Source of the DNA: Candidatus Neomarinimicrobiota bacterium
GTDB taxonomy: Bacteria; Fidelibacterota; UBA8477; JABMPR01
NCBI GenBank assembly: GCA_034716895.1
Contig: JAYEKW010000108.1
Coordinates: 1-38,809, forward strand
Length of the DNA: 38,809 bases
Reading direction: 5' to 3'
Positions 1-38,809 of the stretch are shown here, one piece after another (the first letter of the stretch is position 1; every line of letters begins with the position of its first letter). Position numbers and translations under genes: made by a program. The notes beneath the pieces were generated by a model. It saw only the letters and a list, made by a program, of their open reading frames with translations, had not been told where the DNA came from and did no database searches.

Positions 1-34
1 ATCCAGATTCCCTGAAGGGGAATAATCAGAATAG

Positions 35-90
35 CCACGGGTGTAACCCGTGGTAAATGAACCACAATAATTGCAACCCCGGAGGGGTTG
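35..90. repeat. Pair of short palindromic repeats
   Basis: Two GC-rich hairpins sit in AT-rich sequence. The first has 7-bp arms CCACGGG/CCCGTGG at 35-41 and 47-53. The second has arms CAACCCC/GGGGTTG at 74-80 and 84-90. Similar small palindromes in this group of bacteria often belong to REP-like families mobilised by IS200/RAYT transposases. That link is inference here. Confidence 0.6.
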
Positions 91-142
91 AACAATACTA
101 AAGCAAATATTTTTCATCAAATTTTATCTCATGTTCTATTGA

Positions 143-182
143 AACCAGTTTAGTCGCAACGGAGTTGCTCCGGAAACTGGTT
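143..182. repeat. Nested inverted repeat
   Basis: Outer arms AACCAGTTT (143-151) and AAACTGGTT (174-182) enclose an inner hairpin GCAAC/GTTGC (156-160 and 164-168). The structure overlaps the end of the putative transposase relic read on the minus strand. It may be the hairpin end of an IS200-like or REP-type element. Confidence 0.55.
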
Positions 183-305
183 GGTATGGTGACTGGCCTG
201 CTTTTTAACGTATTCAATTAAATCATCCTTTGTAGAGAATATGATCTGATACAATATGTGGGTGTCTCGGTTGACAGGGTTAAACTCCTTCAGAGTTTGT
301 TCTGT
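150..305 (-). pseudogene. Probable relic of an IS200/RAYT-type Y1 transposase
   Basis: The minus strand from about 305 to 150 is open and ends in TAA. It reads a stretch like ...THILYQIIFSTKDD followed at once by LIEYVKKQASHHTNQF. The first part resembles the start of Y1 (HUH) transposases (YxIIFSTK), and the second resembles their C-terminal segment (YIKxQxxHH). The catalytic middle is missing, so this would be an internally deleted remnant beside the palindromic repeats at 35-182. No start codon is evident. The identification rests on short motif resemblance and could be wrong. Confidence 0.35.
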
Positions 306-406
306 TTCTTGATTCCAGGTACTACGGGTTGCACCCAGCCCGCCACGGCATAGCTGGAAGCGACGCCGGGTAGCTATTCATATTTAATCCATCTCGACAA
401 AGCTCA

Positions 407-862
407 ATGCACCGCCTTCGGGATATTTCTTTAGCAGATAAATCAGGTTTCATTCACCATTTTGACGCTTCTTCCTATGACCCCAGGTACGCATTTAGGG
501 GAAGAACCAGAATTATTAAAGGATCTGATGGATTTTATTACTATGCAGTATTGAACTCTAGTGGCGAATTTTCACCATCTAATGAAAAAGTGGGTTTATC
601 CAAACCCCTCGCAACATCTTATCATTTAGAAAGATCTCCCCAAAGACTTTTAGAAATTCAGGAGGCGAAAGAAGAGTTTAGACTTCAAATGCTATTGCAA
701 AAGGAGGAATATCTCCAAAATGGTTTTCTCACTGAAGGTGAATTAGCCATTGGAATAATATTAGTATATTTTGATGATGATATAAATCCGGCCTTTCCAA
801 ATCGCCCGGATCTCTCAATACAAACCTACAACAACTTGTTTTTTTTCAAGGTATATGGATAG
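407..862 (+). CDS. Hypothetical protein, 151 aa
   Basis: I do not recognise this protein. It is charged and soluble-looking, with no clear signal peptide. An aromatic-rich section (FYYYAVL, residues about 42-50) comes first, then a likely helical, Glu/Lys-rich segment (residues about 80-108) and an acidic stretch (YFDDD). The ATG has no strong Shine-Dalgarno sequence, and the first codons overlap repeat-like sequence, so the true start may lie elsewhere or the ORF may be a fragment. It ends in TAG immediately before the truncated IS3 copy. Its base composition is AT-rich like the following island. Confidence 0.35.
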   Translation: MHRLRDISLADKSGFIHHFDASSYDPRYAFRGRTRIIKGSDGFYYYAVLNSSGEFSPSNEKVGLSKPLATSYHLERSPQRLLEIQEAKEEFRLQMLLQKEEYLQNGFLTEGELAIGIILVYFDDDINPAFPNRPDLSIQTYNNLFFFKVYG

Positions 863-1564
863 GTGGTTATTCCGGAAGTTTCGGACAGGAAACCTGATCG
901 CCCTGCTGAGTTGACAGGTCCTAACCAATGTTGGACTTGGGATATTAGTTATTTGAGAACAGATCTTCCCCGTATATTCTGGTACTTGTTTGTCATGCTG
1001 GACGAATGGTCAAGAAAGGTTATTGCCTGGAGAGTAGCAGATCACATGATTACGGAAGAAGCTCAAGGGTTAATAGATGATGCCTTTCTGGCTGAGAATC
1101 TTATGGATGTTCCCAGAAGTCAGTTGCCGGTGGTTGTAAATGACCGAGGGTCACAGATGAAGGCCAAACCGGTAAAACAAATGTTTCTAGATTTAGGATT
1201 GGTTCAGACCTTTGCTCGTCCCAGAACACCCAATGATAATCCCTTTATTGAGTCCTTGTTTTCAACCGTAAAATCAGCTCCAACTTATCCGGAGTGTTTC
1301 CCAAGTGAAACTATCAAGATCACAGAAAATTACTTTGAGAAATATTTTGGATGGTACAATAGTGAGCACTATCATTCAGGGATAGGATATGTTCACCCCA
1401 TAGATAAACATGAGGGACGGGCACCAGCTATTTTGAAGGAACGAAAAGAAAACTTGAAAAGACAGAGACTGGAGCGAAGATCCTTTTGGATAAACCAGTC
1501 TCAAATAAGTGAAAATCAGGACGTGGTTTCTAGCTTATTAATTTCCAATTCGCGTCATTATTAG
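863..1564 (+). pseudogene. Truncated IS3-family transposase orfB (rve/DDE domain only)
   Basis: This is the C-terminal 228 residues of the orfB product encoded at 6364-7281, preceded by a few unrelated codons from a GTG. The retained part holds the whole integrase-type catalytic core: first Asp in TWDISYL, second Asp in VVNDRGSQ, and Glu in NDNPFIESLFSTVK. The N-terminal DNA-binding parts (orfA helix-turn-helix and the linker of orfB) are gone, and no left inverted repeat is present. It is therefore very unlikely to transpose by itself, though it could be acted on by the intact copy. The GTG at 863 is probably not a real start. Confidence 0.85.
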
Positions 1565-1576
1565 AAAATCGCGCCG
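886..1576 (+). mobile_element. 5'-truncated copy of the IS3-family element
   Basis: This 691-bp stretch matches 6603-7293 over its whole length. The two encode the same protein sequence, and every nucleotide line I compared was identical. It covers the catalytic 3' part of orfB and the right inverted repeat but lacks orfA, the frameshift site and the left end. The left junction at 886 is abrupt. The right junction coincides with the right end of the complete element. Near-identity implies a recent duplication, transposition or recombination. Confidence 0.9.
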
Positions 1577-1625
1577 GAATTATAAAGAGATGTTTTAACC
1601 AGAAAAAAAAGAGGAAAAATGTACT

Positions 1626-2792
1626 ATGAAAAAGATTGTCCTTAGTTTCATTCTATTATGGGGAGCCTCCTTTGCACAAGTTGACTATGTTGCGGAATAC
1701 AATCAACTAGACTCTCTCTACGACGGAGATGATCTGATCAATGCTCATATAGAATTTTTTAATCAATTAACTGATACTGAAAAACTGGAGGCTGTATCGG
1801 CTATTTCTATCCTTGGTGGGGTAGAGTTCATGTCATACGAGCTTTATCCTTATATTCAACATATCTATGGTGATGAATCTTTTACAGAAAACATATTGGA
1901 GCGTTTAGCTGACAACGATACTCCTTTTGGATATAGGGTGGTATCAATTCAGGACCTATACAATAGGAACCTGCAAAGTTCAAACCTTGCAACTATGAAC
2001 AATATATTAAAGGCAATATCAATTGATGAGCAAGTTGATATGGTAGTAAGAGAGTACGCGCTTGCGAAATATTCTGGAAATCCAACTGAAGAAACATATA
2101 TGTTCATAGAACAAATGCTAGAATCAAATGAATCGTTTCTTGTTCGTGGTGCCATTAGGTGTTTAGCAAAGTACGTAAAATCACCTGATCTAGCTGATGA
2201 AAAAGCTCGATGGTTCGTTCCCCTCGCACAAGTTGTAAACCAACATCTCAACGATATCTCGCAAGCCACAGGATCTATTATGTTATTAGGCGAGATTCAG
2301 ACAGACGAATCAAATCAATTCCTGCTAGATCTTTTTTCTACTTTTGTGAAGGACGGCCTGGGTGAAATAACAATCATCGCAACGGCACTGATGAAACAAC
2401 CTTCTCCTCAAGTCTTTTCGTACCTAATATCGGAAATCGAAAAATACCGAGGATTATTTATTGATCCTTACCAACTGGACTTATGTATTGGAAGAATAGC
2501 AAAACAAAATAGCAGTATTGTGAAAACTTTAAGTAATGGCGAAACTAATAATGAAAAAATCACTTATCTGAAAGCAATAGAAACACTAAGAACCCAAAGA
2601 GATTTCAATACAAAGTCCATCATAAGCGACTTGTTGAATGATGATGATCCTAATATTCGTTATAGAACCATAAAAACAGCTAGAATAATATTTAGCGCTA
2701 CTGAGGAAGAGGCGCTTTTGAGGCCACTACTTGACTCAGAAACAGAGGCTAAAAACATTGCTCTGATCATGCGTTATATTGGGCGAGAATAA
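1626..2792 (+). CDS. Exported protein with HEAT-like repeats, 388 aa
   Basis: The product starts with a clear Sec signal peptide (MKKIVLSFILLWGASFAQ, cleavage likely after Ala17). The mature part is almost entirely helical, with weak repeated units that resemble HEAT/ARM repeats, for example SFLVRGAIRCLAKYV near residue 175 and DPNIRYRTIKTARIIF near residue 340. No catalytic motif is visible, and such repeats normally form a protein-binding scaffold. The stop overlaps the start of the next gene by one base (TAATG), so the two are probably cotranscribed and translationally coupled. The gene is visibly AT-richer than those beyond 7300 and lies in the island bounded by IS copies. The precise function is unknown. 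Confidence 0.7.
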   Translation: MKKIVLSFILLWGASFAQVDYVAEYNQLDSLYDGDDLINAHIEFFNQLTDTEKLEAVSAISILGGVEFMSYELYPYIQHIYGDESFTENILERLADNDTPFGYRVVSIQDLYNRNLQSSNLATMNNILKAISIDEQVDMVVREYALAKYSGNPTEETYMFIEQMLESNESFLVRGAIRCLAKYVKSPDLADEKARWFVPLAQVVNQHLNDISQATGSIMLLGEIQTDESNQFLLDLFSTFVKDGLGEITIIATALMKQPSPQVFSYLISEIEKYRGLFIDPYQLDLCIGRIAKQNSSIVKTLSNGETNNEKITYLKAIETLRTQRDFNTKSIISDLLNDDDPNIRYRTIKTARIIFSATEEEALLRPLLDSETEAKNIALIMRYIGRE

Positions 2793-3568
2793 TGGGATGG
2801 GTAAAAGTGATCGATAAAAAATTGCTGATACTTTCGCTAGTATTATTACATGCTGTTAATATAGCTACAGCTGGTGAGGACTGTTGGACAAATAATACAA
2901 AAGTAAGTGGTCCCTTCGTCCTATATGTTCCTCATTTATCTCATAGCAGTAATAGTACCAGTAATCAATCTGGATGGTCCCTGAAGTATCAATTTCCCGG
3001 CTTTGTTAGCATAATCGGTGAAATTCAAATTTCTAAGACAACAAAAAAAGGACATACGTTCACTACAGGTCTTGGAGATTGGACACTAGTTTCTGAAGTT
3101 AACTACAAAGTTACAGATAGTAAAAGCCCTATTTTTATTAATGCTATTTTTGGGTTAATACCAATGTATGATTGGAAGCCATTGTTCAAATCAAAATTTG
3201 GTTATTTAGGTAGCTGTGGAGTTTCAAATCTGAAATCTATAAATAACGATATAAGTATTCAAAACAGTTTTGATGTGTTTTTTCACTACGGCATGAGTGA
3301 GTTTATTATTGCGCCTGACATACCCTTGATGAGAGGGTGTGAATGGAGTGTTGATCTTCAAAAGAAATTGAACACTCACACAGCACTTTCTTTTACAACC
3401 GGGATTGCATATTCAGAGTATGCCTATGCATACTCAACAAGATCGGATGGTTCTATTTACAATTGCCATTATCGTACGATGCAATTCATTGAGAACAATC
3501 CTAAGAATCTGCATTGGGATAAGCATGTACTTATCCCATTAGGAATATCTATAAAATATCAATTTTAG
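2792..3568 (+). CDS. Exported beta-barrel-like protein of unknown function, 258 aa
   Basis: An N-terminal hydrophobic stretch (residues about 8-27, ending ATAG) looks like a signal peptide. The rest alternates polar and aromatic/hydrophobic residues in beta-strand fashion and ends in ...LGISIKYQF, a C-terminal phenylalanine typical of outer-membrane beta-barrels. The mature part has several cysteines, including C31, C138 and one in SIYNCHYR, that could form disulfides. It overlaps the upstream gene by one base and is followed after 13 bp by the dockerin/T9SS gene, so the three probably form one transcription unit. I do not recognise a family. The outer-membrane location is inference from the terminal residue and strand pattern. 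Confidence 0.6.
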   Translation: MGWVKVIDKKLLILSLVLLHAVNIATAGEDCWTNNTKVSGPFVLYVPHLSHSSNSTSNQSGWSLKYQFPGFVSIIGEIQISKTTKKGHTFTTGLGDWTLVSEVNYKVTDSKSPIFINAIFGLIPMYDWKPLFKSKFGYLGSCGVSNLKSINNDISIQNSFDVFFHYGMSEFIIAPDIPLMRGCEWSVDLQKKLNTHTALSFTTGIAYSEYAYAYSTRSDGSIYNCHYRTMQFIENNPKNLHWDKHVLIPLGISIKYQF

Positions 3569-3581
3569 GAGAATAAATACC

Positions 3582-5582
3582 GTGAAACGAATTTATATGA
3601 TATTGGTAGTTGCGATCATTGCTATTTCAAATGTCTATGCACAGAATGGTGATACCGAAAACTTTGAGATGAGTGGTGCTGTGTATCGCGCTGGAGGTAT
3701 GGGCCATGGTCATGCTGGTATATTTCAATACTTTACAATAAACAATGGCACCGGCCATATCTATCTTTCAGAACAAACAGGATCTGGAAGCTCGGGATCT
3801 GGAGCAGAAGGTCTGAGAACAATTCATGAACAGCTTGTCATTTCAACATCTTTAAATGAATTGTCTGAAATTAAGACTAATCTTAACAATATCTTCTTAG
3901 ATGCAGAGGGTGATAATCATTACAACTATGGTATGTATAGTTCGCCAGCAAGTAGTTATGCCAGAGAGCAAATCATTTCTACTGCAAGCGAAATAGTTGC
4001 TGATGCTGATGATATAGGTTATTGTGGTCTAGACATGATCGATCCAGTAAACCATTGGTCTTGGTGGCCTCCAGGATGGTACGAGAATTGGGCGGGTACA
4101 GTTGATGATATAGATGAAATTCGGTGCGATGGGGTGGTAGAATTTTCTTATGAGGAATCAGATATCGAGGTTTCAAACTCCTATAGTATTGCTGATGCTG
4201 GTAATTCACATGTTGATGCACATAATGATTTTCATATGGATTGGTATGAGTACGGTGAACTTTGCCCAAAAATTCAAGCTGGTAGAGGTCATGGAGATCA
4301 AACAGGGAACGCAAGCCAACTAGCATCAACATTTGATCCCTTTATTGCAGAAGATCCTTGGATCACGGATTTAGAACATTCTCCATTTAATAATTACAAT
4401 CCAACAGTAAGTTTCAAAGTATCAGATAATGCATCTTTAAAAACTTACCTCCTAATAGAGTATAAACGTTCTGATTTACAGAATTGGGAGATATTAATTG
4501 ATAGTAATTATGAATCGTGGAATTTTACTGAAGTTGACCTAACCGAAACTGATGCGATTGGTAATCAGTTTGACAACTTTCATGTCGTATTAGATTTAGT
4601 ATTTGAGTTGTCTTGGGATTTGCGAATCACTGCAATTGACCAGGGAGCTAACTACAGTTCTGAACTGATAACCATAGCTAATATAATTGGGGATATGAAC
4701 TGCGATGGTCAACTGGATATCTCTGACATAATTCTGTTAATTAACTGGGTTTTGGAGTTTTCAGATCCACCGGCCTACGAAGCATGGGCTGGTGATATGG
4801 ATGAAGATGGTTCTCTCACAATAATGGATATTGTGCTTCTAGTGGAAATTGTCACTGGTGCTTCACCTGAACCAATTGGAGGGGATAATTATCTTGCTGA
4901 ACTTTTTTCTAACGATAATAATCAGCCCAAGATTGACCTATATCTTCTGAATGAAGACATCATAAAAGGAATTAGTGTCGAGATCGAAATACCTGAAGAT
5001 CATGACTTTAAGAACGTGATCTTAAATGAAAATGCACAACATATGGATTTAGGGTATAAGATCAGCTCAGATGGTAGATATGTAAAAGTTATAATATCTG
5101 GTAACTCTGGACAAGTATTAGATCCAGGTAGTGGCTTAATTGCTACGATTAATTTAGAAACTAAATTAGCAAAAATTGCTGCAAGTAGCTATCCCAAAGC
5201 TAGGCACATCCTGGAACTTGGAGCAGTGAACGGGGTAAATAATAACAACATACAATATATTGGTTATGATCAGTATTTAAGAATGATGAAAAATACATTG
5301 ATCTCAGAATATTCTCTACTACCTATTTATCCGAATCCTTTCAATCCAAGTACAACAATTCAGTACGAGCTTCCAAAGACTACAGACATCAGCATAACGG
5401 TCTACGATTATCTGGGTAGAAGTGTCTGGACATATGAAGAGTCTGCAAAACCAGCCGGTTACTATTCCAAAATATGGAATGGACTAAACGACAATGGCAA
5501 GTTGGCGGCTAGTGGAATCTACCTGATCTCGTTCTCAACTCCTGAGTTTAGAGCTGTGCAGAAGGCTGTGTTGATTCGCTAA
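3582..5582 (+). CDS. Secreted protein: possible permuted NlpC/P60-like domain, dockerin, T9SS sorting domain
   Basis: This 666-aa protein starts at GTG 13 bp after the previous gene, with AGGAG upstream. Residues 1-20 are a signal peptide. Residues about 38-195 contain GHGHAGI (H42/H44) and then IRCDGVVEFSYE (C182). That is the His-before-Cys order of circularly permuted papain-like NlpC/P60 enzymes, so a peptidase or amidase role is possible but unproven. Residues about 368-432 carry two dockerin-type calcium loops (GDMNCDGQLDISDI and GDMDEDGSLTIMDI). A cohesin-like beta domain may follow (about 440-545). From residue 582 a YPNPFNPSTTI segment begins the C-terminal FlgD-like sorting domain recognised by the type IX secretion system. 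The protein is therefore probably exported across both membranes and kept on or released from the surface. A strong terminator follows. Confidence 0.75.
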   Translation: MKRIYMILVVAIIAISNVYAQNGDTENFEMSGAVYRAGGMGHGHAGIFQYFTINNGTGHIYLSEQTGSGSSGSGAEGLRTIHEQLVISTSLNELSEIKTNLNNIFLDAEGDNHYNYGMYSSPASSYAREQIISTASEIVADADDIGYCGLDMIDPVNHWSWWPPGWYENWAGTVDDIDEIRCDGVVEFSYEESDIEVSNSYSIADAGNSHVDAHNDFHMDWYEYGELCPKIQAGRGHGDQTGNASQLASTFDPFIAEDPWITDLEHSPFNNYNPTVSFKVSDNASLKTYLLIEYKRSDLQNWEILIDSNYESWNFTEVDLTETDAIGNQFDNFHVVLDLVFELSWDLRITAIDQGANYSSELITIANIIGDMNCDGQLDISDIILLINWVLEFSDPPAYEAWAGDMDEDGSLTIMDIVLLVEIVTGASPEPIGGDNYLAELFSNDNNQPKIDLYLLNEDIIKGISVEIEIPEDHDFKNVILNENAQHMDLGYKISSDGRYVKVIISGNSGQVLDPGSGLIATINLETKLAKIAASSYPKARHILELGAVNGVNNNNIQYIGYDQYLRMMKNTLISEYSLLPIYPNPFNPSTTIQYELPKTTDISITVYDYLGRSVWTYEESAKPAGYYSKIWNGLNDNGKLAASGIYLISFSTPEFRAVQKAVLIR

Positions 5583-5606
5583 ACTGCTGACCTTGATATT
5601 GAGACT

Positions 5607-5638
5607 AAGAAGCCACTCAGATTGGGTGGCTTCTTTTT
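5607..5638 (+). terminator. Intrinsic terminator of the exported-protein operon
   Basis: A perfect 10-bp stem AAGAAGCCAC/GTGGCTTCTT (5607-5616 and 5626-5635) with a 9-nt loop runs into a T tract (5634-5638), 24 bp after the stop of the T9SS gene. The putative group II intron starts two bases beyond it. Confidence 0.85.
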
Positions 5639-5640
5639 AT

Positions 5641-5740
5641 GTGCGCCGTGCATGGTTAATAACTCGGTGGTGCAAGTCCACTGTGGGGGAATGTAGTATC
5701 CAACCACTAGTCGAGAGCAAGGGTGTCGTGGGTGACTGCC
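5641..5740 (+). ncRNA. 5' fragment of a group II intron (domain I)
   Basis: The segment opens with GTGCG, the conserved group II 5' end, exactly after the terminator T tract. It continues with features I associate with bacterial group II domain I: a GTGG-TGCAAGT-CCAC hairpin and a GTCGAGAGCAAGGGTGTCG stretch like the common CCGAAAGCAAGGGTGTCG. Only about 100 bases remain. The fragment ends at the left inverted repeat of the IS3 element. No reverse transcriptase ORF and no domain V/VI are present. Insertion just after a terminator hairpin is typical of class C introns, but I cannot assign the class from this fragment. Confidence 0.6.
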
Positions 5741-5763
5741 CGCGCAATTTTTAATTGATGACG
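5741..5763 (+). repeat. IS3 left terminal inverted repeat
   Basis: GCGCAATTTTTAAT then GATGACG pairs with the reverse complement of the right end (GCGCGATTTTCTAAT then AATGACG). It is imperfect, with about one base gap on each side. Confidence 0.7.
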
Positions 5764-5794
5764 TAAAAAGGGAAAATAAATAAGCTATATTAGA

Positions 5795-5841
5795 CAAGCA
5801 GCAAGGCGGAGGGAGCGTAGCGACCGTAGCCTTGCTGCTTG
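5795..5841 (+). promoter_or_regulatory. Hairpin in the IS leader upstream of orfA
   Basis: A perfect 13-bp inverted repeat CAAGCAGCAAGGC/GCCTTGCTGCTTG (5795-5807 and 5829-5841) lies between the left end and the orfA ribosome-binding site (AAAGGAGGAG at about 5860-5869). Leader hairpins in insertion sequences often block translation of transcripts that enter from outside. That role is inference here. Confidence 0.55.
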
Positions 5842-5872
5842 AGCCCGGAACCATCTCCTAAAAGGAGGAGAA

Positions 5873-6193
5873 GTGAGTACCAAAAAGCGACGGAAGTTAA
5901 GTGCAAAAAAGAAGTGGGAGATTTACCAGGAGTGTCAAAAACCTGGTGCAGTCATCGGAGAAGTTCTTCGCAAAAACGGGTTATACTCAACAGACCTGCA
6001 ACGTATTCGTAAAGCGGTAGAAGAAGGCGCGATTGAGGCACTGGGAAAATCTGGTGTTGGTAGAAAGAAAATAACCTCAGTACCCAAAGAAGACCTTGAC
6101 AAATTACGTGCTGAGTTGGCAGAGAAGGAGAAGGCCTTGGCAGAGATGTCTGTATTATTCACGTCACTCAAAAAAAAAGTCAACTTGGAATAG
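5873..6193 (+). CDS. IS3-family transposase orfA
   Basis: A 106-aa basic protein starting at GTG, with a very strong AAGGAGGAG Shine-Dalgarno sequence upstream. Residues about 8-60 form the helix-turn-helix that binds the inverted repeats (KKKWEIYQECQKPGAVIGEVLRKNGLYSTDL). A coiled-coil or leucine-zipper-like segment follows (DLDKLRAELAEKEKALAEMSVLF, about 75-97). The reading frame ends in TAG shortly after the A9 slippery run. Alone, this product usually acts as a repressor or inhibitor. Fused to orfB by -1 frameshifting it forms the active transposase. Confidence 0.9.
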   Translation: MSTKKRRKLSAKKKWEIYQECQKPGAVIGEVLRKNGLYSTDLQRIRKAVEEGAIEALGKSGVGRKKITSVPKEDLDKLRAELAEKEKALAEMSVLFTSLKKKVNLE

Positions 6194-6209
6194 AAGGTGG
6201 TTTTCCTTC
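6170..6209 (+). promoter_or_regulatory. Programmed -1 frameshift site
   Basis: A run of nine A (6170-6178) followed by G lies at the end of orfA. The orfB frame is open across it and continues without a stop from before 6121 to 7281. Slipping back one base yields a fused orfA-orfB protein of about 469 aa. A small stem GAAGG/CCTTC (6193-6197 and 6205-6209) follows and could stimulate the shift. A-rich slippery sequences of this type are well known in IS3-family elements. Confidence 0.8.
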
Positions 6210-6363
6210 AACCCGTCTCCCTCTCGAGGTCAGAGATGAAATCGTTTCAGTTATCCAGTATGCCAAGGGTGAAGGCATTGCAAAATATAAGGTCTGTGAT
6301 CTGCTCCAGATTCAAGTTCGTCGAGTTGAACGCTGGGTATCACGTGAAATTGAGACTGGTGAT

Positions 6364-7281
6364 ATGAGCTATTTTGATCCTGGTCCCAAGCAGACTTTGA
6401 ATGCGATTTTACCAACTGAGCGTAGCGCATTACTCAACTATGTTGGACTAGAGGAAACGGTGGACTATTCCCTGCAGGTATTGGCATTGCGTGGGGCAGA
6501 ACAGGGTCTGTTCTTTCTGTCAGCATCAACTGTACGCAAGGTATTGATTGAGGAAGAGATCATGTCAGACAGGCGTCCTAAGCAACGTCGGAGTGGTTCT
6601 GGCAGGAAACCTGATCGCCCTGCTGAGTTGACAGGTCCTAACCAATGTTGGACTTGGGATATTAGTTATTTGAGAACAGATCTTCCCCGTATATTCTGGT
6701 ACTTGTTTGTCATGCTGGACGAATGGTCAAGAAAGGTTATTGCCTGGAGAGTAGCAGATCACATGATTACGGAAGAAGCTCAAGGGTTAATAGATGATGC
6801 CTTTCTGGCTGAGAATCTTATGGATGTTCCCAGAAGTCAGTTGCCGGTGGTTGTAAATGACCGAGGGTCACAGATGAAGGCCAAACCGGTAAAACAAATG
6901 TTTCTAGATTTAGGATTGGTTCAGACCTTTGCTCGTCCCAGAACACCCAATGATAATCCCTTTATTGAGTCCTTGTTTTCAACCGTAAAATCAGCTCCAA
7001 CTTATCCGGAGTGTTTCCCAAGTGAAACTATCAAGATCACAGAAAATTACTTTGAGAAATATTTTGGATGGTACAATAGTGAGCACTATCATTCAGGGAT
7101 AGGATATGTTCACCCCATAGATAAACATGAGGGACGGGCACCAGCTATTTTGAAGGAACGAAAAGAAAACTTGAAAAGACAGAGACTGGAGCGAAGATCC
7201 TTTTGGATAAACCAGTCTCAAATAAGTGAAAATCAGGACGTGGTTTCTAGCTTATTAATTTCCAATTCGCGTCATTATTAG
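6364..7281 (+). CDS. IS3-family transposase orfB (rve/DDE)
   Basis: The first ATG is at 6364, but the frame is open upstream to the A9 run. The natural product is most likely the orfA-orfB fusion made by frameshifting. The upstream part (6181-6360) encodes a second helix-turn-helix-like segment (GIAKYKVCDLLQIQVRRVERW). The integrase core carries Asp in TWDISYL, Asp in NDRGSQ and Glu in NPFIESLFSTVK, the DDE triad needed for transposition. A conserved C-terminal pattern (WYNSEHYHSGIGYVHP) resembles the usual IS3 ending (YNxxRxHxxLGYxTP). Nothing in the sequence argues against activity. Confidence 0.9.
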   Translation: MSYFDPGPKQTLNAILPTERSALLNYVGLEETVDYSLQVLALRGAEQGLFFLSASTVRKVLIEEEIMSDRRPKQRRSGSGRKPDRPAELTGPNQCWTWDISYLRTDLPRIFWYLFVMLDEWSRKVIAWRVADHMITEEAQGLIDDAFLAENLMDVPRSQLPVVVNDRGSQMKAKPVKQMFLDLGLVQTFARPRTPNDNPFIESLFSTVKSAPTYPECFPSETIKITENYFEKYFGWYNSEHYHSGIGYVHPIDKHEGRAPAILKERKENLKRQRLERRSFWINQSQISENQDVVSSLLISNSRHY

Positions 7282-7292
7282 AAAATCGCGCC
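7270..7292 (+). repeat. IS3 right terminal inverted repeat
   Basis: Its reverse complement matches the left repeat (shared GCGC, ATTTT, TAAT, ATGACG blocks). The same sequence ends the truncated copy at about 1576. Confidence 0.7.
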
Positions 7293-7328
7293 GATACTTT
7301 TAAAACTTGATTTGAGTGAGAGGAAAAA

Positions 7329-8795
7329 ATGATCCGTTTTACAATTCTTATGCTGTCCTGTCTTACTCTGTTTGGTACTCCCAGGCGACCTGCCTGGGTT
7401 GACACACCACCGCATGCTCCTCACCTGTATCAGGGGTTCGGTGTCGCTGATAAAAGTGGTTCTGCCGAAGAAGACCGACAAAGAGCGGATCAGAACGCCC
7501 GGGCTGAGCTCATCCAGCAGATCAGCTCCACCATCAGCTCTGAAGTTAGCTCGTATTATCAGGAAACTGCCGGTGCCAGTGAGGAGGATCTTGACGTTTT
7601 CACTTCGCTCTCCAGCTCCTATGCCGTAGCAACTCTTGAAGGGATGCAGATCGTTGATCGGTATTATGACAGAAAACATAAGCTATACTATAGCTATGCT
7701 ACCCTCTCGCGGACTGAGTTCCAGTCCCAAATGACCCGTCGAGCCGGGACAGCCAAATTATACGCCGGGGAAAGATTCAACTATGCTCAGCAAGCCATCA
7801 AAAACGGAAATATAAGTAGTGCTCTCAACCATTTAAGTGAAGCACTGGGACACGTCCTGGTGGCTCAATCCATCGTTAAAAGACATCTGGATGGCGATCT
7901 GGATAATGATGGTATCACAGAATTCCTGGATGCCGGCTTGAGTCACGAAATAGCCACGCTGATCCACAAAACCCGCTTCATCAAGTTTGCCGGAGATGGC
8001 CAAAAGGGTGAACGGGATCAAGCACTTCCCCATCCATTTACCGGTCGGGTTTACTTTGAATATAATGGAATGGAAATTCCAGCGGCAAACACCCCCCTGT
8101 CTGTATCACTAGAGGGAGCCACCGGTGATTTCAGCTCAATCATCAATACCGATGCCGATGGAAAATATCAAGTCCGGATCAACCGGATTATCTCGGCCTC
8201 CACCCCAGATCCTCAGGTTAAAATTCATTTCTATTTACCTCACCTGTCATTACTAAGTGGCGCAAATGCCAAAGACCTGGCTATTTTGATCTCCGGAAGC
8301 GCTAATTATAATTTTAGCATTGATGTGCTTGCCTCCATCAAAATCTTCGTGAGAGTTCTGGAAGAGATCAATGGTGAGCGTGTAACTAGACCAAAGAGTG
8401 AAGCTCTGCTTATCAAAGCTCTGATCAGCCAGAAGTATAAAGTGATGGATGCCATGCGGATCTCCCGATCTATCTCTATTGATGACCTGGACTTTTCGCT
8501 TTACTATGAAGAATATGACACCATGGTGGAATCGCTATCACTCCATGCCAACTACGCCATTGTGGGGCTGATCTCTTCGGAGACATCCAGTACTGGCACT
8601 CTGAACTATGCCCACGCCTCAGCTAAGATCAACGTTATTGACCTGAGTACCGGACGGATCCTGTCATCTGGAAGTCAATCCAATATCAAGGCTGCTGGAA
8701 ATACTGAGCATAAAGCCAACACATCGGCGCTGAAAAAATGTGCTTACGCCGCAATCACTGATATTATGCGAGGGTTGAAAACCTCTTTAAAGTAA
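7329..8795 (+). CDS. Exported LPP20/FlgT-like protein, 488 aa
   Basis: The N-terminus (MIRFTILMLSCLTLFG) is a signal peptide. It contains a Cys at residue 11, but the preceding residues do not make a good lipobox. Residues about 20-140 look like the LPP20 domain: PAWVDTPP, then GFGVADKSG, then an Ala/Asn/Arg helix NARAELIQQISSTISSEV and a later TLEGMQIVDRYYD. LPP20 and the related FlgT N-domain are envelope proteins of poorly known function. The C-terminal 150 residues (KYKVMDAMRIS ... YAIVGLIS ... AKINVIDLSTGRIL) resemble the CsgG/TolB-like fold found in FlgT-type proteins. An SD (GAGAGGA) precedes the ATG. The gene begins 37 bp after the IS end, so its native promoter may have been displaced. 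Confidence 0.65.
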   Translation: MIRFTILMLSCLTLFGTPRRPAWVDTPPHAPHLYQGFGVADKSGSAEEDRQRADQNARAELIQQISSTISSEVSSYYQETAGASEEDLDVFTSLSSSYAVATLEGMQIVDRYYDRKHKLYYSYATLSRTEFQSQMTRRAGTAKLYAGERFNYAQQAIKNGNISSALNHLSEALGHVLVAQSIVKRHLDGDLDNDGITEFLDAGLSHEIATLIHKTRFIKFAGDGQKGERDQALPHPFTGRVYFEYNGMEIPAANTPLSVSLEGATGDFSSIINTDADGKYQVRINRIISASTPDPQVKIHFYLPHLSLLSGANAKDLAILISGSANYNFSIDVLASIKIFVRVLEEINGERVTRPKSEALLIKALISQKYKVMDAMRISRSISIDDLDFSLYYEEYDTMVESLSLHANYAIVGLISSETSSTGTLNYAHASAKINVIDLSTGRILSSGSQSNIKAAGNTEHKANTSALKKCAYAAITDIMRGLKTSLK

Positions 8796-8935
8796 CTTTT
8801 TCAGACAGCGCAATTCTTTGATTCTGTGGAACATGGGGAATTGAAGCCAGCATTGCATATTCCAAAAATACTTTTACTTTTTGCGATCAAATATTCAAAT
8901 CGTCTTACCGTGATAAATAGAAAAGATCGGGTATC

Positions 8936-9826
8936 ATGAAGCAACTCATTATTTACAATCCCTGGGCGGGACATGGTCATGCCGGAAAAATACTTCCGGA
9001 GATCAAAGCCTATCTGGATAAGCTGGAAATACCCCATGACATTCTGATCACAGAACATCAAGGGCATGGTATTGAATTGACCAGAACAGCCGACTTCAGC
9101 CAGTATTCAGGTATTCTAGCAGCTGGAGGCGATGGAACCCTCTTTGAGGTAATCAACGGATACTATCAAAATGCCTCTGCTACTAAAACACCAATTGGTG
9201 TGATACCGGTGGGAACCGGAAATGCCTTTGTCCGGGATATGGATTTGCATCGCCAAGACTGGAAACCGGCTTTGGATGTCATCAAGACTGGAATAACCCG
9301 AAAATTTGATGTAGGTCATTTTACCACCGAAGGTCAGACCTGGTATTATTTGAATATTCTTGGTTTAGGGATCGTAGCTGATATTGGGGCAACGGCCCTC
9401 AAAATGAAGGCCTTGGGTAATATCTCATATACTCTAGGCAGCTTATACCATATACTAAAACTGAAACCTTATCATATCAGGCTTGAGGTCGATGGTCAGG
9501 TGCTGGAACGGGAAAATGTTTTCGTTGAGATCTCAAACACCCGTTATACAGCCAATTTCCTCATGGCTCCAGCAGCTAAAACTGACGATGGCTTGCTGGA
9601 TGTAACCATTCTGGGTCCCAAAGGAAGGATCGGTCTAATGCGTAGTTTTCCAAAGATCATTACTGGCGAACACATCCATATGAAAGAAGTGGAGTGCTTT
9701 CAGGCCAGTCATATCAGGGTTGAAACCAGTATCCCCAAGATTCTGACTCCTGACGGTGAGTTAATGGGAACCACTCCCATAGAAGTCAATTGCTTAAAAC
9801 AAGCGATTGATGTTTTCTGGAGATGA
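8936..9826 (+). CDS. Diacylglycerol kinase-family lipid kinase
   Basis: The 296-aa length is normal for the YegS/DgkB/BmrU-type lipid kinase family. The nucleotide-binding motif GGDGT is at residues 64-68 (AAGGDGTLFEVING). The second conserved motif PVGTGNAF (91-98) follows, and the start NPWAGHGHAGK matches the family's NPxAG opening. The C-terminal domain (APAAKTDDGLLDVTILGP) is the expected beta-sandwich half. These enzymes phosphorylate diacylglycerol, sphingoid bases or related lipids at the inner membrane face. The exact substrate cannot be read from sequence. It overlaps the PlsC-type gene by 4 bp (ATGA), so both probably act in the same phospholipid pathway: phosphatidate formation by either kinase or acyltransferase. 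Confidence 0.85.
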   Translation: MKQLIIYNPWAGHGHAGKILPEIKAYLDKLEIPHDILITEHQGHGIELTRTADFSQYSGILAAGGDGTLFEVINGYYQNASATKTPIGVIPVGTGNAFVRDMDLHRQDWKPALDVIKTGITRKFDVGHFTTEGQTWYYLNILGLGIVADIGATALKMKALGNISYTLGSLYHILKLKPYHIRLEVDGQVLERENVFVEISNTRYTANFLMAPAAKTDDGLLDVTILGPKGRIGLMRSFPKIITGEHIHMKEVECFQASHIRVETSIPKILTPDGELMGTTPIEVNCLKQAIDVFWR

Positions 9827-10542
9827 GAATCCTCCGGTCTCTTTACTACTGGGTGATCGCCCTGGGCTACTTTGGTCCAGTTTTATTCATATTGATCTTG
9901 CGAACCTTCATCCAAAAACCAGAGCGATATGACCCCTGGTTAAGACGCCGGGTCATCACCCTTTTTAAAATTCTGGGCAGTGAACCCAGAGTAGAGTTTG
10001 CTGAGACCATCCCCCAGGATCGTCCACTTATTTTCATGGCTAATCACTCCAGCCTGCTGGATATTCCGCTCATGAAAGCAGTTATTCCCTTGTATTTCAT
10101 TGGAATTGTGGCTCATGATCAAATGGATTATTTTCTGTACGGACCCGCTGTCCGTCGCATTGGAAGTATTCCTATTCACCGAGATAATATTCGGCTTTCA
10201 CTTAAAAGTTTTGCCGCAGCAAAAAAACTATTAGACAGGGGCATTCATATCACTGTACTGCCAGAGGGTAGTCGTTCAAAAGATGGGTTACTGCTACCTT
10301 TTAAAAAATTACCCTTTCGTTTTGCCCGGGAAAGTGGCGCCAGTATTGTACCAATTGCCATTTCGGGGGTTTTTTCCATGAAAAACAAAGGGTCACTACA
10401 TTTATACCCGGGACAGATCCATGTCCGATTCGGTCCCGTTATACAGGCTGAAAAGATTGCGAATCTGGATATTGATGATCTGATGGAGCTAACCCGTAAA
10501 CGTATCTCTTCCCGACTCGAACCCTTTGAGGCTGGTCAATGA
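9823..10542 (+). CDS. plsC: 1-acyl-glycerol-3-phosphate acyltransferase (PlsC family)
   Basis: The catalytic HX4D motif is NHSSLLD (residues 74-80), and the substrate-binding motif is LPEGSRS (146-152), both standard for lysophosphatidate acyltransferases. A hydrophobic segment at residues about 8-27 would anchor the protein in the inner membrane. The length (239 aa) is normal. The ATG overlaps the stop of the lipid kinase gene (ATGA), implying translational coupling. The family transfers an acyl group to the sn-2 position of lysophosphatidic acid. A genome may hold several paralogues, so this one could act on another acceptor such as an ornithine or glycan lipid. Confidence 0.85.
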   Translation: MRILRSLYYWVIALGYFGPVLFILILRTFIQKPERYDPWLRRRVITLFKILGSEPRVEFAETIPQDRPLIFMANHSSLLDIPLMKAVIPLYFIGIVAHDQMDYFLYGPAVRRIGSIPIHRDNIRLSLKSFAAAKKLLDRGIHITVLPEGSRSKDGLLLPFKKLPFRFARESGASIVPIAISGVFSMKNKGSLHLYPGQIHVRFGPVIQAEKIANLDIDDLMELTRKRISSRLEPFEAGQ

Positions 10543-10620
10543 GAATCAGTTCAACCTATATTAACCGAGAGCCAGTTTCCCTCAAGCAAAAGTTCAACAC
10601 CAACATGAAAGAGGTAATGT

Positions 10621-12093
10621 ATGCAGAAAATATTTCCATGGTTAATAACTGTAAGTATCTGTTTGATGGTAGTGCTTAATATGTGCAGTACTCAGGTTAT
10701 ACCCGAGCATCAAATGACTACACCAGAGCAGATCCAGACCTTGATCAAAACAGGTGAATTTACTGCAGCAACTGAGTCCATCGAGCATTATCTGCAACAG
10801 CCAGCCCTGTCTGAGACAGACCGCAGAGCACTCCTGTTCGACATTGAGCGCATGCAGCGGATCCGCAAAGATTTTGGTGCTACCGAGCAGTCTGTCGTAG
10901 AGTTTATTCGCGAGTATTATCCTGATGTCACCCAGGCCGATCTGCTCCGTTGGGAATCCGCAAGATCAATTGAGGTCAGGTTGATCGATGGACAAAAGCA
11001 TTATTTCGACCGAGCCGCCCGCAATCTTTTTCGAATCGATCCCGAGATGAAACAAATCTGGAGCGCTGCTCATCCTGATAAACAGATCACATCCGGTTCA
11101 GGTACAAAATTGGATCTGGATGTTCATAATGCGGCGGTAATCCAGGCGGCAACCCTTTCTCAAACGCAATATGTTGAACCCAAGCGTATCCGGATCAAAC
11201 AAAGCGTGGAAGTAAATGCCAACGCAGTCCCCCCCGGTGAGATCATTAAATGCTGGATACCTTATCCGCGTCACATTGCCGGACGCCAGGAACGGATCAA
11301 GTTCATAGGAAGCATGCCCAACCAACATACCCTGGCTCCTGAAAATGCGCTTCAGCGAACCATCTTCATGGAAAAGACCGCCATAGCTGATGCAACCACT
11401 CTTTTCACTGTTGAATATGAGCTCACTACCCATGGAGTCCATCAAACTATCGATCCAGACTCTGTCACAGCCTTAAAACCAGGTAATGTGCTGCAGACCT
11501 ACTTACAAGAGAAAGCACCTCATATTGTATTTACTCCTGAATTGCGAAAACTTTCCCGAAGCATCGTTGGTGACGAGCAAAACCCTTATCGTGTGGCTCA
11601 GTTACTCTTTGCCTGGATCGATGAACATACACCATGGGCTTCTGCCAGAGAATATTCCACCATTAAATGTATTCCTGAATACGCCTTTGAGAATGGTCAC
11701 GGAGACTGCGGAATCCAGACCCTGCTCTTCATGACACTCTGTCGTATGAATGGCATTCCCACTCGCTGGCAATCAGGCTGGGAATTGCAACCACCTGACG
11801 ACAGCATGCACGACTGGGGCATGATTTACTTCGAGCCCTATGGGTGGGTACCCATGGATATAACCTATGGATTACGAAAAAGTGACGACTCTATTTTAAA
11901 ATGGTTTTATCTAAGTGGTATGGATAGCTACCGAATAATCTTTAATGATGGTTATGGCGAATCCTTTTTCCCAAATAAAACTCATTTTAGGTCAGAAACA
12001 GTCGATAGTCAAAGGGGTGAAGTAGAGTGGGCCGGCGATAACCTTTATTTTGACCAATGGAGCTGGAATTTCGACTGGGAGATCCTTGAATAA
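10621..12093 (+). CDS. Exported transglutaminase-like protein
   Basis: This 490-aa protein has an N-terminal hydrophobic signal/anchor (residues 5-21) ending in NMCST. The Cys is not in a good lipobox. Residues about 150-300 look like a beta-rich domain seen before the core in bacterial transglutaminase-like proteins (KRIRIKQSVEVNANAVPPGE). The core at about 310-440 has the papain-like triad: Cys363 in HGDCGIQ, His397 in MHDWG and Asp413 in PMDITYG. Bacterial members are usually periplasmic cysteine proteases or amide-modifying enzymes of unknown substrate, not true cross-linkers. It follows the PlsC gene on the same strand after 78 bp and may share its transcript. Confidence 0.8.
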   Translation: MQKIFPWLITVSICLMVVLNMCSTQVIPEHQMTTPEQIQTLIKTGEFTAATESIEHYLQQPALSETDRRALLFDIERMQRIRKDFGATEQSVVEFIREYYPDVTQADLLRWESARSIEVRLIDGQKHYFDRAARNLFRIDPEMKQIWSAAHPDKQITSGSGTKLDLDVHNAAVIQAATLSQTQYVEPKRIRIKQSVEVNANAVPPGEIIKCWIPYPRHIAGRQERIKFIGSMPNQHTLAPENALQRTIFMEKTAIADATTLFTVEYELTTHGVHQTIDPDSVTALKPGNVLQTYLQEKAPHIVFTPELRKLSRSIVGDEQNPYRVAQLLFAWIDEHTPWASAREYSTIKCIPEYAFENGHGDCGIQTLLFMTLCRMNGIPTRWQSGWELQPPDDSMHDWGMIYFEPYGWVPMDITYGLRKSDDSILKWFYLSGMDSYRIIFNDGYGESFFPNKTHFRSETVDSQRGEVEWAGDNLYFDQWSWNFDWEILE

Positions 12094-12145
12094 TCCGGGC
12101 AGTGAAAAAAAAGGCATTGATAACCAGGTTAAAAAGACAATATTC

Positions 12146-12168
12146 CCACTTCATTTCAACTGAAGTGG
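12146..12168 (+). other. Hairpin in the leader of the hybrid sensor kinase gene
   Basis: An 8-bp perfect stem CCACTTCA/TGAAGTGG has a 7-nt loop. It is not followed by a T tract, so it is not a typical terminator. It lies 82 bp before the next start codon. Confidence 0.35.
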
Positions 12169-12249
12169 AAGTAAACTCAATATGCGTCGTGAAAATGGCA
12201 TCATAGAGACCCATCAAAACCCTTCCTTTAATCCTACAGGAAAAAATTC

Positions 12250-15200
12250 ATGAGTAAGACAAAAGTCCTGGTTGTTGAAGACGAACGCCTCATAGCCGAA
12301 AACAGCGCTATTATCCTGAATAGACTGGGCTATGAAGTTGGAAGAATCTGTTCCAATACAAAAGCTGCTCAAATTGAGATCCAGAACAATCGTCCAGATA
12401 TTGTACTGGTGGATATCCTGTTGCACGGAGAGGACGATGGGATCGCCTTTGCAGATAGTCTGCGACACGAACACGATATCCCCTTTGTGTTCGTAACCGC
12501 CACTTCAGATAAAACCATTCTTGAACGGGCAAAAGTAACATCGCCCTATGGCTACATCATCAAACCATTCAATGAGAAGGATCTTCATTCCAACATTGAA
12601 ATGGCTCTTTATAAATTCAATACTGAAACCAAAATAGAGCATCTCAACCAAATGCTCTATACCTTAAATGATATCGGTCATATGGGTGACAAGGCAGTTA
12701 ATGAAACTGACTATCTCAATAAGCTCTGCCAAATATTGACCCGCTTTCCAGCCTTCCAATTCTCCTGGGCAGGTCTCATTGACAGTGACATCAATCTTAA
12801 CTACGAGACTTCAGCCAGTCAACTGGATCTTCCTGAAGGAATTCACCCACTTCTATCAGATGGTACTTTGTCCCGGTGTGTTCGTCTCGCTTTGGAAAAT
12901 TCAAAAGTTTCAGTTGCCCACTATCCTGACGAGGCTTGTGGCACTTGTATCATGAAAAAACATTTCACAGGCAAACCAATTATCAATGTACGCATTGCTT
13001 GTGAAGATCACATATATGGAGTTCTTTCAACAGTCGTTTTACCTTCCCTGGCATCAAATGCAGAGTTTCTCCGTCTTTTTGCTGAACTGGCCCATAAGGT
13101 CGGCAGCAAATTTCATGCTTTAGCCACCAAAATACAAGTTGGGCAAGCCCGTCTGGCACTGGCGCGAAGTGAAGAGCGTTTTCAACGGTTAACCGAGATC
13201 GCACAGGATATGATCATGGTTCATGATCTTGATGGGAGGATCAGCTATTTCAATCCATCATGCATTGGGTTACTGGGTTACTCTGTCGAGGATATCGCTG
13301 GAAAAAGTATAGAAAGCTTCATTGCTCCTCGTTCGCTGCCAGAAATGGATGAGCGTGTCAAGGAACGGCTAAGAGGAAATCATGAGACACTTCGCTATGA
13401 AATATTTCTTGTATCAAAAGCTGGTGAAGAGATTCCCCTGGAGATCAGCGCTAACCCAATTGTGGAACAGGGAAAGATCACCAGTTTTCTGCTAATTGGG
13501 CGTGATATGCGTGAACGAAAACAACAGATCGCCCAACTTCAACAATTGTCTAGAGTGGTTGAACAGAGTCCAACAGCAATTCTCATTACCGATCCCGATG
13601 GACTGATCACCTATATAAACCCAAAATTTGTAACCATGACCGGGTACACTCTGGATGATGTTGTGGGTAAGTTTCCAACCTTGTTGCAGACTGATCATGA
13701 TTCTGCTGATTTTATCAGGGAACTGAAGGCAACGACCAAACGGGGAGATATCTGGCGTGGGGAATATGAGACCCAACGCAGAAACCAGGAAAAGTTTTGG
13801 GTGAATGTCACGGTCTCTGGTCTTTTGAGCGAGGAAGGCCTCTCCAGTTTCATCGCAATCATCGAAGATATTAGCGAAAAGAAACAAGCTGAGCTGGAGT
13901 TAGAGCACTCCAAACAAAGCTATGTAGGCATTTTTAACTCTACCAGTGATGCTATCTTCCTGTTGGATGAAGAAGGCAAATTTATAGATGTAAACAACGG
14001 TGCGGTTGAAATGTATGGGTATGAACGCGAATACTTCAAGGGAAAGACCCCGGCAGATCTCTCTGCTGATGGTTACAACGATCTCAACGAGCTCAGAGCC
14101 GCCAACAGAAGAGCTTTTAATGGGAAGCCTCAAAGATTTGAATTCTGGGGTAAACGCAAGAATGGAAAGTTTTTTCCAAAAGATGTTCAGGTCAATAAAG
14201 TACATTATTTTGGGAAAGAGATCTTACTGGTTACAGCACGAGATATCAGTGATCGAAAAAAGGCCGAAGAAGAGCTTCATGAAGTAGCCCAAAAAGCTGA
14301 GAGATCAGAGGAAGTAAAGGGTTACTTCCTGGCCAATATGTCCCATGAGATCAGAACGCCTCTAACCTCCATCGTGGGCTATATCGATCTTATTTTCAAT
14401 CGAATCAAACGTCATCTTTCAGAACAGGATATGGAATATTTTGACATTATCCACCGTAATAGTGATCGGCTGACCAGAACGGTCCACTCCATAATCGATC
14501 TCAGTCAAATAGAGGCAGGGGTCACCACCCTGGAAATGGATGCAATTGACCTGACAGCAGTTGTAAATAATATTTACATCGATCAAAAAGTAGCTGCTCA
14601 TAATAAACAGATCAAATTCATTTACCATAAACCAGCTGAATCTTTTTGGATCTCAGGGGATAAAAATATACTTACTGGAGCTATTTCAAATCTGGTGGAC
14701 AATGCCATCAATTACACGAATGAAGGGCAAGTGGATCTCTTCCTGACAGCAGAAAATAAAAACAATTATTTATTGGAAATACGAGATACCGGTATTGGTA
14801 TTGCCGAAGATGCTATCAAGAGTATTTTTGACAGTTTCAGCCAGGAAAGTATGGGTTATACGAAAGACTATCAGGGACTGGGGCTCGGTCTGACCATAGC
14901 AAAAAAGAATTTTGAACTGCATGATCTGAGGATCGAAGTTGAGAGTGAGAAAGGACGGGGTTCATCCTTTTTTGTTCGATTCCCGGTAAGAGATGCTGAT
15001 GATTCAGTTATAGTTCCCGAACCAGCACCTGAAATTCCTGAAATTCAACATTCCAATGAAGTGACCAATACTGAGATTGAGACTAAAGTTGAACATACCA
15101 GAGAGAATATCCTGATCGTGGAAGATGATGAAAATGCTCAACGGCTTTTTGGCTTATTCTTAAAAGATCACTATGTTGTATACTTCGCTTCCACCGTCGC

Positions 15201-15465
15201 CCAAGGTCGTGATCGACTGAATTCGACCCCCATTGATCTGGTGGTTACTGACCTCTCATTGATCGGGGGTGAAGATGGTTTAGCCTTGGTACGATGGGTG
15301 CGAAAACAGGAGCGCTTTAATAAAATGCCGGTGATCGCTTTAACTGCTCATGCATTCGTATCTGACCGTGGTAAATGTATGGATGCCGGTTGTAATGATT
15401 TTATAACTAAACCCATCTTTCGAGCGCAGCTATTGGAGATCATCCAGCAGAACATGGTTATTTGA
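12250..15465 (+). CDS. Hybrid sensor histidine kinase: REC-GAF-PAS-PAS-PAS-HisKA-HATPase-REC
   Basis: A 1071-aa soluble protein with no membrane segment. Order: receiver domain (about 4-122, phospho-acceptor Asp55 in LVDILL, conserved Lys in YIIKPF); a GAF-like region (about 140-300, with several Cys including ACGTC); three PAS domains (about 308-420, 430-545 and 555-675, each with the DxxGxIxxxN pattern); HisKA (His699 in NMSHEIRTPL); HATPase (about 800-915, NLVDNAINY, RDTGIGI, GLGLGL); and a C-terminal receiver (about 955-1070, Asp1001 in VVTDLSL, Lys in FITKP). The N-terminal receiver before the sensors suggests input from another kinase. The output partner is not in the window. The gene converges on the diguanylate cyclase gene 41 bp away. 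Confidence 0.9.
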   Translation: MSKTKVLVVEDERLIAENSAIILNRLGYEVGRICSNTKAAQIEIQNNRPDIVLVDILLHGEDDGIAFADSLRHEHDIPFVFVTATSDKTILERAKVTSPYGYIIKPFNEKDLHSNIEMALYKFNTETKIEHLNQMLYTLNDIGHMGDKAVNETDYLNKLCQILTRFPAFQFSWAGLIDSDINLNYETSASQLDLPEGIHPLLSDGTLSRCVRLALENSKVSVAHYPDEACGTCIMKKHFTGKPIINVRIACEDHIYGVLSTVVLPSLASNAEFLRLFAELAHKVGSKFHALATKIQVGQARLALARSEERFQRLTEIAQDMIMVHDLDGRISYFNPSCIGLLGYSVEDIAGKSIESFIAPRSLPEMDERVKERLRGNHETLRYEIFLVSKAGEEIPLEISANPIVEQGKITSFLLIGRDMRERKQQIAQLQQLSRVVEQSPTAILITDPDGLITYINPKFVTMTGYTLDDVVGKFPTLLQTDHDSADFIRELKATTKRGDIWRGEYETQRRNQEKFWVNVTVSGLLSEEGLSSFIAIIEDISEKKQAELELEHSKQSYVGIFNSTSDAIFLLDEEGKFIDVNNGAVEMYGYEREYFKGKTPADLSADGYNDLNELRAANRRAFNGKPQRFEFWGKRKNGKFFPKDVQVNKVHYFGKEILLVTARDISDRKKAEEELHEVAQKAERSEEVKGYFLANMSHEIRTPLTSIVGYIDLIFNRIKRHLSEQDMEYFDIIHRNSDRLTRTVHSIIDLSQIEAGVTTLEMDAIDLTAVVNNIYIDQKVAAHNKQIKFIYHKPAESFWISGDKNILTGAISNLVDNAINYTNEGQVDLFLTAENKNNYLLEIRDTGIGIAEDAIKSIFDSFSQESMGYTKDYQGLGLGLTIAKKNFELHDLRIEVESEKGRGSSFFVRFPVRDADDSVIVPEPAPEIPEIQHSNEVTNTEIETKVEHTRENILIVEDDENAQRLFGLFLKDHYVVYFASTVAQGRDRLNSTPIDLVVTDLSLIGGEDGLALVRWVRKQERFNKMPVIALTAHAFVSDRGKCMDAGCNDFITKPIFRAQLLEIIQQNMVI

Positions 15466-15506
15466 TCTGATCTGAGTGCCGTTTAGAAATGAAATTGGTA
15501 TAACAG

Positions 15507-17396
15507 CTATTCCTCCAGATTTCGCTCCACTCGGTCACGGCCGTTCCCTTTAGCCTGATAAAGCGCCCGATCTGCCGCCTGCAGGAGCAGATTAGGATTA
15601 CTGTCCCGATCCGGAACCAAAGTTGCCACACCCAGACTTAAGGTTACCACTGAGGCCATTTTTGAAGACTTATGCTCAATATTCAAGTTACGAACATTCT
15701 GTCTGACGAGTTCAGCGATCTGACTGGCTCCTTCAATTCCTGTTTCAGGCAGTACCAGGCAAAATTCTTCGCCCCCATAACGAGCAGCTAGATCACCAGG
15801 TCGATTCACCGAGTCTTGAATGGCATTGGCGACCTGGACCAGACAATCATCACCCTGTTGATGACCATAGGTATCATTGAACAGTTTGAAGTGGTCTATA
15901 TCACTAAGTACGACACTAAGCGGTCTTTTTTCGCGCAGCATGCGCTTCCATTCACGATCAAGCTCTTCATCCATTCGTCGACGATTTGCAATACCCGTAA
16001 GACCATCTATTCGCGATAGTTCTTTGAGTCGCTCATTGGCGATCTGGAGTTCCTCAGTACGTTCTTTGACCAGTTCCCCCAAGTGATCCCGATGTTGAAG
16101 CACTTCCTGTTCTGCGGCTCTACGAACCTCAATTTCTGCTTCGAATGCTGTATTGGTTTGCTCCAGTTTGATGCGCTGGGTATCAATGGTATTAAAGGCT
16201 TTTGAAAAACGGATCGATATTAAAAAAGCCTGAGTGAGAATAAAGATCAGAATGCCAAAAGAGATCAGATGTCCCGTCTGGATTACATTGCTGACATAAA
16301 GCATATCATTAAGGAATGTGAACACGATCGCCATGAATCCAATGAGGATCATCCCTGAGCCCTCTTCTCCTCTTAAGAATGCCAAGGTCAGGCCATAAAT
16401 CACATAGCCGATTGTGAGCAGGCTGAATGGCTGAAAATAGACCAGGGAAAAAGAGAAGGTCAGTACTTGTGTGACCAGAACTAAAAGTACAAAAGCGGCC
16501 GATATCCCAGCGATAATTTGGGTAGCCAGCTTGCCGATCTCATCTGGGAATTGCACTCTGATGAATAGAATGAATATTGCGATCCCTGAATAATAACTGA
16601 GGTATTCGATTTTTACCAGAAACTGCCAGGGTAATAATGGCCAGAGCTGATGCAGAAAGATCTCTCCAGTTGTCAATGTTCTCAATGCGATTATCAGACA
16701 AAACAAGCCAAAGTATAAAGCGGATCTGTCGCGAGTACGCAGAGAGAAAATGCCGAGGTGATAGATTCCCATCACAAAAATAGCACCAAAGATCAACAGT
16801 TCGCGCCCCAATCGGCTTTCCCTGTGTCGCTGAACTTCGGTTACTTTGCCAAAAATCACTGATTCCCAAAGTCCACCTAATCGATGATGATAATTAGACA
16901 CATCTATTCTCAGTTGGATCAGGTTTGCCTGTTCCCCCAGGTCAAAGACTCGAGGTTCATAGGTTGGGCTGGCCAGAGCAGTATCGGTGGAATAGATCCC
17001 AATACTACCTACCAACTGCTCATTCACAAAAAGATTATAGGCTGTTCCTACTGTGGGGAGTTCAAGAGCGTAATGGGCTGGAGACTCAGGCAACAGGACA
17101 GTTAAAGAATAGGATCCTGCGCCAGACCCTGAAAGTTTTTGTCCAGCATAACGATAGCCATTCCAGGAATCAGGCACTTCGATCTTGATATAATTCTCAG
17201 TTAACCCTTCTGGGAGCGGGTTATTCCAAACAAACCGCCACTCACCATCAAGCCCTATCTGTTGATCAAAGCTGAAATTCCTCAGATCTATGACACCATC
17301 GCTGGCAGAGAACTTTTCCGATCCTCCACAATTCATAATCAGTATGCTGATGGCTAGCAAAATCAATAGGTAAACAGGATTTGATTGTGGTCTCAT
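15507..17396 (-). CDS. 7TM-DISM membrane diguanylate cyclase (GGDEF)
   Basis: This 629-aa protein has an N-terminal signal/anchor ending in MNCGGS (possible lipidation, not a perfect lipobox). A periplasmic jelly-roll sensor region follows (about 35-185, DGEWRFVW ... IEVPDSWNGY ... YNLFVNEQLVGSIG), then about seven membrane helices (195-390) as in 7TMR-DISM receptors, a coiled coil (400-455) and a GGDEF domain. The active site is GGEEF (541-545). The inhibitory I-site RxxD is present as RPGD (532-535), so product feedback is likely. It should make cyclic di-GMP in response to an external ligand, often carbohydrate-like in this receptor class. The ligand here is unknown. Confidence 0.9.
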   Translation of the reverse strand: MRPQSNPVYLLILLAISILIMNCGGSEKFSASDGVIDLRNFSFDQQIGLDGEWRFVWNNPLPEGLTENYIKIEVPDSWNGYRYAGQKLSGSGAGSYSLTVLLPESPAHYALELPTVGTAYNLFVNEQLVGSIGIYSTDTALASPTYEPRVFDLGEQANLIQLRIDVSNYHHRLGGLWESVIFGKVTEVQRHRESRLGRELLIFGAIFVMGIYHLGIFSLRTRDRSALYFGLFCLIIALRTLTTGEIFLHQLWPLLPWQFLVKIEYLSYYSGIAIFILFIRVQFPDEIGKLATQIIAGISAAFVLLVLVTQVLTFSFSLVYFQPFSLLTIGYVIYGLTLAFLRGEEGSGMILIGFMAIVFTFLNDMLYVSNVIQTGHLISFGILIFILTQAFLISIRFSKAFNTIDTQRIKLEQTNTAFEAEIEVRRAAEQEVLQHRDHLGELVKERTEELQIANERLKELSRIDGLTGIANRRRMDEELDREWKRMLREKRPLSVVLSDIDHFKLFNDTYGHQQGDDCLVQVANAIQDSVNRPGDLAARYGGEEFCLVLPETGIEGASQIAELVRQNVRNLNIEHKSSKMASVVTLSLGVATLVPDRDSNPNLLLQAADRALYQAKGNGRDRVERNLEE

Positions 17397-17853
17397 CTTT
17401 AGCTTTCCAGTCCTTTTTCAAGACTACCCTTGTATGGCTTTTGTTCGTGCTGAAAAATAGATGGGACCGGTACTGGTATCAAGACCTTAAAAACAGGTTG
17501 TTGCAACCATTTCTTAATCTATAACAATCTATTCCCCGATCTTGAAGTGTAAATATAGATTGACAGCCAGACGCCCACAGACAAAGGCCGCTTATTCGGG
17601 AGAACCAGAGGCTGGAAAGCGGCAAGCAAAATCTCAGTATCTTCTTTGTGCTTAACTGGTCCATTTTAGCATGTAATCTAAACAGAAGTTTTCTAATCAT
17701 GTCCATAAAGTAAGAAATAACAATAATATAAGGCGTAATATGACATCTCTAGTTTGTGCAATGATATGAAAAATAGTAACTTATCAATAACCCCATACTG
17801 GTTATTGAGTTTATCGAAATGCAGCATGGAGTTCTGGAATCCTCCCCAAAAAA

Positions 17854-17935
17854 GGGCTTTAGCCCAAGATGTATCAGCAGCATGGTTGGGCTAAAGCCTG
17901 ATTTCATAGTGGTTTATTAAGTCCCCAGGCTGAAG
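17854..17935. repeat. Palindromic repeat unit, copy A
   Basis: It has 13-bp perfect arms GGCTTTAGCCCAA (17855-17867) and TTGGGCTAAAGCC (17886-17898). A conserved tail with the order AGTGGTTTATTAA, then TCCCCAGGCTGAAG follows. It aligns with copy B at 18069 at roughly three quarters identity over about 82 bp. The arms are themselves nearly palindromic (GGGCTTTAGCCC). Confidence 0.75.
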
Positions 17936-18026
17936 AGGCTGTGTGAAAATATCATTGCGCCGGAATAATTGCTTGCTAATATTAGCTTTAGTTGTCTACG
18001 TATAGTGCTGTTACTATAGATACTTA

Positions 18027-18046
18027 CCCCAGGCTTCAGCCTGGGG
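18027..18046. repeat. Short perfect hairpin between repeat copies
   Basis: Arms CCCCAGGCT and AGCCTGGGG have a 2-nt loop. The same CCCCAGGCT block occurs in the tail of repeat copy A, so it is probably a third, partial member of the family. Confidence 0.65.
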
Positions 18047-18068
18047 GTTATAAAAATATTAAAAAGAA

Positions 18069-18150
18069 GGGCTTTAGCCCAAGACAACCAGCTACACAGT
18101 TGGGCTAAAGCCCTGAATTTCTAGTGATCTGTTAATCCCCCAAGCTAAAG
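18069..18150. repeat. Palindromic repeat unit, copy B
   Basis: It has 14-bp perfect arms GGGCTTTAGCCCAA (18069-18082) and TTGGGCTAAAGCCC (18100-18113), then a tail AGTGATCTGTTAATCCCCCA like that of copy A. Sequence between the arms is not conserved. Conserved arms with a free loop point to selection on structure or to a mobilised REP/MITE-like element. Confidence 0.75.
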
Positions 18151-18397
18151 CATGGGGTAATTACAAAACGCCACAACCTTCAGCTGAATTTTGTCAATAG
18201 TTACTAGTAACTCTAATGGTAACAGTGTTTTGCGCAAACTCCATAGGTCACTTAAGGTGTATTCACCTCATACTCAGCCAATTACAACTATTTTAGAGAA
18301 ACTTCTGTCTAAAGGATGTCTGTAAGATTGCTTAGGTTTGGTTTAATGGGTATGAACCATCGGAATGATTGAAAAGCGACCTGTTGCTAGTGACCAA

Positions 18398-19840
18398 CTA
18401 ATTTAAAAGAAATTCTGCCACTATGATTGATTGTGGGGCAATAGTGACCACAAAGAAATAACTATTATTTTCTCCATCCCAGCGCAATTTAAACTGAGTA
18501 TTGGAGAGTTTAACACCATCTCTTTTCCCCAATACACCAGGGAAAATCTCAGGAGCATGCAAGCCAACTGCCCGAGTAAACTCCATGGAATGTCCTGATC
18601 CATGCATGCGAACCTGAATGGTTTGTGGACTGGTATTCTCATTGCAGATCGTTACCACTACTTGTTCTTGAGATCTAAAGCATAAGCTCATCAGGTTTGG
18701 CTGCAGGTTCTCAGATGCAGGCACTATCACAGCGTTTGCGGGTATCCGCTTAATCAAATTTATGAGTGTAGTAAATGCAGGTTTGGCTACACCATTCAGA
18801 TCTAACAAACCCCGAGATTGCTTCTTGTGCTTCACATCAGTGGGCGCATCATATAGTTGATAGATCAGCGGCATTACACCACCATGCTCAAGCAGCCTAA
18901 GGGTATTTGAGTAAACTCTTAGCGCATAAGGCATACTGAAGCTGGCACTATAGTAGTAAGTTTCAAATCCAGGCAAATTCCCGATTTGGTCATAGCGATC
19001 CGGATCAGGATATTTCTCATGGTTAAAATTTGTTTCAGCAGTGGCGTAAGAACTGACCCAGATTGGCTTTAAAGATTCGATATTGGACAGATATTTTTTC
19101 AGATCAGCCACAGCTGAGCCAATGTTCTCAGCTGCAGTGCTATCTGCCCAGGCATGCACCGTCCAATGATCGAGAATATCAAAAGCTTCCTGATCTAAAT
19201 TCATATACCAGGACTCAAGATCACCTGAGAGTTCCGGAGTAGAAAGACTGGGGCCAACGATTCCTACTTGTTGAAAATCACGTAGATCCAATTCTTTCCG
19301 TACTGCATGGATCAGGGCGTTATATGAATCTGGAGTCAACGGCAATGAATCATTGGGTGAGCTGTCAGGCCTTGACAATAGCTCGATATAATCAGCCGGA
19401 ACTTCCTGATAAAATAATTCATCGACTTCCTCTGCCCACCAGCCTGCAAAACCCTTAATATCAGCCAATTGACCATGCCGATCCACAAAATTTGCCGGAA
19501 TTGCATCCACACTATAGACCCATTTAATACCCAGACGTTGGGTGGCAGTTCTCAAGGCCAGAATATCATCCCAATTATCTGCTTCTCTTTTTACCCGAAT
19601 CACCTTAATGCCGAGGTCATTGAGCGTTTGTAGCGGTTTCATTCGGCGACTGTAAAAGCTAATGGGAACATTAGCACCCATTCCATTGAACGGACCTACA
19701 TCCTGGCTAAGATCAAAATCTATTGGTCTATATTGCTTTTTTTTACGGTCTCCAAAAAAGCTGCATGACCACATCAGGCCAATGATCAGGATCAATAATC
19801 CTGCTCTTGTTATAAGCTTTGAGAATTTAGTTCCGAGCAT
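18398..19840 (-). CDS. Exported (alpha/beta)8-type glycosidase-like protein, possibly non-catalytic
   Basis: A 480-aa protein with a hydrophobic signal ending in LMWSC (Cys26), possibly a lipoprotein. The order of beta-strand and helix blocks (FNGMGANVPISFYSRRM, IKVIRVKREADNWDD, IKWVYSVDAIPANF) and a C-terminal beta domain (about 375-480) resemble clan GH-A enzymes such as GH30/GH39. In that clan the acid/base lies in an NEP motif and the nucleophile in a (T)E(Y/F) motif. Here the matching places read IELLSRPDSS (153-160) and PIWVSSYAT (259-267), so both glutamates seem absent. It may bind rather than cleave sugars. The gene is divergent from a TonB-receptor-like gene, which fits a glycan-related function. 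Confidence 0.55.
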   Translation of the reverse strand: MLGTKFSKLITRAGLLILIIGLMWSCSFFGDRKKKQYRPIDFDLSQDVGPFNGMGANVPISFYSRRMKPLQTLNDLGIKVIRVKREADNWDDILALRTATQRLGIKWVYSVDAIPANFVDRHGQLADIKGFAGWWAEEVDELFYQEVPADYIELLSRPDSSPNDSLPLTPDSYNALIHAVRKELDLRDFQQVGIVGPSLSTPELSGDLESWYMNLDQEAFDILDHWTVHAWADSTAAENIGSAVADLKKYLSNIESLKPIWVSSYATAETNFNHEKYPDPDRYDQIGNLPGFETYYYSASFSMPYALRVYSNTLRLLEHGGVMPLIYQLYDAPTDVKHKKQSRGLLDLNGVAKPAFTTLINLIKRIPANAVIVPASENLQPNLMSLCFRSQEQVVVTICNENTSPQTIQVRMHGSGHSMEFTRAVGLHAPEIFPGVLGKRDGVKLSNTQFKLRWDGENNSYFFVVTIAPQSIIVAEFLLN

Positions 19841-20032
19841 GGATTTAATTTCAACCCTTCTGCGGAGGAATCAACCAAAACCTGTGGAAAAGCTTTGATT
19901 CTGGCAACAAGCTGTTTTCGGATCATTAACCTTTCCCCGAATTCGTTGTCTAAGACAAGTTTGGAATAATAGTAGGATATGGTTGACCATCTCTATATTC
20001 GCGCCACTTTAAATTTTGACTTGAGGATGAAA

Positions 20033-22522
20033 ATGAAATTCACGACCCTGAAAGATATTTTGCTGACATTCACTCTGATTCTACTATTGACCAGCACGAC
20101 CCTGGCTCAGCGTCCCGGGAACAACAGACAGATGCCCTCTATTGGTGTATTAACCGGTCGTGTATTAGACGCCATTTCCTTAGAACCTGTAGAATATGCT
20201 AACATCACCATCATTAGAACCCGGGACACGAGTGCTGTATCAGGTGGTATTAGCAATGCTGATGGCTATTTCGATCTTAGGGAACTACCGCTGGGTCGTT
20301 TTATGGTGCGCTTTGAATTCATGGGATATGAAACACTCATTATTGATGAGATCAGGCTGACACCACGTGAATCGGTTGAGAAACATCTGGGAGATATTTT
20401 ACTTAAATCGACCACCCTGATCGGGGGGAGAGTGGAAGTCACTGGTGACAGACCATTAATCACTCAAACCATTGATAAACGAATCTTCAATGTTGAAAAG
20501 AGTCTCTCTGCTGAAGGAAGTTCTGCCATAGAGATTCTGGAGCAAATTCCGTCAGTAGATGTAGATATGGATGGCGTGATCAGCCTCAGGGGTAGTTCGA
20601 ATGTGAAGATCCTCATTGATGGCAAACCTTCTGGCTTATCCAACGAGGATAACAGTGCACTGTTAGAGCAGATCCCATCCTCCACTATTGAAACCGTAGA
20701 GATCATAACCAATCCTTCGGCTAAATATGATCCTGATGGTATGTCTGGTATCATTAATGTAGTTCTGAAGCAGAATCGGTTAAAAGGTCTTACAGGTAGC
20801 ATTGGTACCGGGTATGCAGATCCAGACCGCTATAATCTCAATGGCCAAATAAACTTTCGGAATAAGAAAATAAATATCTCTTCTATGCTCGCTTACCGAA
20901 CCAGTATTAGGAATGTTGGCGGTACGAATCACATGGTATATTTGGACGATACTGGTAGTGTTTTCAATATCCTGGATCAATTGAGTGATGGGTTTCGTGA
21001 TTTTGATTCCTACACTGGCCGGTTGAACACAAGTTATTCATTGAATCAGAAGAACAAGATCTTTGCAGGATTAATGCTCAGCTACCGGACGCGCAATTTT
21101 GAAGAATTGATCACCTATAGGAATGGAGCACGTTCTGATAGCCTGCAACCGATCTACCAAAGACTGGCTCAGAGTGAGAATAATAGTGAAAGTACCACCT
21201 ATACCTTCGGTTGGGAGAAAACTTTCAAACGCGAAGGGCAAACATTAAACGTTGATTTTCGACAAACAGACAATCAAACCGATGAAACCGGGAATCACTT
21301 ACAAGACGATTATTTTCATGCGCCAGACTCCTTTGAGGTTCAGATCACTACTCGGGATGATGAGCGGTCTACCCGGACTTTTCAATTGGATTACACCCAC
21401 CCACTTGGTGAAGACCAAAAACTGGAGCTGGGTCTCAAAACAATTGAAACTCATATGGATAATTATTTTTCTTCAATTTCTCAAACGGATTCAGACACAA
21501 GCTGGACCGATAATATTGATCTAAACACCCATTTTCTATTCGATGAAGGGATTTACGCCGGTTATGTCACCTACAGTCAAAAGATCGGACTGCTTGGATT
21601 TCAAGGGGGCGTCAGAGTCGAACAAGCCCGAACCGAAGCAGATGTTTTTGTTGATAGCATATTTGTTAATGAGTATCAGAGTATTTTTCCATCAGCCCAT
21701 CTGAATTATACCCTGGCCCCTCAAAAAGATATCCAAATGAGCTATAGTCGTCGCGTTAATCGTCCCCGAGTAAGGTCAGTTGTCCCCATCACCAATTATT
21801 ATGATCCCTTAAATATCCGGACTGGAAATCCTGAGCTTTTACCTGAGTATATTGATTCATACGAACTCAACTACACTCAATTCCGAAAAGGGATCTCATT
21901 TAATGCAGGGGTGTATTATCGTCAGATCAATGACCTGATGCGACGTTATAAGGAATTAAAAGAAATTAATGGAAATACTGTTTCTGTCACAACTTTTCGA
22001 AATTTTGATACGGGACACTCCTATGGTGCTGAGGCAATGATCAATGCTAAACCATGGGAACCTTTAAAGCTTATGCTCAGTGGAAATGTCACTCGAACAG
22101 TCATTGACGAGTCGGGATTAGATGCCGATATCAATACCAGTTCTTACGGCTACTATTTGCGTGGAACGGCCACTTACTCCCCTTTTCCAAATACAGATAT
22201 TCAGATGTTCACCATGTATCGTAGTCCTCGGGAAATTGCCCAGGGCAGTATGTCCGATATGCTTTTTGCCAATCTTTCAGTCAAACATAAACTTTGGGAG
22301 AAAAAGGGCAGTATATCTCTCCAGGTCAGTGATCTCTTTAACAGTCGCCGGTTCGAGTATAATCTGGTTACTGAGAATTTTGAACAGATTCGGGAAAGAA
22401 CGTTCAGTAACCGCTATATCAAGTTGAATTTCAGCTACACATTTGGAAAATTTGTGGATACTGAGCGTCAACGTGGTACTGGTGGTCGTGATGATATGGA
22501 CATGGATATGGGGATAGATTAA
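20033..22522 (+). CDS. TonB-dependent receptor-like outer-membrane protein (OMP_b-brl family)
   Basis: I place the start at ATG 20033, six bases after GAGG, rather than an upstream ATG at 19979. This gives MKFTTLKDILLTF, a proper signal peptide ending TLAQ. Residues about 40-120 form a carboxypeptidase-regulatory-like domain (GVLTGRVLDAISLEPVEYANI, then NADGYFDLRELPLG). A plug domain follows (IEILEQIPSVDVDMDGVISLRG, then KILIDGKPSG, then NPSAKYDPDGMSGIINVVLK). The rest is a beta-barrel of the outer-membrane protein beta-barrel family, ending with an acidic tail (DDMDMDMGID). Such proteins import or sense large ligands or have unknown substrates. No SusD-like partner is present. It is divergent from the glycosidase-like gene with a gap of about 190 bp. 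Confidence 0.85.
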   Translation: MKFTTLKDILLTFTLILLLTSTTLAQRPGNNRQMPSIGVLTGRVLDAISLEPVEYANITIIRTRDTSAVSGGISNADGYFDLRELPLGRFMVRFEFMGYETLIIDEIRLTPRESVEKHLGDILLKSTTLIGGRVEVTGDRPLITQTIDKRIFNVEKSLSAEGSSAIEILEQIPSVDVDMDGVISLRGSSNVKILIDGKPSGLSNEDNSALLEQIPSSTIETVEIITNPSAKYDPDGMSGIINVVLKQNRLKGLTGSIGTGYADPDRYNLNGQINFRNKKINISSMLAYRTSIRNVGGTNHMVYLDDTGSVFNILDQLSDGFRDFDSYTGRLNTSYSLNQKNKIFAGLMLSYRTRNFEELITYRNGARSDSLQPIYQRLAQSENNSESTTYTFGWEKTFKREGQTLNVDFRQTDNQTDETGNHLQDDYFHAPDSFEVQITTRDDERSTRTFQLDYTHPLGEDQKLELGLKTIETHMDNYFSSISQTDSDTSWTDNIDLNTHFLFDEGIYAGYVTYSQKIGLLGFQGGVRVEQARTEADVFVDSIFVNEYQSIFPSAHLNYTLAPQKDIQMSYSRRVNRPRVRSVVPITNYYDPLNIRTGNPELLPEYIDSYELNYTQFRKGISFNAGVYYRQINDLMRRYKELKEINGNTVSVTTFRNFDTGHSYGAEAMINAKPWEPLKLMLSGNVTRTVIDESGLDADINTSSYGYYLRGTATYSPFPNTDIQMFTMYRSPREIAQGSMSDMLFANLSVKHKLWEKKGSISLQVSDLFNSRRFEYNLVTENFEQIRERTFSNRYIKLNFSYTFGKFVDTERQRGTGGRDDMDMDMGID

Positions 22523-22523
22523 G

Positions 22524-22572
22524 AATTATGAATTGTGAATTGTGAATTATGAATTATGAATTGTGAATTGTG
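22524..22572. repeat. Seven-unit heptanucleotide tandem repeat
   Basis: Seven consecutive copies of AATTRTG in the order ATG, GTG, GTG, ATG, ATG, GTG, GTG endings. They begin just two bases after the stop of the barrel gene. Two further AATTGTG units occur at 22758-22771, bracketing 185 bp of other repeat sequence. Confidence 0.9.
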
Positions 22573-22700
22573 ACGAAACCGCAAAAAGTTCCTTACGGTT
22601 TAATAATCATCAAATACACCCTAACTCATTTAATATTAACCACTTAACGCATATACTCCTAAATCCATAAATATCAATACTCTGCGCCTCTGCGTGCTTT

Positions 22701-22732
22701 GCCTGCCCGCACGAAGTTATACGCAGGCGGGC
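22701..22732. repeat. Imperfect palindrome in intergenic repeat cluster
   Basis: GCCTGCCCGC (22701-22710) can pair with GCAGGCGGGC (22723-22732) in 9 of 10 positions, counting one G-T wobble. The surrounding ACGAAGTTATAC block looks like a dispersed element I associate with this bacterial group. Confidence 0.45.
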
Positions 22733-22795
22733 GAGAGGTACTTTTTGCGAGGGCGTCAATTGTGAATTGTGAAAATTTCACAAACTCTGGGATGG

Positions 22796-23803
22796 TTAGT
22801 CCAGGTTCTTAATGCTTTCCAGAGCTTTGATTGTCTCGTCATAGCCTTTTTGGATCGCGATCTCGGCTTCCAGAAAATTCCAGGCTGACAAACCGGTACT
22901 AATATTGATCAACATATCCGGCATGGCTAATTCCACCTGATTGGCGGCAATGAGTGCCATTGACAAGATCACGGTCTCGTGGGCGATCTCTGCCAAATTG
23001 GGCTGACCAGCAGTATACCATGGCTCGTTTGCTTTGGGGATACGCCATTTGGATTTACTGTTTTCCAGATCATCACCATTTAGATAGGAAAACTCCTGTG
23101 TCGCATCTTTGCCTTCCGGAAAAGCCAGGACATTTACAGCAATGATGTAATCAGCCCCCATGGAACGGACTACATCAATGGGAACCGGATCGATCATGCC
23201 ACCATCTACCAGGATGCGATTACCGCTGGCAAGTGGATTAAAAACGATGGGAACAGAAGAACTGGCACGAGTCGCAGTGGCCAGGCTGCCCTTGTTGATT
23301 ACATAGAGGTCACCATTGAGGATATCCACGGTTGTGGCAGCAAAGGGTATTGCCAGATCTTCAATAGCTTTTGATCCATAGAGATCATCCAAATATAAGG
23401 TTATCTTTTGGCCATCGATAAACCCCCTGGTTGGGAAGATCGGATCCAAAAGATTCAAGACATCCAGCCAATTTGAATTTAAGGCGACATCCGAAAGTTC
23501 TGATACAGTCATACCGGCAGCATACCCGCCACCAATGATAGCCCCCATGCTGCTGCCAGCGATCATGTCTATGCGGACCCCAGCCTCTTCCAAAGCTTCC
23601 AGAACACCAACGTGGGCAAAACCCTTGGCTGCACCGGCACCCAAAGCCAGGCCCACAGAAAAGTCCTGCTTAGCTTTGCCCTGAAGTACCAGACTAAACT
23701 GCTTTTCCAGCTCCGGAGTGTTGAGGGGTGCTGCTATTATTTTGGTTCCAACCAGTAAACAACTTAAACCAATTGAGAACAGCAGTTTCAGTAGTGAATT
23801 CAT
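22796..23803 (-). CDS. Exported patatin-like phospholipase (RssA type)
   Basis: A 335-aa protein with an N-terminal signal (residues 1-25). The patatin domain has a GAGAAKG oxyanion segment (55-61), the nucleophile serine S85 in GSSMG (83-87) and the catalytic aspartate D199 in DGG (199-201), so the Ser-Asp dyad is intact. Patatins hydrolyse acyl chains from phospholipids or other lipids, and the signal suggests action in the periplasm or at the outer membrane. Its start overlaps the stop of the upstream nuclease gene by 4 bp (ATGA), implying one transcript. The shared purpose may be breakdown of lipid and nucleic acid for phosphorus or carbon. That is inference. Confidence 0.85.
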   Translation of the reverse strand: MNSLLKLLFSIGLSCLLVGTKIIAAPLNTPELEKQFSLVLQGKAKQDFSVGLALGAGAAKGFAHVGVLEALEEAGVRIDMIAGSSMGAIIGGGYAAGMTVSELSDVALNSNWLDVLNLLDPIFPTRGFIDGQKITLYLDDLYGSKAIEDLAIPFAATTVDILNGDLYVINKGSLATATRASSSVPIVFNPLASGNRILVDGGMIDPVPIDVVRSMGADYIIAVNVLAFPEGKDATQEFSYLNGDDLENSKSKWRIPKANEPWYTAGQPNLAEIAHETVILSMALIAANQVELAMPDMLINISTGLSAWNFLEAEIAIQKGYDETIKALESIKNLD

Positions 23804-24549
23804 TTATATAGATCATTCAGGATCGCTGCCAAATGATATCCAGCTTTGAGCAATCTATCTTCCATCAGTTCCCGGTTGCTATAGACATACTTCCAGGAAA
23901 GTTTGCCATCCCCGATGTCATAGACCTGATCATGCACTGCCCGGGAGCGATGGACAAAAGTCAGCACGGTTGGATCTAATAATTTTTGTTTGTCAGCAGC
24001 GGTGAGCCCCAATTGAATTTGCTGTGCATATTCAGTATAACTATACTGCATATGGTCGATCATTTGGCTGTCCCAGACACGGTGAAGATTAGTCTCTTCA
24101 CGAAACCAGGTCACCTTGATATCATTACCCCCTCGATCTGTTCCATTACCAACATGCAGGGGTTGATGCAAATCTCCAACAATATGTACCACAAAACGAA
24201 AAACATCCAGTTGATCCTGCTTACTGAGTGTCTCGGATTTTAGGAGTTTAGTGAACTCAGTAACTTTCTGCACTGCACGCCCACCGGCTTCAGGACCCTC
24301 ATAGTTATGCCCTTTAAGGATTGTACAATAGTGCCAATCATGAGAATGGTCCCATTTGGGATCGGACTTTATCTCGTCAGCCCAATTGCCGATTCGAGCT
24401 AGATCCGTGTGTCCCAGCAGTTGAGTAATTGCTTCCCTGGCTTGGGGACTTAAGTTTTCTTCAGCAATTATTCCAATGACCCGGTGACCGGTTTTCCCCC
24501 AACCAAGCAGGGTACTAACGGTAAACAGTAAGATAATGAATTGTCGCAA
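23800..24549 (-). CDS. S1/P1-type zinc nuclease, exported
   Basis: A 249-aa protein. The signal peptide ends before Trp17 (LLG|WGKTGHR). In S1/P1 nucleases the mature N-terminal Trp itself is a zinc ligand, so this cleavage position fits. Other ligands are visible: NWADEI, HDWHYC, FVVHIVGDLHQPLHVG and NLHRVWDS. The GGND motif follows LHVGNGTDRGGNDI. The enzyme degrades single-stranded RNA and DNA and often has 3'-nucleotidase activity. With a signal peptide it would act in the periplasm or outside. It forms a tight two-gene unit with the patatin gene. Confidence 0.9.
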   Translation of the reverse strand: MRQFIILLFTVSTLLGWGKTGHRVIGIIAEENLSPQAREAITQLLGHTDLARIGNWADEIKSDPKWDHSHDWHYCTILKGHNYEGPEAGGRAVQKVTEFTKLLKSETLSKQDQLDVFRFVVHIVGDLHQPLHVGNGTDRGGNDIKVTWFREETNLHRVWDSQMIDHMQYSYTEYAQQIQLGLTAADKQKLLDPTVLTFVHRSRAVHDQVYDIGDGKLSWKYVYSNRELMEDRLLKAGYHLAAILNDLYK

Positions 24550-24709
24550 GGTGAAATCTCCTAGTATTATGGCAGGAATCTAATGTAGGACCAGAGGCTT
24601 ACGAAGGTTTTCGTGGTGATATTTACGCCGAGCCCAATAATTCATGAGGGTCTGCACATGTTAAAGATGGGGGATCAATTCTCTGAATTGGGGAGAATAG
24701 TTCTACCCT

Positions 24710-24755
24710 AAAAAAAACCGGTCCGGGCGATGATTTAAACCAGCGCCTGAACCGG
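24710..24755 (-). terminator. Intrinsic terminator for the leftward cytochrome genes
   Basis: Read on the minus strand, a stem CGGTTCAGGCG/CGCCCGGACCG (a few mismatches) with a 13-nt loop is followed by eight T (24717-24710 on this strand). It lies about 220 bp after the stop of the octaheme cytochrome gene and before the nuclease gene. Confidence 0.7.
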
Positions 24756-24837
24756 GATCTAATTAACTACCGCTAACTAAAATCTTGGGATAGTAAAGCG
24801 GCCCATGTTAGTCGTAAACATTTACTGTACCAAAATA

Positions 24838-24910
24838 GCCACGAAGGCACCAAGACACTAAGCTTCACAAATTCTCCCTGTGGTTCTTTGGACTTTTGGG
24901 TCTTCGTAGC
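24838..24910. repeat. 73-bp element with imperfect terminal inverted repeats
   Basis: GCCACGAAGGCACCAAGACA begins the left arm (24838-24862). The right arm (24886-24910) is an imperfect inverted copy ending TTTGGGTCTTCGTAGC, with about 16 of 25 positions paired. Similar palindromes are widely dispersed in this bacterial group. It lies between the octaheme gene and its likely terminator. Confidence 0.6.
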
Positions 24911-24974
24911 AAAAGAGCTTACGCTACTGCGCCATGAGAACTATTGATTCTTACAGCTATCTAATAGCTCGTTG

Positions 24975-26339
24975 CTATTTATCCTGATATTTTCTGATAA
25001 TCTGATCCCCTGGATAGCCAAGTGCTTTCCAGTCGATTCGCCTTTCCTGCCCACGATGGCAAGCCCTGCATTTCAGGGATTCTGATGCCGGGGCAACCAT
25101 GTGAGCGAGACCTGAATACATTTCAGTCGCAATAAAATCATAATGGCCGCTGTACTCCAGTTTGGCAGCCTTCATCCCCACTTCTGAGGCTCTATTCCAG
25201 TCAAAATGGGTCCAATATCCCTTCCAGAGTTGGGGTATTATTAAGTGTTTATTCTCTGTATCATAGATCTGTTTACCACGCATCACCTTGAAAGGGTACA
25301 GCTTGGCGTTTTCATCATCTCTATCTCCGAGAGGCTGGTTGATCATCACAACTTCACCGGGATCAACTTTATCACCCTTCAGATAGCGGGTTGTTTTACC
25401 ATTATACCAATAATATTCAGGAACCACATTGTTTTCCCAAACAAAGCTGCCCTTCTTCTTAAAGTAGGTGTCCATCCCATATTCATCTTTTTCACCTGTA
25501 CTGTCTTTGCCGGCGGTAGACCAGTCCCAATACATTTTTGTGGGCTTTCCCTTTGCATACAGTGGTATATGACATGATTGGCAAGCAACTTTTTCAACAT
25601 GTTTGTTGATGATCTTTGAACGATGCACATCCTCTTCATGACAGTCAAGACACTGCACCCTGTTGTCTTCATCGGTGAGGATAGCCATTGACTTACCCAT
25701 AATGTTGTGAGCTTCTGTGGTGTGGCAATCAGTACAGGTCATGTCGTTACCCATATGTACATCATAAGATGGATCCGCATCTACCAGACCATAATCAAGA
25801 TCACCGTGTTTTACATTCTCACCACCGCCACCATTGAAGTGACAACTCCCGCAGGTATTGATGGATGAATAGCCGACGCTTTGGGCAACTTTTGTCAGAT
25901 CTACACTTTCAAAGGGATAACCAGCCCCTTTTGGATTCTTCTTATAAGTACCGGTTTGATCATGGCAAATTAAGCAATCTACATTCTCTTCATTTTGAAA
26001 ATCAAAAGAATCGTCCTTCCAACCGTAGCCAACATGGCAACTGGTGCAACGTTCCCAATTTGATTCTACGGCAACACAATAATTATTGAACGAATTTGCT
26101 TTACCAATGGCATGTTTACCCCGATGTCCAGGAACAACTTTGGCTTTGTCTTTCCAGGTCCAGTGGATCGTTTTCATTACGTCACTTGCAGCATCTTCAT
26201 GGCAAGCCAGACAAGTCTCAGTGACCTCTTGCACAGTTAGCAGGGAATCTTCAATATGCTCTCTATGATCTTCCTGTGCTGGCGCAAGTCCAACACTTAG
26301 AAGTATACTAAAGAGAATTAGGTACAGTTTTCTTCGCAT
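24975..26339 (-). CDS. Octaheme c-type cytochrome, tetrathionate reductase-like family
   Basis: A 454-aa protein with a signal peptide (MRRKLYLILFSILLSVGLAPAQ). Eight CXXCH heme motifs are present: CLACH, CTSCH, CLICH, CGSCH, CTDCH, CLDCH, CQSCH and CRACH. Number, length and spacing suit the octaheme tetrathionate reductase (OTR) family of periplasmic multiheme enzymes. Family members reduce tetrathionate, nitrite or hydroxylamine in vitro, and the natural substrate is often unknown. Here it could be a terminal reductase or an electron-transfer end point fed by the 12-heme and tetraheme cytochromes upstream in the same orientation. It starts 190 bp after the 12-heme gene. The gap contains a hairpin, so transcript levels may differ. 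Confidence 0.85.
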   Translation of the reverse strand: MRRKLYLILFSILLSVGLAPAQEDHREHIEDSLLTVQEVTETCLACHEDAASDVMKTIHWTWKDKAKVVPGHRGKHAIGKANSFNNYCVAVESNWERCTSCHVGYGWKDDSFDFQNEENVDCLICHDQTGTYKKNPKGAGYPFESVDLTKVAQSVGYSSINTCGSCHFNGGGGENVKHGDLDYGLVDADPSYDVHMGNDMTCTDCHTTEAHNIMGKSMAILTDEDNRVQCLDCHEEDVHRSKIINKHVEKVACQSCHIPLYAKGKPTKMYWDWSTAGKDSTGEKDEYGMDTYFKKKGSFVWENNVVPEYYWYNGKTTRYLKGDKVDPGEVVMINQPLGDRDDENAKLYPFKVMRGKQIYDTENKHLIIPQLWKGYWTHFDWNRASEVGMKAAKLEYSGHYDFIATEMYSGLAHMVAPASESLKCRACHRGQERRIDWKALGYPGDQIIRKYQDK

Positions 26340-26359
26340 CGTACAATCTCCATTCGAAC

Positions 26360-26380
26360 AAAGCAGCTCATAGCTGCTTT
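26360..26380. other. Perfect hairpin between 12-heme and 8-heme cytochrome genes
   Basis: 9-bp arms AAAGCAGCT/AGCTGCTTT have a 3-nt loop. On the plus strand it ends in five T. On the transcribed minus strand only three T follow, so it may act as a partial terminator or as an RNA processing/stability structure. A second small palindrome, GGATGA/TCATCC, sits at 26402-26416. Confidence 0.5.
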
Positions 26381-26529
26381 TTAGTTAAACAACAGTAGCC
26401 CGGATGAATTTCATCCCTGACCCCGACAGTATTTCTCACTCTATGTAGAACTTTCTTATCCATATTCTTTTGGTTCTATCCCCACATTGACCATCAGAAT
26501 TCCCAATATTTTATTCTACTAAATCGTAT

Positions 26530-27534
26530 CTATTTCTTTTGGAGTACGATTCCCGGTAAAAAATCGGGATAAAGATACTCTTCATCATGACATTCCAGAC
26601 ATTCAGGTGGTTCTGAGTAACTCTCATCGAAATGGCATTCATAACAATCGATCTCAAGGTGATCTTCCGATAGTTGAAAACCGGTTGTTTCATGTTCAAA
26701 TGACCCAACCTCAAAATTATCATGACAAGCGATACAATTGTTTGCCAGCGCCTCAATCGGTTTCTGGTCAGCGTGACAATCAGAACAGGTATTGTCCCCA
26801 TGATAGGCTTTCAAAGGCCATCCAGTGAGATCATGACTAAACCCCTTGCTTACCTCATCCTGATGACAAAAACTGCAGGTGCCATCTGTTTCAGTATCAT
26901 GACAGCTTTGGCAGGAGGTATGGTGTTCCTCCTGGGTCTCAACAACCATTTTTACCGATCCTTGATAGTCGTGACAGCTGGCACAATTCTCAGAACGATG
27001 GCAACTCACACAATCGTATCGATAGAGTTCAATATGTTCCTTGTGATGAAAAGTAACCTGGGTTTCATTTTCATCCGGTGTTGGGAAGGTCACTATTTCT
27101 GGTGACCCGATATGTGGATGTTTTACTGAAAAGATATCAGTCTTATCCAGAGTCCTGCGTATGTTAAAGCGAAATTTCTTCTGCTGGTGGCATGCTTCAC
27201 AGAGCTGCTCATTTGACCATTCTCTATGACAGGCTAAGCAGCTGCGGTGATATGCACCATTAAGGGTCGGCTCTTCCAGGCTGGCTTCAGCTGGGTCATC
27301 CATGTGGCATTCAGCGCAACCTGTATAATCATCGTCTTCAGCATAGTGATGACACACAGAACACCCCTCACCCATATCTTCCATCCGGGCATGCTTCCCA
27401 TGATTGAATTCCACAGGATAGAAAATATTCTCCAAGGCGTCAATTTTTATTATTTCGGGGTAATCCTGCCCTTCTGATTGACCTAACAGTATTGTACCCG
27501 TCATGAGAAAGATCATTATGGGATAGAGTCTCAT
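26530..27534 (-). CDS. Dodecaheme (12 CXXCH) c-type cytochrome
   Basis: I choose the ATG at 27534 (MRLYPIMIFLMTGTILLGQ, a signal peptide; AAAGGG lies upstream), not the longer reading from 27570, giving 334 aa. Twelve heme motifs are visible: CSVCH, CAECH, CLACH, CEACH, CVSCH, CASCH, CQSCH, CSFCH, CSDCH, CIACH, CYECH and CLECH. One heme per about 28 residues with many extra His (FNHGKHARM, VTFHHKEHIE, GFSHDL, AYHGD) is characteristic of class III/c7-type chains with bis-His hemes. It probably conducts electrons along the periplasm, a role like that of HmcA in sulfate reducers. The divergent HybA/HybB-like membrane pair is a natural electron partner. Confidence 0.85.
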   Translation of the reverse strand: MRLYPIMIFLMTGTILLGQSEGQDYPEIIKIDALENIFYPVEFNHGKHARMEDMGEGCSVCHHYAEDDDYTGCAECHMDDPAEASLEEPTLNGAYHRSCLACHREWSNEQLCEACHQQKKFRFNIRRTLDKTDIFSVKHPHIGSPEIVTFPTPDENETQVTFHHKEHIELYRYDCVSCHRSENCASCHDYQGSVKMVVETQEEHHTSCQSCHDTETDGTCSFCHQDEVSKGFSHDLTGWPLKAYHGDNTCSDCHADQKPIEALANNCIACHDNFEVGSFEHETTGFQLSEDHLEIDCYECHFDESYSEPPECLECHDEEYLYPDFLPGIVLQKK

Positions 27535-27632
27535 ACGTTTACCCTTTTGCTTTCTGACGCGATGATTCATGATTTTTTAAGCCGTCTTATACCTAAGATT
27601 CTTTCTGGTCAGCTTTTTCTGGACCAATTGTA

Positions 27633-28199
27633 TCATTCTGGATAGGGATGATCAATTTCCTTTACCCGAACAGCATAATCGAAAGGTATGTAGGTTGGCG
27701 AGTCTGGATTATGACATTTTGTACAAGTAGCTTCATCAATTTTGACGTAACCCAGATTCTTGGCATCGATATCACCCGAGCGAATCTTCAGCATGGTCTT
27801 TTTTGATTTGTAGGCATTTCCAGGGCCATGACAAGATTCACACCCAACTCTAGATAAATCTTTATTTTTCTTAACTGCACGGGCATTGGTTTCATCAATA
27901 TCCAGTGAATATCCACCAGCCTCTCCCCAACCGGTTACGTGGCATCGTAAACATTCAGGTGACTTTTCCGGTGCAGTTTTCAATCCCTGCTTTGCGGCAA
28001 TCTTTTTTGATTCGTCGGTGAGTAAGGTCTCATAGGAACGGGAATGGGCTCTGGATTCCCATATTTTATACTGAGATCCCTTTTCAGCCTTATTATGACA
28101 GATTTTACATTTCTTGGATCCAACATTTTTTATTGGTTTTCCCTGAGCAAAGATACCAACACAAGCCAGTATCAGTAATAATGTAAATAATCGTTTCAT
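27633..28199 (-). CDS. Tetraheme cytochrome c554-like protein
   Basis: The start is chosen at ATG 28199 (MKRLFTLLLILACVGIFAQ, a good signal peptide, preceded by GAGGAG). The longer frame from 28259 adds 20 poor residues and would begin at about the predicted transcription start. The 188-aa product has four heme motifs: CKICH, CLRCH, CESCH and CTKCH. The layout (KKCKICH, then KIWESRAHSRSYETL, then SPECLRCHVTGWG, then VGCESCHGPG) closely matches the cytochrome c554 family, whose SxxHxxxY(E/D)xL helix is visible. It probably shuttles electrons in the periplasm. It is the first gene after the leftward sigma-54 promoter. Confidence 0.85.
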   Translation of the reverse strand: MKRLFTLLLILACVGIFAQGKPIKNVGSKKCKICHNKAEKGSQYKIWESRAHSRSYETLLTDESKKIAAKQGLKTAPEKSPECLRCHVTGWGEAGGYSLDIDETNARAVKKNKDLSRVGCESCHGPGNAYKSKKTMLKIRSGDIDAKNLGYVKIDEATCTKCHNPDSPTYIPFDYAVRVKEIDHPYPE

Positions 28200-28277
28200 T
28201 CTGCTTCTCCTCGTTTCGTATGAGGTGTCAGTACCTCTTACATGATTAGTATTTGTCAATTACCAGCTATTGTTATG

Positions 28278-28292
28278 GCAACTAGAATGCCA
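28278..28292 (-). promoter_or_regulatory. Sigma-54 (-24/-12) promoter for the cytochrome genes
   Basis: On the minus strand the sequence reads TGGCAT-TCTAG-TTGCC. That is an almost perfect match to TGGCAC-N5-TTGC with correct spacing. The predicted start point is near 28267, giving a leader of about 67 nt before ATG 28199. A sigma-54 activator is encoded in the opposite arm of the cluster. Confidence 0.75.
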
Positions 28293-28347
28293 CTTTGTAC
28301 CGAATTCTTTGTTCTCAGCTGCCTTTGGGTTGTAAAAGATGGCTAAT

Positions 28348-28364
28348 TGTTGAATATATCTACA
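28348..28364. promoter_or_regulatory. Activator-site dyad 1 (degenerate)
   Basis: TGTTGAA-TAT-ATCTACA. The left half is perfect. The right half matches TTCAACA in five of seven positions. It is centred about 89 bp upstream of the predicted leftward start. Confidence 0.5.
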
Positions 28365-28477
28365 CATCTCACAATTATTTAATCTGCCTAACATATTGTT
28401 TTATCAGTCTCATCGAAGCTATTAATAAATAAATCCGAACTATTTTAAGAGCTATTTGGAAAACTTTTTTTGAAATG

Positions 28478-28494
28478 TTGAATTTTTCACCACA
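28478..28494. promoter_or_regulatory. Activator-site dyad 2
   Basis: TGTTGAA-TTT-TTCACCA. The left half is perfect and the right half matches in six of seven positions, with the same 3-bp spacer. It lies roughly midway between the two promoters. Confidence 0.55.
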
Positions 28495-28621
28495 TGGACA
28501 TGTCTCGCCTCCTTTTCCCAAATCACAGATAAACAATAGTACGCAGCCTAGGTAACATGCAACAGCATATAACATACTGTTATTATTTTGCATACATCCT
28601 TTTAATGAATCATTTTCGAGG

Positions 28622-28638
28622 TGTTGAGATTATCTACA
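28622..28638. promoter_or_regulatory. Activator-site dyad 3 (degenerate)
   Basis: TGTTGAG-ATT-ATCTACA, two bases before dyad 4. It shares the ATCTACA right half with dyad 1. Adjacent paired sites often allow cooperative binding of sigma-54 activators. Confidence 0.45.
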
Positions 28639-28640
28639 TC

Positions 28641-28657
28641 TGTTGAATTATTCAACA
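28641..28657. promoter_or_regulatory. Activator-site dyad 4 (perfect palindrome)
   Basis: TGTTGAA-TTA-TTCAACA is a perfect 7-bp inverted repeat with a 3-bp spacer. It is centred about 179 bp upstream of the predicted rightward start, a usual distance for enhancer-binding proteins of the NtrC class. Confidence 0.7.
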
Positions 28658-28707
28658 TACTTTCTAATTGGCTTAAACATTGATTTTCGCTTCATATTTC
28701 CTGAATA

Positions 28708-28724
28708 CGTTGAACATTTCAACA
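28708..28724. promoter_or_regulatory. Activator-site dyad 5 (near-perfect palindrome)
   Basis: CGTTGAA-CAT-TTCAACA has 6-bp perfect arms GTTGAA/TTCAAC and the same 3-bp spacer. It is centred about 112 bp upstream of the predicted rightward start. Confidence 0.7.
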
Positions 28725-28802
28725 TATTTCACTTTTGGGCCTAAAAATAGTGATCAGCTCTATGTTATTGTTATTACTGCGTTAAGTGCGCCTAATTCGC
28801 CT

Positions 28803-28817
28803 TGGCACTGCTCTTGA
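28803..28817 (+). promoter_or_regulatory. Sigma-54 (-24/-12) promoter for the GcvH-HybA-HybB-like operon
   Basis: TGGCAC-TGCTC-TTGA has a perfect -24 box and spacing. The -12 box has A instead of C after TTG. The predicted start point is near 28828, 24 nt before ATG 28852, which has a strong AAAGGAGG. It pairs with the divergent sigma-54 promoter at 28278-28292. Confidence 0.65.
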
Positions 28818-28851
28818 AATAGATATGGTGAACTAAAAAAGGAGGTTCGTC

Positions 28852-29562
28852 ATGGTCGTCATTCTAGTCATTTTATTTGCAGCCACTGCCATTTTCATCA
28901 CCTGGTTTCAGGGAATGAAAAGGTACCAGGCTTTAAGCATTTCACCCATTGTGAAAAAACAAGCTTATCAGTTCAAGATGGAAAACCTTGCCATCCCAGC
29001 AGGCATCTACTTCAGTCCCACCCATAGTTGGGCTCACTTGGAAACCAGCGGTCAAGCCAAAATTGGCATCGATGCATTCATTCAGGGACTCACCGGAATC
29101 CTTTCTGCGGTGCATGTACCAAAAGAGGGCGTCACCATTAAGCAGGGTGAGCCGCTTTTCAGTATCGTCCACAAGGAGAAGAAGCTGGTGATATCAGCGC
29201 CTATCTCAGGAAAGATCAAATCGATCAATACTGAAGCATTACAAAATATGCGGATGGTTCACCGTGACCCATATTCATACGGATGGTTAGTGGAAATGGA
29301 ACCCAGTGATTGGGAAACGGAAACCCAGCTACTTTACCTGGGTCAACGTACCACTGCCTGGCTTAAAACTGAAATCGCTCGCATCCGAGATTTCTTTGCT
29401 CATTCATTTGCACCACCAAACGCTGAAAGTGGACTGGTATTACTACAGGATGGTGGAGACATTGCTGAATGTGCCCTGGCATTTTCCGGAAAAGGCCTTT
29501 GGGGCTCTTTCCAAAAACTGATTCTTGACCAGGCTAACACAGAATTAATACTGAATTCCTGA
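28852..29562 (+). CDS. Membrane-anchored GcvH-like (lipoyl-fold) protein 1
   Basis: A 236-aa protein. One N-terminal membrane helix (residues 2-20) is followed by basic residues (MKRYQ), which suggests the domain lies in the cytoplasm. Residues about 50-150 follow the H-protein pattern of the glycine cleavage system: THSWAHLETSGQAKIGIDAFIQGLTG, then KQGEPLFSIVHKEKKLVISAPISGKIKSIN. A lysine (K110) sits at the hairpin tip seven residues before the conserved Pro, one place nearer than in true GcvH. Lipoylation is possible but not assured. The C-terminal 80 residues are extra. It is the first gene of the rightward operon and has no glycine-cleavage neighbours, so glycine metabolism is unlikely. 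Confidence 0.7.
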   Translation: MVVILVILFAATAIFITWFQGMKRYQALSISPIVKKQAYQFKMENLAIPAGIYFSPTHSWAHLETSGQAKIGIDAFIQGLTGILSAVHVPKEGVTIKQGEPLFSIVHKEKKLVISAPISGKIKSINTEALQNMRMVHRDPYSYGWLVEMEPSDWETETQLLYLGQRTTAWLKTEIARIRDFFAHSFAPPNAESGLVLLQDGGDIAECALAFSGKGLWGSFQKLILDQANTELILNS

Positions 29563-29619
29563 TCATTAATTCATCTGGAATGGTAAAAAAGCATTATTGT
29601 AGAAAGGATAACACTATTT

Positions 29620-30489
29620 ATGTCAATCGATCGCAGAGAATTTCTTAAAACCCTGGGGGTTGCTGGTGCTGGTCTTACCGGCGTCTCAGCCCTGGGGAAA
29701 TCCAAACCTGAACCTGATGCTGAAGAGTTCTATGCCATCCTGCACGACATCACGCTCTGTGAGGGCTGTCAGGAATGTGAGTTTGCCTGTGCTACAGAGT
29801 ATGGTTTGCCAACACCCAGTGATGATGACTATCCAGATAGCTCTGTTAAACGTGAACTATTACCTGAGAGATACACCGTCATTAATGCAGTTGAAACATC
29901 AGTTGGTGAGGTTTATACCAAACAACAGTGCATGCATTGCGCTCAACCGGCTTGTGCATCCGCCTGTTTAACCCAAGCCATGAAAAAGCAGGAATCCGGT
30001 CCAGTTACCTGGGACGCAGGGAAATGTATGGGCTGCCGTTATTGCATGATCTCATGTCCTTTCGATATCCCAAAATTTGAATACGACAGCAACAATCCGA
30101 AGATCGGGAAATGCCAGATGTGTTTTGACAAGCTTAAAGAAGGTGAAGCACCTGCCTGTGTTGAAGCTTGTCCAGCGGAAGCCCTCATTTTTGGAAAGCG
30201 AAGTGATCTGTTAAGAATAGCTCATAAACGTATCTTGGATAACCCCGGCACCTACACTGACCATGTCTATGGTGAATTTGAGGCGGGGGGAACATCCTGG
30301 CTAAACCTCTCACCTGTTCCCTTTAAAGAATTGGGCTTTAATACGAATGTTGAGACCAAGCCCTATCCTGAACTAACCAAAGGGTTTCTATACAGTGTAC
30401 CCTCTGTTTTCATCCTATGGCCAGCTTTGCTTATGGGTTTAAGAGAAGCCACCAGGACCGATAGTGAGGAAGGGGCAGACCATGAGTGA
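29620..30489 (+). CDS. HybA/HmcB-like ferredoxin subunit, 4x[4Fe-4S], Tat-exported
   Basis: A 289-aa protein with a Tat signal (DRREFLKTLGVAGAGLTG). Sixteen cysteines form four ferredoxin-type cluster sites: C47/50/53/57, C104/107/112/116, C136/139/142/146 and C165/168/180/184. A C-terminal hydrophobic helix (about 250-272, FLYSVPSVFILWPALLMGL) would anchor it in the membrane, as in HybA and HmcB. In such complexes this subunit passes electrons between a periplasmic partner and the quinone site of the NrfD-type subunit. No hydrogenase or molybdoenzyme subunit is present. The multiheme cytochromes of the divergent arm are therefore the likely periplasmic partner. It overlaps the next gene by 8 bp. 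Confidence 0.85.
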   Translation: MSIDRREFLKTLGVAGAGLTGVSALGKSKPEPDAEEFYAILHDITLCEGCQECEFACATEYGLPTPSDDDYPDSSVKRELLPERYTVINAVETSVGEVYTKQQCMHCAQPACASACLTQAMKKQESGPVTWDAGKCMGCRYCMISCPFDIPKFEYDSNNPKIGKCQMCFDKLKEGEAPACVEACPAEALIFGKRSDLLRIAHKRILDNPGTYTDHVYGEFEAGGTSWLNLSPVPFKELGFNTNVETKPYPELTKGFLYSVPSVFILWPALLMGLREATRTDSEEGADHE

Positions 30490-31705
30490 GCAAATACTAA
30501 CTCCTCCCTCCAGCTATTGGAAGTTTTTTAAGTCTGAGCTGAAACCGCGAGCCAGTCTTTGGACAGTCTTCAATATAATATCGGTTCCCACCGTATTACT
30601 GGCAGCTGTTATCATTGTGATCCGGTTTATCTACGGATTGGGAGCTGTTTCCAACGTAACACAGAGCGTACCCTGGGGGCTTTGGAAAGGTTTCAATGTT
30701 GTGACTGGTGTTGCCTTTGCTGGCGGAGCCTATGTGTTAACCTTCATGGTTTACATTCTAGGCCAAGAGAAATATAAACCACTGATTCGGGTAACGGTTC
30801 TCAATGGTTTTCTGGCGTATACTTTTTACGCTTTTGCTTTGGTTCTGGATCTTGGCAAACCCTGGAATATCATCAACCCAATCATTGGCAATTCATTTGG
30901 CACCAGCAGCATCCTGTTTCTGGTGGCCTGGCATTTTATGCTCTATATCGTTGCGCAAATGGTTGAATTCTCACCAACAGTCGCCGAATGGCTGGGGTCT
31001 GAGCGTGCCCGTCGCAACTTGAAACGTCTCACAATTGGAGCAGTAGTTTTCGGGATTACCCTGTCTACACTCCATCAATCAGGCTTGGGAGCCCTGTTTC
31101 TCATGGCCAAAGGCAAGATCCATCCACTTTGGTATTCAGAATTTATTCCCACCCTGTTTTTTATTTCCAGTGTCTTTGCTGGTTTAAGTGTGGTGATCTT
31201 TCAGGGAAGCATCCTGCAGCGGGTCTTTTCCTATCAGATGGATGAGCATAGTGATGAACGTCATAATGTCATGATCCGTGGTCTTTCTCGGGTCTGTGCA
31301 CTATCCATGTTCGCTTACTTCTTCCTTAAGATCATCGACATGGTCCACAATCACACGTTAAGCCTCCTGACAACATCTATGGGTGTCTGGTATTTGGTGG
31401 AATTGATCGGGTTTGTGCTGATTCCCATGCTCTTGTTTGCGTATGGAGTTCGAATTGGAACACCCAAAATCATCAAGTTGGCATCTATCATGACCATCAT
31501 AGGAATTGTGTTAAACCGCATGAATATCTCGGTCATCGCCTACCGCTGGGATGAGATTCCACGTTATATCCCAACCTGGATGGAATTTGTGGTAACTATC
31601 TCCATCCTGTTTGTCCAGTTCTGGATCTTCCGTTGGGTTCTCCACCGCATGCCGGTATTAAGAACAATGGAATCAATGACGCAAACCGCAAATAGTAAAG
31701 GATAA
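30482..31705 (+). CDS. HybB/NrfD-type integral membrane subunit
   Basis: I choose ATG 30482 (MSEQILTPPSSYWKFF), preceded by GAGGAAGGGG and overlapping the ferredoxin stop, instead of a GTG 18 bp upstream. The 407-aa product has about ten hydrophobic helices. Typical HybB-like stretches are QSVPWGLWKGFNVVTGVAFAG and STLHQSGLGALFLMAKGKIH. NrfD-family proteins bind and oxidise or reduce quinones in the inner membrane and dock to an FeS subunit, here the product of the previous gene. The protein has no heme of its own. Together the pair would link the quinone pool to periplasmic cytochromes; direction of flow is unknown. Confidence 0.85.
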   Translation: MSEQILTPPSSYWKFFKSELKPRASLWTVFNIISVPTVLLAAVIIVIRFIYGLGAVSNVTQSVPWGLWKGFNVVTGVAFAGGAYVLTFMVYILGQEKYKPLIRVTVLNGFLAYTFYAFALVLDLGKPWNIINPIIGNSFGTSSILFLVAWHFMLYIVAQMVEFSPTVAEWLGSERARRNLKRLTIGAVVFGITLSTLHQSGLGALFLMAKGKIHPLWYSEFIPTLFFISSVFAGLSVVIFQGSILQRVFSYQMDEHSDERHNVMIRGLSRVCALSMFAYFFLKIIDMVHNHTLSLLTTSMGVWYLVELIGFVLIPMLLFAYGVRIGTPKIIKLASIMTIIGIVLNRMNISVIAYRWDEIPRYIPTWMEFVVTISILFVQFWIFRWVLHRMPVLRTMESMTQTANSKG

Positions 31706-31712
31706 TTTTATC

Positions 31713-32408
31713 ATGGAAAGTTTTTTTTATACAAACATGTTCGCCACCAAAGGGATCGAGTACTTATTGATCATCAGCTTCTTCCTGGTTCTCATCCCCT
31801 TCTACAATTACTTGAAAGAAGTGGAAGGTCCCCTTTTCTCTCTATCAAAAGTACGTCTGCCAAAAGGCGTCTTCTTTGATAAAACCCATACCTGGGCATA
31901 TCTGCGATCAGCTGGACAAGTTCAAGTTGGTATCGATGATTTTTTAGCAGCGCTGACGGGTTCTGTCTCAATCAGCCTTATGAAGCAAAGCGGAGAAGTT
32001 GTTAAACGGGGGGACCATCTAGCGACGCTGATGGGTGAGGGCAAAAGCCTGAAGATCTATTCACCGGTAAGCGGAACCTTAAAGGCCATCAACCAGAGCG
32101 CTCTGAAAAGGTTCAGCAAACGCACCAACAATGATTTTACTCAGAACTGGTTGTTTGATATGGAACCCATGCGTTGGGATCTGGAGAAAACCATGCTTAT
32201 TCTCGGTGAAAAAGCTCAAACATGGATCCAGAATGAACAGACCCGCCTGCGAGATGTCCTGGCTTTTGCAGAACGTAAATATGATCTGACTGCTCAACCC
32301 GTCCTACTCCAGGAGGGAGGCGAGATCACTGATCATGTCCTGGAAACCTTGGCTCCAGAGTTCTGGGAAGAATTTCAGAGCGAATTTATTGATGCCGTAA
32401 AAAGCTAA
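31713..32408 (+). CDS. Membrane-anchored GcvH-like (lipoyl-fold) protein 2
   Basis: A 231-aa protein starting 7 bp after the HybB-like gene, with AAAGGA upstream. It parallels GcvH-like protein 1: one N-terminal membrane helix (about 14-33), then THTWAYLRSAGQVQVGIDDFLAALTG, then RGDHLATLMGEGKSLKIYSPVSGTLKAIN. Lysine K111 is again seven residues before the conserved Pro, in a shortened hairpin (EGK). Its C-terminal half (NWLFDMEPMRWDLEKTMLILGEKAQTW) is alignable with that of protein 1 (GWLVEMEPSDWETETQLLYLGQRTTAW). The two are therefore paralogues flanking the FeS/NrfD pair. Possible roles are carrying a lipoyl group or acting as a non-catalytic assembly factor. Confidence 0.7.
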   Translation: MESFFYTNMFATKGIEYLLIISFFLVLIPFYNYLKEVEGPLFSLSKVRLPKGVFFDKTHTWAYLRSAGQVQVGIDDFLAALTGSVSISLMKQSGEVVKRGDHLATLMGEGKSLKIYSPVSGTLKAINQSALKRFSKRTNNDFTQNWLFDMEPMRWDLEKTMLILGEKAQTWIQNEQTRLRDVLAFAERKYDLTAQPVLLQEGGEITDHVLETLAPEFWEEFQSEFIDAVKS

Positions 32409-32424
32409 ATAATATCAACGAAAC

Positions 32425-32471
32425 GAGGTGTCAGTCTACTCCTTGTGATGGTTTAAACCGACTGACACCTC
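32425..32471 (+). repeat. 11-bp inverted repeat between GcvH-like genes 2 and 3
   Basis: Perfect arms GAGGTGTCAGT (32425-32435) and ACTGACACCTC (32461-32471) have a 25-nt loop and no T tract after. The left-arm sequence GAGGTGTCAGT also occurs at 28222-28232, in the leader of the cytochrome genes. It could be an RNA structure tuning expression within the operon or a dispersed repeat. Confidence 0.55.
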
Positions 32472-32509
32472 ATTGTACCGAAGCAATATGTCAAACCAAA
32501 GAGATTGAC

Positions 32510-33214
32510 ATGGACTCACAAAAGTGTATCTGGATGGAAGCTGGAGTTGTAGACTACCAGCTTTGTCCTCTCAAACAAAATTGTGACCTCTGCGATTTTC
32601 ACAAGGAAATGATCAGAGGTTGCCGAACCCAGTTTTCAGAATCGACATCAGCCAAAATAGGCTTACGCTACCCTGATGACTCCGTTCTCCAATTTCAGCC
32701 GGGACTCCAATACCTGGATGGGCATTTCTGGTACAGACGAACTGCGGCAGGTAGACTTCGCCTGGGTATCGATTCATTTCTTTGGCAGCTTTTTTCCTCA
32801 ATCCAAAAAGTGATCACGCCAAAGAATGGGAGCATCCTGGTTCAGGATCAATGTTTTAGCTGGTTGCTGCTGGAAGGGGGGATAATCTACCTCAAAACAC
32901 CTATCCAGGGTCAGATCCTGGAAATCAACCCATTTTTTCAAACTGGTGAGATCAAGGATACCCATCTCTATCTAGCTCCGGAAAATGAACTCTGGATTCT
33001 GGAATTGGAAGAAAGCGAACAGCAGAAGTATCACAGTCTGAGCAAGGATCAATACTTTGCTCAAGCTGAAGAAGACTGTAACAAATTTCATAAGCTTATC
33101 CAGACACCAGGATCCCCAGAGCAGTTTACCCATCCACGAACTTCTCATCTCACTAAAAATGATTTTTCAAAATACCTGCAATCAATCACCGACAATCACG
33201 CCTTCATTTGTTAA
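32510..33214 (+). CDS. Soluble GcvH-like protein 3 with N-terminal four-cysteine motif
   Basis: A 234-aa protein with no membrane helix. It begins with KCIWMEAGVVDYQLC and continues to CDLCDF, giving C6, C19, C25 and C28, a possible metal- or cluster-binding site. The GcvH-like part (about 65-150) is recognisable from RLRLGIDSFLWQLF and NGSILVQDQCF ... IYLKTPIQGQILEIN. The hairpin tip has glycines (EGG, 122-124) where proteins 1 and 2 have lysine, so it cannot be lipoylated there. It may be a regulatory or structural relative of the other two. It lies directly before the two-component genes, which suggests a link to signalling or assembly. Confidence 0.65.
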   Translation: MDSQKCIWMEAGVVDYQLCPLKQNCDLCDFHKEMIRGCRTQFSESTSAKIGLRYPDDSVLQFQPGLQYLDGHFWYRRTAAGRLRLGIDSFLWQLFSSIQKVITPKNGSILVQDQCFSWLLLEGGIIYLKTPIQGQILEINPFFQTGEIKDTHLYLAPENELWILELEESEQQKYHSLSKDQYFAQAEEDCNKFHKLIQTPGSPEQFTHPRTSHLTKNDFSKYLQSITDNHAFIC

Positions 33215-33286
33215 CTGGCATGTATTCTGCATTATTCACTATAACTACTATTTACTAACTCAAGCATAGTAGCTTTGGAGAATAAC

Positions 33287-34957
33287 ATGAGCTCACCGCT
33301 TAACCAGGCTTCACTGAAACAATATGAACCCCGTTCTTGGAGGAATATCTTCCAAACCCGTTCGCTCTATGGTCATTTGGTTTTCCTTTTGCTCTTTATG
33401 TCAGTTTTCCTTTTTGGATTTTTTGCCTGGCTCATTTTTTCAATGTCAAATAACTACCTTGAAGATGTTACCACCCGTTGCGGCAAACGTATGGCTGGCT
33501 TGATTAATCAGACCATTCGCAGCAGCATGTTCTCTGAAGATCATGCTGAACTAACCACGGCCATCCGCAAGGTTAAGGAAGTTCCCGGTGTCAGCGCGAT
33601 CCGAATCTATAATAACCGGGGTGAGGTGAAACATTATACCCTGGGAAACAAAAACGCCTGTCACAAAGACACCTCGAAAATCCCATTTCTAAATCTTCAT
33701 CACTCAAGTGACTCTCTCTTCCGGGAAATTCATTCAACCTGTGTCCATAGTATTGAAGATGATGGGAATCGCTGTATGATCATCCATGCTCCCATCGTTT
33801 CTACACCTGACTGTCGTTCTTCCGGGTGCCATCAGAGCCAGGATCATGCTGAGATTCTGGGCGTCACAGAAATTAAGTTACCTCTGACAGAAATGGATCA
33901 TGCTCTGAATCGTATTCTTTATGAATATTCCAGTCTGGTGATCATTTTTCTTGTGCTGATCATGGGAACCCTGCTTTTCTTTGTCCAGCGTCGGATCAAT
34001 CTGCCTCTTAAACGAATTGTGGATACCAGCCGGGCCGTATCAAACGGAAATTTGTCAGTACGGGTAAATTTAAAGTCCGATGACCTGGTTGATATTCACC
34101 AGGTCGGATTAGCTCTTAATACCATGTTAGAATCGATCAATCAGAGCAATCATGAGCTGCGTCAATGGTCCAATGAGTTGGAAAATAAAGTTCGGACCAA
34201 ATCAGAGGATATTGCCCGAAGTCAAAATGAGATTTTTCAGATCGAACGGCTGGCGTCCCTGGGACGGCTTTCATCATCGGTGGCTCACGAGATCAATAAT
34301 CCTCTGGCTGGCGTGCTTACCTACGCCAAGTTAGTCTCGCGAATTCTACAGGGTCCAGCCCTAACGGATGAAAAGAAGACAGCTATCCTGAAACATCTGG
34401 ATATGATCCAATCTGAGACCACCCGTTGTGGGCATATCGTGAAAGGCTTGCTTAATTTTTCCAGAGATCGCAGTCACAAATTTGACGTGCTCCAACTGAA
34501 TGACGTACTTCGGGAAACTCAACAACTTATCCAGCATAGTTTTCAAATATCAGACGTTCGTCTAGTAACAGATTTTTCAGCCGCACGAGATCAGATCCAG
34601 GCGAATGGGAACCAGATCATTCAGGCTTGTCTGGCTGTATTGACCAATGCACTGGAAGCAGTCGATGGCGTTGGCGATAATCTGGTCACCTATCGTAGCT
34701 ATAACCCTGACATGACCCACATTGTCATCGAAATTCGGGACAATGGTATTGGTATTCCAACTGAGGATATTGAACATATTTTTGAACCGTTTTTTTCACG
34801 GAAGAAAGAAATGTCCGGGATTGGTTTGGGACTGGCTGTCACCTATGGAATTCTGGAACAACACAATGCCAAGGTAGCCATCGAATCTGCTCCAGGTCTG
34901 GGTACCAGCATTAAATTCACATTTGAACTAGCAAACGGGAGTGAACCTGATGAATAA
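33287..34957 (+). CDS. Sensor histidine kinase with putative heme-binding periplasmic domain
   Basis: The start is ATG 33287 (GGAG six bases upstream), not the TTG at 33275, giving 556 aa. Membrane helices at about 32-52 and 215-233 enclose a periplasmic domain of about 160 residues. It contains ACH (125-126) and then DCRSSGCHQ, a CX4CH motif (C176, C181, H182) placed just before ILGVTEIKLPL. In related sensors a CXXCH heme site stands there, and CX4CH is an accepted heme motif in cytochromes c3. A HAMP domain follows, then the phospho-accepting His334 (VAHEINNPLAG) and an ATPase domain (NALEAV, RDNGIGI, GIGLGL). It overlaps the regulator gene and probably senses redox state or a heme ligand. 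Confidence 0.85.
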   Translation: MSSPLNQASLKQYEPRSWRNIFQTRSLYGHLVFLLLFMSVFLFGFFAWLIFSMSNNYLEDVTTRCGKRMAGLINQTIRSSMFSEDHAELTTAIRKVKEVPGVSAIRIYNNRGEVKHYTLGNKNACHKDTSKIPFLNLHHSSDSLFREIHSTCVHSIEDDGNRCMIIHAPIVSTPDCRSSGCHQSQDHAEILGVTEIKLPLTEMDHALNRILYEYSSLVIIFLVLIMGTLLFFVQRRINLPLKRIVDTSRAVSNGNLSVRVNLKSDDLVDIHQVGLALNTMLESINQSNHELRQWSNELENKVRTKSEDIARSQNEIFQIERLASLGRLSSSVAHEINNPLAGVLTYAKLVSRILQGPALTDEKKTAILKHLDMIQSETTRCGHIVKGLLNFSRDRSHKFDVLQLNDVLRETQQLIQHSFQISDVRLVTDFSAARDQIQANGNQIIQACLAVLTNALEAVDGVGDNLVTYRSYNPDMTHIVIEIRDNGIGIPTEDIEHIFEPFFSRKKEMSGIGLGLAVTYGILEQHNAKVAIESAPGLGTSIKFTFELANGSEPDE

Positions 34958-36290
34958 GAATCTTTCCATATTGATTGTCGACGATGAGCTTTCTGTAAGA
35001 GATTCACTCTCGAACTGGTTTATTGAAGATGGCTACTCCGTAGATACTGCCGAAGATGCCAAGGTAGCATTAAGAAAGATCGAAGCTTTTAACTTCCACA
35101 TTATCCTGGTTGACATCAAACTTCCCGGTATGGATGGTCTGGAATTAAACCGACGAATCAAGTCTATCAATGAAGATACTATTGTGATCATCATGACCGC
35201 TTTTGCTTCAGTTGATTCAGCTGTTCAAGCCTTGAAGGACGGGGCTTATGATTATGTCTGTAAACCATTTGACCCTGACGCAGTGACCCATATTATTAGA
35301 AATGCCAGCAAGAATATCGAGTTGAGTACGGAGAATCTTTCGCTTCAGGAGCGAATCAAGAGTTTAGCCAATGTGGAAGATATAATTGGCCAAAGTGAAG
35401 CTATTCTACAAGTATTGGAACAGGTTCGGGTAGTAGCAGAAACTGATTCTACTGTCATAATTACCGGTGATAGCGGAACAGGCAAGGAGTTGGTCGCTAA
35501 AGCTGTCCATATGAACTCATCCAGACGTTTTTTCCCCATGGTGACCGTGCATTGCGGTGCTATTGCTGAGAACCTGATGGAAAGTGAACTGTTTGGGCAT
35601 GAGCGGGGAGCCTTCACCGGAGCCCAGTATGCTCGAAAGGGCAAATTCGAGATGGCTGATGGTGCCACCTTGTTCCTGGATGAGATATCCACTGTCTCCA
35701 TGAAAATGCAAATAGAATTGCTGCGGGTGCTAGAGACCAAACAATTCACCAGGGTTGGAGGAAATCGCGAACTTAAGTCCGATTTTCGAGTGATCTGCGC
35801 CACAAATCGTAACCTTAAATCAATGGTTGATGCAGGTGAATTCAGGGAAGACCTCTACTACCGCTTAAATGTTTTTACCATCGACATTCCCCCCTTACGT
35901 GAGCGGGTTGAAGACATTAAGCTATTGGCCTTACATTTTGTAAAACTGTATGCTGAACAAATGAATAGACCAACAAAATTTATTGGTAAACGCGCCATGA
36001 ATGCGTTGGAGAATTATCCTTTTCCCGGAAATGTGCGTGAATTGGAAAATCTTATCGAAAGAGCCATTGTTATCGGGACCGGTGATAGTGTTCGCTTGAA
36101 AGACCTTCCCTTTGATCGTGTTCTTTCAAAACCTACCTGGGAATCCATCGGGGAGATGGAACATCACCACATTGAAACCATCCTGGATAAATACAACTGG
36201 AATATTTCACGCTCAGCACAAGCTCTTGGTGTTGATCGCGTTACCCTCTACAGTAAAATAAAAAAATACAAGATTGAGAAAGCCAACTAG
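34950..36290 (+). CDS. Sigma-54-dependent response regulator (NtrC family)
   Basis: A 446-aa protein counted from ATG 34950; a GTG at 34941 is an alternative. Receiver domain at 1-120 with phospho-acceptor Asp55 (LVDIKLPG) and Lys in CKPF. The AAA+ domain has Walker A GDSGTGKE (173-180) and the sigma-54 contact loop GAFTGA (220-225). The C-terminus is a Fis-type helix-turn-helix (NWNISRSAQALGVDRVTLYSKIKKYKI). The gene overlaps the kinase stop by 8 bp, so they form a cognate pair. Its likely targets are the two sigma-54 promoters and the TGTTGAA-N3-TTCAACA dyads at 28278-28817. Being in the rightward arm itself, it would be positively autoregulated. Confidence 0.9.
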   Translation: MNKNLSILIVDDELSVRDSLSNWFIEDGYSVDTAEDAKVALRKIEAFNFHIILVDIKLPGMDGLELNRRIKSINEDTIVIIMTAFASVDSAVQALKDGAYDYVCKPFDPDAVTHIIRNASKNIELSTENLSLQERIKSLANVEDIIGQSEAILQVLEQVRVVAETDSTVIITGDSGTGKELVAKAVHMNSSRRFFPMVTVHCGAIAENLMESELFGHERGAFTGAQYARKGKFEMADGATLFLDEISTVSMKMQIELLRVLETKQFTRVGGNRELKSDFRVICATNRNLKSMVDAGEFREDLYYRLNVFTIDIPPLRERVEDIKLLALHFVKLYAEQMNRPTKFIGKRAMNALENYPFPGNVRELENLIERAIVIGTGDSVRLKDLPFDRVLSKPTWESIGEMEHHHIETILDKYNWNISRSAQALGVDRVTLYSKIKKYKIEKAN

Positions 36291-36304
36291 AGTCTACGCC
36301 ATAT

Positions 36305-36835
36305 ATGTCCTCAATCAGGATAATTCCATTGCAATTTGCTCGAGTGGATATACTCGAAAATATGCTCCCGCTTATCAATTCTCGTCTTCAAATGGAAACC
36401 CATTTAGTCCCATTTCACCTTGATCTGACTGCTTTCTTTGACCCCGTGCGTTCACAGTATAACGCAAATGAGATCATCAAAAGCCTGGTTCCCCCGTCTG
36501 AAGAAGGTGATAAGATCGTTGGTGTAACGGATCTGGATCTCTTTATCCCGGTCCTCAGTTATATCTTTGGGCAGGCTTATCTGGGTGGTTCGGCAGCATT
36601 GATATCTGGGCATCGCTTGGAGAACAGTCGCTATGGCATGCCAAATGATTCTCAAATATTTGCTGATCGTCTGTTAAAATGCGTACTCCATGAACTGGGG
36701 CATACGATGGGTTTAATTCACTGTCTTAAACCAGGTTGCGTCATGGTATCCACCACCTATGTAGAAGAGATGGATCAAAAATCAGATCGATTTTGCGGGA
36801 AGTGCCTTTCAGAATTAAGCGCATTACGACCATAA
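36305..36835 (+). CDS. Archaemetzincin-type zinc metallopeptidase
   Basis: A 176-aa protein 14 bp after the regulator gene. The signature is complete: HELGHTMGLIH (H129, E130, H133, H139), followed at once by C140, then C145 and M147 (HCLKPGCVM), and a late CGKC (C164, C167). This equals the archaemetzincin motif HEXXHXXGXXHCX4CXM...CXXC, with one catalytic zinc and a second structural zinc held by four cysteines. No signal peptide is seen, so it should be cytoplasmic. The family is best known from archaea and vertebrates and is patchy in bacteria. Substrates are poorly known. Closeness to the regulator gene suggests cotranscription, but a shared function is not evident. Confidence 0.85.
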   Translation: MSSIRIIPLQFARVDILENMLPLINSRLQMETHLVPFHLDLTAFFDPVRSQYNANEIIKSLVPPSEEGDKIVGVTDLDLFIPVLSYIFGQAYLGGSAALISGHRLENSRYGMPNDSQIFADRLLKCVLHELGHTMGLIHCLKPGCVMVSTTYVEEMDQKSDRFCGKCLSELSALRP

Positions 36836-37099
36836 ATTAACTTCAATCCATTGAGTCAAAGCCGGGATGATTTTGAGGGTAGTTTAAACAAATTTGATCA
36901 TGAACAATCGCTGGCCGGATCCAGAGTGACAAGTCCTACCTTGGCGCGTCCACACATACATCATCATTTTAAAACTTATCCCTCAATGATTCAAGTCTAC
37001 TTTGCTGATATCAATATCTGGAATTAAGCCAATTTTCGGGCATGATTTTTGTCCATATTCAGTTGCTGAAATTTATAAGTCACAATTCTGGAGGGAATA

Positions 37100-38626
37100 A
37101 TGTCACTGGTTATCAACGGAGCAGGTCTGACAATTCACAATGTGATCGATGTTGCTCGTCATTTTAAAAAAATTGAGCTTCATCCCGATGCAATTACGCG
37201 CATCAATGTTTGCCGCCAAATGCTAGAAGAGAAGCTCCAGGCGCATGAGATCATGTATGGTGTTAATACTGGAATCGGTGAATTCTCTGAGGTTGTTCTG
37301 GACGATGATCAGATCAGGGACTTCCAGAAATATCTGGTCTATAATCATGCCGCTGGTATCGGTGACCCCGCTCCCCTGGAATACGTTCGCGGTGCCATGC
37401 TGGGGCGTATCAATGTCCACGCCCATGGCAATTCCGGTGTTAGACTTGAAATCGTCAAAACGCTTGTTGAAATGTTGAATAAGAACGTCACACCCTTCGT
37501 CTGCCAAAAGGGTTCTGTGGGGGCCAGTGGTGATCTGGCACCCATGTCACAGATCGCATTGCTCATGCTGGGTGAAGGGCAAGCTTACTATAAAGATGAG
37601 CTGTTGGATGGCAAGGTTGCCCTCGAAAAAGCCGGAATAACTGTGCCAGGACTGGAAGCCAGAGATGGTCTGGCAGTCATTAATGGATCCAATCTCCTGA
37701 CTGCCATGAGCGCAATCTTTCTCTATGATGCCGAACGCTGGCTGAAACAAGCAGAGATCGCTGCTGCCATGTCGCTGGAAGCCTTGAAAGCCAATATGCG
37801 CCCCTATACTCCAAAACTACATGAGGCGCGTGGTTTCAAGGGTGCCATACGCAGTGCCAAGGCCATAAATAAATGTGTAAAAAATGGCGATCTGCAACTT
37901 GAAAAGGTTGCCTGTAAAGTTCAAGATGCCTATTCCATGCGTTCCACGCCTCAGGTGATTGGTGCAGCTCATGATGCCTTAGCTTACGCTCGCTCCCAGG
38001 TTGAGATCGAACTGAACGGAGTTGGGGATAATCCCATATTCTTTCCCGAAGAGAACATGCAGCTTTCCGGAGCAAACTTTCAAGGTACCCCTGTTTCAGT
38101 ACCTATGGATATGGCCGGAACCTGTATTACCATGGTATCTATTCTTTCTGAAAGGCGCCTTAATCGCCTGAACAACCCAGCCCTCAGTGTGGGACTGCCC
38201 GCCTTCCTAACCAAAGGAGCAGGCATGTTTTCCGGGATGATGCTGAGTCAATACACAGCCGATATGCAGATCGTTGAACAACGGATCCTTTCAGCACCTG
38301 CCAGTATTCAATCTATCCCGGCAGCAGCAGACCAGGAAGATTTTGTCTCCATGGGGATGAATACAGCTATTAAGAATTTCCAAATCCTGGACAATGCCTA
38401 CGGTATTTTGGGAATCGAATTCATGGCTGCTGCGCAAGCTCTTGATTTCCGCGACTATGGATTTGGCGAAGGTGTCCAAAAAGCCCATGAAGTGATCCGG
38501 CGCTATGTGGAACATTTGGATATTGATCGACCCCTCTATAAAGATCATACAACCATGCAAACCCTGGTAAAATCTGCTGAGATCCTGGAAGCAGTCGAGG
38601 AGGTGGTTGGTCCTCTGGATGCGTGA
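37100..38626 (+). CDS. Aromatic amino acid / histidine ammonia-lyase family enzyme
   Basis: A 508-aa protein of normal HAL length with SD GGAGGG. It has the MIO-forming Ala142-Ser143-Gly144 (GSVGASGDLAPMSQ), the catalytic Tyr53 (YGVNTGIGEF), and further lyase motifs NGSNLL and QDAYSMRSTPQVIG. The specificity loop reads LVYNHAAGIG (His83), where histidine lyases commonly have LVLSHAAG. The late motif QEDFVSMG keeps the HAL-type Glu413 but has Phe where HAL usually has His (QEDHVSM). Substrate could be histidine, tyrosine or phenylalanine. No hutU/hutI/hutG neighbours are visible, so I do not call it hutH. The 264-bp upstream gap probably holds its own promoter. Confidence 0.8.
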   Translation: MSLVINGAGLTIHNVIDVARHFKKIELHPDAITRINVCRQMLEEKLQAHEIMYGVNTGIGEFSEVVLDDDQIRDFQKYLVYNHAAGIGDPAPLEYVRGAMLGRINVHAHGNSGVRLEIVKTLVEMLNKNVTPFVCQKGSVGASGDLAPMSQIALLMLGEGQAYYKDELLDGKVALEKAGITVPGLEARDGLAVINGSNLLTAMSAIFLYDAERWLKQAEIAAAMSLEALKANMRPYTPKLHEARGFKGAIRSAKAINKCVKNGDLQLEKVACKVQDAYSMRSTPQVIGAAHDALAYARSQVEIELNGVGDNPIFFPEENMQLSGANFQGTPVSVPMDMAGTCITMVSILSERRLNRLNNPALSVGLPAFLTKGAGMFSGMMLSQYTADMQIVEQRILSAPASIQSIPAAADQEDFVSMGMNTAIKNFQILDNAYGILGIEFMAAAQALDFRDYGFGEGVQKAHEVIRRYVEHLDIDRPLYKDHTTMQTLVKSAEILEAVEEVVGPLDA

Positions 38627-38809
38627 CTATTAGACGATCGTCGCGAATAACTCTAAGGTTTTTCAATTCACAGATTGGCGCTGTATCATTTTGCTGTACT
38701 TTTTGAAGATAGAATGATTAAGGAATAATGCCATTTACACAGATTTCTGGATATGCCCTTTTCACAACATCCAGCTCACGCAAGGACCCTGAGTGATTGC
38801 GAAGCAATT
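38627..38809. other. Window end, no gene recognised
   Basis: Only a 10-bp palindrome GACGATCGTC just after the lyase stop is evident. It has no T tract. Confidence 0.5.

Follow-up and report, generated by a model that had tools for sequence, protein, structure and literature searches.

Results

The window that we analysed, 38,809 nucleotides of the genome of an uncultured marine Candidatus Neomarinimicrobiota, contains two sets of genes that diverge from one intergenic region. On the minus strand, the first gene encodes a cytochrome c554-like multihaem protein (27633-28199, ATG at 28199; PF13435, 1.8e-18). It is followed by a cytochrome c3/c7-type multihaem protein (26530-27570; PF02085, PF14522) and, at the end of this arm, by an octahaem tetrathionate reductase-family cytochrome (24975-26339), which scores well above the cut-off of its family (TIGR04315, 572.4 bits for a cut-off of 375) and matches PDB 1sp3 (E 2e-146). 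A second gene of this family is found elsewhere in the genome (G000:C46:46440-47717). Beyond the cytochromes, the window has a gene at 23800-24549 whose protein starts with MRQFIILLFTVSTLLGWGKTGHRVIG.

The plus-strand operon starts with a GcvH-like protein (28852-29562; PF01597, 1.5e-17), an HmcB/HybA-like FeS protein (29620-30489) and an HmcC/HybB-like membrane subunit of the NrfD family (30464-31705). Two further GcvH-like proteins follow, the second of the operon (31713-32408; PF01597, 1.8e-10) and a diverged third one (32510-33214; weak GcvH match, E 4.6e-5, below the cut-off). Then come a histidine kinase (33275-34957), an NtrC-type response regulator (34941-36290) and, as the last conserved gene of the operon, an archaemetzincin-family metalloprotease (36305-36835). 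The match of the latter to NF033823 is marginal (145.3 bits for a cut-off of 145), and its position is conserved: an archaemetzincin-family gene comes after the regulator gene in both phyla where we found the operon (L042-L056 and L073-L102). The families that the FeS and NrfD subunits match best are Hmc (HmcB/HmcC) and HybA/HybB. The scores fall short of the cut-offs of both HmcB (322.7 bits for 420) and HmcC (359.7 bits for 550), which leaves the pair outside Hmc in the strict sense. A search of PDB sequences with the NrfD subunit gave no match. Judging from these families, the operon is likely to encode a quinone module that passes electrons to multihaem cytochromes of the periplasm.

One respiratory operon thus has three GcvH-like proteins, and those that were scored all fall below the GcvH cut-offs (e.g. 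64.6 bits for the first, against an equivalog cut-off of 115.85). In translation, the first two have an N-terminal hydrophobic segment. The ESVKA lipoyl-lysine motif is not recognisable in these proteins, nor is the nearest lysine invariant among homologues, so that their lipoylation is doubtful. In two Bacteroidota loci (L080 and L083), the first gene of the operon is much longer, encoding 561-588 amino acids, and reaches almost to the FeS gene. Its N-terminal part resembles, by eye, a periplasmic binding protein, and the GcvH-like match lies inside the gene, which gives it the appearance of a fusion.

A first-pass annotation of this DNA had proposed back-to-back sigma-54 promoters in the intergenic region, TGGCAT-N5-TTGCC on the minus strand and TGGCAC-N5-TTGA on the plus strand, both with exact -24/-12 spacing. 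We find both where it placed them. The minus promoter, upstream of the cytochromes, is TGGCATTCTAGTTGCC (28278-28293), i.e. TGGCAT-TCTAG-TTGCC read from 28293 to 28278, with the GG-N10-GC arrangement and exact -24/-12 spacing of sigma-54 promoters. The plus promoter, upstream of the operon, is TGGCACTGCTCTTGAA (28803-28818), i.e. TGGCAC-TGCTC-TTGAA. It has the arrangement GG-N10-GA, where the spacing and the GG and G are as in the canonical promoter and the C at -12 is replaced by A. Taking this C (minus) or A (plus) as position -12, the predicted start of the minus transcript is 28267, as annotated before, and that of the plus transcript is 28829 instead of 28828. The leaders are then of about 68 nt to the ATG at 28199 and of 23 nt to the ATG at 28852. 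The proposal also called for an rpoN gene in the genome. There is one, in a single copy (G000:C2:5657-6127; PF04552, E 3.8e-57).

The motif TGGCAY-N5-TTGM occurs twice in the 38.8-kb window, exactly at these two promoters, for 0.49 occurrences expected. Yet 11 of 100 shuffled windows had at least two matches. Taken alone, the matches are therefore suggestive and weak evidence, and the relatives of the locus carry more weight.

The first-pass annotation overlooked a 17-bp palindrome, TGTTGAA-N3-TTCAACA, that is present five times between the two promoters. We describe these copies as candidate enhancer sites, giving their slots as distances from the TGGCA of the plus promoter. The one closest to the minus promoter (28348-28364, 2 mismatches) is centred 77 bp from its -12 element, and its slot, around -455, is occupied in several relatives too. 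The next (28476-28492, 1 mismatch) is at around -327, also found in relatives. Two adjacent sites, at -181 (28622-28638, 3 mismatches) and -162 (28641-28657, perfect, TGTTGAATTATTCAACA), occupy slots common to Bacteroidota. The last (28708-28724, 1 mismatch), at -95, is centred 101 bp from the plus -12 element. Centres at 77 and 101 bp are at usual distances for the enhancer sites of sigma-54 activators. As for NtrC-type proteins, the candidate sites are dyad-symmetric and lie roughly 80-200 bp upstream of a promoter. Pattern searches of the 3.45-Mb genome show that 28641-28657 is its only perfect match, and that, if one mismatch is allowed, there are four matches, three of them in this intergenic region. 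We found no cluster elsewhere among the genome-wide matches listed. The fourth match, the best one outside the window (contig G000:C104), was considered as a second target and rejected, since it lies inside an ORF of 336 amino acids.

The operon of GcvH-like, FeS, NrfD, GcvH-like, histidine kinase, regulator and archaemetzincin genes is found again within the genus and in numerous Bacteroidota, most of them Prolixibacteraceae and relatives. All 16 Neomarinimicrobiota loci have the plus promoter in the same place and with TTGA, in intergenic DNA that is otherwise poorly conserved. In Bacteroidota, TGGCAY-N5-TTG, with A or G as the next base in most cases, is found upstream of the first gene in 24 of the 26 loci that could be assessed; the other two (L096 and L099) have palindromes and no recognisable promoter. 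It is this conservation in place that leads us to accept the plus promoter as real. The plus arm is also present in named Bacteroidota strains such as Draconibacterium orientale and Sunxiuqinia elliptica, which makes the system amenable to bench tests.

The palindromes are conserved as well. We defined the motif on the window, counted it across loci with at most two mismatches and took the expected numbers from first-order Markov sequences. There are 40 palindromes in the upstream regions (560 bp each) of the 16 Neomarinimicrobiota loci for 0.14 expected, four of them in the window itself. In Bacteroidota, 24 regions of at most 250 bp contain 38, for 0.19 expected. Genomes of the same phylum are kin and these counts are not of independent events; the recurrence across phyla is the stronger point. 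The slots at around -95, -162 and -181 are fixed in both phyla.

The minus arm has a much narrower distribution. Among the 16 Neomarinimicrobiota loci, we found the cytochromes only in the window, in L042 (same genome as L059), where the octahaem gene is the only one of the arm that we found, and in L058, whose contig ends inside the first cytochrome gene. Each of the three genomes with the arm has the TGGCAT-N5-TTGCC promoter, which was not found in the other 13 loci. A motif limited to three close relatives could be a chance match, in which case the plus promoter alone would depend on sigma-54 and the cytochromes would use another promoter. In the three genomes, a longer block downstream of the minus promoter, to TTGACAAATA, is also conserved, so that the -24/-12 core is not singled out by conservation, and two matches in one window are, by our shuffles, not uncommon. 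Yet the minus promoter has the canonical TTGC, its core is intact in L058 where the spacer is TCAAC instead of TCTAG, and its presence and absence coincide with those of the arm. Furthermore, each of the three genomes has a palindrome-like site upstream of it at a constant distance, although the one of L058 is weak (3 mismatches). We regard a chance match as unlikely, and a genuine divergent sigma-54 switch, of a familiar type, as very likely.

How did the minus arm arise? In loci without cytochromes for which ORFs were listed, the operon is adjoined by a homologue of the window's gene at 23800-24549, on the far side of the cytochromes. The distal palindromes, at around -327 and -455, persist in several loci without cytochromes and thus do not belong to the minus arm alone. 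On the simplest reading, a cytochrome cassette would have entered the intergenic region and been placed under a regulator that was already there. A loss of the cassette in the other genomes is a possible alternative.

The operon-encoded regulator has the domains expected of an NtrC-type protein: a receiver with the phospho-accepting Asp, an AAA+ sigma-54 activator domain with Walker A and a Fis-type HTH. Its GAFTGA loop, noted in the first-pass annotation, is at residues 226-231. Orthologues in the same genus are 84-96% identical. The GAFTGA is invariant and the recognition region of the HTH near-identical in both phyla, VDRVTLY[S/N]KI[K/R]KY. The kinase has a Cx3CH motif in its sensor region, where homologues also have CxxCH; these haem-type motifs suggest haem-based or redox sensing.

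The palindromes are most likely the binding sites of this GAFTGA-type regulator. With so many paralogues of this regulator type in the genome (28 scored matches in G000), one might argue that another transcription factor binds them. But the palindromes and the regulator, with its near-identical HTH, co-occur in two phyla. The loci L094 and L101-L105 with homologous FeS/NrfD genes, in which we found no regulator above about 50% identity, have no palindrome with at most two mismatches upstream of these genes. Finally, the position of the palindromes, some 100-190 bp upstream, fits an enhancer-binding protein. A different binder is in our opinion improbable, slightly more so than the chance match discussed above for the minus promoter. 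The claim that the two arms form one regulon, made earlier without knowledge of the array, gains support from a palindrome array that lies between the promoters and is conserved with the regulator in two phyla.

The sigma-54 consensus of Desulfovibrio vulgaris has tTGCt at -12, i.e. the canonical TTGC (PMC4641369). The plus box is TTGA in the window as in the other Neomarinimicrobiota loci, and TTGG in many Bacteroidota. We searched for similar sites in 12 genomes of the same genus, using N4 and N6 spacings as controls, a reversed pattern being too lenient for sigma-54 motifs. By hand count, there are 67 sites TTGGCAY-N5-TTGAA, compared with 16 for N4 and 27 for N6, where the N5 sites include orthologous ones and are not all independent. 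TTGGCAY-N5-TTGAT shows no excess at N5 in these genomes (24, against 43 with N4). In the window's own genome, none of the 25 TTGGCAY-N5-TTG sites continues with C, and in the three Bacteroidota genomes checked the base is mixed. The sites of the window's own genome include one 75 bp before dnaK (L110, G000:C6:35747) and one 32 bp before a pilin gene (L123, G000:C125:15542). That the plus TTGA is a decayed -12 element, the operon being driven by a sigma-70-type promoter, is very improbable: the box does differ from TTGC and a 9/12 sigma-70-like match overlaps it, but it is invariant between variable flanks in the 16 Neomarinimicrobiota loci, its form is enriched over the N4 and N6 spacings and recurs before the pilin gene, and sigma-70-like matches are no commoner than in shuffled sequence.

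Discussion

We consider it quite probable that the locus is a two-armed sigma-54 control region served by the operon-encoded regulator via the palindrome array. From the promoter motifs, the array, their conservation, the domains of the regulator and the presence of rpoN, we infer how binding, looping, signal, electron flow and co-expression could fit together; that the regulator, the kinase and both arms form one circuit is suggested by gene neighbourhood. Sigma-54 RNA polymerase would be held at both promoters in a closed complex. The kinase would sense a redox or respiratory signal through its sensor domain with c-haem-type motifs and phosphorylate the regulator, whose dimers on the TGTTGAA-N3-TTCAACA palindromes would form an AAA+ ring. 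Looping of the DNA would then let the GAFTGA loops meet sigma-54 at either promoter and open it. The plus arm would yield the HmcBC/HybAB-like quinone module and the GcvH-like proteins, and also more kinase and regulator, i.e. positive autoregulation. The minus arm would yield the multihaem cytochromes, including the octahaem tetrathionate reductase-family enzyme, as the presumed periplasmic partner of the module.

Divergent sigma-54 operons with a shared regulator are a known architecture. In D. vulgaris, the orp operons are of this kind (Fievet 2011, cited in PMC4641369), and as far as that citation goes they differ in comprising other genes, whereas here a two-component regulator would control a respiratory locus. 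The same holds for the divergent type III secretion operons sharing DVUA0100, which encode secretion genes and whose regulator is treated as a one-component type (PMC4641369). Closer in content is DVU3142/Ohc of the same bacterium, where an octahaem cytochrome, an FeS protein and a membrane subunit are predicted to be under sigma-54 and an enhancer-binding protein (PMC4641369). Yet DVU3142 is itself divergent from ohc, whereas here the regulator is inside the operon and the cytochromes are the divergent arm; the membrane subunit is also of the NrfD type, unlike in the Ohc complex. Hmc differs as well, since here no HmcA-family protein over the cut-off accompanies the subunits, and GcvH-like proteins and an archaemetzincin are found instead. 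Our literature searches found no description of a respiratory locus with NrfD, GcvH-like and archaemetzincin proteins. The regulon, the operator sequence and the HmcBC-like/GcvH-like/archaemetzincin locus appear to be new. They provide a concrete, testable regulon, with promoters, operator, regulator and sensor, for a respiratory locus in two phyla, and a likely example of a cytochrome cassette brought under an existing enhancer array.

The results on the -12 element raise the question of whether sigma-54 of Neomarinimicrobiota, and perhaps of Bacteroidota, reads a relaxed box, TTGA/T/G instead of TTGC. We put this forward tentatively, as somewhat less probable than the contrary. The minus promoter has TTGC, so that C at -12 is apparently still accepted. 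The recognition helix of sigma-54 is DISTISRV in this genome and in five Bacteroidota-type genomes, against HESTISRV in E. coli. Of Glu378 and Arg383, two residues described as highly conserved and as cross-linking to promoter DNA (PMC5505868), the sigma-54 of these genomes keeps Arg383 and has Ile at the position of Glu378. One might speculate that this Ile could cause the relaxation. If -12 is indeed relaxed, proteobacterial matrices would miss many sigma-54 promoters in these phyla, and searches based on TTGC may overlook them in these groups.

The regulatory genes are not always tied to the operon. In L056 (G028), where the stretch read has no FeS/NrfD genes, a regulator 56-57% identical to ours is found with a kinase and an archaemetzincin. 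The trio of regulator, kinase and archaemetzincin thus exists apart from the respiratory genes.
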